The translations under genes were made by a program, and so were the position numbers. Shown here in pieces: positions 1 through 46,078 of a DNA stretch of 46,078 nucleotides. The notes below the pieces were generated by a model. It ran no database searches, was not told the DNA's origin, and was given only the letters and a program-made list of their open reading frames with translations. Each line of letters begins with the position of its first letter. Within the stretch, counting starts at the first letter, position 1. The stretch is from Chthonomonadaceae bacterium (lineage in GTDB: Bacteria > Armatimonadota > Chthonomonadetes > Chthonomonadales > Chthonomonadaceae): NCBI GenBank assembly GCA_027459665.1, contig DAIDHN010000031.1:1-46078 (forward strand), given 5' to 3'.

Positions 1-12
1 CCAGGCGGTCAT
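1..12 (-). CDS. 5' end of an unidentified leftward gene (partial)
   Basis: On the minus strand an ATG at 12-10 follows a strong Shine-Dalgarno sequence, GGAGGAG (minus strand of 20-26), with 7 bases between. Only four codons (M-T-A-W) lie inside the window, so the product cannot be named. The good ribosome-binding site and the divergent layout relative to folB support a real start codon here. Confidence 0.4.
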
Positions 13-159
13 GCGCGTTCTCCTCCCCCAAACGGGTATACACCTGCACATTCGCTAGCCGGCGGCATGAATCCTGCTAGGCAGCCTCGGAGCGTGGAAC
101 AGCAGGTCAAGGGTGTGATGCTGCCTCGCTGGGCTGTGCCCCTCAAACAGGCACATTGC

Positions 160-168
160 TGGTACAAT
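160..168 (+). promoter_or_regulatory. extended -10 promoter element upstream of folB
   Basis: TGG-TACAAT is an extended -10 (TGN plus a hexamer one base from TATAAT), about 30 bases ahead of the folB start codon. No convincing -35 hexamer is visible at 16-18 bases, which is common for extended -10 promoters. Similar elements occur at 9110, 20994 and, on the minus strand, 40036-40028. Confidence 0.45.
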
Positions 169-198
169 AGTGCTGCATTCTTTTTTAGTGAGGCGGCA

Positions 199-666
199 AT
201 GAAAGCGGCAGACTACATTCTTATCACCGGCCTGGAGTTTCACGGGTACCACGGGGTGCCCGACGCCGAACAGGAAATTGGACACCGCTACTGCGCAGAC
301 CTGCAGCTAATGGTAGATACACGCAGGGCGGGCGCATCCGATAAAATGACCGACACCATAGACTATGGCGCGGTGGCGGCGCAGGTGGTGAAAATTGCCG
401 GCGGAGAAAGGTGCAGGCTGGTGGAAGCGCTGGCAGCCCGCATTGTAGAAACCCTGTTTCACTGCTACCCGCAGATAGAGGGCATACGCCTGCGGCTCAT
501 CAAACGTCTGCCGCCCGTCAACATCATGGCAGAATCGGTAGGGGTGGAAATCTGCCGGATGAGAAGCGAGGATGGTTCCATTGTGCCGGCTATTCTGCAA
601 CAGCCGCATGCCCACGGGAACCAACTGGATTGCACAAAAGTATTTCAAACTAAAACAGTGCCATAA
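199..666 (+). CDS. folB: dihydroneopterin aldolase
   Basis: FolB cleaves 7,8-dihydroneopterin to 6-hydroxymethyl-dihydropterin and glycolaldehyde in cytoplasmic folate synthesis. The 155-residue product has the family pattern: ITGLEFHGYHGV at residues 9-20, DTIDYGAV near 52-59, RLVEALAARI at 73-82, and the catalytic-lysine region RLIKRLPP with Lys102, followed by GVEICR at 115-120. Typical FolB proteins have about 120 residues. This one carries a tail of some 35 residues that matches nothing I recognise. The ATG at 199 was chosen because it begins directly at the fold and sits behind a weak GAGGCGG site. An in-frame start at 67 would add 44 residues of non-family sequence. No other folate gene is adjacent. 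Confidence 0.85.
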   Translation: MKAADYILITGLEFHGYHGVPDAEQEIGHRYCADLQLMVDTRRAGASDKMTDTIDYGAVAAQVVKIAGGERCRLVEALAARIVETLFHCYPQIEGIRLRLIKRLPPVNIMAESVGVEICRMRSEDGSIVPAILQQPHAHGNQLDCTKVFQTKTVP

Positions 667-765
667 CAACTAGTACTCAATAACACGCAGCTGCGTAGCA
701 ACATCCCCGCAAAGGGCCTGTTCAAGGCTTCAATGCTGTACGCAGCAATGCAGGGAAATTGTTTT

Positions 766-1857
766 ATGCCTATATTGCAAACCCCGCTTCCCGCAGAAAT
801 AACTGCCCTCAACCCGCAGCAAACTGCACAGCGCATCGCTGAAGCACGCAGCATGCTGGGCGAAAAACTGGTGGTGCTGGGGCACCATTACCAGAGAGAT
901 GAAATTATTCGCTGGGCCGACTTTCGAGGCGACAGCCTCAAGCTCTCGCAGCAGGCCGCGGCATGCGCCGAAGCCGACTTCTTTGTGTTTTGCGGCGTAC
1001 ACTTCATGGCAGAAACAGCCGACATACTCACCAGCCCGCAGCAGGCTGTGCTGCTGCCCAACCTCAACGCAGGCTGCTCTATGGCAGACATGGCCGCAAT
1101 AGAACAGGTAGAAGACACATGGCAGCAGCTGGCCGAGACAGCCGATGCTGTACTGCCGGTGACATACGTAAACTCTACCGCCGCCATCAAGGCATTTGTG
1201 GGCAAACAGGGCGGAGCATGCTGCACATCTTCCAATGCTCGCACAGTGATTGAATGGGCGCTTCAGCAAAAAGAAAAACTGTTCTTCTTCCCCGATCAGC
1301 ACTTGGGGCGCAATACCTGCGCCAAACTGGGGCTGAACCCCCAAACCGATATGCTGCTCTGGAACCCTGCCCTGCCGATGGGCGGAAATACGCCCGAACA
1401 GCTGCGCCGTGCAAGAGTACTGCTCTGGAAAGGGCACTGTTCGGTGCATGCGCGCTTCACCGTGCAGCAGATAGAAGAGGCGAGAAGCAAAAACCCTCAG
1501 GTGCGCATTGTGGTGCATCCCGAATGCAGCCTTGAGGTGGTGCATGCCGCCGACTGCAGCGGCTCTACAGAATATATTATAAACACCATACGACAAGCAG
1601 AGCCGGGTACAGTGTGGGGGGTGGGAACAGAAATCAACCTGGTGAGCAGGCTGGCCTCCGAAATGCCAGACAAAACCGTGTTTTGCCTCGATCCGGTGGT
1701 CTGCCCCTGCTCAACCATGTACCGCATACATCCGCATTATTTGCTCTGGACGCTGGAAAACCTTCTGCAGGGCAGGCTGATAAACCGCATCACCGTACCA
1801 GATGAAATCGCGCAGCATGCGCGCCTTGCCCTGCAGAGAATGCTCGCACTAAGCTAA
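766..1857 (+). CDS. nadA: quinolinate synthase NadA
   Basis: NadA condenses iminoaspartate with dihydroxyacetone phosphate to give quinolinate, the pyridine-ring step of de novo NAD synthesis, using a [4Fe-4S] cluster. The 363-residue product shows VVLGHHYQRDEI at 36-47, the cysteine motif NLNAGCSMAD (Cys104), VVHPECS (Cys254) and DPVVCPCSTMYR (Cys313 and Cys315). These match the three cluster ligands of the family. The length fits the longer NadA subgroup. The ATG at 766 was preferred over in-frame starts at 733 and 748 because AGGGA lies about 9 bases upstream. nadB and nadC are not in the window. Its stop overlaps the stop of the convergent aroF gene. Confidence 0.93.
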   Translation: MPILQTPLPAEITALNPQQTAQRIAEARSMLGEKLVVLGHHYQRDEIIRWADFRGDSLKLSQQAAACAEADFFVFCGVHFMAETADILTSPQQAVLLPNLNAGCSMADMAAIEQVEDTWQQLAETADAVLPVTYVNSTAAIKAFVGKQGGACCTSSNARTVIEWALQQKEKLFFFPDQHLGRNTCAKLGLNPQTDMLLWNPALPMGGNTPEQLRRARVLLWKGHCSVHARFTVQQIEEARSKNPQVRIVVHPECSLEVVHAADCSGSTEYIINTIRQAEPGTVWGVGTEINLVSRLASEMPDKTVFCLDPVVCPCSTMYRIHPHYLLWTLENLLQGRLINRITVPDEIAQHARLALQRMLALS

Positions 1858-2876
1858 AGCTGCCTGCCCACCGCAGCAGCCACAGGCCGCAGGCGCTCTA
1901 CCAGGCCGCCAAAATCTGCAGTGGTAAGCGACTGCGGGCCATCTTTCAGCGCCTGCTCAGGGTGCGGATGCACCTCTATCAGTAAACCGTCAGCCCCTAC
2001 TGCCACCGCCGCCTTGCACATAGCCTCCACCAGGCTCCGCTTGCCGGTTCCCTGGCTGGGGTCTATTACAACAGGCAGGTGCGAAAGCTCTTTCACGGCG
2101 GGCACTGCCGAAAGGTCAAGCGTGTTGCGGGTATACGTTTCAAAAGTGCGAATGCCCCGCTCGCAAAGCATCACATTTGGGTTGCCGCCCAGCAGCACAT
2201 ACTCAGCCGCCTGCAGCCACTCTTCTATTTTTGCCCACATGCCCCGCTTAATCATCACCGGTGTCTGCACCCTGCCTGCCTCACGCAGCAAATCGTAGTT
2301 CTGCATGTTGCGCGTACCAATTTGCAAAATGTCGGCATACTGGCAAACCATCTCTACGTTGCGCGGGTCCATTACCTCTGTAATCACGCGCATTTCCAGC
2401 TTATCTGCAATTTCGCGCAGTATTTTCAGCGCGGCCTCGCCATGCCCCTGAAAAGAGTAGGGAGAAGTAGAGGGCTTGAATGCCCCCCCGCGCAGTATGG
2501 TTGCTCCGGCTGCACGGCACGCCTGTGCCGATTCCAGGGTCTGCTCGTAGGTTTCCACCGTGCAGGGACCAGCCATCAGGGCGATCTGGCTGCCGCCCAC
2601 CATCACGCCTTTTACATCTACCACAGTGCCTTCGGGATGCAGTTCGCGGCTCGCAAACTTGTATGGGCGCAAAATGGCCAGCACCTGCTCTACATAGGGC
2701 AGAGCCTCCAGCGATTCCATGTACCGCGCCTTGTCTGCCTCAGGCACGCCCACAGCGCCTATCACCGTGCGCTCCTCGCCGTAAATGGGATGCACGCCAT
2801 ATCCCCAGTCCTGTATTCGCTTTTCTACATCCTCAATCTGCTCCCTACTGGCACCCCGCACCATCACCACAATCAT
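1854..2876 (-). CDS. aroF: 3-deoxy-7-phosphoheptulonate synthase, Thermotoga-type (class Ib)
   Basis: This enzyme joins phosphoenolpyruvate and erythrose 4-phosphate in the first shikimate-pathway step. The 340-residue protein has a ferredoxin-like N-terminal domain (residues 1 to about 70), usually tied to feedback control, then the TIM barrel. Visible motifs are MAGPC (metal-ligand Cys105), RGGAFKP at 129-135, [44 protein letters not shown] and [14 protein letters not shown]. The ATG at 2876 was chosen over a longer in-frame ORF from 2993 because the product then matches family length and begins at the first beta strand. The erythrose-4-phosphate-binding motif, normally KPR(S/T), reads KPST (134-137), an unusual Arg-to-Ser change. 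The gene is convergent with nadA and divergent from ileS. Confidence 0.9.
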
Positions 2877-2926
2877 TTCCTTTTTCGCTCCCTTGCCAAG
2901 TAAATTACCTATACTTTGAGGGCAAC

Positions 2927-2935
2927 AGTATACCC
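2927..2935 (-). promoter_or_regulatory. GGGTATACT element upstream of aroF
   Basis: On the minus strand GGGTATACT contains a -10-like hexamer (TATACT) about 50 bases before the aroF ATG. The identical 9-mer precedes rimO (20436-20428) and rpmJ (35067-35059) in the same orientation. No clear -35 is visible. Confidence 0.35.
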
Positions 2936-3031
2936 GCTGCATGCAAAACTCTCTCACCGGGGCAGCGGCAGCGGCCCGGCGCACCCGGTACACCTGTTTT
3001 TTTGTGAAAATTACCGGGCCGGAGGGTTTTT

Positions 3032-3067
3032 ATGTCAGAATTGATGTGCTATTTCTTTAATTTGTGA
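3032..3067 (+). CDS. 11-residue upstream ORF (possible leader peptide) of ileS
   Basis: ATG at 3032 opens an 11-codon frame, MSELMCYFFNL, ending in TGA at 3065-3067. A near-perfect ribosome-binding site, GGAGGG (3021-3026), lies 5 bases upstream and is stronger than the one serving the ileS ATG. The TGA overlaps the in-frame ileS GTG at 3064 as GTGA, the layout typical of translational coupling. The peptide has no isoleucine codon, so classical isoleucine attenuation is not indicated. CGGCCCGG (2972-2979) can pair with CCGGGCCG (3014-3021), which overlaps the first base of this Shine-Dalgarno sequence. That could hide it. Function is inference. Confidence 0.45.
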   Translation: MSELMCYFFNL

Positions 3068-3081
3068 AGGAACACTATTGT

Positions 3082-5937
3082 ATGACCGCTTCATCCCAGG
3101 AACAGCAGGACTACCGCGCAACGCTCAACCTGCCGCTGGCCGATCGCGATTCGGGCGCGTTTCCGCAAAGAGGAAACCTGCCTGCCCGCGAACCCGTGTG
3201 GCAGCAGCAATGGCTGCAAAACAACCTCTATCAGCAGTCGCTGCAAAAACCGGCGCCTCGTGGCATCTGGACACTGCACGACGGCCCCCCCTACTCTAAC
3301 GGAAACATTCATCTTGGCCATGCACTCAACAAAATTACAAAAGACATTGTTACCCGCTATCGCACCATGGCAGGATACCGCTCTCCTTATGTACCCGGCT
3401 TCGATAACCACGGCATGCCCATTGAAAACGCAGTGGCGCGCAGGTTTCGGGAAGAAAAAAAGACCCCCAGTCGTGTAGAACTGCGCAAGGCATGCCGGGC
3501 CTGGGCCGAAGAATGGGTGGGAATACAGAGCGAGCAGTTTCAAAGGCTGGGCATTCGGGGCGACTGGCAGCATCCTTATCTCACCATGAGCAGCGAATTT
3601 GAGGCGCGCATTGTAGAAGTGTTTGGCGAGCTGGTGCAGAAAGGATTCATCTACAGAGGCTTGAAACCGGTGTTCTGGTGCGCTTCCTGCGAAACCGCAC
3701 TGGCCGATGCCGAGGTGGAATACGAACCGCATACCTCCAACTCAATCTATGTGCGCTTCCCGCTGCACCACGACCCCGCAGGCATGCTCGCCGCCGCAGA
3801 CGCACCCTGCTATGCGGTGATCTGGACCACCACACCCTGGACTATACCGGCCAACCTGGCTATCGCTGTACACCCGGAAGCAGAATATGTACTGGTGCAT
3901 GCCGAAAAAGAGGGCGAAGCCTGCTGCCTGCTGATGGCAGAACCGCTGCGCGAAAGCGTGCTGAATGCATGCGGTTTCACAAACGCAAATACCCTGGCAG
4001 CCTTTCAGGGCAGTCAGTTGGAGGGCCTCACCTTTCAGCACCCGCTTTTTCAGCGCACTGCACCCATTTTGACGGCAGCATACGTCACCATGGATGCCGG
4101 AACCGGGCTGGTGCATACCGCACCGGGGCACGGCAAGGAAGACTTTGAGACAGGCATGCGCTACGGACTGGAGGTGCTCAACCCCGTAGACGCCTCAGGA
4201 AGGTACACAGCACAGGCTGGGTCATGGAACGGCAGCAGCTTTGAAGGGCTGAGAGTGATTCCTGATGTTGAACGCAAGGAAAAAGACGCCCCGGCCAACA
4301 TCGTTCTGCTGCAGGCGCTGCGCGAATCGGGAAACCTGCTTGCCGCTTCAAAATACGAACACTCATACCCCCACTGCTGGCGGTGCCACAGCCCGCTGGT
4401 GTTTCGGGCTACGGTGCAGTGGTTCATGAACATAGACCACAACGGCTTTAGAGAACAAGCGCTTGGCATTATTCAGCAGGTGCGATGGTACCCGCCCGAA
4501 AGCATCAATCGCATACACAGCATGGTGTCGGGAAGGCCCGACTGGTGCATCAGCCGACAAAGGAGCTGGGGAGTAGGAATACCGGCATTTTACTGCACTG
4601 CCTGCGGAGAGCATATACTCACCCCCGAATCAATTGCCGCGGTAGCAGACCTTACGCGCCGCGAAAGCAACGATGCCTGGTATGAGCGCACTCCCGAAGA
4701 AATACTGCCGCAGGGCTTCTGCTGCCCACACTGTAAACAGGGTGTTGAACGCATCAAAAAAGAAACCGATGTGCTAGATGTCTGGTTCGACTCAGGCTCC
4801 TCGCACAGGGCCGTGCTGGGCAGCGAAAACCCATGGGGCAATATGGACTGGCCGGCAGACCTCTACCTGGAAGGCGGAGACCAGCACCGCGGCTGGTTCA
4901 ACTCTTCGCTCATGATTGCAGCAGCTACCCGGGGCGCAGCGCCCTACAGAGCTGTTGTCACCAACGGCTGGTCGCTGGATGAAAACGGCGAGGCGATGCA
5001 CAAAAGCAAGGGCAATGTGGTAGACCCCGGCAAAGTGGTTGCACAGTACGGTGCAGATGTGGTGCGCTGGTGGGTGGCCTCGCAGGAATTTATGGCAGAT
5101 ACCCGCTGCGGAGACACGCTGCTGAAACAGGTAAGCGATATGTACCGCCGCGTGCGCAACACATTCCGGTTTCTGCTGAACAACCTGGCTGACTTCGACC
5201 CTCAAACCATGTGCGTGCCGCGCAGCGAAATGGAAGAGCTTGACCGCTGGGCACTGGGACGCTTCGACCAGCTTGCCGCCGCCTGCACGGCAGCATATGA
5301 AAACTACGAGCACCATCGCATTTATCAGGAGACACTCAACTTCTGCTCTACCGATCTCTCGTCGTTTTATCTCGATGTCATCAAGGACAGGCTCTACGCC
5401 TCTGCAAAAAACAGCCATCTGCGCCGATCGGGGCAGACTGCGCTATACCAGCTGGCAGCTGGCATGGCGCGCCTGCTTGCGCCCATTCTGGTACACACTG
5501 CCGAAGAAGTATGGAGCCACCTGCCCGGAGAGAAAGAAGCCTGGAGCATACACCTTGCCAGCCTGCCAGAGCCACAGCCGCAGGAAGAAGGTTTGCAACA
5601 GAGCTGGAATGCACTGCTGCAGGTGCGTGATGCGGCAAACAAGGCGCTTGAAACGGCACGCCAGGGCGGGCAGATTGGCAACCCGCTGGAATGCTGCCTC
5701 GAAATCGCCCCAGATGCCGATTCGGCAGACCTGCTGGGCAAATACGAAAGCATGCTCCCCACGCTGCTTCTGGTTTCGCAAGTGGTTTTGCTGCCTGCCG
5801 AACAGCAAATGCGCTTCGCGGCACGGGCAGCAGACGGCAGCAAATGCGCCCGATGCTGGCTCATACGCACCGATACCGGGCACGACAGCCGGCACCCTGC
5901 GCTCTGTATGAGGTGCGTGGAAGCCATAGAAACATGA
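3082..5937 (+). CDS. ileS: isoleucine-tRNA ligase
   Basis: This is a cytoplasmic class I aminoacyl-tRNA synthetase charging tRNA-Ile, with an editing domain. The 951-residue protein has PPYSNGNIHLGH (69-80) as its HIGH region. The KMSKS region reads AMHKSKGN (638-645), a variant seen in many IleRS. It also has DVLDVWFDSGSS, FYCTACGEHI and, at the C-terminus, a zinc-knuckle pattern CARC (922-925) with CMRC (942-945). Length fits bacterial IleRS. The ATG at 3082 has GAAGGAA about 10 bases upstream. An in-frame GTG at 3064 overlaps the stop of the small upstream ORF and could be used through coupling. The stop overlaps the next start (ATGA), so ileS heads an operon. Confidence 0.96.
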   Translation: MTASSQEQQDYRATLNLPLADRDSGAFPQRGNLPAREPVWQQQWLQNNLYQQSLQKPAPRGIWTLHDGPPYSNGNIHLGHALNKITKDIVTRYRTMAGYRSPYVPGFDNHGMPIENAVARRFREEKKTPSRVELRKACRAWAEEWVGIQSEQFQRLGIRGDWQHPYLTMSSEFEARIVEVFGELVQKGFIYRGLKPVFWCASCETALADAEVEYEPHTSNSIYVRFPLHHDPAGMLAAADAPCYAVIWTTTPWTIPANLAIAVHPEAEYVLVHAEKEGEACCLLMAEPLRESVLNACGFTNANTLAAFQGSQLEGLTFQHPLFQRTAPILTAAYVTMDAGTGLVHTAPGHGKEDFETGMRYGLEVLNPVDASGRYTAQAGSWNGSSFEGLRVIPDVERKEKDAPANIVLLQALRESGNLLAASKYEHSYPHCWRCHSPLVFRATVQWFMNIDHNGFREQALGIIQQVRWYPPESINRIHSMVSGRPDWCISRQRSWGVGIPAFYCTACGEHILTPESIAAVADLTRRESNDAWYERTPEEILPQGFCCPHCKQGVERIKKETDVLDVWFDSGSSHRAVLGSENPWGNMDWPADLYLEGGDQHRGWFNSSLMIAAATRGAAPYRAVVTNGWSLDENGEAMHKSKGNVVDPGKVVAQYGADVVRWWVASQEFMADTRCGDTLLKQVSDMYRRVRNTFRFLLNNLADFDPQTMCVPRSEMEELDRWALGRFDQLAAACTAAYENYEHHRIYQETLNFCSTDLSSFYLDVIKDRLYASAKNSHLRRSGQTALYQLAAGMARLLAPILVHTAEEVWSHLPGEKEAWSIHLASLPEPQPQEEGLQQSWNALLQVRDAANKALETARQGGQIGNPLECCLEIAPDADSADLLGKYESMLPTLLLVSQVVLLPAEQQMRFAARAADGSKCARCWLIRTDTGHDSRHPALCMRCVEAIET

Positions 5938-6578
5938 GCATACAGATTCACTCATGGCGCCTCGGCCCCATGGACAACAATACAGCGCTGCTGATAGACG
6001 AGGAAACACGCGAGGCCATACTGGTAGACCCATCGTTTGAGAGCGAAACCATAGCTGGCCCTGTAGACGCGCTTGGCTGCCGCATTGTAATGGTGCTCAA
6101 CACCCATGCCCATTTCGACCACGTAATTGGCAACCGCTATTGGGCTGAACGCACCGGTGCGCCCATTGCGCTGCACCCGGAAGATTTGCCCCTGCTGCAC
6201 GCCCTGCCCGATTCTGCTGCGCGCTTTGGTTTTCATGCCGAACCGTCTCCAGAACCATCTCTCTGGCTGCAGCATGGGCAGCAGCTGGCGCTGGGGGCCT
6301 CTTCTCTCGAAGTGCGCCATGTGCCCGGTCACGCTCCGGGGCACGTAGCCCTCATTCTGCCCGAAGAAATTGTGGCCGGTGATACTCTTTTTCGAGGCAG
6401 CATTGGCCGCACCGACCTGCCCGGCGGTTCACTGCCCACTCTGCTCAGCTCTATTGCAGATCAGCTGCTCACCCTGCCGCACAGCTGCAGAGTGCTGCCA
6501 GGCCATGGAGAGGCCACTACCCTGGCAGAAGAATGGGCGCACAACCCCTTTCTTGCCTCTCTGAGGGAACAGAAATGA
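5934..6578 (+). CDS. metallo-beta-lactamase-fold hydrolase, glyoxalase II-like
   Basis: This is a 214-residue metal-dependent hydrolase of the glyoxalase II-like group. The signature THAHFDH is at 57-63. Further ligands follow at PGHAPGH (His133), GD (Asp150, before TLFRGSIGRTDL) and PGHG (His191, before EATTLAEE). The C-terminal NPF motif of this subgroup (HNPF, 203-206) is also present. The group hydrolyses thioesters such as S-lactoylglutathione, or related substrates; the exact substrate cannot be read here. The start at 5934 overlaps the ileS stop as ATGA, and the stop overlaps the DUF1802 start the same way, so all three are probably translated as a coupled unit. Confidence 0.85.
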   Translation: MSIQIHSWRLGPMDNNTALLIDEETREAILVDPSFESETIAGPVDALGCRIVMVLNTHAHFDHVIGNRYWAERTGAPIALHPEDLPLLHALPDSAARFGFHAEPSPEPSLWLQHGQQLALGASSLEVRHVPGHAPGHVALILPEEIVAGDTLFRGSIGRTDLPGGSLPTLLSSIADQLLTLPHSCRVLPGHGEATTLAEEWAHNPFLASLREQK

Positions 6579-7222
6579 ATGCACTGATGCCAAGAGCGCT
6601 GAAAGAATGGGATATAATCTGCACGGCTCTATGCGAGGGCAGCCAGATGCTGCTCATACGCAAGGGAGGAATTCGTGAGGAAGGCGGACAGTTTCATGCG
6701 GCAGACAGTGAGTTCTTTCTCTATTCTACCTTTGAGCACCAGAAAGAGGAACTGCTGAAACCGCAGTGGGCGGCGCGCCTCAAGCAAGAGCCTTCTGTGC
6801 CCCCACACAAGGTATGCCTGCGGGGGTATGCACAAGCCGACTGTGTGCTGCTGGCCCAAAACGAACAGCAGCTGCAGGCGGCAGAGGAGTTTCATATCTG
6901 CAACAACCTCTATGTAGAACAGCGCTTCAACTATAACCCCTACGATCCGCTCACCCTCATGCTGCTGCGCGTATACGCCTTCGATGCCCCTGTGCAGGTA
7001 GAATACAACCCGGAATATGGCGGCTGCCGATCATGGATAACGCTGCAAAACGCCCCGCAGACAATCCCCATGCACCCAGCCCTGTCGCAAGAAAATTACC
7101 TTCTTCTGCGCCGCAGACTGCTGGATGCACTGGGAGAAAGCGCGCTGCAGGCTAAGCCGGTTTTCTTTACAGGCGAGCAGGACGAAATAAAAAATACATC
7201 CATAATATCCGCAGCTTCGTAG
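6575..7222 (+). CDS. DUF1802 family protein
   Basis: This 215-residue soluble protein begins ALKEWDIICTALCEGSQMLLIRKGG. With REEGGQFHAADSEFFLYSTFEHQ after it, this is the hallmark of DUF1802, a family of unknown function found in cyanobacteria and several Terrabacteria phyla. No catalytic motif is known to me. The ATG at 6575 overlaps the upstream stop as ATGA. An in-frame start at 6533 lies inside the upstream gene and was rejected. Coupling to ileS and the hydrolase suggests constitutive co-expression. I assign no role. Confidence 0.75.
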   Translation: MNALMPRALKEWDIICTALCEGSQMLLIRKGGIREEGGQFHAADSEFFLYSTFEHQKEELLKPQWAARLKQEPSVPPHKVCLRGYAQADCVLLAQNEQQLQAAEEFHICNNLYVEQRFNYNPYDPLTLMLLRVYAFDAPVQVEYNPEYGGCRSWITLQNAPQTIPMHPALSQENYLLLRRRLLDALGESALQAKPVFFTGEQDEIKNTSIISAAS

Positions 7223-7246
7223 TACAATATACCAGAATATACCAGA
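7223..7246 (+). promoter_or_regulatory. hemL promoter region with a tandem 10-bp repeat
   Basis: TACAAT (7223-7228) could be a -10 hexamer. Overlapping it is a perfect tandem repeat, ATATACCAGA at 7227-7236 and again at 7237-7246. It sits about 20 bases ahead of the hemL start codon, where a bound regulator could block transcription or translation. No -35 is evident. Confidence 0.35.
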
Positions 7247-7266
7247 ACAGGGATTATCTGCCAGTG

Positions 7267-8568
7267 ATGGATCATACAATTTCCCAGCAGCTTTTTGAAC
7301 AGTCGCAAAAATACATTCCGGGCGGTGTCAACTCCCCTGTCCGTGCATTCCGTGCCGTAGGCGGCAGTCCGCCTTTTATTCAGCGTGGCGAGGGCGCCTG
7401 GATGTGGGATGCAGATGGCAACAGGTACCTCGACTGCATCGGGTCGTGGGGGCCGCTGATACTGGGCCATGCGCACCCCGAAGTTCTGGCAGCCGTCTCT
7501 GCACAGCTTCCCCTGGGCACCACATTTGGCGCACCCACTGCCCTCGAACTGGAAATGGCTGAAGCGCTTTGCGAGGCCGTTCCATCGCTGGAAATGGTGC
7601 GTCTGGTTTCTTCTGGCACAGAAGCCGTTATGGCGGCTATCAGGGTGGCCAGAGGGTTCACAGGGCGCAGCATTGTGGTAAAGTTTGAGGGCAATTACCA
7701 CGGTCATGCAGATTTTTTGCTGGCAAAGGCAGGCTCTGGCATCGCAACCCTGGGGCTGCCCGAATGCGCAGGCGTACCAGAGAGTATCACCGCAGATACG
7801 CTGACTCTGCCCTACAACAATCTGACAGCTGTCAGGCAGGCATTTGAACTGCACAGCGAACGCATTGCCTGTGTAGTGCTAGAGCCTGTGGCAGGCAACA
7901 TGGGGTGCGTACCGCCCGCCGAAGGTTTTCTTGCGCTGCTGCGCCAGCTTACAGAACAGCATGGCAGCGTGCTGATTTTTGATGAGGTAATGACAGGGTT
8001 TCGGCTGGCTTACGGCGGTGCACAGCAGCTGTATGGCGTAACGCCAGACATGACCACACTGGGCAAAATAGTGGGCGGCGGCATGCCTCTGGCGGCATAC
8101 GGGGGCAGAGCAGACATTATGCGCTGCGTAGCGCCCCTGGGACCGGTGTACCAGGCAGGCACGCTCTCTGGAAACCCCGTGGCAGTGGCAGCAGGCATGG
8201 CCGCACTGAAAATACTCAAGCAGAACCGTGAAACCATTTATGCAGAACTGCAAGAGAAAGGAAGCCTGCTGGCAGCTGCCTGCAAAACATATGCCCAACG
8301 GCACAATATACCTGTTGTTGTGAACCAGGCAGGAAGCATGATTACGGTCTTCTTTACCAGCCGGGCAGAGGTGACCTGTTACGAAGATGCAAAAACTTCA
8401 GACACAGCCATTTTTGGCAGGTGGTTTCGTGCCCTGCAGCAAGAAGGCGTGTATTGGCCGCCCTCGCAATTTGAAGCAGCATTTCTTTCTCATGCCATGC
8501 AGCAGCAGGAAACGCAGTTTTTGCACCATGCCGTAGAGAAGGCTTTCGAAAAATTAATTGCAGTATAA
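7267..8568 (+). CDS. hemL: glutamate-1-semialdehyde 2,1-aminomutase
   Basis: This PLP enzyme converts glutamate-1-semialdehyde to 5-aminolevulinate in C5-pathway tetrapyrrole synthesis. The 433-residue protein carries PGGVNSPVRAF at 18-28, VSSGTEAVMAAIRVARGFTG, the PLP Asp region FDEVMTGFR, and the PLP lysine in TTLGKIVGGG (Lys267). These are all diagnostic for HemL rather than for other class III aminotransferases. ATG at 7267 is preceded by an in-frame GTG at 7264; either could be used, with AGGGA about 12 bases upstream. No other hem gene is in the window, and the gene is separated from the ileS unit by its own probable promoter. Confidence 0.95.
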   Translation: MDHTISQQLFEQSQKYIPGGVNSPVRAFRAVGGSPPFIQRGEGAWMWDADGNRYLDCIGSWGPLILGHAHPEVLAAVSAQLPLGTTFGAPTALELEMAEALCEAVPSLEMVRLVSSGTEAVMAAIRVARGFTGRSIVVKFEGNYHGHADFLLAKAGSGIATLGLPECAGVPESITADTLTLPYNNLTAVRQAFELHSERIACVVLEPVAGNMGCVPPAEGFLALLRQLTEQHGSVLIFDEVMTGFRLAYGGAQQLYGVTPDMTTLGKIVGGGMPLAAYGGRADIMRCVAPLGPVYQAGTLSGNPVAVAAGMAALKILKQNRETIYAELQEKGSLLAAACKTYAQRHNIPVVVNQAGSMITVFFTSRAEVTCYEDAKTSDTAIFGRWFRALQQEGVYWPPSQFEAAFLSHAMQQQETQFLHHAVEKAFEKLIAV

Positions 8569-8604
8569 ATTACAGATACATACAAAAAGGCAGGAATAAT
8601 ACAT

Positions 8605-9102
8605 TTGAGGTGGAATAGCCGATATGGGAGGCCGTCACGGTCTGCACTGCTTGCAATGATGCTGGCAAACGGGCTTGCCGCCGCCACCGCATTCCCGATA
8701 ACAATGTGGCTGTTTGGCGTGAAAGAGGTGGTGCCGCCTCTTCCTTTTCTGCGGCATCTGTTTGGTATACTGCCCGATTGGCAGGCAGTATGGCCGCTGC
8801 TGCCAGGAATGGCGGTGGCAGGCGGATGCTTCTGGTACTGGCTGGTACTCACCGGCCGAAGAAACGGGGTGGCATGGGGAGGCGCTGTTATTTATGGCGC
8901 ACTCATCGCCCTCTGCAATGTGCCGGCGTGTGGTTTGATTCTTGGTACGCTGCAGGGTCATGCCCTGCTTGGAATGCTGCTGGCCCTGCTCATTCTATTG
9001 CTGGCTCCTTCTGTACTGGGTGCAACTGTTGGCGCAGGTGTTGTTCTGGGCCTGCTCAACGGGTTTGCTGCACTGCTTTGGATCGCGAAAACTAAAACTT
9101 GA
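8605..9102 (+). CDS. small hydrophobic membrane protein, unknown function
   Basis: This 165-residue protein is strongly hydrophobic. About four membrane segments can be drawn: near residues 15-35, 65-85, 95-115, and one or two within 118-160. I recognise no family. The proposed start is TTG at 8605, with AGGA about 9 bases upstream. A later ATG at MMLANG would cost about 17 residues without disrupting the membrane segments. The gene lies 36 bases after hemL, so cotranscription is likely, but a role in tetrapyrrole metabolism would be guesswork. Confidence 0.55.
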   Translation: MRWNSRYGRPSRSALLAMMLANGLAAATAFPITMWLFGVKEVVPPLPFLRHLFGILPDWQAVWPLLPGMAVAGGCFWYWLVLTGRRNGVAWGGAVIYGALIALCNVPACGLILGTLQGHALLGMLLALLILLLAPSVLGATVGAGVVLGLLNGFAALLWIAKTKT

Positions 9103-9109
9103 GCGCTCT

Positions 9110-9118
9110 TGCTATAAA
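9110..9118 (+). promoter_or_regulatory. extended -10 element ahead of the PAS/HD-GYP operon
   Basis: TGC-TATAAA matches TGN plus a near-consensus -10. It lies just after the preceding stop codon and about 300 bases before the HD-GYP start, leaving a long untranslated leader that includes the small ORF at 9232. No good -35 is visible. Confidence 0.35.
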
Positions 9119-9231
9119 GCGCCTCACTTTTATCTGCTGTCGGCAGGCTGCTGCCATAAGCAGAGTTTACTATCTGCAGGCACTGCTCTCTGGGCAGGTC
9201 TACAGTTTTTAACATTCCAGGAGTAGAGACC

Positions 9232-9348
9232 ATGCTCGTTTCTGTTTCGAAAGGCTCTATCGTCTCCGTTTGCCTGTCTGCCTGTCGCAGCATTGCCGCA
9301 TTACTGCCCCCCGGACTTTCTATGAGCGCTGCTTTCCACACAGACTGA
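9232..9348 (+). CDS. possible 38-residue leader ORF
   Basis: ATG at 9232 follows CAGGAG by roughly 10 bases and opens a 38-codon frame ending at TGA 9346-9348. The peptide is slightly hydrophobic and rich in Ser, Leu and Ala, with no recognisable domain. It lies in the long leader ahead of the HD-GYP gene. It may be a chance ORF. Confidence 0.25.
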   Translation: MLVSVSKGSIVSVCLSACRSIAALLPPGLSMSAAFHTD

Positions 9349-9422
9349 TCTTCTTCTGCTGCTTCACACTGCACCAGAAAGAAAGTTCTCTTTACCATCT
9401 AAGTAGTATCGGGAGAGATAAC

Positions 9423-10991
9423 ATGACAAAAAAAGCAGAAGATACTGCAATAGCTCCGCTCAAAGCCAGCACCAGCAATCAGGCAGTTGTGTATGCCGCA
9501 CAAACTGAACGCCCTGCCATGCCTCTTACACTTATGCAGATATGCCATATGCTGCAAAGCGGCTGCACCATAGCTGAAGCAGCAGACCAGCTGCTGAATG
9601 CACAGCAGCCGTTGTTTCCATACGCTGCGCTGTCTCTGCTGCACAAAAACAGGGATGGTCAGTTCAACTGGCTTCCCAAAACACCTGAAACTGCCGGCAT
9701 GATAGTAGAAAACAGTTTTCTGCAGCAAACCCTGGCAGGGCTTTTTTCTTTCACCGCCCCGACCCTTCTCACCAGCCTCTCTGCAGAGCAGCAGAGTACA
9801 CTGGCGGTGCTGATGCCCGGTGTAACGCGCATGGTGTGGCCAGTAGCAAAAGAGTCTGACTCGTCTCTTCTCATGCTGGCAGCATTCCCTGCCGACCCGC
9901 CGGATGACTGGCAAAACAATACGGCGCTGCAAGACCTGGTGCATGCACTCTCGATGCTGGTACAGTACGAAGCCACACGCGAAGAAAGAAAACAGTCAGA
10001 CAGAATGCTGCGCAAAACAAGCCGGCGCATGACAAACATACTGCAAAGCATTTCGGAGGCATACTTCTCGCTAGACAGAGAATTTCGATTTACCTATGTA
10101 AACCGGCGAGGCGAAGAAATGGTGGGCAGGCAGCGCCAGGAACTGCTGGGCAAGATAATCTGGGAGGTTTTTCCTGAAAAAATCGGCATGAAATTCTACA
10201 CAGAATACACCAATGCCATGCACAACCAGAGTGCCGCCTGTTTTCAGGAACATTACGAAACCCCAGATGTATGGGTAACCGTGCGCGTCTTTCCCTCACA
10301 GGATGGTCTCTCAATTTATATTCAGGATATTACAGGCGAGGTATCTATGGAGAACTCGCTGCAGCAAATCAGAAGCAGGCTGCAGCGCAGCCTGGACGGC
10401 ATTGTGCGCGCACTGGTGTTTGCCGTGGAAGTACGCGACCCCTATACTGCTACGCATCAGCGCAGGGTGGGCGCGCTGGCTGGAGCGATCGCAAGAGCGC
10501 AGGGACAGAACCAGGAACAGGTTGCCCGCCTGCAAATGGCAGGGCTGCTGCATGATGTGGGCAAAATCAGTGTGCCCTCCGAAATTATGACGCGCCCCGG
10601 TGCACTAAACAGCGCCGAGATGTCGATTATTAAAACGCACCCTGAAATAGGCTTCAATATGCTGCGTGGCATAGAATTCGATGCCCCAGTGGCACTGGTT
10701 GCCCTGCAGCACCACGAAAGACTGAATGGCTCTGGCTACCCGCAGGGACTGCGTGCCGAAGAGATATGCCCGGAAGCACAGCTGATGGGAGTCGCCGATG
10801 TGGTAGAGGCAATGGCATCGCACCGCCCGTACCGCCCAGCCCTGGGTATAGAACGCGCGCTGGATGAGGTGCTTGCCCATCGGGGAAAGCTGTACAACAC
10901 AGAAGCAGTAGATGCCTGTTTTGAAGTATTCAGGCTCTACGGATTTGACTTCGACCAGCTGCTGCTGGCAGAACCGCTGGCATATCCGTGA
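9423..10991 (+). CDS. PAS and HD-GYP domain protein (probable cyclic-di-GMP phosphodiesterase)
   Basis: This is a 522-residue cytoplasmic signalling protein. Residues 1 to about 190 may form a GAF-like sensor, which is uncertain. A PAS domain spans about 200-310 (SISEAYFSLDREFRFTYVN to YIQDIT). The HD-GYP domain fills the C-terminal half: HQRRVGALAGAIA, LLHDVGKISVP (HDVGK at 377-381), KTHPEIGF and HHERLNGSGYP (430-440), with a complete GYP triad. The family hydrolyses c-di-GMP to pGpG or GMP. One position in the usual HHER.DGSGYP string is Asn rather than Asp. The ATG at 9423 has GGGAGAG 6 bases upstream. The stop overlaps the NamZ start (GTGA), linking sensing to peptidoglycan-sugar metabolism. 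Confidence 0.88.
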   Translation: MTKKAEDTAIAPLKASTSNQAVVYAAQTERPAMPLTLMQICHMLQSGCTIAEAADQLLNAQQPLFPYAALSLLHKNRDGQFNWLPKTPETAGMIVENSFLQQTLAGLFSFTAPTLLTSLSAEQQSTLAVLMPGVTRMVWPVAKESDSSLLMLAAFPADPPDDWQNNTALQDLVHALSMLVQYEATREERKQSDRMLRKTSRRMTNILQSISEAYFSLDREFRFTYVNRRGEEMVGRQRQELLGKIIWEVFPEKIGMKFYTEYTNAMHNQSAACFQEHYETPDVWVTVRVFPSQDGLSIYIQDITGEVSMENSLQQIRSRLQRSLDGIVRALVFAVEVRDPYTATHQRRVGALAGAIARAQGQNQEQVARLQMAGLLHDVGKISVPSEIMTRPGALNSAEMSIIKTHPEIGFNMLRGIEFDAPVALVALQHHERLNGSGYPQGLRAEEICPEAQLMGVADVVEAMASHRPYRPALGIERALDEVLAHRGKLYNTEAVDACFEVFRLYGFDFDQLLLAEPLAYP

Positions 10992-12121
10992 GGCAGCCTC
11001 TGCTCACTGGCCTGGATGTTTTGCAGCAAGAGGGGTTTTTGCCCCTGCAAGGCAAAAAAGCTGCCCTTGTCACCAACCACACAGGCATAAACGGCTGGGG
11101 GCAGGCAGGCATAGACCTGCTGCGCCATGCGCCGAATGTAGAGATGAAAGCGCTTTTCAGCCCGGAACACGGCATACGCGGCCAGAAAGATGAAACCATA
11201 GGCGACAGTTTCGACCAAGCCTCTGACCTGCCAGTATACAGCCTCTACGGAGAACGCACCCGGCCGGCGCCCGAACAGCTGCAGGGCCTGGATATTCTGA
11301 TATATGATATTCAGGACATAGGATGCCGCTTCTACACCTACATCAGCACCATGCTGGCATGCATGGAAGCGGCAGAAGAGTGCGGAGTGGAGTTTCTAGT
11401 GCTAGACAGACCCAACCCGGTCAACGGTGTAGATGTAGAAGGCCCGCTCTCCAGTGAACAGGCGCGCTCTTTTGTAGCCTGTCACCCCCTTCCACTGCGC
11501 CACGGTCTCACCATTGCCGAGCTGGCGCTGCTGTTTCAAAAACAGAAGGGGCTGCAGCAAAAGCCGCTGGTTTCGCCCATGAGAGGCTGGAAGCGGGAAA
11601 TGCTCTGGCAGGATACCGGTCTGCTCTGGGTGAACCCGTCGCCCAATATGCGCTCGCAAACACAGGCGCTGCTCTACCCTGGTGTAGCGCTGCCAGAATT
11701 TACCAACATATCGGTAGGCAGAGGCACGTCGGCGCCGTTTCAGTACTATGGTGCGCCCTGGGTAAACCCCGCTGAGCTGGCCAAGGCGCTGCTGCCCTCT
11801 GCACAGTGCGGGGCGGTCTGCATGCCAACCCGTTTTACGCCTGCCGAACGGCAGTACGCCGGAGAAGAGTGCGGCGGTGTGCAAATTGAACGGCAGAACC
11901 GCAGCGTACAGTCTGTGCGGCTCGGTTTTCTGCTGCTCACGGCCCTGGTGCGCCTCTACCCCGCAGACTGGCAGCATGAAAAACTGGGCATACTGCTTGC
12001 CTGCCCGCAAATAGAACAGGCTCTGCTGGCAGGGGCGCAGGCAGATGAACTGGAAGAAATGTGGAAAACCAGCACAAACCGGTTTATGCAGCAGCGCACG
12101 GAGTTTTTGCTCTATGACTGA
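10988..12121 (+). CDS. namZ: NamZ-like exo-beta-N-acetylmuramidase (DUF1343, GH171)
   Basis: This 377-residue protein has the full DUF1343 pattern: KKAALVTNHTGIN, ALFSPEHGIRG, IYDIQDIGCRFYTYIST, LDRPNPVNG and the region around SVGRGTSAPF. Characterised members of this family cleave terminal MurNAc from peptidoglycan fragments. No signal peptide is visible, since the protein begins MRQPLLTGLDVLQQ. It would therefore act in the cytoplasm, unlike many secreted members, which suits a recycling role. The GTG start at 10988 overlaps the HD-GYP stop by four bases, and its end overlaps the kinase start by eight. The MurNAc activity is inferred from the family. Confidence 0.8.
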   Translation: MRQPLLTGLDVLQQEGFLPLQGKKAALVTNHTGINGWGQAGIDLLRHAPNVEMKALFSPEHGIRGQKDETIGDSFDQASDLPVYSLYGERTRPAPEQLQGLDILIYDIQDIGCRFYTYISTMLACMEAAEECGVEFLVLDRPNPVNGVDVEGPLSSEQARSFVACHPLPLRHGLTIAELALLFQKQKGLQQKPLVSPMRGWKREMLWQDTGLLWVNPSPNMRSQTQALLYPGVALPEFTNISVGRGTSAPFQYYGAPWVNPAELAKALLPSAQCGAVCMPTRFTPAERQYAGEECGGVQIERQNRSVQSVRLGFLLLTALVRLYPADWQHEKLGILLACPQIEQALLAGAQADELEEMWKTSTNRFMQQRTEFLLYD

Positions 12122-13049
12122 AAACCTGCCTCCTGAGGTAATTGTGTATGGCACGGTATGCCTTGATGCCATCTGGCAGGTAGCCTCGCTGCCCGAACCA
12201 GACGGCTTTGCACCCATATTGCAGGAAGAGAATGCCATTGGCGGAGAGGCATGCAATACCGCCATTGCACTGCACTTGTGGGGAGTAAGAGTTTTATTGG
12301 CAGGCACTGCAACCGGCCAGGATGAGCGGGGCGCACAGCTGAGAGCATTGTTTGCCAGCCAGCTGCCCCATTTCTCCCTGCAGCATGTGGCCAGCCTGCC
12401 CGGCGCGCGCACGCCTTTTTGCGCCTGTATTGCCACGCCAGATGGCATGCGAACCATGTACGGCACAGGCTTCGAACAAATGCAGTGCCCGCAGCTCGAC
12501 AGAACGATTTTGCAGTCTGCACGCTTTTTTACCATGGACCCAAATGCATGGCAGATTTCGCTGCAAACCGGTTTGCAGGCGGCAGAGGCAGGATGCCAGG
12601 TGATTGCAATGGATTTTACCAGCAGTGCTGAAATGAACCGCGCAGGCAGAGCAATACTCACCTCTCTTGCTGCACTGCGGCTGCCGGGCGGCGCAGCAGA
12701 AGCCCGCAGGCAGGCAGCAGAACTGCGAGACCGTTACGAACGGGATGCGCTGATTACCTGCGGCGAAAAAGGCTGCTACCTTGCCGAAGCTGCCTGCCCC
12801 GGCGAACCCGCCCTGCATATACCGGCCAGCAAAGCGCCCCGTATGGTAGATGCTACCGGTGCAGGCGATATGTTTAGGGCAGGGCTGATTTATGGCCTGC
12901 TGCAAAACTGGCCTATTGCCAGCGCTGCAGAGTTTGCTTCTGCTGCTGCGGCTCTCAACTGCGCCATGCCGGGAGGATGGGGCGGCGTGCGCCCTGTAGA
13001 TGAAGTGCTGCAGTACCGAAAAACCGCCCCTCTGCTTGCCGCAGGCTAG
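12114..13049 (+). CDS. PfkB/ribokinase-family sugar kinase
   Basis: This 311-residue kinase has the N-terminal strand VIVYGTVCLDAI, substrate-loop GGEACNTAIAL, an ATP-side TCGEKGCY motif, and the PfkB signature 2, DATGAGDMFRAG (246 onward), with catalytic base Asp252. Family members phosphorylate sugars or nucleosides; the substrate is not evident. Overlap with the NamZ gene (8 bases) suggests it phosphorylates a sugar released by NamZ, which is inference. The ATG at 12114 begins exactly at the family start. An upstream in-frame ATG at 12045 lies inside namZ and was rejected. It is the last gene of the operon and is convergent with the gene at 13046. Confidence 0.82.
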   Translation: MTENLPPEVIVYGTVCLDAIWQVASLPEPDGFAPILQEENAIGGEACNTAIALHLWGVRVLLAGTATGQDERGAQLRALFASQLPHFSLQHVASLPGARTPFCACIATPDGMRTMYGTGFEQMQCPQLDRTILQSARFFTMDPNAWQISLQTGLQAAEAGCQVIAMDFTSSAEMNRAGRAILTSLAALRLPGGAAEARRQAAELRDRYERDALITCGEKGCYLAEAACPGEPALHIPASKAPRMVDATGAGDMFRAGLIYGLLQNWPIASAAEFASAAAALNCAMPGGWGGVRPVDEVLQYRKTAPLLAAG

Positions 13050-13891
13050 CGGCGCCTGGCGGCGGCTACCGATATGCGCCACACTACCCGCTGCAACAGG
13101 GTATTGCGGTGAATGCGTACCAACACATGCGCTCCGGCGCGTATGGCGGCAAGCGATAGAACCCTTCTCCCCTGTCGCACTTCAACCTCTTTTGAAAGCG
13201 CCAGAATGCGCACATCGCCAGCTGCAGTAAGCAGGGTAATGGTATGTGCAGATTCATCCAGCGCTTTCACCACCCCATGCACAATGGGCGCGCTGCGCTC
13301 TTTCAGCAGCAGGGCCAATTGTTTGGTATCGGCCACGGCGCGCGCTTCTATTTTTCCGCTTGCAAGCGCCCTGGGAATTACCCACACTTCGGCCCCGGGC
13401 AGAAACGGGTTGGATACAGCCTGGGCGCTTTTGCTCCCCCAAAGGGTAGAAGGCCCCAGCGTATAGGTGAAAGGGAGGGGAGGCGTGCCCAGAAGGAGCG
13501 TGAGGGAGCGGTTTTGCGCCTTTTGCAGTGTGCCGTGCTGTATGGCTTTGCGCAGAAAAACAAGCCACTGCCACGATGCTGCATCTGCCACATCGGTTGC
13601 TTCTACACCGTTTTTTGTGTGGCGAACGTGTATATAAAGCAGGGTATGAGGGGCAAAACTGTCTGCCTGCACAGCCTGGCGGTTTTTCCAGCAGCGCACA
13701 CTGTCGGGCAAAAGGCACGATGCCTGGCTGCCGTTGGAAAGCTGCAGGGTGATGCTTTTAGCCTCCAATTGAGCGAGGTACCCCGTGATGAGCGTGCTGC
13801 GCACGGTTTTTCGCACGGCTGCCTGGCGCCTAAATCGCTGCTTATGCAGTTTTGAGGTTTGGATAACCAGCAAAACAGCCGGCACAAACAT
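13046..13891 (-). CDS. membrane-anchored protein with three repeated beta-rich domains
   Basis: The 281-residue protein starts with a hydrophobic stretch (MFVPAVLLVI) followed by basic residues, suggesting a signal anchor. Beyond that I see three segments with a similar layout, near residues 33-100, 122-190 and 203-270. Each starts with a short beta strand plus TITL- or LTLL-like residues and ends in a value, charge and VRI/VIP pattern. They recall small OB-like or DUF5666-type domains, but I cannot name the family. AGGAG lies 7 bases before ATG 13891. It is the last gene of the leftward run containing gltX and the amidohydrolase-like pair, 13 bases behind the latter. Confidence 0.5.
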   Translation of the reverse strand: MFVPAVLLVIQTSKLHKQRFRRQAAVRKTVRSTLITGYLAQLEAKSITLQLSNGSQASCLLPDSVRCWKNRQAVQADSFAPHTLLYIHVRHTKNGVEATDVADAASWQWLVFLRKAIQHGTLQKAQNRSLTLLLGTPPLPFTYTLGPSTLWGSKSAQAVSNPFLPGAEVWVIPRALASGKIEARAVADTKQLALLLKERSAPIVHGVVKALDESAHTITLLTAAGDVRILALSKEVEVRQGRRVLSLAAIRAGAHVLVRIHRNTLLQRVVWRISVAAARRR

Positions 13892-13904
13892 CTGTAAACT
13901 CCTG

Positions 13905-14651
13905 TTATTCCAGTTCGCTGTAACTCCCCACCGAAAAGAGTTTCTCTGCGTTTTCAGAAAGTATTCGTTTTCTGTCGTTGGGCCGCAGGTTTACATCTTC
14001 CAGCATTCCCAGCAGCGCCGCAGGGTCTATGCCTGGCATGCCGCTGCCAAACAAAATGCGGTTGGCTCCAATTTGTTCGAGGGCAAAAGGTATTTTTCTC
14101 AGGTCGGTCGGGCCTGAAATTTCCAGGTAGATGTTGGTTGTCTGATGAGCGGCTCCTACCGCTACTCTCCAGTCGCTGCCGCCCATACCAAGAAACACAA
14201 AGCGGTGCATTGAGTAGGTCTTTGCCAGCTGGTGGGCCATTTCGGCACAGGCGGCATTAGGAGTGGGCAGCAGAATAGGCTTCTGGTACCTTCGGCATGC
14301 ATTCAGTATTTCATCTGCTACCACAGGCAGAATGGGTTCGTAGGGGGTATGGTTCACAAACAGTACTGCTGCAAAGCGCCTGCTGCCCAGCATTTCTCGT
14401 ACAGCCTCTATAGAAGAGGTAGGTCTGCCCAGATGCACGGTAAGGCACCCGTACAGATTTGGCCGCTGATCGAGCGCCATTTTCAGAATGCGGTTTCCCG
14501 ACAGCGGGTCTACCAGTGCAGCGCGGGCAGAGTTGACAAGGGCCATATCTATGCCGCGCTGTGCCATCATTTCCGATATTTCATCTGCGTTTCTGCAGAT
14601 GCCTGGTATAAGGTGCCCTTCCAGGGCAACCTGGCAGTCAAGAATAGACAT
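13905..14651 (-). CDS. amidohydrolase-2-like TIM-barrel protein lacking metal ligands
   Basis: This 248-residue protein aligns by pattern with the amidohydrolase 2 (COG2159) fold. It has a start strand ILDCQVALEGH, a central strand KPILLPTPNAACAEMAHQLA, FVFLGMGGSDWR, NIYLEISG and a C-terminal NRILFGSGMPG. The usual ligands are all altered. HxH is absent from the first strand, the strand-5 His is Pro (KPILLP), the following His is Gly (FLGMGG), and the FGSD aspartate is Gly (FGSG). A hydrolase reaction by the standard mechanism is therefore unlikely. GGGAGGA precedes ATG 14651. It lies 18 bases after a paralogous gene and downstream of gltX. Role unknown. Confidence 0.65.
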   Translation of the reverse strand: MSILDCQVALEGHLIPGICRNADEISEMMAQRGIDMALVNSARAALVDPLSGNRILKMALDQRPNLYGCLTVHLGRPTSSIEAVREMLGSRRFAAVLFVNHTPYEPILPVVADEILNACRRYQKPILLPTPNAACAEMAHQLAKTYSMHRFVFLGMGGSDWRVAVGAAHQTTNIYLEISGPTDLRKIPFALEQIGANRILFGSGMPGIDPAALLGMLEDVNLRPNDRKRILSENAEKLFSVGSYSELE

Positions 14652-14669
14652 GGTTTACATTCCTCCCGG

Positions 14670-15401
14670 TTACGGCAGCAGCAAAGCTTTGCCGGCGTTA
14701 TGCATCAGTACCTGTTCCTGTTCTGCACCGCTCAGCCCCGATACTCTCAGCATATTCATAATACCGCCCATAGAACGCAGCGGAGCAGAAGAACCAAACA
14801 GAATGCGGTCGACCCCTGCTGTGCGGGCCACCTGTGCCAGAGCGCCGCAGGCGAGAAGGCGCGAGATTTCAATGTACCAGCGTGGGTTTTGGCGCAGCAC
14901 CAGCAGAGCTTCGGCCAGCAGGTTCAGCTCTACCCTGCCCAAAACCACCGTACCCGGGTAGCCTTTTGCAACTTCGGCCAGCTGGGTAATCTGGCCGGCA
15001 TGCAGCACATCCACCATGATTGGCAGGGGGCGTGCAGCTCTGGCCAGTGCGGCCAGCTGGGCCTGAAACGGTGCGAAGGCTATTGGCCAACCCTGCAGAT
15101 CGGGAAAGAAGCGCACCATGCGAAAGCCGTCATCGGCGAGGCGCAGCACGGGTGTATCATCGCCAAAGTACCGTTCAGGGTGCAGGGTTGCTACCGGGAG
15201 CAGGTCTGGCTGATCTGCACAGGTAGCGCGTGTAATGGCATTGCCTACTTCCGGGTCGAGCAGTATTCCCACCGTAGAGAGGGTGAGTGCGCTCTGAATG
15301 CCATGCTTGTGCAGCATGGCGCGCAAACCGTCCAGGGTAAGGTCTGCATTCAGCATTGGCAGAGAGCCAAAGAGTGTGTTTACATCCAGAATATCTGGCA
15401 T
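14670..15401 (-). CDS. second amidohydrolase-2-like protein lacking metal ligands
   Basis: This 243-residue paralogue of the following gene has the same fold pattern: ILDVNTLFGSL, LPIMVDVLHAGQ, VVLGRVELN, RWYIEISRL and DRILFGSSAP. The family HxH appears as N-T, the strand-5 His as Asp, the next His as Gly (VVLGRV), and the FGSD aspartate as Ser (FGSS). Different residues replace the same ligands in the two copies, so loss of metal binding is probably old or selected. GGAGGG lies about 9 bases before ATG 15401. It is 15 bases behind gltX, so co-expression is likely. Function unknown. Confidence 0.65.
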   Translation of the reverse strand: MPDILDVNTLFGSLPMLNADLTLDGLRAMLHKHGIQSALTLSTVGILLDPEVGNAITRATCADQPDLLPVATLHPERYFGDDTPVLRLADDGFRMVRFFPDLQGWPIAFAPFQAQLAALARAARPLPIMVDVLHAGQITQLAEVAKGYPGTVVLGRVELNLLAEALLVLRQNPRWYIEISRLLACGALAQVARTAGVDRILFGSSAPLRSMGGIMNMLRVSGLSGAEQEQVLMHNAGKALLLP

Positions 15402-15416
15402 AGGTATGCGCCCTCC

Positions 15417-16904
15417 TCAGATTTTTTCCTGTACCTGCTTCAGCCTGCCAATGGTGCGTTCCCTGCCCAGTCCCTCCAATGCTTCAAAGAGACCCGGGCC
15501 AACGGTGCGCCCTGTTACGGCTACCCGCGTAGGGTGAATTACTTCTGCAAATTTTACTTCCAGCTGCGCTGCTACAGCCCGCACGCTCTCTTCCAGTTCT
15601 GCGGCAGAAAAAGCAGGCAGTAATGCAAACTGTTCTATTTCCATTTGCAGCATGCGGGGCACATGGGCTGCCCCCATCCACTTCGCCACTGCTTTAGCAT
15701 CATAATCTTGTGGATACTGTATGTTCTGAAAAAACGGTCTGGTAAGTTCCACCACTTCAGAAAGCGTTTTCATGCGCTCTATTTCAAGGGGAATAATGCG
15801 CCGCGCGTATTCTCTCTCTTCCCTGGTTGGCGGGTCGGATACAAGCCCTGCCTTCACCAGATACGGCAGGCAAAGCCCCAGTATTCTTCCCACAGGGCTG
15901 CGGCGTATGTACTGGCCATTCATCCATTTGAGCTTTTCGTAGTCAAAAATAGCCGGATGCTCGGAGATTCCCTCCAGGCTGAACCGATCCAGTATTTCCG
16001 GTATGGTGAGCAGCTCTTTGTTCTCCTCGCCAGTAGACCAGCCAAGCAGCACCAGAAAGTTGAACAGCGCTTCAGGCAGATAACCCTGCTCTATAAACTC
16101 TGTGAACTGTGTGGCGCCGTGCCGTTTGCTCAGTTTTTTTCGGTCGGGTCCCAGAATAAGGGGCGGATGTACCAGTTTGGGCGCTTCCCAGCCAAATGCA
16201 TTGATGACAGCCATAAACTTTGCCGCACTAGAAAGCCAGTCATCGCCTCGAATTACATGGGTAACGCCCATCAGGTGGTCATCTACCACACAGGCCAAAA
16301 AGTAGGTGGGATAGCCGTCTGTTTTCAGCAGCACCTGGTCGTCCTGCCCGCGGTTTTCGTACACAATCTCGCCCTTTACCAGGTCGTGTACTGTGGTTTT
16401 GCCTTCCATTGGCATGGCAAGGCGCACCACAAAGGGCGGTTCGCCCCCCAGTTCCTGCATGCGCTGCAGCCGCATGTTTTCGCGCCGTTCGGGTTCGCGG
16501 CAGTTGCGGTCGTATCCGGTAGGCACCCCCCGCTCCTGCTGGGCCTGCCTCATGGCTTCCAGGCGTTCCTTGCTGCAGTAGCATTTGTATGCGTGGCCGC
16601 TTTCTATCAGCTGCTCTGAGTGCTGTTTGTACAGCGCCAGCCTTTCGCTCTGAATATAGGGGCCAGCCTCGCCTCCCGATACCCACCATTCATCGGGGCA
16701 GACACCCAGGTAGCGAAGACTTTCTTCTATATCCCAAATACCTTCGGGCTGGTAGCGTTCGGGAGACCGGTCGGTGTCTTCCAGGCGCACCAGAAACTTC
16801 CCGTCATGCTTGCGAGCAAACAGCCAGTTGTAAATAGCGGTTCTCAGGTTGCCTACATGGGGTGAGCCTGTAGGGCTGGGTGCATAGCGTACACGAACAG
16901 ACAT
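15417..16904 (-). CDS. gltX: glutamate-tRNA ligase
   Basis: This class I synthetase charges tRNA-Glu, whose product also feeds the HemL pathway. The 495-residue protein has APSPTGSPHVGN (HIGH region at 16-19), the KMSKS region KLSKR at 257-261, LIRG/VIRGDDWLSS, and a cysteine cluster, CYC at 108-110 with Cys135, that fits the zinc site of GluRS. Length and motifs fit a discriminating or non-discriminating GluRS; the sequence alone does not settle which. The ATG at 16904 has no obvious Shine-Dalgarno. Genes on both sides run the same way, with short gaps to the amidohydrolase-like pair downstream. Confidence 0.95.
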   Translation of the reverse strand: MSVRVRYAPSPTGSPHVGNLRTAIYNWLFARKHDGKFLVRLEDTDRSPERYQPEGIWDIEESLRYLGVCPDEWWVSGGEAGPYIQSERLALYKQHSEQLIESGHAYKCYCSKERLEAMRQAQQERGVPTGYDRNCREPERRENMRLQRMQELGGEPPFVVRLAMPMEGKTTVHDLVKGEIVYENRGQDDQVLLKTDGYPTYFLACVVDDHLMGVTHVIRGDDWLSSAAKFMAVINAFGWEAPKLVHPPLILGPDRKKLSKRHGATQFTEFIEQGYLPEALFNFLVLLGWSTGEENKELLTIPEILDRFSLEGISEHPAIFDYEKLKWMNGQYIRRSPVGRILGLCLPYLVKAGLVSDPPTREEREYARRIIPLEIERMKTLSEVVELTRPFFQNIQYPQDYDAKAVAKWMGAAHVPRMLQMEIEQFALLPAFSAAELEESVRAVAAQLEVKFAEVIHPTRVAVTGRTVGPGLFEALEGLGRERTIGRLKQVQEKI

Positions 16905-16982
16905 AGATGATAGAGAGGGGCAGACTGCCCCTCCGCACTCCTTTCCAAAAGAAAATTAGCAGCACAGGCACTTGCAAAGGTA

Positions 16983-18884
16983 TTACTTAAGAATGTATTT
17001 TCTTTTGCTTTTGTCAAATCCCTGCGAAAGCTTTTTGGCATCGAAGAGCCATGCACCCCCCCTCACATAGAAGCAGTGGTACCCTGAAAGAATGGAAGCC
17101 ACCATTCTGCGGGGGGTTCTGCGCACTATGTTGACCTCGGTGTGCAGGGTAATAAAATCTATTCCCTTGCGGTAGTGTTCTACCAGTTCGCGTACAATAT
17201 CAAACACGGGCATGCGCTCTTCATGCGCTCTGTTCTGCAGTTCCAGCAGGTCATTGAGGCGGGTTCTGCTGAAGAACATCAACGGCTCGGTTTCATCGTT
17301 GTAGTTCACAACATAGCGGTCTGGCGCCTGCCTTTCCATGGTGAACGTAGCTCCAGAATCCATTTTGATCATCTCAAACCAGTCTAGAAGGCCATAAATC
17401 AGGCGGGTGCTGTTGTTTACCCACACCGGCAGCATTTGCCCGCCGGGTGCCACTACTGTTACCTGCAGCAATTCTGGTTCAGAGGGAAAGAAGCAGTTGG
17501 GAAACGCACAGAGCGGCATGGTGCCAATCTGTTTGTGATGGTATTTAATGACCAGCCGTGCAGTAGAAGGCGGATTCTCGTCTGGGCTTACCTGAGGTTC
17601 TTCATCCAGCACTTCCTGTGCATAAGGCGAAAGCAACTCATTGTCGAGGCCATTTTCCAGCCCGTTGTCTTCCAGTGCAATATCTACCACTTCACCATCT
17701 GCATTCAGGTAGACATCGGCAGGAAACTGCAGCGAGTCGGGCACAGTATGCACGTAAGGCGGAACAGCGGTGACTGCGAGAAAACGGTCGGCGCCCACCC
17801 ACTGAATCTCTGGTTCCTGGCCGAGTGCCTCTATGAGAGTATTCATGTCCTGTTCCCAGGTAGGTGAAGAAGACGGGATACCCAGTGCACCATCCAGCAG
17901 GCTGGCTGCACTCACTGCTTCTTCGCTGTTCAAAATTACATCTACCATTTCCTGTATGGTGTCTGCATTCATTTCCAGCGGCTGTGCTTCGCCCAGCGGC
18001 TCCATTTCGGCGTCATCGCTAATATCCCGCCCTGCAACTGCCGGGAAGTGCCTGCTCAGTTCAGCTGCCATTTTAGCGCTGATGCAGGTTCCATTGGAAA
18101 GCAGCACTGCTTTACTTTTGAGCAGCGCGGCATAGAATTCAACCGGTCGAAATGTATCGCGGTTTTGCTTCCAGACCAGAAACTGCAGCGCTTTAACGCT
18201 CACCGGGATACCTACTGCATTCAAAAATGCCTCAATGCTTTGCGTTTCTTCGCTCAGTCCATTTTCGCGGGCTGCTTTTTCGTGGGCTAAGGTTTCTTCA
18301 TCAGCAAGAAAATTGTAAAAAAGCACATCGGCATCGTATGCATCCATGCTGGCATGATCGTGCTGCCAGGGGGTGACATCGGTAGCCAGCAGCCATTCGC
18401 TCAGCCCGATCAGCGTTTCTTCTTCATCTGCAATCTGAAAATATCTGTTGGTGTGCGCAACAGCTCTTTCCAGCAGTTCCTGGTAAATATCGGCAGGGCG
18501 GTGATATGCAAGGCTCAGTTCGCGCGCCAGGTGAGACAATGCGACAGGTTTACCTGCTGCCTTCAAAATGGTGGCAATGTTTCTGTCTATGGTATGGCGC
18601 GTATCCAGGTAGCGGGTAGAAAGCGTCCACCTTCGGTCACGCATGGTGGTTCGGGTGTTGGTGTTGAGTTCATCAATCATAAAACGCTTTCTGTCTGCCA
18701 GCAGCACTACTCTAAGCAGTTTCAGGTCGGCTGGCGGCAGATTTGCGGTCTGGGCCAGTTCGCCCAGTCTCACGCTGTCGCCGGCTTCTACCATAGTGCG
18801 ATATAGCAGATCACCCACATAGAGTGTGGCCAATTCTTCGCCAGCCAGCGGTTTGTATGCTTGATTATATGATGCAACAGCCAC
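16983..18884 (-). CDS. 633-residue winged-helix-like protein, unknown function
   Basis: I do not recognise this family. The N-terminal third holds segments that look like repeated winged helices, near residues 12-75 (LYRTMVEAGDSVRLGELAQ), 102-160 (IATILKAAGKPVALSHLAREL) and 210-275. The middle (about 280-470) is acidic and low-complexity. The C-terminal part has strands and helices ending VNIVRRTPRRMVASILSG and YVRGGAWLFD, possibly another winged helix. It has no signal peptide or membrane segment, so DNA or RNA binding in the cytoplasm is plausible but unproven. It uses a GTG start with AAGGAG 8 bases upstream. It lies 26 bases after rimO and 78 before gltX, in the same orientation. Confidence 0.6.
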   Translation of the reverse strand: MAVASYNQAYKPLAGEELATLYVGDLLYRTMVEAGDSVRLGELAQTANLPPADLKLLRVVLLADRKRFMIDELNTNTRTTMRDRRWTLSTRYLDTRHTIDRNIATILKAAGKPVALSHLARELSLAYHRPADIYQELLERAVAHTNRYFQIADEEETLIGLSEWLLATDVTPWQHDHASMDAYDADVLFYNFLADEETLAHEKAARENGLSEETQSIEAFLNAVGIPVSVKALQFLVWKQNRDTFRPVEFYAALLKSKAVLLSNGTCISAKMAAELSRHFPAVAGRDISDDAEMEPLGEAQPLEMNADTIQEMVDVILNSEEAVSAASLLDGALGIPSSSPTWEQDMNTLIEALGQEPEIQWVGADRFLAVTAVPPYVHTVPDSLQFPADVYLNADGEVVDIALEDNGLENGLDNELLSPYAQEVLDEEPQVSPDENPPSTARLVIKYHHKQIGTMPLCAFPNCFFPSEPELLQVTVVAPGGQMLPVWVNNSTRLIYGLLDWFEMIKMDSGATFTMERQAPDRYVVNYNDETEPLMFFSRTRLNDLLELQNRAHEERMPVFDIVRELVEHYRKGIDFITLHTEVNIVRRTPRRMVASILSGYHCFYVRGGAWLFDAKKLSQGFDKSKRKYILK

Positions 18885-18910
18885 TTGGTTTCTCCTTTTC
18901 GATTATGCTC

Positions 18911-20326
18911 TCAGAGCGCAGATGAGGTTTGCGGGGTGCGCCAGGCTTGTGCAACAGGCTCTGCAATCAGATCATATGCCTGTGCCTGAGTGATGCGAGC
19001 TTTTACAAATGTACCAGGCAGCGCCATGCAGCGAGCAATGTATACCTGACCGTCTACTTCAGGCCCGTCTCTAAATGAGCGGCCTACTGCGGTGGTGGGG
19101 TCGGAGGCAGACCTGCCTTCCACCAAAATCTCCAGCTCTCTGCCCACCCAGTTCTGGTTGCGCTGGTACGAAATTTTCTGCTGCAGTTCCATCAGCCGGT
19201 TTCTGCGTGTATTTTTCACCCGTGCAGGCACTTTGGGTTCCAGGGCAGCCGAAGGGGTGTTTTCTTCGGTAGAGTAGGGAAACACCCCTACCCTGTCGAA
19301 CTGGGCTTCTTCAACAAAGGCAAGCAGGTTTTGAAAATGCTCTTCAGTTTCGCCCGGAAAACCGGTGATAAACGTAGTGCGCAGAGCCACATCGGGCGCG
19401 GCCTCACGAAACCTGCGCACCAGATCAAGGTAGGCTTTGCCTGACAGCGGACGTCGCATTTTACGCAGAATGGCATCGTCGGCATGCTGCAGCGGCATAT
19501 CTATGTAGTGACAAACGCGCGGCGTATGGGCAATAGCCTCGATGATCGCATCGTTCACCCTGGATGGATAGCAGTAAAAAAGACGAATCCAGTGCAGTTT
19601 CTCCAGGGCAGAAAGCTCGCGCAGCAGCTGCGGCAGGCAGGCTTCTCCGTAAAGGTCATAGCCATACTGGGTAGAATCCTGGGCGATGAGGTTGATTTCC
19701 TGCACGCCCTGCTCTGCCAGGCTGTGAGCTTCCTGCAAAATCCTCTCCAGAGGCTTGCTCACATGTCTGCCCCGAAAGGATGGAATAGAGCAGAAAGTAC
19801 AGGCGTGGTCGCACCCTTCTGAAATTTTGAGATAGGCAGTCCATGGCGCGCCAATACGCACACGCGTAGGAGTGTCTACCCAGGTGTGGTGCGGCTTCGC
19901 ATTCACCTGGGTGATCTGCCCGGTGCGTATCAGGCTTTGTTCAACCAGTGGCCCAATTTGATCAATCTGGCCGGTGCCCAGCAGCCCGTCCAGTTCCGGC
20001 AGTTCTGCCGCCAGCTCCTGCGGGTAGCGCTGTGCCAGGCAGCCAGCGACTACAACGCGCCCCACCTCGCCGCGTTTTTTGCGCTCCAGCGCTTCCAAAA
20101 TAGTATTGACCGACTGTTCTCTGGCCGACTCGATGAATGCACACGTATTGATGACCAGTACATCGGTGTTGCGGGGTACATCTGCCGGGGCATGGCTATA
20201 CGAAATCTGATGCCCCCTGTTTTCCAGCTGCCCCAGCATTTCCTCGCTGTCTACTTCATTTTTGGCGCATCCCAAATTGATTACGCTTACTGTTTTTCTA
20301 TTCGCAGCCACACCGTTTTCAGGCAT
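18911..20326 (-). CDS. rimO: ribosomal protein S12 methylthiotransferase
   Basis: RimO is a radical-SAM enzyme adding a methylthio group to an aspartate of ribosomal protein S12. The 471-residue protein has an UPF0004 domain with Cys20, Cys62 and Cys96 for one [4Fe-4S] cluster. The radical-SAM motif CDHACTFCSIPSFRG has Cys172, Cys176 and Cys179. A TRAM-like end contains GRELEILVEGRS and GQVYIARC. The string VSVINLGCAKNEVDSEEM and lack of MiaB-type residues favour RimO over MiaB. An in-frame GTG at 20368 would add 14 residues; ATG 20326 was preferred but neither has a strong Shine-Dalgarno. Confidence 0.9.
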   Translation of the reverse strand: MPENGVAANRKTVSVINLGCAKNEVDSEEMLGQLENRGHQISYSHAPADVPRNTDVLVINTCAFIESAREQSVNTILEALERKKRGEVGRVVVAGCLAQRYPQELAAELPELDGLLGTGQIDQIGPLVEQSLIRTGQITQVNAKPHHTWVDTPTRVRIGAPWTAYLKISEGCDHACTFCSIPSFRGRHVSKPLERILQEAHSLAEQGVQEINLIAQDSTQYGYDLYGEACLPQLLRELSALEKLHWIRLFYCYPSRVNDAIIEAIAHTPRVCHYIDMPLQHADDAILRKMRRPLSGKAYLDLVRRFREAAPDVALRTTFITGFPGETEEHFQNLLAFVEEAQFDRVGVFPYSTEENTPSAALEPKVPARVKNTRRNRLMELQQKISYQRNQNWVGRELEILVEGRSASDPTTAVGRSFRDGPEVDGQVYIARCMALPGTFVKARITQAQAYDLIAEPVAQAWRTPQTSSAL

Positions 20327-20427
20327 CTTTACCCAACTTGTTGCAACATGTATTTTAGTTCCACACACACTATGCGTAACGGATTAACTGCATCAGTTTC
20401 TTAACGTTTATAGAATGGTGGTAGAAC

Positions 20428-20436
20428 AGTATACCC
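20428..20436 (-). promoter_or_regulatory. GGGTATACT element upstream of rimO
   Basis: The minus strand reads GGGTATACT, identical to the elements ahead of aroF and rpmJ. It lies 50-110 bases before the rimO starts and just beside an inverted repeat. A -35 hexamer is not clear. Confidence 0.35.
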
Positions 20437-20437
20437 T

Positions 20438-20460
20438 ATGCGCCTCATGAAGAGGCGCAT
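20438..20460. terminator. perfect 9-bp inverted repeat between the VOC gene and rimO
   Basis: ATGCGCCTC (20438-20446) and GAGGCGCAT (20452-20460) form a perfect 9-bp stem with a 5-base loop. It follows the VOC gene stop by about 50 bases on the minus strand, where a terminator would be expected, but no U-run follows on either strand. It could also be an operator next to the rimO promoter element. Confidence 0.4.
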
Positions 20461-20506
20461 GCTGCCTTATTCACAGTGTGCTTGCCGCAAAACAGGGCGC
20501 GGCTGG

Positions 20507-20881
20507 TTAAGGCTGTTTCTCGCCAAAACAAAAGCAAACACCATACGGTTCCTGCGCAAAGAATATGTGCAGGTTTTGCCCATCGTACACTTCATCTCGT
20601 ATAGCAGAAGGCTCAATGCCGGCCGCCACATACTCTGCAAGCAGCTCTTCGAGACCAAGCACCGAAAAATAGCAGCTTGCGTTTTCCGGGTCGTCGCTGT
20701 TTTCGCACAGGCCAATTTGCGCGCTGTCGCGCTGAAGCACTGCGCTTTTCTCGCCGCGCTCCAGCACAGTAAAGCCCAGCACGCGGGTATAGTAGCCAAT
20801 TGCCGGGCCCAGGCTTTTTACCGGCAGCGCATTCGTTTTCGTATCCCCTATCGGATACACACCCTGAAAAGTTACTGGCAT
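20507..20881 (-). CDS. VOC (glyoxalase/bleomycin-resistance fold) protein
   Basis: This 124-residue protein has a single VOC-like half-repeat pattern: VKSLGPAIGYYTRVLGFTVLERGEKSAVLQRDSAQIGL, then YFSVLGLEELLAEYVAAGIEP, then LHIFFAQEPYGVCFCFGE. These are typical of small dimeric VOC proteins. The metal ligands of glyoxalase I are not clearly in place, so activity cannot be assigned. GGAGGAG precedes ATG 20881 with 6 bases between. It is divergent from the Clp gene. Confidence 0.75.
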   Translation of the reverse strand: MPVTFQGVYPIGDTKTNALPVKSLGPAIGYYTRVLGFTVLERGEKSAVLQRDSAQIGLCENSDDPENASCYFSVLGLEELLAEYVAAGIEPSAIRDEVYDGQNLHIFFAQEPYGVCFCFGEKQP

Positions 20882-20993
20882 GGTTCACTCCTCCAATGCA
20901 ATGGTACTGAGCACTTTACCAGAACTGCAGGAGTTATTGTATTTATTTGTCTACTTTTTTTTATTTTTCTGCAGGCAAATACAAAAGCAGATG

Positions 20994-21002
20994 TGATACA
21001 AT
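20994..21002 (+). promoter_or_regulatory. extended -10 element ahead of the Clp-like gene
   Basis: TGA-TACAAT is an extended -10, about 50 bases before ATG 21052, in an AT-rich intergenic stretch. No -35 hexamer is evident at the right distance. Confidence 0.45.
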
Positions 21003-21051
21003 AAAATAGAGTGAAATATTGTTTAAAAAGCAGAGCAGGAGAGCCAAGCGG

Positions 21052-23130
21052 ATGGTAGACAGGGAGAGCGGCATAGATGAAATATTAAGTGCGGTGCATC
21101 AGCTTAGCCCGCACAGTATCCCCGGCACAAACCACTGGCTGCTTGCCATGCTCTCGCAGCACAGAGAAAAGGCTGAACAGCTGGCTCAGGGGTTGCATGC
21201 AAAGCAGCTTGCCGTGCAGCTGCAGCAGATGCTGCTGTCTAACGACACCGGCGCTGCCGTATCTGCCGAGGTGATGATGCAGCGTGCGGGCAGGCAGGCG
21301 CTGGCAGAAGGGCGCTCGAATACCACGCTGAGCGATTTATGCGCCGCCATTCTTACATCGGCGGGCTATTTGCTGCACAGCCCTCAAAACACCGCCTCTG
21401 TTTCTCTCACTGTACTGCAGCGCATGGGGCGTAACCTCACCGCAGAGGCGCGCAAAGGCAGGCTGCCCGCGCTGATTGGGCGCACAGATGAAGTGCAAAT
21501 GGTGGTAGAAACCCTCTGCCGCCAAACAAAGCGAAACCCGGTGCTGATTGGCCCGGCAGGGGTGGGCAAAACAGCCATTGTAGAAGGGCTGGCCTGCCGA
21601 ATTGCTGCAGACAATGTGCCCGCCCCCCTGCGCGGGGTGGAAGTATGGTCGATGGAAATTCAGGCGCTGGTGGCCGGCGCCGGCAGCCAGTCGGAATTTT
21701 ATCAGCTGGTGCAAAAACTGGTGCAGGAAGCGGCAAGACCCGATGTGCTGCTTTTTCTGGATGAGGCGCATTCGCTGATAGGAGCCGGCGGCGCTGAAGG
21801 GCGCGGCGACCTGGGTAGCCTGCTGAAGCCTGCACTGGCACGGGGAGACATTGCCTGCATTACAGCTACCACCGATGATGAATACCGGCGCTATATCGAA
21901 CCGGATGCAGCGCTTGAACGCCGCTTTCAGCCCATACGCATTCAGCCGCTCAGCCCCGCACAAACCCTGCAGGTTCTGGAAACCCGCCAAAAAGAGCTGG
22001 AACAGAAAACAGGCGTGCAGGTGGGAGCACATGTGCTGCATGCCCTGGTGGAAACAGCCTCGCGCTATCTGCCCAACAGACAGTTTCCTGACAAGGGGGT
22101 AGACCTGCTGGAACAGTGCATGGCACATGCATTGGCGCTGGAAAAAAACCGGGTGGAAGAAATGGATGTGCTGCAGGTAGTGCAGCGCATGGTGGGCATG
22201 CCTGTAGACCTGGAAGCCGCCACAGAACGCCTTACCTGCAGCTTGAAGGAAGAGGGACTGCTCACGCCGCAGGATGTGCATTCACTGGTGCACAGGCTGA
22301 AAATCAGCCTATCGGGGCTGGATATGCGCCCCGAACGCCCCAATGCCACCCTGCTTTTAACGGGAGCCTGCGCACACCATGCAGCACGCATTGCAGAACT
22401 GCTTGCCGAAGCGCTTTTTGGAGCCGCCGACCGGGTAGTGAGCATAGACCTGGGTGTGATGCTGCAGCCGCAGGACATTACCATGCTGCTGGGCGCACCG
22501 CCAGGCTATGTAGGCTACAACGAAACGCTGGCGCTGCACAGAGTGGCACATACGCCCTGGTGCGTGCTTTACTGCCAAAACCTTATGCGATGCCACCCGC
22601 AAATCAGAGAAGTTCTGCTGCAGGGAGTGCGATCTGGCCTGCTCACTGATGCACGCGGAAAAAGAATTTATTTGAGCGATACCGTGCTGCTGTTTGCAAC
22701 CGATATAGAATGCGATGCAGAACAGACGGTGGGCCTGCGCACCAGAAGCGCATCACTTTCAACGCGGGAAAACGCGGCACGAGCGCTGGGTGAAGAGTTT
22801 ATTGCACAGATGGATGAAGTGTTTGCACACACTGCTGCCAATACCGGCAGTGATGTGGATTCTGACTGCAAAAACCTGCTTGCCGATCTTGCTGCACGCT
22901 GTACGCTGCACGCCATTCAACTGGAATGGGACAGCAGCTTTCTGGAATGGATGCTGGAATGCAGACGCCTTGCTTCTCACCCCAGAGACTGGGAACGAGT
23001 AGTGGAAGAAAAGCTTGCCGATTTACTGGGGCCGCACATTGCGGCAGCACCGGTACATCTTCGCCTCTGCTGTGAATGCGGCAGCCCCGCTGCTGTTGTG
23101 CAGTGCAGTACAGAAACAGAGAGCAAACAG
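21052..23130 (+). CDS. ClpC/ClpA-like AAA+ protein with degenerate second ATPase domain
   Basis: The 692-693-residue protein resembles Clp unfoldases without a ClpB-type middle domain. An N-domain-like region spans 1-110. D1 has Walker A GPAGVGKT (167-174), Walker B LLFLDEAH (233-240) and an arginine-finger string LERRF (288-292). The D1 pore loop, usually KYRG, reads GSQS (211-214). D2 retains GAPPGYVGY (481-489, with the GYVG pore loop), yet its Walker A reads [11 protein letters not shown] (436-446) with no lysine, and its Walker B reads [12 protein letters not shown] with no Asp-Glu. The C-terminus has CCECG. ATG 21052 is preceded by AGGAG; an in-frame TTG at 21019 would add 11 residues. 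It stands alone beside a VOC gene, with no T6SS or ClpP gene nearby. Confidence 0.8.
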
Positions 23131-23188
23131 TAAAGCAGCGCTGGCCTGCATGCCATGAAAACAGGCGAAACATGCCGTCAAAAAAAAG

Positions 23189-24190
23189 CTACTCTACCCG
23201 GTTTCTTGAAAGCGATGCCCCGTCTGGGGCAGGAGTAAGCGGCGGCAGTTCAAAGTGCGCCATGCGCACTGCCGCAATAGGCAGATGGTTGTGAAGTTTG
23301 TTGGGGTCGCAGAATAATCGCACCGGAAAGCCCACCATGGTAGGCTCACCAGTCACAGGCAGAACCACTGCGGTGCCGCTGCTGATGCCACCCGGCAGTT
23401 TTACAGAATAATGCACCTGGTATGCCACCACCTCGTCATGGCGGCGAACAGCCTTGCAGTGTGAAATCACCCCAATGCATTCTACCCCGGTGCGAACCAG
23501 CCTCAGCTGAGAGCGAGCAATGCGCTCGTATGCCAGCAGCACATCGTACAGAACGAGAAACGCCAGTGAAATTAGAAGCATGGTATTAAGAAGGTTCCAT
23601 GCTACCTCAATGCCGCGCACCACTCCAACACGGTGTATATGAGGGTTGCCAGGCAGATAAGTCACAGGCAGAAATGCCCCCATGCGAAGCGCGTGGTACC
23701 TGCTCTGGTCTACTTCTACGGTGCCGGTATAGGCTACCTTGCCAATTCGGTAGGCATACTCTATGGCTCCGCCGCCTATGGGTACCTGCGAACCACGCTC
23801 ATTGTTGATTACCTGAGCCTCTACAAGGCGGCCATGCCGCCAGAGAAGCACTTCGTGCAGAGCGTGCAGCCCAGTTGCCATAAGCGTCAGCACGCCGAAC
23901 ATGGCAGCAATAGTCCGCCACGCGGTCACGGTTGCCAGGGTGCGGGGTGAAAGCCATGCACGCCGCACACGAGGAAGCGTAGGCAAACCTGCCGCCTGCA
24001 CGCTACCGCGGGGATAGAAAGCAATGAAGAGAAAAAGCACGGCTAAACCAAGCGCAAGCGCACACTGCCAGGAACTAAAACTCCATATGCCCGAAAGCGC
24101 CTGCGCAACCAGACCAAGCGCCATGCCAGAAAGCAGCCACTTGCGACTGGCTAGCAACCACGCTTTTCCATTTTTGCTCTGGCCGGTCAT
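23189..24190 (-). CDS. membrane protein with two DUF3592-like domains
   Basis: This 333-residue protein has about four hydrophobic segments. Two lie near residues 20-60 and one near 95-120, then another, VAWNLLNTMLLISLAFLVLYDVLLAY. These alternate with two soluble beta-rich parts, GRLVEAQVINNERGS to VTYLPGNPHIHRV and TGVECIGVISHCKAV to RLFCDPNKLHNHL. Each resembles DUF3592, which has no known activity. ATG 24190 has CAGG about 9 bases upstream; a TTG at 24208 would add six residues. It lies downstream of the dehydrogenase pair and is convergent with the Clp gene. Confidence 0.6.
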   Translation of the reverse strand: MTGQSKNGKAWLLASRKWLLSGMALGLVAQALSGIWSFSSWQCALALGLAVLFLFIAFYPRGSVQAAGLPTLPRVRRAWLSPRTLATVTAWRTIAAMFGVLTLMATGLHALHEVLLWRHGRLVEAQVINNERGSQVPIGGGAIEYAYRIGKVAYTGTVEVDQSRYHALRMGAFLPVTYLPGNPHIHRVGVVRGIEVAWNLLNTMLLISLAFLVLYDVLLAYERIARSQLRLVRTGVECIGVISHCKAVRRHDEVVAYQVHYSVKLPGGISSGTAVVLPVTGEPTMVGFPVRLFCDPNKLHNHLPIAAVRMAHFELPPLTPAPDGASLSRNRVE

Positions 24191-24222
24191 TGTTTTTACC
24201 TGTTTCAATAGTGCTGCGGCGC

Positions 24223-25011
24223 TTAACGCATTTCCTGTCCGCCCGTAACGTTGATCGCCTGCCCGGTCATATACCCTGCATAATCAGACGACAGAAAAAC
24301 CACAACGTTACATACATCTTCATACGTACATCCTCTCCCCAATGGTACCTGAGATTCATATTTTTTGCGTACCTCTTCGGGGCTGATATTTTGTGTGCGC
24401 GAATACTGCTCAAACAAGCTTTCCTGCCAGAGCGTGCCATCAAGCAAATTGCCTGGGCATACGGCATTTACACGAATGTTGTGAGGGGCAAGGTCTAACG
24501 CTGCAGACTGTGTAAGACCTATTCCACCGAATTTGCTGGCGGCATATGCGCTGTTGCGAAAGCTCCCCTTTTTTCCCGACTTGCTGTTTATCTGCACAAT
24601 AGCCCCCTGCTTTCGCGGGGCCATCACACGGGCAGCCGCCTGCAGGCAGAGAAAATACCCCACCAGGTTTACATCAAGCACTGCGCGCCATGCATCGGGC
24701 GGAAATTCGCAAATGTCGTACGCTTTCAAAATACCGGCGTTGGCTACCAGAATATCCAGGGCGCCGTACTCGCGCACCACCAGGTCTGCCATCGCCTCAA
24801 CATCTTGCTCATCGCATACATTGGCAGCGCAGGGCAGGGTGCGCACACCAGTTTCTTTCGCTATTTTTTGCGCTGTTTCTGCTGCTTTCTCCCCGTTTCT
24901 GTCGGCCACTACTATTCCGCGGCAGCCCTCTCGCGCCATCCTCAGAGCAATGGCCTCGCCCAAACCCTGCGCGCCGCCTGTAATCAGCGCTGTTTTGTTC
25001 TGCAGCATCAT
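24223..25011 (-). CDS. SDR oxidoreductase, sorbitol-6-phosphate 2-dehydrogenase-like
   Basis: This 262-residue short-chain dehydrogenase has the NAD-binding TGGAQGLG (11-18), NAG (91-93), and the catalytic YAASK (Tyr156, Lys160). Its long segment KSGKKGSFRNSAYAASKFGG, plus VNAVCPGNLLDGTLW and GCTYEDVCNVVVFLSSD, closely follows SrlD-type sorbitol-6-phosphate dehydrogenases, which convert sorbitol-6-phosphate to fructose-6-phosphate. Translation is coupled to the upstream dehydrogenase (ATGA overlap). Together they suit a sorbose or sugar-alcohol route, though no transporter or PTS gene is in view, so the phosphorylated substrate remains an inference. Confidence 0.8.
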   Translation of the reverse strand: MMLQNKTALITGGAQGLGEAIALRMAREGCRGIVVADRNGEKAAETAQKIAKETGVRTLPCAANVCDEQDVEAMADLVVREYGALDILVANAGILKAYDICEFPPDAWRAVLDVNLVGYFLCLQAAARVMAPRKQGAIVQINSKSGKKGSFRNSAYAASKFGGIGLTQSAALDLAPHNIRVNAVCPGNLLDGTLWQESLFEQYSRTQNISPEEVRKKYESQVPLGRGCTYEDVCNVVVFLSSDYAGYMTGQAINVTGGQEMR

Positions 25012-26750
25012 ACGGCTTCTTCCTCGCCCAGTTTCAGGCTCAGCAGCTCTTTTTCAGCCTCCTGTGTCCAAAACATGCCATCGCGCAGTTTTGCATACAC
25101 GGTAGGGTATGCCTCACTCAGCTGAGCAAGGGTAAGCAGCGGCAAGTCTGGTATTTGCGGAAAAATGAGCGTTTTGCCTGTAAAACGCCCCTCTTTCACT
25201 GCTGCCAGACCTTCTTTTGCAGCATCCATGCCCCCAATAGCCGCCAACGAGGCATTGGTAGAAAGCTCTCCGCTTTCCACGCGGCGCAGCGTCTCCTGCA
25301 TATCTGCCAGCGAAGAGCCGCTGCTGCCCAGATAACGGTGTCCGTTTTGCAAAATGCCGTCTACAGGCAGCCCCGCCATGGTTCCGCGGGCTACCCCGGC
25401 AAATATATTGAACTTGCCGTTTTTCGCCAGGTAATGCGCTGCATGTTCTATCAGCGAGGCGACTGGCACCAGCGACACAATGTCATCGAATCCGCGCCCT
25501 TCAGAAAGCCGGTTCAACTGCGCATCAAATTCCTGCGGCGTCATAGCAGCGGGATTGATTGCCACCAGTTCTATGCCCCTGCTGCGGGCGGTGGCTCCAA
25601 ACCGGTCTACCACGCTTTGCAGCCGCACTGCATCTACATCTGTTGCCACAATAAGGCGCGGCGCCTTCTGCAGCTGCACAGCCCTCTGCACATGCATCTG
25701 CCCCATAGGGCCGCCAGCCCCTATAAACCAGGCAGCGCCCCCCTGCTGTAATTCTGCGCCATCTGCAGCATAGGCATCTTTCAGCTGTTTGCTGGCCGCC
25801 CCCAGGTAGTGATGCCAGTTGTAGTGAATGCGCCCTATATCCAGCTGCAGCGCGCGGCCAAACGGATGCGCCGCAGCAAGGTTGCAAATGCCGTGGTCTG
25901 CCAGAGTTTGAGCTGCCCCTTCTACTACCTCAGGCGGTACGCTGCCAAGCACAAGTATGTCGTCAAATCCGCCGGGGGCGTTGTTTTGCTGAAACTCTTT
26001 CCAATCAGACGGAAGTGCGGCTTGCGACATGCCAGCCAACGCATATGCCGCATTGTGTTCTGCTGCTGCAAGAGACACCAGGCAGCCCACAGCAGGAAGC
26101 GCATTCTCAAGCAGTGCCTGCAGCTGAGGTAAAGCCTCTTCTGCCTGCAAACCCATAATGACCAGCATGGCGCCCCCTGCACGGCATCCTTTGCGGTGCT
26201 GCTGTGCATAAGCCGAAACCACACAGGCCCAGGGTTCTACCAGCGCCGACTCTACATAGCCAGTGCTTTCTTTCAGAGGCAGCAGGTAACACCCCTCATC
26301 CCCTTCAAGTATGGGCACGCCTATCACACTGTACTGCGCCAAACCGCCAGGCATGGCATACCCGTACGCCATGCTCTGCCCCTTGTAAAACACATCTGCC
26401 TGAATAATAAAGCGATCACCTGCGTGATACCTGCCTGCCAGCTCTTCACCCACTTCTACCACAGTGCAAGAAACCTCGTGGCCAAGCGTAACAGGGTCTA
26501 CTGCCAGCTGCCGGCCGGTGAGACGCGGGTGTTTTTCTCCCAGACCAATCACTTTTGTGTCAGAGAAACAGAGGCCGCAGGCATCCTGCCGCACCAGCAG
26601 TTCATTGTTACCGCAGCGAGGCACCTCAACTACCTCCGGCGCTCCCATCCGCCCCATATTTTCCAGCCCTGCCCCATACAGATGCCAGCGCAGCATGGTA
26701 CGCGGCAGAGGCGCAGCAGCATGAGTGTACTTCTCAAGCACTTCAGACAT
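25008..26750 (-). CDS. zinc-binding alcohol-dehydrogenase-family protein, L-sorbose-1-phosphate reductase-like
   Basis: This 580-residue protein has the medium-chain dehydrogenase catalytic zinc motif DACGLCFSDTK (Cys58, Cys61) and GHEV (His91, Glu92), then a Rossmann string FIGAGGPMGQMHVQRAV. It is much longer than normal alcohol dehydrogenases (about 340-400). An extra middle region lies between about 200 and 340, as in SorE-like proteins. Its partner is a SrlD-like SDR, a pairing found with sorbose/sorbitol metabolism. GGAGGGAG lies about 7 bases before ATG 26750; a longer ORF from 26774 was rejected. Confidence 0.75.
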   Translation of the reverse strand: MSEVLEKYTHAAAPLPRTMLRWHLYGAGLENMGRMGAPEVVEVPRCGNNELLVRQDACGLCFSDTKVIGLGEKHPRLTGRQLAVDPVTLGHEVSCTVVEVGEELAGRYHAGDRFIIQADVFYKGQSMAYGYAMPGGLAQYSVIGVPILEGDEGCYLLPLKESTGYVESALVEPWACVVSAYAQQHRKGCRAGGAMLVIMGLQAEEALPQLQALLENALPAVGCLVSLAAAEHNAAYALAGMSQAALPSDWKEFQQNNAPGGFDDILVLGSVPPEVVEGAAQTLADHGICNLAAAHPFGRALQLDIGRIHYNWHHYLGAASKQLKDAYAADGAELQQGGAAWFIGAGGPMGQMHVQRAVQLQKAPRLIVATDVDAVRLQSVVDRFGATARSRGIELVAINPAAMTPQEFDAQLNRLSEGRGFDDIVSLVPVASLIEHAAHYLAKNGKFNIFAGVARGTMAGLPVDGILQNGHRYLGSSGSSLADMQETLRRVESGELSTNASLAAIGGMDAAKEGLAAVKEGRFTGKTLIFPQIPDLPLLTLAQLSEAYPTVYAKLRDGMFWTQEAEKELLSLKLGEEEAV

Positions 26751-26977
26751 CTTTTGCTCCCTCCCTGTAAACATTGACCTAATAATCTACAATTTACAAT
26801 TCGCACATATTTTTACTTTTCCTCCTTTTCTTATATTTTCGTATTTTATCGTTTTTTCCTTTCTTTCTTCTCATTTGCTCTGGTTTTCAAAAAACCCCTG
26901 AGCAACAGAACCTGAAAAACCAGATAATTCTTTACAAACAGCTTCACACTACAGTGAACCAATATGAGGTAGAGTAC
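26751..26977. promoter_or_regulatory. AT-rich divergent intergenic region
   Basis: This 227-bp stretch is far more AT-rich than its surroundings and separates the leftward dehydrogenase pair from the rightward FemAB-like gene. On the minus strand AATTGTA is repeated twice in tandem near 26787-26800. No consensus promoter stands out. It is a plausible regulatory region for the catabolic genes. Confidence 0.35.
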
Positions 26978-27949
26978 ATGGATTTCGCCTTTCCCCATTA
27001 TCAGGCAGAACAAAACCAACTGCAGTTTGAGGTGTATGATCTGGATACGCTTGAGGCATGGGAAGAGGCCCTCGCCCCGTTTCAAATGGAGGCAGACATT
27101 ACCCAGCGCCCCTGCTACCTGGCAGCATGCGAAGCAGGTGGAATGGGCAAAGCCTCTTGTGTTCACATTACACACAACGACCAGGCCATGCTTCTGCCGC
27201 TGCTTTCAGGGGCTGTTCAGGCATATGGCCAGCAGGTATACAGCTTTGGCGGGCCGCTCTGGAAAAACCCCTCCCCCGGTTTTCAGCGGCGAGCCATGGA
27301 GGCGCTCGAAAACAGATGGAGAGTACAGAACATTGTATCTGCTACACTCTTTCTTTTGCCTGAAGAAAGTTTTGCACCTTCCTCTCCTCACTGGGCGGTA
27401 CACTCACTGCTGCCCATAAACATTATGCAGACTGCCGACCTGTCTGAGCCAATGGCAAGAAGCGGCCTAACCGTAGAAAACCTGCCGCTGCTTTCAGAGT
27501 CTCTGCAAAGTTATATTCGACTGAGCCAGATGCGCAACCAGTACTCTTCGATTTCAGAGCCAAACACCGACTTTCTCAACTCGCTGCTTTGGGAAATGGG
27601 CAGTGAGATGACCATTACCACCGTGCGCAGCACGCAGAACAACGTCTGCCTGCAAGCTGCCATCACCCTGTATGGTCATCACTATGCACATTTGATGCTT
27701 GCCCGCCCCGAACTTGCCGATGTAGCAACCAGCCTGCTGCTCAATCATATTGCTCATCAGGCAGCCTGCCGCGGCACAAGCTGCCTGGTTTCAGGTGAAA
27801 CGCCCCCCATGCGCCCCGCCCCCGGTGCAGTGCTGCTGCCTGCCCGCTCTGCAGTGTGCTACCGGCTTGCCTGCTGGAATGCGCAGATGGCTCCTTTTGC
27901 TGTTACGCAAACCGATCTGGAAGCAGAACTGTTTGCCTCTTTCAGATAA
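26978..27949 (+). CDS. FemAB/BioF2-like GNAT-fold protein
   Basis: This 323-residue soluble protein has the layout of FemAB-related acetyltransferases (Acetyltransf_6 type). Strands such as ASCVHITHNDQAMLLPLLSG appear in the first half. A second GNAT-like half contains NNVCLQAAITLYGHHYAHLMLA, then ATSLLLNHIAHQAACRGTSCLVSG. Family members transfer acyl or aminoacyl groups, often to cell-wall or surface polymers; the substrate here is unknown. ATG 26978 follows GAGG by 8 bases. A GTG at 26954 would add eight residues. The assignment rests on pattern only. Confidence 0.5.
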   Translation: MDFAFPHYQAEQNQLQFEVYDLDTLEAWEEALAPFQMEADITQRPCYLAACEAGGMGKASCVHITHNDQAMLLPLLSGAVQAYGQQVYSFGGPLWKNPSPGFQRRAMEALENRWRVQNIVSATLFLLPEESFAPSSPHWAVHSLLPINIMQTADLSEPMARSGLTVENLPLLSESLQSYIRLSQMRNQYSSISEPNTDFLNSLLWEMGSEMTITTVRSTQNNVCLQAAITLYGHHYAHLMLARPELADVATSLLLNHIAHQAACRGTSCLVSGETPPMRPAPGAVLLPARSAVCYRLACWNAQMAPFAVTQTDLEAELFASFR

Positions 27950-28157
27950 GAAAGCTGTATGCACTGCTGCAAAATGCACTGTTTCAACATATGCCGCGGC
28001 CTGCCATTTGCCTATAATGCACAGTACAAACCAGTCAAATTTCTCTGCTGCTTCAAATAAACGGCAGGCGCACAAAACCGATGCCTGTTGGTGGTATGCT
28101 CTGTAACCATAGTAGTGCTGCATGCATTCGTACAGACATGCGAAGGGGCTATCCAGC

Positions 28158-28931
28158 GTGAAGCTGCCGCAACGTGCAAACAAATCGGTTTCAACTATTC
28201 AGCAGGTTTTTGAAAATTGCGTACAGCAGTCAGCAGCCGGAGTGCTGGATATTCTCTACCCCCCGGCCTGCCTGGTATGCAGTGCATGGCTGCAAGCCGG
28301 CTGTTTATGCCAGCAGTGCATTAATACATTCCGTCCCGTTCCCAATCCGCTTTGCAGCTGGTGCGGTTCACCCTGCCCTTCCAGTGATATACTTTGCAGG
28401 CACTGCCGGCAAACAGGCGCGCCCCCTTTTCACTGGTCTGTTGCTGCCGGGGTATATGAAGGCGCGCTCAGACAGAGCATACACTGTTTGAAGTACCGCC
28501 GCAAAACCGCCCTGGCCGCACCGCTGGGCAGGGCCATCTACGATGCGGCAGTACACAGCCCCCTTGCAGAGCAGAATACAGACATGGTGGTGCCTCTGCC
28601 GCTTTCTGCCGCCAGGCGCGCGCAGCGGGGCTTTAACCAGGCAGAGCTACTTGCCCTTGCTTTTTGCAAACAGAGCGGCCTGCCCTTATGTACCGGCAGC
28701 CTTGTTAGAAGCGGCAGAGGCCCAAGCCAGACGAAGTTTGGAATTGAACAGAGGCGCAAAAACATACAGGGGCTGTTTATGGTGCGCTGCATTAGCAGGG
28801 TGGAGGGCAAAACCATTCTGCTGATTGATGATGTAATTACCACCACTGCCACCGTGCGCGAGGCTGCCGGGGCGCTCATGGATGCTGGCGCGAAGCGGGT
28901 GCTGGTTGCTGCAGCTGCCAGGGCGGTTTAA
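28158..28931 (+). CDS. comFC: ComFC-like phosphoribosyltransferase-fold protein
   Basis: This 257-residue protein shows the ComFC layout. A four-cysteine zinc module (CLVC, CLCQQC, CSWCGSPC, CRHC) is followed by LKYRRKTALAAPLG, VPLPLSAARRAQRGFNQAELLA, and the PRPP motif ILLIDDVITTTATVREAA near the C-terminus. ComFC proteins act in DNA uptake or repair in competent bacteria; no other com gene is nearby. GTG 28158 has GAAGGGG 9 bases upstream. An in-frame ATG at 28122 lacks a ribosome-binding site and would add 12 residues. Its stop overlaps the stop of the convergent NlpC gene. Confidence 0.85.
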   Translation: MKLPQRANKSVSTIQQVFENCVQQSAAGVLDILYPPACLVCSAWLQAGCLCQQCINTFRPVPNPLCSWCGSPCPSSDILCRHCRQTGAPPFHWSVAAGVYEGALRQSIHCLKYRRKTALAAPLGRAIYDAAVHSPLAEQNTDMVVPLPLSAARRAQRGFNQAELLALAFCKQSGLPLCTGSLVRSGRGPSQTKFGIEQRRKNIQGLFMVRCISRVEGKTILLIDDVITTTATVREAAGALMDAGAKRVLVAAAARAV

Positions 28932-29842
28932 CGGCGGGCGCACACAAAAATATGCCGCCATTCGGGGTGAGTGAGTATGCTGATTGCCACCCCGTGATGT
29001 GTTACCGAAGAGTGAATAAAATAACCGTTTCCCAGATAAATGCCTGTGTGTTTTATTCGGCTTCCATCGCTGCTCAGCTCGAAATAGAGTCGGTCTCCGC
29101 ACTGAAGCTGATCGACAGGCACAGGCACTCCCACTGCTGCCTGTTCGTTTGCCGTGCGGGGCAGGTTGTACCCCATTGCAGCAAAAACTCGTTTTACAAA
29201 CCCCGAGCAGTCAATTCCCTTGTGAGTATTGCCTCCCCATTCATATGGCACCCCTAAAAAACTGTAGGCAACATTCATCAGTTTTTGTGTATCGCCCTGA
29301 AACAGCGGGGCATCGCCATGCGGAAAGGTATGCCTGCGTTCAGGGTCGTCTGCCAGCGAGGAGACCGCATCTGAGTTGAGCACTGCATCAGAATTCATAT
29401 TCTGCACGGCTTCCTGCGGCATCCAGCCCAGCCGGCCGTCTTCCATCAAAATACCGTCCCAACCGTTTTTTTCCTCCCTCACTGCCACGTAGGTTCCCCC
29501 CTCCACATGGCACATAGTGCGTGAATTCCAGTAGGGAGCCTTGTGAATTACGGTGCTGGTCAGAATACGCCCCAAACTGCCCACAATATCCTGCCGTATT
29601 ACACTGCCCCTTGAAGGAGGCGGACGCCGGGAGGCATTCTTCTCTTTTTGCTGTTCCTGCTGCTGGCGTTTTTGCTGTGCCGCAAGCCTGCGCGCCGCAC
29701 GTGAGGGAGGGAGGGTGAGGGTAATGGTGCTGTCGGCTGATGCATTGGCAGTAAAAAGAGACAAAGCGCACAAAGCCAGCAGACTCCATGCAGGAGCCTG
29801 CTGGCGGCAGATAACTTTGAGGTTAAGCAGCGTGCCCTTCAA
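28928..29842 (-). CDS. secreted NlpC/P60 peptidoglycan hydrolase
   Basis: This 304-residue protein has a signal peptide (hydrophobic core 18-32, likely cleavage after ANASA), a Gln/Lys/Glu-rich linker to about 80, an SH3-like region near 95-150, and an NlpC/P60 domain at the C-terminus. The catalytic Cys212 is in GIDCSGFV, His265 in KHTGIYLG and His277 in YFIHSS. The family cuts peptide stems of peptidoglycan outside the cell. The start is TTG at 29842 with AGGAGG 7 bases upstream. It follows rpsI by 21 bases in the same direction, so it may be read as the tail of the ribosomal-protein operon. Convergent with comFC. Confidence 0.85.
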   Translation of the reverse strand: MKGTLLNLKVICRQQAPAWSLLALCALSLFTANASADSTITLTLPPSRAARRLAAQQKRQQQEQQKEKNASRRPPPSRGSVIRQDIVGSLGRILTSTVIHKAPYWNSRTMCHVEGGTYVAVREEKNGWDGILMEDGRLGWMPQEAVQNMNSDAVLNSDAVSSLADDPERRHTFPHGDAPLFQGDTQKLMNVAYSFLGVPYEWGGNTHKGIDCSGFVKRVFAAMGYNLPRTANEQAAVGVPVPVDQLQCGDRLYFELSSDGSRIKHTGIYLGNGYFIHSSVTHHGVAISILTHPEWRHIFVCARR

Positions 29843-29863
29843 TATGCTGCCTCCTGAAGAAAA

Positions 29864-30259
29864 TCAGCGTTTGCTGAACTGGAAGCCGCGCCTTGCGCGC
29901 TTTCTTCCGTATTTCTTGCGTTCTTTTACACGCGGGTCGCGGGTAAGCATACCAGTTCGGCGCAAGCTGGGGCGCAGTTCGGGGTTTACTTCCAGCAGCG
30001 CTTTGGCAATGCCATGGCGCACAGCTCCTGCCTGCCCGCTCAAACCACCGCCGTGACAATGCGCCACAACATCAAACTGCCCTTCGGTTTCGGTAAGTCG
30101 AAACGGCTGGCTTAGCATGTACGAGAGCACTTCACGGCCAAGATATTTTTCAGCTGGGCGGTCGTTGATGGTAACAGTGCCCGAACCCGGCATCAGCCAG
30201 ACACGCGCCACTGCATTTTTGCGTTTGCCCGTACCATAGTATCTGATAGAAGGAGACAT
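29864..30259 (-). CDS. rpsI: 30S ribosomal protein S9
   Basis: This 131-residue protein has the S9 signature: [21 protein letters not shown] near the start, then [22 protein letters not shown], and the basic C-terminus [22 protein letters not shown], whose tail reaches the P-site tRNA in other bacteria. The ATG follows the rplM stop directly, with AAAGGAGAA inside rplM serving as the ribosome-binding site. The rplM-rpsI pair is the usual S9 arrangement. Confidence 0.97.
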
Positions 30260-30718
30260 TTATTCTTCTCCTTTTCTGGCAGCTCCCATGTAGGGAACCG
30301 GTTTTTGCGCTGCATGAGGATGTGTTGGCCCGCGGTATACTTTCAGCTTCTTAATGATCTGGTCGCCCAGTTTGTTGTGCGGCACCATGCCCCGCACAAC
30401 TCTGCGAATAGCTTCCTCAGGGTCGCGCTCCAGCTCTTTGTTGCGTTGAACAGATTTCAGTGCGCCCGGCCATCCGGTGTGATGATACACTTCTTCAGAC
30501 GGCTTTGCCTTGCCAGTAAGCACAACCTGTTCCGCATTGATGATGATAACGCAGTCGCCTGTATCTACATGCGGTGTAAAAATAGCTTTGTGTTTGCCGC
30601 GTAGAATTTTGGCAGCATCTACTGCCAGTCTACCCAGCGGTCTTTGGGCAGCGTCCATAACGTACCAGACGCGCTGTGCCTCCATATCTTCTTGCCGTGC
30701 AGACACGGTTGTTTTCAT
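30260..30718 (-). CDS. rplM: 50S ribosomal protein L13
   Basis: This 152-residue L13 is identified by VWYVMDAAQRPLGRLAVDAAKILRGKHK, TPHVDTGDCVIIINAEQVVLTGKAKP and MVPHNKLGDQIIKKLKVYRGPTHPHAAQKP. L13 is an early-assembly 50S protein. ATG 30718 with GAGGAG 7 bases upstream was chosen over an ORF start at 30862 that lies inside truA. It is followed directly by rpsI. In the short leader before it, CACGG (30762-30766) and CCGTG (30773-30777) can pair. Confidence 0.97.
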   Translation of the reverse strand: MKTTVSARQEDMEAQRVWYVMDAAQRPLGRLAVDAAKILRGKHKAIFTPHVDTGDCVIIINAEQVVLTGKAKPSEEVYHHTGWPGALKSVQRNKELERDPEEAIRRVVRGMVPHNKLGDQIIKKLKVYRGPTHPHAAQKPVPYMGAARKGEE

Positions 30719-30792
30719 CGGTTTCTCCTCAATAGAAGCGGCCATTGGGGGCCGACAGCCACACGGCGATTTCCGTGCAATTCGTTGTTTTG

Positions 30793-31593
30793 TTACCCGC
30801 CGGTTTTTATTTTGTGCGCCGTTCGCTGCCTGCGCTCGCCATAGCGTACTTTTACCAGGCACAGCCCCTGTGCGGGTGCCGTTGGCCCGGCCAGTCTTCG
30901 GTCTTCAGCATTCAGCACATCCTGTATAGACGCCGGGGTTCGCTTGCCGTTCCCCACTTCCATCAGGGTGCCTGCGATGCAGCGCACCATGCCTTTCAGA
31001 AAGGCGTTTGCTTCAATGCGCACCAAAATCAGCGGTCCAAAAGCCCGCACATTCAGCCGCATCATCTCTCTCCAGGGTGTTTGCCCCGGTTCCAGTTCAT
31101 TGGCAAAGGAGGCGAAGTTTCGCTCTCCCAGCAGGTGCAGTGCAGCATCCTGCATAGCCGATACATCCAGTGTCTTTACTGCCAGTGTGCTGTAGCGCCT
31201 CAGCAGTGCAGATCGTACGGCACTGTTGAGTATCAGATACACATACACTCTTGACGATGCAGAGAAGCGGGCATGAAACCCTTCTGGTGCCTGTTGCACG
31301 CTACGTATTGCCATATCATGCGGAAGGGCACTGTTGAGTGCATGCACCATATTTTCCAGCGGTATTCTTGAACAGCATCTAAAGCTGATCACCTGCCCCA
31401 GTGCATGCACTCCTGCATCCGTGCGTCCGGCCCCTGCTATTCGCAGCGGCTGTCCCATTCTAGTCTGCAGCGCCCGTTCAAGTTCACCCTGAATGGTGCG
31501 GGTATTGTGCTGCCACTGAAACCCGCTGTAATCTGCGCCGTCGTATTCCACCACCGCCCTATAGTTAGTTTCCGGGGCAGTCACGGCATTCAC
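30793..31593 (-). CDS. truA: tRNA pseudouridine(38-40) synthase
   Basis: TruA makes pseudouridine at positions 38-40 of many tRNAs. The 266-residue protein has YDGADYSGFQWQ, then AGRTDAGVHALGQ with the catalytic Asp in GRTDAG, and FLKGMVRCIAGTLMEVGNGKR near the C-terminus. It starts at GTG 31593, ten bases after the rplQ stop, without a clear ribosome-binding site, which suggests coupled translation. The place between rplQ and rplM is standard for many Gram-positive-like operons. Confidence 0.95.
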   Translation of the reverse strand: MNAVTAPETNYRAVVEYDGADYSGFQWQHNTRTIQGELERALQTRMGQPLRIAGAGRTDAGVHALGQVISFRCCSRIPLENMVHALNSALPHDMAIRSVQQAPEGFHARFSASSRVYVYLILNSAVRSALLRRYSTLAVKTLDVSAMQDAALHLLGERNFASFANELEPGQTPWREMMRLNVRAFGPLILVRIEANAFLKGMVRCIAGTLMEVGNGKRTPASIQDVLNAEDRRLAGPTAPAQGLCLVKVRYGERRQRTAHKIKTGG

Positions 31594-31602
31594 ATCATAC
31601 GC

Positions 31603-32142
31603 CTAGCCGCGCTTGCGGCCCAGCCCAAACAGGCCGCGCCTTCCCTGTGTGGTAGGCAAAGCCACATTGGCCTCGGTGGCTGCAACCTCGTCGCCTTCTA
31701 CAAATTCCAGCAGCACCATAGGCGCTGCATCTCCCCGCCGAAAGCCTATGCGCACAATGCGGGTATATCCGCCATTGCGGTTTTGAAAGCCGGGGGCAAT
31801 TTCTTCAAACAGGCGCGGTACTGCGTAGTATGGGTTGCGCGCAATTTTTGCGCCTCCCTTTGGCCCGCGTTTTTCAGGGTCGCGCACAAACTCATCGATA
31901 TTCGAATCGATATAGCGGCGCACCAGCCGGCGCGTATGCAGCTGCATTTCTACAGTGGCGTCTGCGCCTCCCTTTTTAGCAATAGTAACCAGTTTCTCAA
32001 CAATGGGCTGTACTTCCTTGGCACGGGTTTCCGTGGTACGAATGCTTCCGTTGAGAATCATATTGCGTGTAAGGCTTTTCAGCAGCGCGCGGCGCTGGTC
32101 GCTCGGCAGTCCAAATTTTCTCTGTGCCCTGCGATGACGCAT
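31603..32142 (-). CDS. rplQ: 50S ribosomal protein L17, extended form
   Basis: The N-terminal part is plainly L17: MRHRRAQRKFGLPSDQRRALLKSLTRNMILNGSIRTTETRAKEVQPIVEKLVT. At 179 residues it is longer than the common 115-130. An inserted basic segment sits near residues 80-95 (VRDPEKRGPKGGAKIARNPY) and a tail lies after the usual GDAAPMVLLEFV end, rich in Gly and Arg. L17 surrounds the peptide-tunnel exit. It follows rpoA by 11 bases. Confidence 0.95.
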   Translation of the reverse strand: MRHRRAQRKFGLPSDQRRALLKSLTRNMILNGSIRTTETRAKEVQPIVEKLVTIAKKGGADATVEMQLHTRRLVRRYIDSNIDEFVRDPEKRGPKGGAKIARNPYYAVPRLFEEIAPGFQNRNGGYTRIVRIGFRRGDAAPMVLLEFVEGDEVAATEANVALPTTQGRRGLFGLGRKRG

Positions 32143-32153
32143 TTCTTATCCTT

Positions 32154-33206
32154 TCAGTCGTTTTCCTGATCCGATTCGGACTCTTCGCCGCTCAGGTCGA
32201 TAGTAGCACCCCCGCGCAATGTCAGCTGATGAATATTGAGTTTCTCGCGCACTTCTGCAAGAGACTTTCTGCCAAAATTGCGTATCTGCATCAGTTCTGT
32301 TTCTGTGTAGTTTACCAGGTCTGAAATGGTGAGAATGCTCGCCTTTTTGAGGCAGTTGTACGTTCTCACAGAAAAATCCAGTTCTTCTATGCGCATATTT
32401 CGCACATTGGCCGGCAGTTCCACCGGTTCAAAACTGTCTTCATCACTGGAAGTGAGCGTCAGCGGCATAGTGCCGCTGAAGTCTGTAAAGAGCGCCAGTT
32501 CATTGCGCAGTTGTGTTGCTGCCTGCCTGAGCGCTTCATCGGGAGCGATAGAGCCATTGGTCCATATCTCCATTACCAGCCGCTCATGGTTTGTGTCGCC
32601 CTTCACGCGTGTGGCTTCTACTGCATAGTTCACTTTGCGCACTGGTGTAAAGGCAGCTCCTACCGGAATGGTGCCAATCGGCACACGGTCTCTGCCAGGC
32701 AGTCTGTCTGGCAGAACGTATCCCTGGTCTTCCAGCACAGTCATTTCAATAGTCAGGTTTGCGTCTTCATCTGAGATAGTAGCCAGATAAAGTTCAGGGT
32801 TCATGATTTCCACATTAGAGGGGCAGTTTACGTCTGCTGCAGTCACTTTGCCCGCACCATGTTTATCCAGGGTAATGGTAATTCCCTCATATCGGTCTCT
32901 TCTGCTGCCATCAGGATACACCTTTACTGCGAGTTCCTTGAGGTTCAACAGTAGTTCTGTGGTATCTTCTTTCACGCCGGGTATTGTGGAAAACTCGTGC
33001 AGCACCTTGTCTATCTTGACATAGGCGACGGCAGCTCCTCTAATTGAAGAGAGCAGCACTCTTCTAAGCGAGTTTCCCAGCGTAACCCCATATCCTCTAT
33101 CCAGCGGGCGCACGGCAAAGTAGCCATACGTTTTATCGAGTGTGAGCGCCTTGATTTCAGGTCGGTCTTCCTCATCGCGCATCTGGATAACAGAGGTATT
33201 TTCCAT
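32154..33206 (-). CDS. rpoA: DNA-directed RNA polymerase subunit alpha
   Basis: This 350-residue alpha subunit has the dimerisation domain (RGYGVTLGNSLRRVLLSSIRGAA near 38-60) and a C-terminal domain with IEELDFSVRTYNCLKKASILTISDLVNYTETELMQIRNFGRKSL, which contacts UP elements and activators. It ends in an acidic tail. AGGAGAG precedes ATG 33206. The setting rpsK-rpsD-rpoA-rplQ is the standard alpha operon. Confidence 0.98.
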   Translation of the reverse strand: MENTSVIQMRDEEDRPEIKALTLDKTYGYFAVRPLDRGYGVTLGNSLRRVLLSSIRGAAVAYVKIDKVLHEFSTIPGVKEDTTELLLNLKELAVKVYPDGSRRDRYEGITITLDKHGAGKVTAADVNCPSNVEIMNPELYLATISDEDANLTIEMTVLEDQGYVLPDRLPGRDRVPIGTIPVGAAFTPVRKVNYAVEATRVKGDTNHERLVMEIWTNGSIAPDEALRQAATQLRNELALFTDFSGTMPLTLTSSDEDSFEPVELPANVRNMRIEELDFSVRTYNCLKKASILTISDLVNYTETELMQIRNFGRKSLAEVREKLNIHQLTLRGGATIDLSGEESESDQEND

Positions 33207-33261
33207 ACATCACTCTCCTTATCAATGCAAAGCACGCTGCCAGGCGGTAGCTAGCTGGCTT

Positions 33262-33927
33262 TCAGCGCGAGTAGAACTCGATGATGAGCTGTTCACGCAC
33301 GTTGGTGTCAATTTGATCGCGGGTTGGCTCGGCAAGAATGCGCCCCTGCATTGCATTTGCGTTGAACTCCATCCACGAGGGCACGCTGCGGCGGCTTCTC
33401 ACTCTGGCTTCCCTAATGCCTCCGTTTTGAGCCATGCTTTCGTGAACGCCTATTACATCGCCAGCTTTCACGATATAGGAAGGGATATTTACGCGATGAC
33501 CATTCACGGTAAAATGCCTGTGAGTAACCATTTGCCTTGCCTGCGCCCTTGAAGCTGCGATACCCATGCGGTAAATCACATTGTCCAGCCTCAGTTCAAG
33601 CAGTCTGAGCAAGTTTTCGCCAGTAACGCCGGGCAGCCGGAGCGCTTCTTCGAGATAATTGTGAAATGGTTTTTCAAGAACGCGGTAAATTCTGCGCAGT
33701 TTCTGTTTTTCACGCAGCTGCTGTCCGTACTCTGTAATTTTTTTCTGCATGGTGCTGTTCTGCTGCCCTGCACCACTGCCCCACCCGGGGGGCTTGTCTC
33801 GCCAGTGAACCTTGCCGTCCTTGCTTTTATCCAGCGTACATTTTGAGTAGCACTTGTCGCCTTTGAGGTAGAGTTTCACTCCCTCTCTTCTGCATTGGCG
33901 GCAGCGCGGATCATGATTATTTGCCAT
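33262..33927 (-). CDS. rpsD: 30S ribosomal protein S4 (zinc-binding form)
   Basis: This 221-residue S4 has the Cys9, Cys12, Cys26 and Cys30 pattern of the zinc form, then LRRIYRVLEKPF and the S4 RNA-binding domain (LLRLLELRLDNVIYRMGIAASRAQARQMVTHRHFTVNGHRV). S4 nucleates 30S assembly and in other bacteria represses its own operon. The best-matching GGGAGC lies about 14 bases before ATG 33927, unusually far. A hairpin (33978-34002) lies upstream, so translational control is plausible. Confidence 0.97.
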   Translation of the reverse strand: MANNHDPRCRQCRREGVKLYLKGDKCYSKCTLDKSKDGKVHWRDKPPGWGSGAGQQNSTMQKKITEYGQQLREKQKLRRIYRVLEKPFHNYLEEALRLPGVTGENLLRLLELRLDNVIYRMGIAASRAQARQMVTHRHFTVNGHRVNIPSYIVKAGDVIGVHESMAQNGGIREARVRSRRSVPSWMEFNANAMQGRILAEPTRDQIDTNVREQLIIEFYSR

Positions 33928-33977
33928 AAGTTGTGTTTAATGCTCCCTGTGGGCAGTAATTTGTTGCCATCAGATAA

Positions 33978-34002
33978 CTGCAGCGGCTTTATTACGCTGC
34001 AG
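33978..34002 (-). promoter_or_regulatory. 8-bp hairpin in the rpsD leader
   Basis: CTGCAGCG (33978-33985) and CGCTGCAG (33995-34002) form a perfect stem with a nine-base loop. It lies about 50 bases before the rpsD ATG, in the 140-bp gap between rpsK and rpsD. A second weak hairpin, GCCCG/CGGGC, lies near 34045-34061. An S4 autoregulatory role is inference. Confidence 0.4.
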
Positions 34003-34067
34003 GGTGTTTACACAAGACTGCTTGTCCTGCTTCTTCCACCCATGCGCCCGGTTTATGCGGGCAAAAA

Positions 34068-34478
34068 CTAGATGCGGCGGCGCTTGGGCGGCCTGCAGCC
34101 ATTGTGCGGTATAGGGGTTACATCTTTGATAAGTATAACCTCCAGACCAACGCTCTGCAGAGCGCGTATAGCGGTTTCCCGGCCAGAGCCAGGGCCTTTT
34201 ACAAACACCTCCACTCTTCGCAGACCATGCTCCATGGCGGCGCGCGCGGCGCGCTCTGAAGCAACCTGAGCGGCAAACGGCGTGCCCTTGCGAGTACCCT
34301 TGAAGGTGCCGCCAACGCCAGCACTTGCCCAGGAAAGGGTATTGCCCTGCATGTCGGTCATGGTGATGAGTGTGTTATTAAAAGTGGACTGAACGTGTGC
34401 AATGCCCTGCACCACATTCTTTTTTTCACGAGCGCGCGCTCTTGCCTGCGCTGCCCGCGTAGTCTGTTTATTCGCCAT
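34068..34478 (-). CDS. rpsK: 30S ribosomal protein S11
   Basis: This 136-residue S11 is shown by [61 protein letters not shown] and the end [16 protein letters not shown]. It helps form the platform of the 30S subunit. ATG 34478 follows GGAGAG by a few bases. Close to rpsM (9-base gap), as usual. Confidence 0.98.
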
Positions 34479-34487
34479 GCTGCTCTC

Positions 34488-34865
34488 CTACTTCTTCGCT
34501 TTCTTCTTACCGGCAACTGCGCGCCGCGGCCCCTTGCGGAAACGGGCATTCGTTTTGGTTCGCTGACCGCGCACCGGAAGACCGCGGCGGTGGCGAATGC
34601 CACGGTAGCAGCCAATCTCCATGAGGCGGCGGATACTTAGCTGAAACTCGCGGCGCAAATCGCCTTCTACGCGGTAATCGCGCTCTAGCAGTTCGCGCAC
34701 ACGTGCAGCCTCAGCCTCGGTAAGATCACGCACCCGGGTGGCGGCATCTATACCTGCGCGCGACACAATTTGACGCGCACTGGTCAGGCCGATCCCGTAG
34801 ATGTAGGTGAGAGCGTATTCTATTCGCTTATCGCGTGGCAAATCCACGCCAGCAATACGTGCCAA
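34488..34865 (-). CDS. rpsM: 30S ribosomal protein S13
   Basis: This 125-residue S13 starts [26 protein letters not shown] and includes [25 protein letters not shown]. It contacts the P-site tRNA and the intersubunit bridge. It uses TTG at 34865 as start codon, with AGGAGGAG just upstream. No ATG gives the conserved N-terminus. Downstream of rpmJ. Confidence 0.96.
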
Positions 34866-34907
34866 ATCTCCTCCTTCGGTGCAGATGCTCCCTGCAACCT
34901 CAACTTA

Positions 34908-35021
34908 TTAGCCCTGGCGCTGTTTGTGCTTGGGATTTACGCAGATTACGCGCACCACGCCTTCACGGCGTATTACCTTGCACTTATCGCACATTTTTTT
35001 TACTGATGCACGCACTTTCAT
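34908..35021 (-). CDS. rpmJ: 50S ribosomal protein L36 (zinc-binding form)
   Basis: This 37-residue protein reads [21 protein letters not shown] and ends KHKQRQG. Cys11, Cys14, Cys27 and His32 are the zinc ligands of the C+ form. GGAGGG lies 8 bases upstream of ATG 35021. It is in the usual infA-rpmJ-rpsM order. Confidence 0.95.
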
Positions 35022-35058
35022 GGTGGCACCCTCCTTGCATTCGGACGGAAAACACTCT

Positions 35059-35067
35059 AGTATACCC
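35059..35067 (-). promoter_or_regulatory. GGGTATACT element ahead of rpmJ
   Basis: Minus-strand GGGTATACT, identical to elements ahead of aroF and rimO, ends about 38 bases before the rpmJ ATG, in the short gap after infA. It may give an internal promoter for rpmJ-rpsM-rpsK. No -35 is clear. Confidence 0.35.
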
Positions 35068-35100
35068 TATTTTACTCAAAAACGGGTAGAATTTAGCGCC

Positions 35101-35421
35101 TTATTTGAAGCGGTAGATTATGCGCCCGCGTTCCAAATCGTAAGGGGAGAGTTCTACAAGCACACGGTCGCCCATCAGAATGCGTATATAGTTCTGGCGC
35201 ATCTTGCCGGCTATATGAGCCAGCACAGTGCGTTTTTGTTCGCCTACAGGTATCTCTACGCGAAACATGGCATTAGGAAGCAGGTCGGTTACAACTCCCT
35301 CAATCTGAATTCCCTCTTCCTTTTCCGTCTGCTCTACAGGCGGGCGCACGGGGCGGGGCGTTACCGGCCCTCGGCGCACATTTCCGCCCGGCTTTCCACC
35401 GGGCTTTCTGGGTGCTGGCAT
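35101..35421 (-). CDS. infA: translation initiation factor IF-1 with N-terminal extension
   Basis: The C-terminal 70 residues are IF-1: [20 protein letters not shown], then [44 protein letters not shown]-1 normally has about 72 residues. Here ATG 35421 adds about 35 residues rich in Pro, Arg and Gly. AGGAGG lies about 14 bases before this ATG, longer than usual, and no in-frame ATG, GTG or TTG sits at the core start. So either the extension is real or a non-standard start is used. IF-1 occupies the 30S A site during initiation. Confidence 0.9.
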
Positions 35422-35459
35422 AAAGTGTTGTTCATCCTCCTTCGCCGATCTGCAGCATG

Positions 35460-36263
35460 CTACGGACCGGTGAGAATACGGACGCCGCCTTCTGTTATGG
35501 CGACCGTGTGTTCAAAATGGGCAGACAGGCTTCCGTCTGCGGTAACAATCGTCCAACCATCGCGCAAGGATTTTATCTCTTTGCGCCCTGCATTCACCAT
35601 TGGTTCTATCGCAAAAGTCATGCCGGGTTCGAGCAGCAGGCCTGTTTCCGGCCTGCCGTAATTGGGTAGGTCTATGGCGTTTTCGTGCATTTCCCGGCCA
35701 ACCCCGTGCCCGTGCAGCTCTCGAACCACCGAATAGTGGTTTGCCTCTACAAATTTTTGAATGGCAGCGCCAATATCGCCGGTGGTATTACCCGGGCGGG
35801 CGCAGCCAATGCCAATATACAGCGCTTCGCTGGTCACTTGCAGCAAATTGGCAGCCAGGGGTGAAATTTCTCCTACCCCAAACGTAAATGCCGTATCGGC
35901 CACGTACCCATCCAGCCTGACACAGCAATCCATAGTAACCAGGTCTCCATCCCGAAACACCCTGCCGCCAGGAATGCCATGCACAATCTCTTCATTCACC
36001 GAGATGCATGTCCAGGCGGGATACGGCGGATAGCCGCTTGGTGCATATCCCAGGCAGGGCGATGTGCCGCCATGTTCAAGAATAAGCTGAGCGGCCCGGT
36101 CTTCCAGTTCGCCGGTAGTCATGCCCGGCTGCACTATTTCTTGTGCCAGCGCTATTACTTTACGCGCCACTCTGCCGGCGGCGTATATTTTTTCAATTTC
36201 TTCCGGGGTCTTCAGCGCAGTACGTTCTACTTTTCCTGCTGAATTTTTACGCCGGTTCAACAT
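35460..36263 (-). CDS. map: type I methionine aminopeptidase
   Basis: Map removes N-terminal methionine. The 267-residue protein has [25 protein letters not shown], then metal ligands in [30 protein letters not shown] and [14 protein letters not shown]. These are the Asp-Asp-His-Glu-Glu set of the family. It starts at ATG 36263, 23 bases after adk, with a weak ribosome-binding site (ACAGGT). The setting adk-map-infA is the usual one. Confidence 0.96.
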
Positions 36264-36286
36264 ACCTGTCTCTCTCCACTTATAAG

Positions 36287-36952
36287 TCAGACCTGTTTTC
36301 TGCGCACTTCGGTAAGCAGTGCAATAACCTGGCTGAACACTGTTTCAGGTTCAGGCGATGCATCTATTGTGTAGAGCAGCCCCAGAGCGCTATAGTAGTC
36401 TATGAGGGGGCGGGTTTTTTCTGCGTACACTTCCAGGCGTCTGCGCACTATCTCAGGCGCATCGTCTGGCCTCATCTCCAGCTGTGCATGGCACAGGTCG
36501 CACAACCCTGCCTGGCGGGGCGGCTGCATTTCTACATGGTAGGTAGAGCCATCTCGCGGGCATACCCGTCTTCCGCTGAAACGATTTACCAGCAGTTCGG
36601 TATCTGCTTCAAAATCGAGGCATGCTGTGAGGCTGCGTTTCTGTTCGTCCAGAATATGCTGCAGGGCATCCGCCTGCGGTGCGGTGCGCGGAAAGCCGTC
36701 TAGCACGAAGCCCCCTATGCAGTCTGCTTCAGATATGCGAGCGCGCACAGTGCCCACCACCACCTCATCGGGCACAAACTCTCCCCGATCGATGCGGTAG
36801 CGCTGTATCTGTCTTCCAAACTCTGTGCCGCGCGCCACCGCCTCGCGAAATATGGCGCCTGTAGAGATGGTAGGCACATCATAGTGTACAGCAACGCGTG
36901 TTCCCTGCGTGCCCTTGCCCACCCCTGGCGGTCCCAGCAATACCAGTATCAT
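36287..36952 (-). CDS. adk: adenylate kinase
   Basis: This 221-residue enzyme balances ATP, ADP and AMP. It has the P-loop GPPGVGKGTQ (7-16), the AMP site DGFPRTAPQ, and a long LID. In the LID, RRVCPRDGSTYH and LCDLC give a cysteine cluster in which the second usual ligand is Asp, a known type of variant. A 98-bp leader with a 10-bp hairpin precedes ATG 36952. Confidence 0.97.
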   Translation of the reverse strand: MILVLLGPPGVGKGTQGTRVAVHYDVPTISTGAIFREAVARGTEFGRQIQRYRIDRGEFVPDEVVVGTVRARISEADCIGGFVLDGFPRTAPQADALQHILDEQKRSLTACLDFEADTELLVNRFSGRRVCPRDGSTYHVEMQPPRQAGLCDLCHAQLEMRPDDAPEIVRRRLEVYAEKTRPLIDYYSALGLLYTIDASPEPETVFSQVIALLTEVRRKQV

Positions 36953-36989
36953 ATCGCGTCTGCCCCATTGCAGCGCCTGTTTGTAATCT

Positions 36990-37028
36990 GGCAGAACGGT
37001 TGGAAAGTATTTTTCATGCCATTCTGCC
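36990..37028 (-). promoter_or_regulatory. 10-bp hairpin in the adk leader
   Basis: GGCAGAACGG (36990-36999) and CCATTCTGCC (37019-37028) pair as a 10-bp stem with one U-G pair and a 19-base loop. A second small stem, GCCGC (37030-37034) with GCGGC (37039-37043), lies next to it. Both fall between the secY stop and the adk start. Function is not known. Confidence 0.35.
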
Positions 37029-37050
37029 TGCCGCTGCTGCGGCCTGGTGT

Positions 37051-38340
37051 CTAACGGATAAAGCCTTCGTAATTGCGCATCAGCAGCTGCGCTTCTATCG
37101 CCTGCATAGTCTCAATGGCCACCCCTACTACAATCAGCAGCGAAGTGCCTCCTACCAGTGTAAAGCCCGTAAAGCCCGTTAGGCTGGGCACTACATACTG
37201 AGCAATAGCTATGAGTGCGAGAAACAGCGCTCCGGCAAAGGTCACTCTTGAAACCACCCCTTCCAGGTAATCGAAGGTTGGCTTGCCAGGGCGAATGCCC
37301 TGAATAAGGCTGCCGTATTTATTCAGGTTGTCTGCTATCTCCTGTACGTTCATGATGATGGCTGTATAGAAGAAGGTGAATATCATTACCATTGCTGCGT
37401 AAAGCAGTGTGGCGTACCAGGTTTGCCCTGGCTGAAGCAGCACGATATGCCCCTTCAGCCAGCCAATTGGCCCCGCTGCGTTGGCAGGCACCGAGAAAAT
37501 GTTGAGAATGGTGGCGGGCAGCAACAGCAGCGATATTGCGAATATGATGGGCATAACCCCTGCTGCATTTACCTTGACGGGCAGATAAGAGCTGCCACCC
37601 TGCGTTTGCCCGCGCCCAATTACGCGTTTGAAGTGCAGCACCGGTATGCGGCGTGCGCCCTGTGTGATGTAGATGATAAACACCACCATTGCGATAAAAG
37701 AAGCGATGAGAATAAGCAGGTTGATGAAGCCTACCTGTGAGACCTGCGTGGCCACGCCGCCGAGCAGGCTTGGCAGGTAGAGCATGATGCCGGCAAAAAT
37801 TACCAGCGAAACCCCGTTGCCCACGCCATATTCTGTAACCTGCTCGCCCAGCCAGAGCAGAAACATTGAGCTGGCAGTCAGAGTAACTACTGCCACAATG
37901 CCTTCTGCAAAGTTGATGCCAAAACTGCTCTGGCGAAAGAGGATGATTATACCAAGCGCCTGCATGATAGAAAGCACAATGGTAAGGTAGCGTGTAATGC
38001 CCGCAATGCGCTTGCGGCCAGCTTCGCCTTCCTTTTGCATTGCATCGAGCGCAGGGAAAGCAAGGCCCGCCATTTGCATTACAATAGAGGCATTGATGTA
38101 GGGGGCTATGCCCATGGCAAACATTGAGAATCGGCGCAGAGCGCCACCGGAAAAGGCATTGATCAGGCCGAACAGGTTATTGCTGTTCGGGTTAGACATC
38201 AGGCTTTGCAGCTTGCTTACGTCTATACCAGGCACTGGGATATGTGCGCCAAGTGCAAACACCGCAAACATCATCAGCACAAATTTAATGCGCTTTTGAA
38301 CTTCCGGTATTTTCCATGCGATTATTACCTTTTCCAGCAT
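37051..38340 (-). CDS. secY: protein translocase subunit SecY
   Basis: This 429-residue membrane protein forms the Sec channel for secretion and membrane insertion. It has about ten hydrophobic segments, PGIDVSKLQSLM near the start, and the diagnostic GGSSYLPVKVNAAGVMPIIFAISLLLLP and KYGSLIQGIRPGKPTFDYLEG regions. GGGGAGG precedes ATG 38340, just after rplO. Confidence 0.97.
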   Translation of the reverse strand: MLEKVIIAWKIPEVQKRIKFVLMMFAVFALGAHIPVPGIDVSKLQSLMSNPNSNNLFGLINAFSGGALRRFSMFAMGIAPYINASIVMQMAGLAFPALDAMQKEGEAGRKRIAGITRYLTIVLSIMQALGIIILFRQSSFGINFAEGIVAVVTLTASSMFLLWLGEQVTEYGVGNGVSLVIFAGIMLYLPSLLGGVATQVSQVGFINLLILIASFIAMVVFIIYITQGARRIPVLHFKRVIGRGQTQGGSSYLPVKVNAAGVMPIIFAISLLLLPATILNIFSVPANAAGPIGWLKGHIVLLQPGQTWYATLLYAAMVMIFTFFYTAIIMNVQEIADNLNKYGSLIQGIRPGKPTFDYLEGVVSRVTFAGALFLALIAIAQYVVPSLTGFTGFTLVGGTSLLIVVGVAIETMQAIEAQLLMRNYEGFIR

Positions 38341-38343
38341 TTA

Positions 38344-38799
38344 TCAAGACCTCCCCAGTATCTCCACGGTACCGCCGGCTGCTTCCAGTTTTTGCTTTGC
38401 GCTTTCGCTGATGAAATTGGTATGCACGGTGAACTTGCTTGTCACCTCGCCGCCGCCCAGCACTTTCAGGCCGTCGTGCAGATCGCGCAGAATGCCTGCT
38501 TCTATCAGCAAGTCGGGGGTAATAGAAGCGCCATCTGCAAACTCAGCCTGCAGCCGCCCCACATTTACCAGCGCGTACACTTTTTTGTTTACCGGCTTAA
38601 AGCCTCTCAACTGAGGCAGTCTTCGGTGCAGCGGGGTCTGGCCGCCTTCAAAGTTCGGGTTAATCTGTCCCCTTGCCTTGTTTCCCTTGTGCCCGCGGGT
38701 AGAAGTTTTGCCATGTCCCGACCCAATGCCGCGGCCAATCCGCTTGCGGGTATGGGTGCTGCCTTCTGCAGGTTTTAGGTTATGTAATCCAATTGCCAT
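38344..38799 (-). CDS. rplO: 50S ribosomal protein L15
   Basis: This 151-residue L15 is shown by GIGSGHGKTSTRGHKGNKARGQINPNFEGGQTPLHRRLPQLRGFKPVNKK near the start and a C-terminal KLEAAGGTVEILG. It is in normal order between rpmD and secY, with its stop just before the secY ATG. Confidence 0.97.
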   Translation of the reverse strand: MAIGLHNLKPAEGSTHTRKRIGRGIGSGHGKTSTRGHKGNKARGQINPNFEGGQTPLHRRLPQLRGFKPVNKKVYALVNVGRLQAEFADGASITPDLLIEAGILRDLHDGLKVLGGGEVTSKFTVHTNFISESAKQKLEAAGGTVEILGRS

Positions 38800-38817
38800 C
38801 AGAATTTTATCCTTTAA

Positions 38818-39009
38818 TTACTCTTCCGAAATGGTTTCCACTTCCACCAGGTGGCGGACTTTATGTACCATTCCCCGAATGACGGGAGTGTCGTTTTGAA
38901 TAACGGTCTGCTGCATTTTTCGCAGCCCCAGAATGCGCACTGTGGTACCCTGCGATTTTTCCAGCCCAATTGGGCTGCGCCGCAGTGTAATTTTAAGCAT
39001 GTTCGGCAT
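38818..39009 (-). CDS. rpmD: 50S ribosomal protein L30
   Basis: This 63-residue L30 reads MLKITLRRSPIGLEKSQGTTVRILGLRKM after a three-residue lead. ATG 39009 was taken because GGAGGAGG sits about 8 bases upstream; a later ATG at 39000 lies too close to it. It overlaps the end of rpsE by 17 bases. Confidence 0.93.
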   Translation of the reverse strand: MPNMLKITLRRSPIGLEKSQGTTVRILGLRKMQQTVIQNDTPVIRGMVHKVRHLVEVETISEE

Positions 39010-39532
39010 GCGCTGCCTCCTCCTTGTTCAGCCAGGGCTGCAGCGCCAGTGCGGTGGTGCCCCGCATGGCGGCTACATCTTCAGCGCTCTTCAAGCGCGC
39101 CAGAGCCTCCATGGTTGCCCAGCAAATATTCACCGCGTTGCTAGATCCAAGCGATTTGCCCAGCACATTGTGCACGCCTGCCAGTTCCAGCACTATTCGC
39201 ATGCTGCTTCCGGCCACTACGCCAGTACCCTGCGAGGCCGGCTTGAGCAGGATTTCTGCTGCGCCATGGCTCTGGCTGATTTCGTGCGGCAGTGTGCCAT
39301 TGACAATAGGAATATGAATGATATTTTTCTTTGCTGCCTCAACGCCTTTGCGAATGGCATCGGGGATGGCGCGCGCCTTGCCCAGGCCGGCGCCTACATA
39401 GCCGTTGCCGTCGCCTACTATCACCAGAGCGCTCCAGCTCATGGTTCTGCCGCCCTTGGTAGTTTTCTGGCATTTGTTGGTGCGCACTACCCGCTCTTCC
39501 AAATTCAGCGTATCAGGATTGATTTTTGCCAA
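38993..39532 (-). CDS. rpsE: 30S ribosomal protein S5
   Basis: The S5 motif VVRTNKCQKTTKGGRTMSWSALVIVGDGNGYVGAGLGKA is followed by HGAAEILLKPASQGTGVVAGSSMRIVLELAGVHNVLGKSLGSSN. The TTG at 39532 gives the conserved MAKINPD start and has AAGGAG about 6 bases upstream. An in-frame GTG at 39574 would add 14 residues without family support. The C-terminus ends in a short His/Ala/Glu tail. 179 residues. Confidence 0.95.
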   Translation of the reverse strand: MAKINPDTLNLEERVVRTNKCQKTTKGGRTMSWSALVIVGDGNGYVGAGLGKARAIPDAIRKGVEAAKKNIIHIPIVNGTLPHEISQSHGAAEILLKPASQGTGVVAGSSMRIVLELAGVHNVLGKSLGSSNAVNICWATMEALARLKSAEDVAAMRGTTALALQPWLNKEEAAHAEHA

Positions 39533-39579
39533 TGCTTGCTCCTTGCGGCGTAACTGGTCTCTGCCGCTCTGCACAGTTG

Positions 39580-39945
39580 CTAGAGTGAGAGGCCCCCTTC
39601 ACGGGCGCCTTCGGCCAGCGCCTTCACGCGGCCATGATACAGGTTTCCACCACGATCGTACACCACGGCAGTGATGCCTGCCTCCAGTGCGCGGCTGGCA
39701 ACCAGCCTGCCAACTTCCCTGGCGGCTTCTACGCTGCCGCCCGATGCAAGCGAGGTGCGCAGTGTTTTATCTAGTGTGCCTGCGGATGCCAGCGTGACTC
39801 CGCGCTCGTCGTCTATGATCTGTGCATAAATATTATTAATGCTACGCGACACGCTGAGGCGGGGCCGCTCTGGAGTACCGCTCACTTTGGAGCGTACCCG
39901 TTTGTGCCTGCGTATGCGCAGGCGTTCTTTTTCCTGAGGTTTCAT
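39580..39945 (-). CDS. rplR: 50S ribosomal protein L18
   Basis: This 121-residue L18 binds 5S rRNA in the central protuberance. It has [81 protein letters not shown] leader of about 98 bases separates it from rplF, holding an extended -10 and a hairpin whose loop is identical to one before rplE. Confidence 0.97.
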
Positions 39946-39965
39946 CTCTGTTTTGGTCTCCTACG

Positions 39966-39988
39966 GCGCCGAATTTCCGACCCGGCGC
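39966..39988 (-). promoter_or_regulatory. hairpin with GUCGGAAAU loop ahead of rplR
   Basis: On the RNA strand GCGCCG pairs with CGGCGC, extended by a G-U pair, closing a nine-base loop GUCGGAAAU. It ends about 20 bases before the rplR ATG. The same loop on a similar stem lies before rplE (44295-44279). Both encode 5S-rRNA-binding proteins. Confidence 0.5.
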
Positions 39989-40027
39989 TCAGATGACAAT
40001 GCGGCACAGTCGAAACCATGCCGCGAT

Positions 40028-40036
40028 ATTATACCA
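40028..40036 (-). promoter_or_regulatory. extended -10 promoter inside the spc cluster, before rplR
   Basis: On the minus strand TGG-TATAAT is a perfect -10 with the extended TGN, immediately after the rplF stop. It would transcribe the leader hairpin and rplR onward. A -35 is not clear. Confidence 0.5.
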
Positions 40037-40043
40037 CAACGGG

Positions 40044-40619
40044 CTATTTCTTGCCTTTGCCGCCCTTGCCGCCGGTTTTACCCTGCTTGCGGCGCACTAC
40101 CTCGCCTTTGTAGCGAATGCCTTTGCCCTTGTAGGGTTCCGGCTTGCGCAGCTTGCGAATTTCGGCAGCGGTCTGGCCCACGCGTTCCTTGTCGATGCCG
40201 GCTATTGTTACTACCGGGTTACGGGAAACAGGGTCGTTTGCCACCGTGAAGGTGATGCCGTCCCGCGCCCACACCTCAATAGAGTGAGAGTAGCCCACAT
40301 TGAGCTGCAGTACATTGTTCTGCACTGCGGCGCGATAGCCGGTGCCCTGTATTTCCAGCTGCTTCGAGTAGCCGTTGGTTACCCCTTCAATCATGTTGGC
40401 CATGAGTGTGCGGGTAAGACCATGCAGGGCGCGGTGCTGCTGACTGTCGGTAGGGCGTTCTACCACCAGAGCGCCGTTTTCCTGGTGCAGCAGCATTTCA
40501 GGATGAAACTGGCGCACAAGGCTCCCTTTGGGGCCTTTTACAGTAACCGTTCCATTACTCTCAGAGGTGATTGTAACGCCTGCCGGAAGCGGTATGGGGC
40601 GTTTTCCTATTCGTGACAT
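40044..40619 (-). CDS. rplF: 50S ribosomal protein L6
   Basis: This 191-residue L6 has MSRIGKRPIPLPAGVTI, VKGPKGSLVRQFHP, MIEGVTNGYSKQLEIQGTGYRAAVQNNVLQLNVGYSH and the end IRKLRKPEPYKGKGIRYKGEVVRRKQGKT. A short Gly/Lys tail follows. It sits between rpsH and rplR as expected, at the factor-binding site of the 50S. Confidence 0.97.
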   Translation of the reverse strand: MSRIGKRPIPLPAGVTITSESNGTVTVKGPKGSLVRQFHPEMLLHQENGALVVERPTDSQQHRALHGLTRTLMANMIEGVTNGYSKQLEIQGTGYRAAVQNNVLQLNVGYSHSIEVWARDGITFTVANDPVSRNPVVTIAGIDKERVGQTAAEIRKLRKPEPYKGKGIRYKGEVVRRKQGKTGGKGGKGKK

Positions 40620-40630
40620 GGTTCAGCCTT

Positions 40631-41032
40631 TCAGTAGACGTGGCAAAGTATCTCGCCGCCGATGCCCCTCTTGCGGGCCTCCCGGTCGGTCATGACGCCT
40701 TGCGATGTAGACAGAATGGCGATGCCGAGGCCGCGCATTACGCGGGGAATGTCTTCCTTGCCGCAGTAGCGGCGAAGCCCTGGCTTGCTGACGCGCACCA
40801 GGTTGGTGATCACCTTTTCACGCTTCTGCCCGTATTTCAGATTTATCTTGATTTTGTCCTGCGGCACCTGCTTGATCACTTCATAGCTTTTCAAAAAGCC
40901 TTCAGCATGCAGTATCTTCACCACTTCCAGCTTGAGGCCAGAGCAGGATATTTCCAGCGAATCATGGTTAGCTCGGTTTGCGTTCCGAATGCGGGTCAGC
41001 AGGTCGGCTACAGGATCGGTAGTATAAGCCAA
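40631..41032 (-). CDS. rpsH: 30S ribosomal protein S8
   Basis: This 133-residue S8 contains TTDPVADLLTRIRNANRANHD, INLKYGQKREKVITNLVRVSKPGLRRY and the end ILSTSQGVMTDREARKRGIGGEILCHVY. S8 binds 16S helix 21 and often represses its own operon. TTG 41032 is the start, with GAGAGGA about 7 bases upstream. Reading further into rpsN was rejected. Confidence 0.96.
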   Translation of the reverse strand: MAYTTDPVADLLTRIRNANRANHDSLEISCSGLKLEVVKILHAEGFLKSYEVIKQVPQDKIKINLKYGQKREKVITNLVRVSKPGLRRYCGKEDIPRVMRGLGIAILSTSQGVMTDREARKRGIGGEILCHVY

Positions 41033-41045
41033 TGTTTTTTCCTCT

Positions 41046-41231
41046 CTACCAGCTCGACTTGGTGACGCCGGGGATAAGACCCTTGTGGGCCATTTCGCGG
41101 AAGCAGATGCGGCACAGCCCAAAGCGGCGCAGCACTGCGTGAGAGCGCCCGCATACGTTGCACCGCGTATAGGCACGCACGGCGAACTTGGGCTTGCGTC
41201 TCGATTTTTCAACCAAACACTGTTTTGCCAA
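41046..41231 (-). CDS. rpsN: 30S ribosomal protein S14, zinc-binding type
   Basis: This 61-residue S14 of the C+ type has Cys24, Cys27, Cys40 and Cys43 in [25 protein letters not shown]. The start is TTG at 41231, with GAGGAG about 7 bases upstream; the longer frame from 41306 would run into the structured leader. It follows the EF-G-like gene after a leader with three hairpins. Confidence 0.95.
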
Positions 41232-41255
41232 GAATGGTCTCCTCTTATGTTGTTC

Positions 41256-41333
41256 GGGGCTTTCGCCCCTGTCATGGCGCCGGTCGATAGGCCGGCGCCA
41301 TGCCAAGAATCATGCAGCCCGGAGCAGGGCTGC
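41256..41333 (-). promoter_or_regulatory. three-hairpin structured leader ahead of rpsN
   Basis: Three successive GC-rich stems occupy the gap after the EF-G-like gene. GCAGCCC pairs with GGGCTGC (41314-41320, 41327-41333). A perfect 10-bp stem, ATGGCGCCGG with CCGGCGCCAT (41274-41283, 41292-41301), comes next. GGGGC pairs with GCCCC (41256-41260, 41265-41269) and closes a GAAA tetraloop on the RNA strand. None is followed by a U-run, so a structured RNA or protein-binding leader is more likely than a terminator. Confidence 0.55.
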
Positions 41334-41377
41334 CTCGCGCTCCTTCTTGCGGTTCGCGAACAGACTGCACGCAGCGC

Positions 41378-43453
41378 TCATGCTGCGCCATGCTCCTTTT
41401 TGTGGTTCTCCACAATTTGCGCCGCAATATGAGGCGGCGTTTCTTCATACTGCAGCAGTTTCGCGGTAAAGCTGCCTCTGCCCCGCGTTATAGAACGCAG
41501 GTCTATAGCGTACCGCAGCATTTCTGCCTGAGGCACTGTTGCACGCAGCAGCGTTTTGCCTTCTTCGGTGGCTTCTGTACCCATTATACGCCCCCGCTTG
41601 CCTGAAAGGTCGCTCATCACTTCTCCCAGATAGGCATCGGGCACCGTGATTTGCACTTCCAGTATTGGTTCAAGCAGTGCAGGGCCGGCTTTGGGCGCCA
41701 TGTTGTGAAACCCTGCCATCCCTGCCATGATGAATGCTGCCTCAGAAGAGTCTACATCATGATATGAGCCATCGTAGCACACTGCCCGAAAATCCGTTAC
41801 CGGATAGCCCGCCAGTATGCCCATGGCTGCTGCCTGGCGAATGCCCTTTTCTACGGCAGGTATATACTGCCTGGGTATCGCCCCGCCTACAATGGCATCT
41901 ACAAACTCTACGCCGCCGCCGGGGTTGGGTTCCAGCCTCACCCAGCAGTCTCCAAACTGACCGCGGCCGCCTGTCTGCTTCTTATGCCGCCCCTGCCCTT
42001 CCGCCCTGCCCTTCAAGGTTTCGCGGTAAGGCACCTTGCGCTCTATCACATCTACGTTTGCGCCAAATTTTCGCATTCTTTCAACCACAATATTCAGGTG
42101 GGTTTCACCTGCCCCTGCCAGTATGGTCTGACCTGTTTCTGCATCCCTGTAAAAACGGAAGGACGGGTCAGATGCTGCTATTCTCTGCAGCGCCGGCCCC
42201 ATCTTGTCTTCATCTACCTTGGTATGCGCCAGCACGGCCAGCTCAAATGCAGGTTCTGGGTAGGCAATGTGGTCCAGCAGAATGGGTGAGGCCGCATCGC
42301 ACAAGGTGTCGCCGGTATGCGTATCGGCCAGCCGCGCTGTAGCCCCTATATCTCCAGCCAGCAGTTCTGCAACAGATTCCTGATTTTTGCCGCGCACATG
42401 ATAAATCTGCCCCAGTCTTTCTTCGCGCATCTGGTTTGCATTCAGCAGCACTGCTCCCTGCCTAAGGCAGCCCGAAAGCACTCTAAAGTAGCTCAGCGTA
42501 CCCAGAAAAGGGTCGGCAATGGTTTTAAACACCAGCGCCGCCACGGGTGCATCGGTGTCTGGCTGCCGCCTGATTTCGGCTTTGGTTTGCGGATGCACGC
42601 CATGTATGGTGCCATATTCCAGCGGATTTGGAAACTCGTGCACGATGATGTCCAGCAGGTCTGTCATCCCAATATCACGCAAGGCAGACCCGCACAGAAG
42701 CGGTACTACGCGTCCATCGTCTATTCCTTCGTGCAGACCTCTTACCACCTCATCATGCGAAAGCTCTTCTCCGTTGAGAAACTTTTCAATCAGTTCGTCT
42801 TCCCCTTCTGCCGCAGATTCTACCAGCAGCGCTCGGTAGCGGTCTGCCTCATCTTTCATATCGGCGGGGATTTCTGTGCACTGCACATCCTTGCCTGTTC
42901 CCAAATAAGCTTTCATTTCCACCAGGTCTATTACGCCGCGAAATGTTTCTGCATTTCCAACCGGCAGCTGCATGGGCGCTATGCAGTTTCCATAGCGCGT
43001 GCGCAGGCTTTGCAGCACTGTTTCAAAGCTGGCGTTTTCACGGTCCATTCTGTTCACAAAAACTGCGCGGGGCAAATTGCGTTCTACCGCCATTTTCCAG
43101 GCAATTTCAAACCCCACTTCCGGCTCGCCCTGTGCAGAGGTTACCAAAATGGCGGCTTCTACCACCTGCATTACCGAGTGTACTTCTCCGGTAAAGTCGA
43201 GGTAGCCGGGCGTATCCAGCACATTGATGCGCACTCCATGCCAGCTGCATGGCGCCAGCGCCGTATTGATGCTGATGCGTCTTTTTTGCTCTTCGGGGTC
43301 GAAATCGGTGGCAGCGGTGCCCTCATCGGTTCGTCCCAGTCTATCAAGGGCGCCAGTAACGTAAAGCAAAGCCTCTGCCAGAGAGGTTTTGCCGCAGCCC
43401 TGGTGCCCAAACAAGCCCACATTGCGTATGGCCTCAATGCCTTTTGTGTTCAT
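41378..43453 (-). CDS. elongation factor G-like GTPase (EF-G2 type)
   Basis: This 691-residue GTPase has P-loop GHQGCGKTS (16-24), DTPGYLDF (80-87) and NRMD (135-138), then EF-G domains II-V, including RAEGQGRHKKQTGGRGQFGDCW and SEAAFIMAGMAGFHNM. The start NVGLFGHQGCGKTSLAEALLYVTGA and SINTALAPC match the EF-G2/EF-G-like branch, not classical fusA. The catalytic His of DTPGH is Tyr84, as in that branch. Ribosome-dependent GTPase activity or recycling is possible; the role is not known. It sits unexpectedly between rplE and rpsN. GAGGAG is about 8 bases before ATG 43453. Confidence 0.85.
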   Translation of the reverse strand: MNTKGIEAIRNVGLFGHQGCGKTSLAEALLYVTGALDRLGRTDEGTAATDFDPEEQKRRISINTALAPCSWHGVRINVLDTPGYLDFTGEVHSVMQVVEAAILVTSAQGEPEVGFEIAWKMAVERNLPRAVFVNRMDRENASFETVLQSLRTRYGNCIAPMQLPVGNAETFRGVIDLVEMKAYLGTGKDVQCTEIPADMKDEADRYRALLVESAAEGEDELIEKFLNGEELSHDEVVRGLHEGIDDGRVVPLLCGSALRDIGMTDLLDIIVHEFPNPLEYGTIHGVHPQTKAEIRRQPDTDAPVAALVFKTIADPFLGTLSYFRVLSGCLRQGAVLLNANQMREERLGQIYHVRGKNQESVAELLAGDIGATARLADTHTGDTLCDAASPILLDHIAYPEPAFELAVLAHTKVDEDKMGPALQRIAASDPSFRFYRDAETGQTILAGAGETHLNIVVERMRKFGANVDVIERKVPYRETLKGRAEGQGRHKKQTGGRGQFGDCWVRLEPNPGGGVEFVDAIVGGAIPRQYIPAVEKGIRQAAAMGILAGYPVTDFRAVCYDGSYHDVDSSEAAFIMAGMAGFHNMAPKAGPALLEPILEVQITVPDAYLGEVMSDLSGKRGRIMGTEATEEGKTLLRATVPQAEMLRYAIDLRSITRGRGSFTAKLLQYEETPPHIAAQIVENHKKEHGAA

Positions 43454-43652
43454 AACTCACTCTCCTCGCCATTGTTTCTGACACGTCGCCCTGTTTTTCA
43501 GGCAGGGGCGGCAGTGTTCCCATGGGTTCCCGCAGTGTCGTCGTACAGAGCTGGCATTGGCTCTGCCGGCGGCGAAGGATGTGTGGGAGCAGTATTCTAT
43601 TTTCAGTGTGCGTTCCACCGTACCCTTGCAGGTATACGGCCTGATTCTGCAT

Positions 43653-43673
43653 GGGGAAGAGGATTCCTTCCCC
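43653..43673 (-). other. hairpin in the rplE/EF-G-like gene gap
   Basis: GGGGAAG (43653-43659) and CTTCCCC (43667-43673) form a 7-bp stem with a seven-base loop in the 248-bp gap. A 12-base palindrome, GGCAATATTGCC, also lies just after the rplE stop (about 43690-43701). The gap has no credible gene. Confidence 0.35.
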
Positions 43674-43701
43674 CGCATTACGGATTGAGGCAATATTGCC
43701 C

Positions 43702-44253
43702 CTATTTCTTTTGGAAAGGCATTCCAAACCCGCGCAAAAGCTCGCGGGCTTCCTCATCGGTAGGTGCTGATGTGCAAATGGTAATATCCATGCCCCGCAC
43801 TCTGTCTATCTTATCATAATCTATTTCAGGAAAGGTAAGCTGTTCTTTCATGCCCAGGCTGTAGTTGCCTCTTCCATCAAAAGAGGAGGGTGAGATGCCC
43901 TGGAAGTCACGGATGCGGGGCAGCACCACGCTTACCAGCCGGTCTAGAAATTCATACATGCGTTCGCCGCGCAGAGTAACCTTGCAGCCTACTCTTGAGC
44001 CGGCTCGCAGCTTGAAGTTGGAGATAGACTTTCTGGCCAGTGTAACCACAGGTTTCTGCCCTGTGATCAGGGTCATATCGCGCACGGCGCCATCCAGTTC
44101 CTTGGCGTCGCCGCCCGTCTGCCCAGCGCGCCCCACCCCCATGTTCACCACAATTTTTTCCAGTTTGGGCATCTGCATCACATTTTCATACTGAAACTTC
44201 TGTTGCAGCGCTGGCACGATTTCTTTTTCGTAGCGCTCTTTCATACGTGTCAT
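43702..44253 (-). CDS. rplE: 50S ribosomal protein L5
   Basis: This 183-residue L5 binds 5S rRNA. It has [81 protein letters not shown], and the end [30 protein letters not shown] 44253 has GAAGGGAA 8 bases upstream. It is separated from rplX by a 98-bp structured leader. Confidence 0.97.
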
Positions 44254-44278
44254 ACAAAAAATTCCCTTCTATATGCTT

Positions 44279-44295
44279 GCCGATTTCCGACCGGC
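44279..44295 (-). promoter_or_regulatory. hairpin with GUCGGAAAU loop ahead of rplE
   Basis: The RNA strand reads GCCG-GUCGGAAAU-CGGC, closed by one extra U-A pair. It ends about 25 bases before the rplE ATG. Loop and inner stem match the hairpin at 39988-39966 before rplR. Confidence 0.5.
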
Positions 44296-44308
44296 AGCAG
44301 GGCTTTGC

Positions 44309-44344
44309 GCAGCGCCGCAGCAAAAGGTTTTTCTGCGGCGCTGC
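44309..44344 (-). promoter_or_regulatory. perfect 12-bp hairpin between rplX and rplE
   Basis: GCAGCGCCGCAG (44309-44320) and CTGCGGCGCTGC (44333-44344) form a perfect 12-bp stem with a 12-base loop, just after the rplX stop. On the minus strand no U-run follows, so a simple terminator is doubtful. Confidence 0.5.
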
Positions 44345-44351
44345 AAATCAT

Positions 44352-44762
44352 TTACTTCTGGTCCATGTTCTTGCCGCATTCGGGGTGCTTGCATACCCTG
44401 TATTTGCGGCGCGAGGCTTTTTCTTCGCCCTCACGAAATGCGTACCCAACGCGTGTAGGCTTGCTGCAGTGCGGGCACACGAGCATGACTTTGGAGGCAT
44501 GGAGAGCATTGTTCATTTCAATGCGTCCGCCCGGAATCATGCGGGGCTGGCCGTCGCTGTCTGGCAGGCGGGCGGTGCGCTGCTTGGTATGCCGTATAGC
44601 AACGTTTACCCCTTCTACCTCCAGCCGGTTGGTTTTGGGAAGCGCTTTCAGCACTACCCCTCTTTTGCCCTTGTCCTTGCCCGATATTACTTCTACCGTG
44701 TCGCCTTTATGAATGCGCAGTTTAACGGGTTCTTCGGGCAGCGATGGTTTTTTGCGTTTCAT
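44352..44762 (-). CDS. rplX: 50S ribosomal protein L24 with cysteine-rich C-terminus
   Basis: The KOW core reads LRIHKGDTVEVISGKDKGKRGVVLKA and GVNVAIRHTKQR. The 136-residue protein ends with CPHC (96-99) and CKHPEC (124-129), a likely zinc module that some L24 proteins carry. ATG 44762 shares its A with the rplN TGA, and GGAGGTG lies 7 bases upstream. Confidence 0.96.
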   Translation of the reverse strand: MKRKKPSLPEEPVKLRIHKGDTVEVISGKDKGKRGVVLKALPKTNRLEVEGVNVAIRHTKQRTARLPDSDGQPRMIPGGRIEMNNALHASKVMLVCPHCSKPTRVGYAFREGEEKASRRKYRVCKHPECGKNMDQK

Positions 44763-45130
44763 CAAAGCACCTCCGGCGCCAGGGAGACAATCTTCATGAA
44801 GTCGCGTTCCCGCAGTTCACGGGCAACCGGCCCGAAAATGCGTGTACCGCGCGGTTCAAGATTGTTTTGTATCACCACAGCCGCGTTGTCATCGAAGCGA
44901 AGTACAGACCCATCCTTGCGGCGAATAGGCTGTTTGGTGCGTACCACCACGCACTTTACTACGTCGCTTCGTTTCACCTGCTGGTTTGGGGTAGCAGACT
45001 TCACTACTCCCACAATGATGTCTCCTACATGCGCATACCGGGCGTTGGAGCCTTTGAGAACTCTCATGCAGAGTATTTCTCTGGCACCCGAATTGTCTGC
45101 GCAGCGGAGGCGTGTGTAAATCTGGATCAT
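44762..45130 (-). CDS. rplN: 50S ribosomal protein L14
   Basis: This 122-residue L14 begins [25 protein letters not shown] and has [29 protein letters not shown] and the end [23 protein letters not shown]. It lies at the subunit interface. ATG 45130 follows the rpsQ stop directly. Confidence 0.98.
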
Positions 45131-45132
45131 GA

Positions 45133-45672
45133 TTACCTCGCCTTTTCAATGATGCGCACTACGCGCCAGGTTTTCTCTTTGGAGAGCGGTCTGGTCTCCA
45201 TAATTTCCACCAGGTCGCCAATGCCGCACTCGTTGTTTTCGTCATGCGCCTTGAAGCGTGCGCTGCGCCGCATAAACTTGCCGTACAGCGGATGGCGTAC
45301 TCGTGTTTCGACCACCACCACCACAGTTTTCTGCATTTTATTGCTGTCTACCCTGCCCTGTCGCACTTTGCGGCGTGTTCTGCCTTCTTTTGCGGCAGCG
45401 CCAGAAAAATGCAGTACGTCTACTGTTTTCTCTGTTGGTGCGGTGATCTCTGCGGCGGGCTTGGCAGCTTTTTTTACCGCCTGTACCGGTTCTGCCGGCG
45501 CTTCTGCAGCTGCTTCTGCAGCAGGTTCTGCCGCCGTCTCTGTTGTTTCAGCAGCAGTTTCTGCCGCCGGCGCTGCGGCTGTAGTCGTTTCCGCTTCTGC
45601 AGCAGTCTCTTCCACGGTATTTTCCACCGGGGTTTCTTCTGCGGTATTGTTCAGTATTTCATCTGACATCAT
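45133..45672 (-). CDS. rpsQ: 30S ribosomal protein S17 with long Ala/Glu/Thr-rich N-terminal extension
   Basis: Residues 101-179 are standard S17: [20 protein letters not shown], then [40 protein letters not shown]17 is usually 80-90 residues. Here about 100 residues of Ala, Glu, Thr and Pro precede it, with repeated AAE/TAAE units, then a basic stretch near 65-72. ATG 45672 overlaps the rpmC stop as ATGA; the frame is open throughout and no internal start with a good site was seen. Confidence 0.94.
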
Positions 45673-45902
45673 TGTTTCGCCTCTCTAGCCGCCTGCAGCT
45701 CTCTCTCACGCAGAATGGTGAGCGCCCGCGCCACCTGGCGGCGCGCCCGCCTTATGGCCGCAGTATCTGTGAGCTGACGCATGGCGTTCTGCCTGCGATA
45801 GTCGTACAGCGCTGCACGGCTGGCCGCTATTTCCTGGTGCAGTTCTGCATCAGTCATCTGGCGCATCTGGCGCCGAATCTCTTTCAGCTTTACTTCAGCC
45901 AT
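45669..45902 (-). CDS. rpmC: 50S ribosomal protein L29
   Basis: This 77-residue L29 has [71 protein letters not shown] 45902 overlaps the rplP stop, and GGAGGGAG lies just upstream. Confidence 0.95.
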
Positions 45903-46078
45903 CTTCTCCCTCCTCTACTATCTCTTCCACCTCAGCGCTGCTGGTGTCTTCAGCAGAAACGGGAGCTTCGCTTCTTTTGATGAATTTCACATCAATGGGA
46001 AGTTTGTGAGAGGCGAGGCGCATGGCTTCCCGCGCTTTCTCTTCAGGCACGCCTGCCATTTCAAAAAGCACGCGGCCC
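45895..46078 (-). CDS. rplP: 50S ribosomal protein L16 (3' part)
   Basis: The last 60 codons are present. They give [34 protein letters not shown], clearly the C-terminus of L16, then a tail of about 25 residues rich in Ser and Glu, ending EGEDG. The tail is not part of ordinary L16. The stop TGA lies in the rpmC start. Confidence 0.9.

Follow-up and report, generated by a model that had tools for sequence, protein, structure and literature searches.

A conserved family of two-ring Clp ATPases with an intact D1 ATP site and a D2 ring that has lost its nucleotide site and kept its pore loop

Engineered ClpA mutants have been used to ask which ring of a double-ring Clp machine performs the work, and whether gripping is possible in a ring that does not hydrolyse. 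The sequence found at the D1 pore-1 position of ClpA, ClpB and ClpC is KYRG. The main motor of ClpA is its D2 ring, with D1 in an auxiliary role (PMC9663308). The contact of ClpX, ClpA and ClpC to the hydrophobic sites of ClpP is a tripeptide (PMC9035409, PMC9663308, PMC10149685), and IGF docking loops have been described in contact with these sites (PMC9035409). In Pex1/Pex6 it is D1 that is dead, and the gripping pore loops belong to the live D2 (PMC10518020). ClpI of Actinomycetota is a Clp class that was defined by bioinformatics, in a paper that also reports sequences with a short M domain and a variable LGF loop (PMC10149685).

Here we describe a Clp-like protein of a Chthonomonadaceae bacterium and its relatives, which we call pseudo-D2 Clps. 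The first-pass annotation of the gene knew of no described Clp machine in which ATP hydrolysis and substrate grip are split between the rings. Our literature searches, which covered open-licence papers, likewise found no described Clp with the pattern of a dead D2 and a live D1, and the family is apparently undescribed.

Gene, domain layout and distribution of the family

The window, which is the whole stretch of 46,078 nucleotides that was analysed, carries the pseudo-D2 Clp gene at 21052-23133 of the forward strand, where all features of the gene given below also lie; the ORF translates into 693 amino acids. The longest ORF starts with a TTG at 21019. The likely start is the ATG at 21052, near which the homologs also begin, and the length of 693 residues was taken because this ATG has a ribosome-binding site, AGGAGAG, 8 nt upstream (21037-21043). 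The gene stands alone between one divergent and one convergent neighbour, and a consensus scan found no sigma-70-type promoter. No conserved operon partner was found around the relatives, where flanks of at most about 10 kb were searched, shorter at contig ends; shared neighbour genes occur only between close relatives. Those window neighbours that could be identified, which were compared for type VI secretion, are housekeeping or metabolic genes. Membership of an anti-phage defence system or of a phage was rejected, the PADLOC matches being weak; a match to one PHROG, that of the ATP-dependent proteases, is no surprise for a Clp. Two other genes of the window may be recorded here. A 633-aa ORF between gltX and rimO (16983-18884, reverse strand) has no Pfam or NCBIfam match. 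A 588-aa alcohol-dehydrogenase-like protein (25008-26774, reverse strand) has its N- and C-terminal ADH domains about 200 residues apart, a spacing that suggests a large insert.

The protein consists of a Clp_N-like N domain followed by D1 and D2. Pfam matches the D1 AAA domain, the lid and an AAA_2 domain, which is D2. The N domain (residues ~1-110, 21052-21381) gives no score with the Pfam Clp_N model itself; in profile-profile comparison it matches the Clp_N region of ClpC/ClpB with a probability of 93%, and the structural model shows its helical repeats as helices. The span between D1 and D2 is 84 residues in all 22 members of the family, as compared with 150 in the ClpC and 214 in the ClpB of the host, indicating that the M domain is absent. 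Scores against the NCBIfam models all fall below the curated cut-offs, with 318 bits against 993 for the ClpA equivalog TIGR02639, 342 against 1232 for ClpB (TIGR03346) and 349 against 885 for ClpV/TssH (TIGR03345). At about one third of the cut-offs, these scores place the protein outside the named equivalogs, whereas the Clp_N-D1-D2 architecture and the fold are those of the Clp/Hsp100 superfamily. An AlphaFold2 model built from the 22-member alignment has a mean pLDDT of 85 and a pTM of 0.60. Residues ~116-684 align with ClpC, ClpA and ClpB chains (VIA Z about 30), residues 1-686 align with a ClpC-ClpP model (Z 33), and ClpA-ClpP structures are matched as well, the best structural matches being ClpC and ClpC-ClpP entries. 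The high rmsd of these matches probably reflects domain orientation.

The family comprises 22 distinct full-length members, and the relatives are 36-59% identical to the window protein. A search of 101 related genomes returned 14 clear relatives beside the window protein, one of them a fragment at a contig edge; these are 40-59% identical over much of their length, whereas ordinary Clps match mostly in D1. A profile search of the host phylum, Armatimonadota, found the family in 17 of 291 genomes, with one copy each. The GTDB species scan found it in at least Armatimonadota, Anaerolineaceae of Chloroflexota, Coriobacteriia, Krumholzibacteriota and an Eubacteriales MAG. Against the family profile, the members reach 757-1094 bits and the next full-length Clp protein 498, and in a tree from D1 alone they form a single clade with an SH-aLRT of 100. 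The pseudo-D2 Clps are a distinct, conserved family, single-copy and patchy in distribution.

Motif states of the two rings

The states of the motifs were counted in one alignment of the 22 members and 48 other Clp proteins, which are not all canonical and of which some are themselves degenerate. The ATP site of D1 is intact, as the first-pass annotation had read from Walker A, Walker B and the arginine finger. Walker A (GPAGVGKT, residues 167-174, 21550-21573) keeps its K and T in all members, and Walker B (LLFLDE, residues 233-238, 21748-21765) its D and E. The sensor-1 region (21862-21891) is also intact, with the second Thr in 22 and the first in 21 members, and the arginine fingers (LERRF, residues 288-292, 21913-21927) show RR in 21 of 22, the exception being a gap. 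The D1 pore differs. In place of KYRG the pore-1 loop reads GSQS (residues 211-214, 21682-21693). The Arg of KYR is found in none of the members and in 47 of the 48 other proteins. The Tyr, which the first-pass annotation had reported absent, is indeed lost in the window protein and in 20 of the 22 members in all; L050 and L051 keep it, so that the universal loss is that of Arg. Among the other Clp proteins this position is Tyr in 30 and Phe in 5. The D1 pore-2 loop region (21781-21810) is present in the alignment and has a low pLDDT, consistent with flexibility; pore-2 loops may also hold or touch the substrate. Outside the family, the D1 pore Tyr is missing on its own at the Lactobacillus loci L059-L061, L063 and L067-L070; the Clp proteins encoded there, about 710 aa long, have SSLRG for KYRG and an intact D2.

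In the D2 ring it is the nucleotide site that has been lost. The former Walker A reads GACAHHAAR for GPTGVGKTE (residues 438-446, 22363-22389), its Lys replaced by Ala in 14 and by Ser in 8 members; the Lys is thus present in 0/22 as compared with 48/48 other Clp proteins. In the former Walker B, VLYCQN for VxLLDE (residues 505-510, 22564-22581), the catalytic Glu is lost from every member, with Asn in 15, and is retained by 36 of the 48. These losses, and the retention of GAPPGYVGY, had been noted before for the window protein. The loss of two further elements had not. The former sensor 1, LLFATD (22687-22704), carries N to D, and the former arginine finger reads FIAQMDE for FLNRVDE, i.e., NRxD to AQMD (22798-22818); the Asn and the Arg are each lost in 22/22, the latter giving Gln in 13. 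Arg is kept at the sensor-2 position (PRDWER, 22981-22998), as it is in 14 of the 22. That orthologs might retain the D2 Walker motifs was a concern of the first-pass annotation; no member keeps either the Walker A Lys or the Walker B Glu. Losses shared to this extent are far beyond chance.

What D2 has kept is its pore-1 loop GAPPGYVGY (residues 481-489, 22492-22518), in which Gly481, Tyr486 and Gly488 are invariant in all members. When the 261 columns of D2 were ranked by conservation, 13 were invariant, including these three and Gly561 of the docking loop described below, while the block of Walker A columns was mostly variable. It is for this reason that we consider selection to preserve the pore and docking loops of D2 and not its nucleotide site. 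Purifying selection on D2 is seen in close pairs of members (for L003/L004, pN 0.069 and pS 0.78). That the gene is a decaying paralog or an artefact of assembly, to which the patchy distribution (17/291 genomes) might point, is very improbable given 22 distinct full-length open frames with the same losses in many assemblies, the selection on D2 and the single clade; sequencing error and pseudogene status, the former also raised in the first-pass annotation, were rejected on the full-length members and the selection. A CCECG near the C terminus (residues 673-677, 23068-23082), to which that annotation had drawn attention, is present as described, but its Cys residues occur only in the closest relatives L002-L004, and a zinc site was rejected since the motif is not conserved beyond them.

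Decay of D2 was also seen in other Clp proteins. In L078, L083, L099 and L109 from Bacilli-type MAGs, the D2 catalytic Glu, sensor 1 and Arg finger are decayed and the pore loop and an xGF tripeptide are kept; the Myxococcota-type L086, L093 and L094 show the same D2 decay, again with the D2 pore loop and xGF. These groups are placed apart in the D1 tree, so that the decay looks independent, and the sequences suggest a repeated loss of the D2 motor across Clps. The D2 of these proteins may still bind nucleotide, as the Walker A Lys is kept.

The putative ClpP-docking loop and a possible role of D2

Then, why would a D2 ring without its nucleotide site be retained? A hint is suggested by a putative ClpP-docking tripeptide, VGL (residues 560-562, 22729-22737), an element of the (I/L/V)G(F/L) type that the first-pass annotation did not mention. 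Its central residue, Gly561, is invariant in 22/22, although its neighbours in the loop are among the most variable columns of D2. The pattern (I/L/V/M)G(F/L) is found at this position in 19 members, as compared with 3.5% per sequence for shuffled loops; the three that deviate have TGY, AGF and FGF. The host ClpC has LGL at the same position and the host ClpB has nothing of the kind. It is also here that the xGF of L078, L083, L099 and L109 and of L086, L093 and L094 is located.

In the host genome, ClpP has trigger factor and ClpX as neighbours; the same contig carries a canonical ClpC, and ClpB is present. ClpP was found in every family-bearing genome examined except one that is 74% complete, a co-occurrence that is uninformative because ClpP is near-universal in these genomes. 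The number of ClpP paralogs was rejected as a correlate, carriers having mostly one ClpP as other genomes do, and ClpS was rejected as a required partner, being present in the host and not found in the carriers G044 and G057. Directly upstream of the full clpC, on contig C61 of the host, a 219-aa protein consists of Clp_N repeats only (L154:3687-4346, reverse strand); it resembles ClpC2, a partial ClpC homologue described in mycobacteria (PMC10030653).

Our preferred reading, to which we give a probability of roughly one half, is a ClpP-docking accessory unfoldase with D1 as the only ATPase and D2 as a passive coupling ring. It would serve the host as a fourth, accessory Clp ATPase beside ClpX, ClpC and ClpB. 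Hexamers would assemble via ATP binding in D1, and D1 alone would hydrolyse ATP. D2 would form a nucleotide-free passive ring, its GYVGY loops lining the channel exit, and would dock on ClpP via VGL. The Clp_N-like domain would select substrates or bind an adaptor, and D1 movements would reach D2 as rigid-body motion through the short linker, whose length is constant, and so move the polypeptide into ClpP. The substrates would most plausibly be loosely folded, because D1 has also lost its usual aromatic grip. Several points count against the unfoldase reading. With D2 as the main motor in ClpA (PMC9663308), a machine driven by D1 alone and lacking the D1 aromatic might not have the force for any unfolding. 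The docking tripeptide is short and three members deviate from it, and no conserved neighbour names a substrate or an adaptor. Like the first-pass annotation, we infer from the sequences, which fit it, that ATP hydrolysis and grip may sit in different rings. The stricter form, a naturally occurring partner of ClpP with hydrolysis only in D1 and with aromatic grip and protease docking only in a nucleotide-free D2, is a tentative proposal with the odds somewhat against it. Since ClpA is driven mainly by D2 (PMC9663308), the family would reverse the usual division between the rings.

Alternatively, the protein could be a regulatory subunit of mixed hexamers with ClpC, in which its D1 would retain the hexamer contacts and ATPase activity and its dead D2, lacking the Arg finger, would slow or retune the neighbouring ClpC D2 motor, as in the heteromeric Pex1/Pex6. 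Each subunit of such a ring would need the D2 pore and ClpP-docking loops, which are kept, the host has a ClpC, and a D2 that lacks its Arg finger would block the adjacent subunits. A D1 that is only 42% identical to that of the host ClpC and the absence of the M domain (84-residue span against 150) make this arrangement unlikely. It is equally doubtful that the protein is a competitor or gate of ClpP, docking without translocation and occupying the sites of ClpX and ClpC, with D1 hydrolysis timing its release; the docking tripeptide is kept and both the D2 motor and the D1 pore grip are lost, which speaks for it, but a pure cap would have no need of the D2 pore Tyr, which is invariant.

A remodelling chaperone that is driven by D1 and works independently of ClpP, with D2 as a structural ring, would have the layout of NSF, whose D1 does the motor work and whose D2 is mainly structural. 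The active ring of NSF, however, keeps its pore aromatic, and the docking Gly of the pseudo-D2 Clps is invariant, in a loop that is absent from the host ClpB, a type that works without ClpP. We regard such a chaperone as improbable, slightly more so than the two preceding proposals. Asymmetric substrate engagement has been noted for NSF (PMC9663308).

Comparison with known systems

The family shares with ClpA of E. coli ClpAP the two AAA+ rings, the lack of a long M domain, the N domain, the ClpP-docking tripeptide and the D2 GYVG. It differs in that both rings of ClpA are active and its D1 carries KYR, whereas the pseudo-D2 Clps are without a D2 nucleotide site and have lost KYR. With ClpC, including the host copy, it has in common the Clp_N domain, the D1 catalytic site, the D2 pore loop and the ClpP-docking loop; the M domain and the D2 Walker A, Walker B, sensor 1 and Arg finger of ClpC are missing. 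ClpI is a parallel in that it is also a Clp class defined by bioinformatics.

Among more distant systems, Pex1/Pex6 likewise pairs a live with a catalytically dead ring in a type II AAA+ machine, but the live ring of the pseudo-D2 Clps is D1, mostly without its aromatic. NSF resembles the family in using D1 as the motor and differs in that its D1 keeps the pore aromatic, its D2 binds ATP and it is not known to dock on a protease. In both Pex1/Pex6 and NSF the live ring also does the gripping, unlike in our reading of the pseudo-D2 Clps. The plant SMAX1/SMXL proteins (D53) are Clp-derived and also have degenerate nucleotide sites, and the Pfam SMAX1 NBD model is touched by 7 of the 22 members; they are, however, signalling repressors with no known link to ClpP.

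If the stricter form holds, one ring would generate the force and the other would apply it. Docking of the protein on ClpP would show that evolution can uncouple docking, gripping and hydrolysis from one another, whereas a protein that does not translocate would represent a new type of ClpP regulator. The decayed D2 with a kept xGF in unrelated Bacilli-type and Myxococcota Clps raises the prospect that the pattern may be general. The pseudo-D2 family can be regarded as a natural version of the ClpA mutant experiment, kept by selection across several phyla, in which D2, the principal motor of ClpA, is switched off and the grip of D1 is removed.
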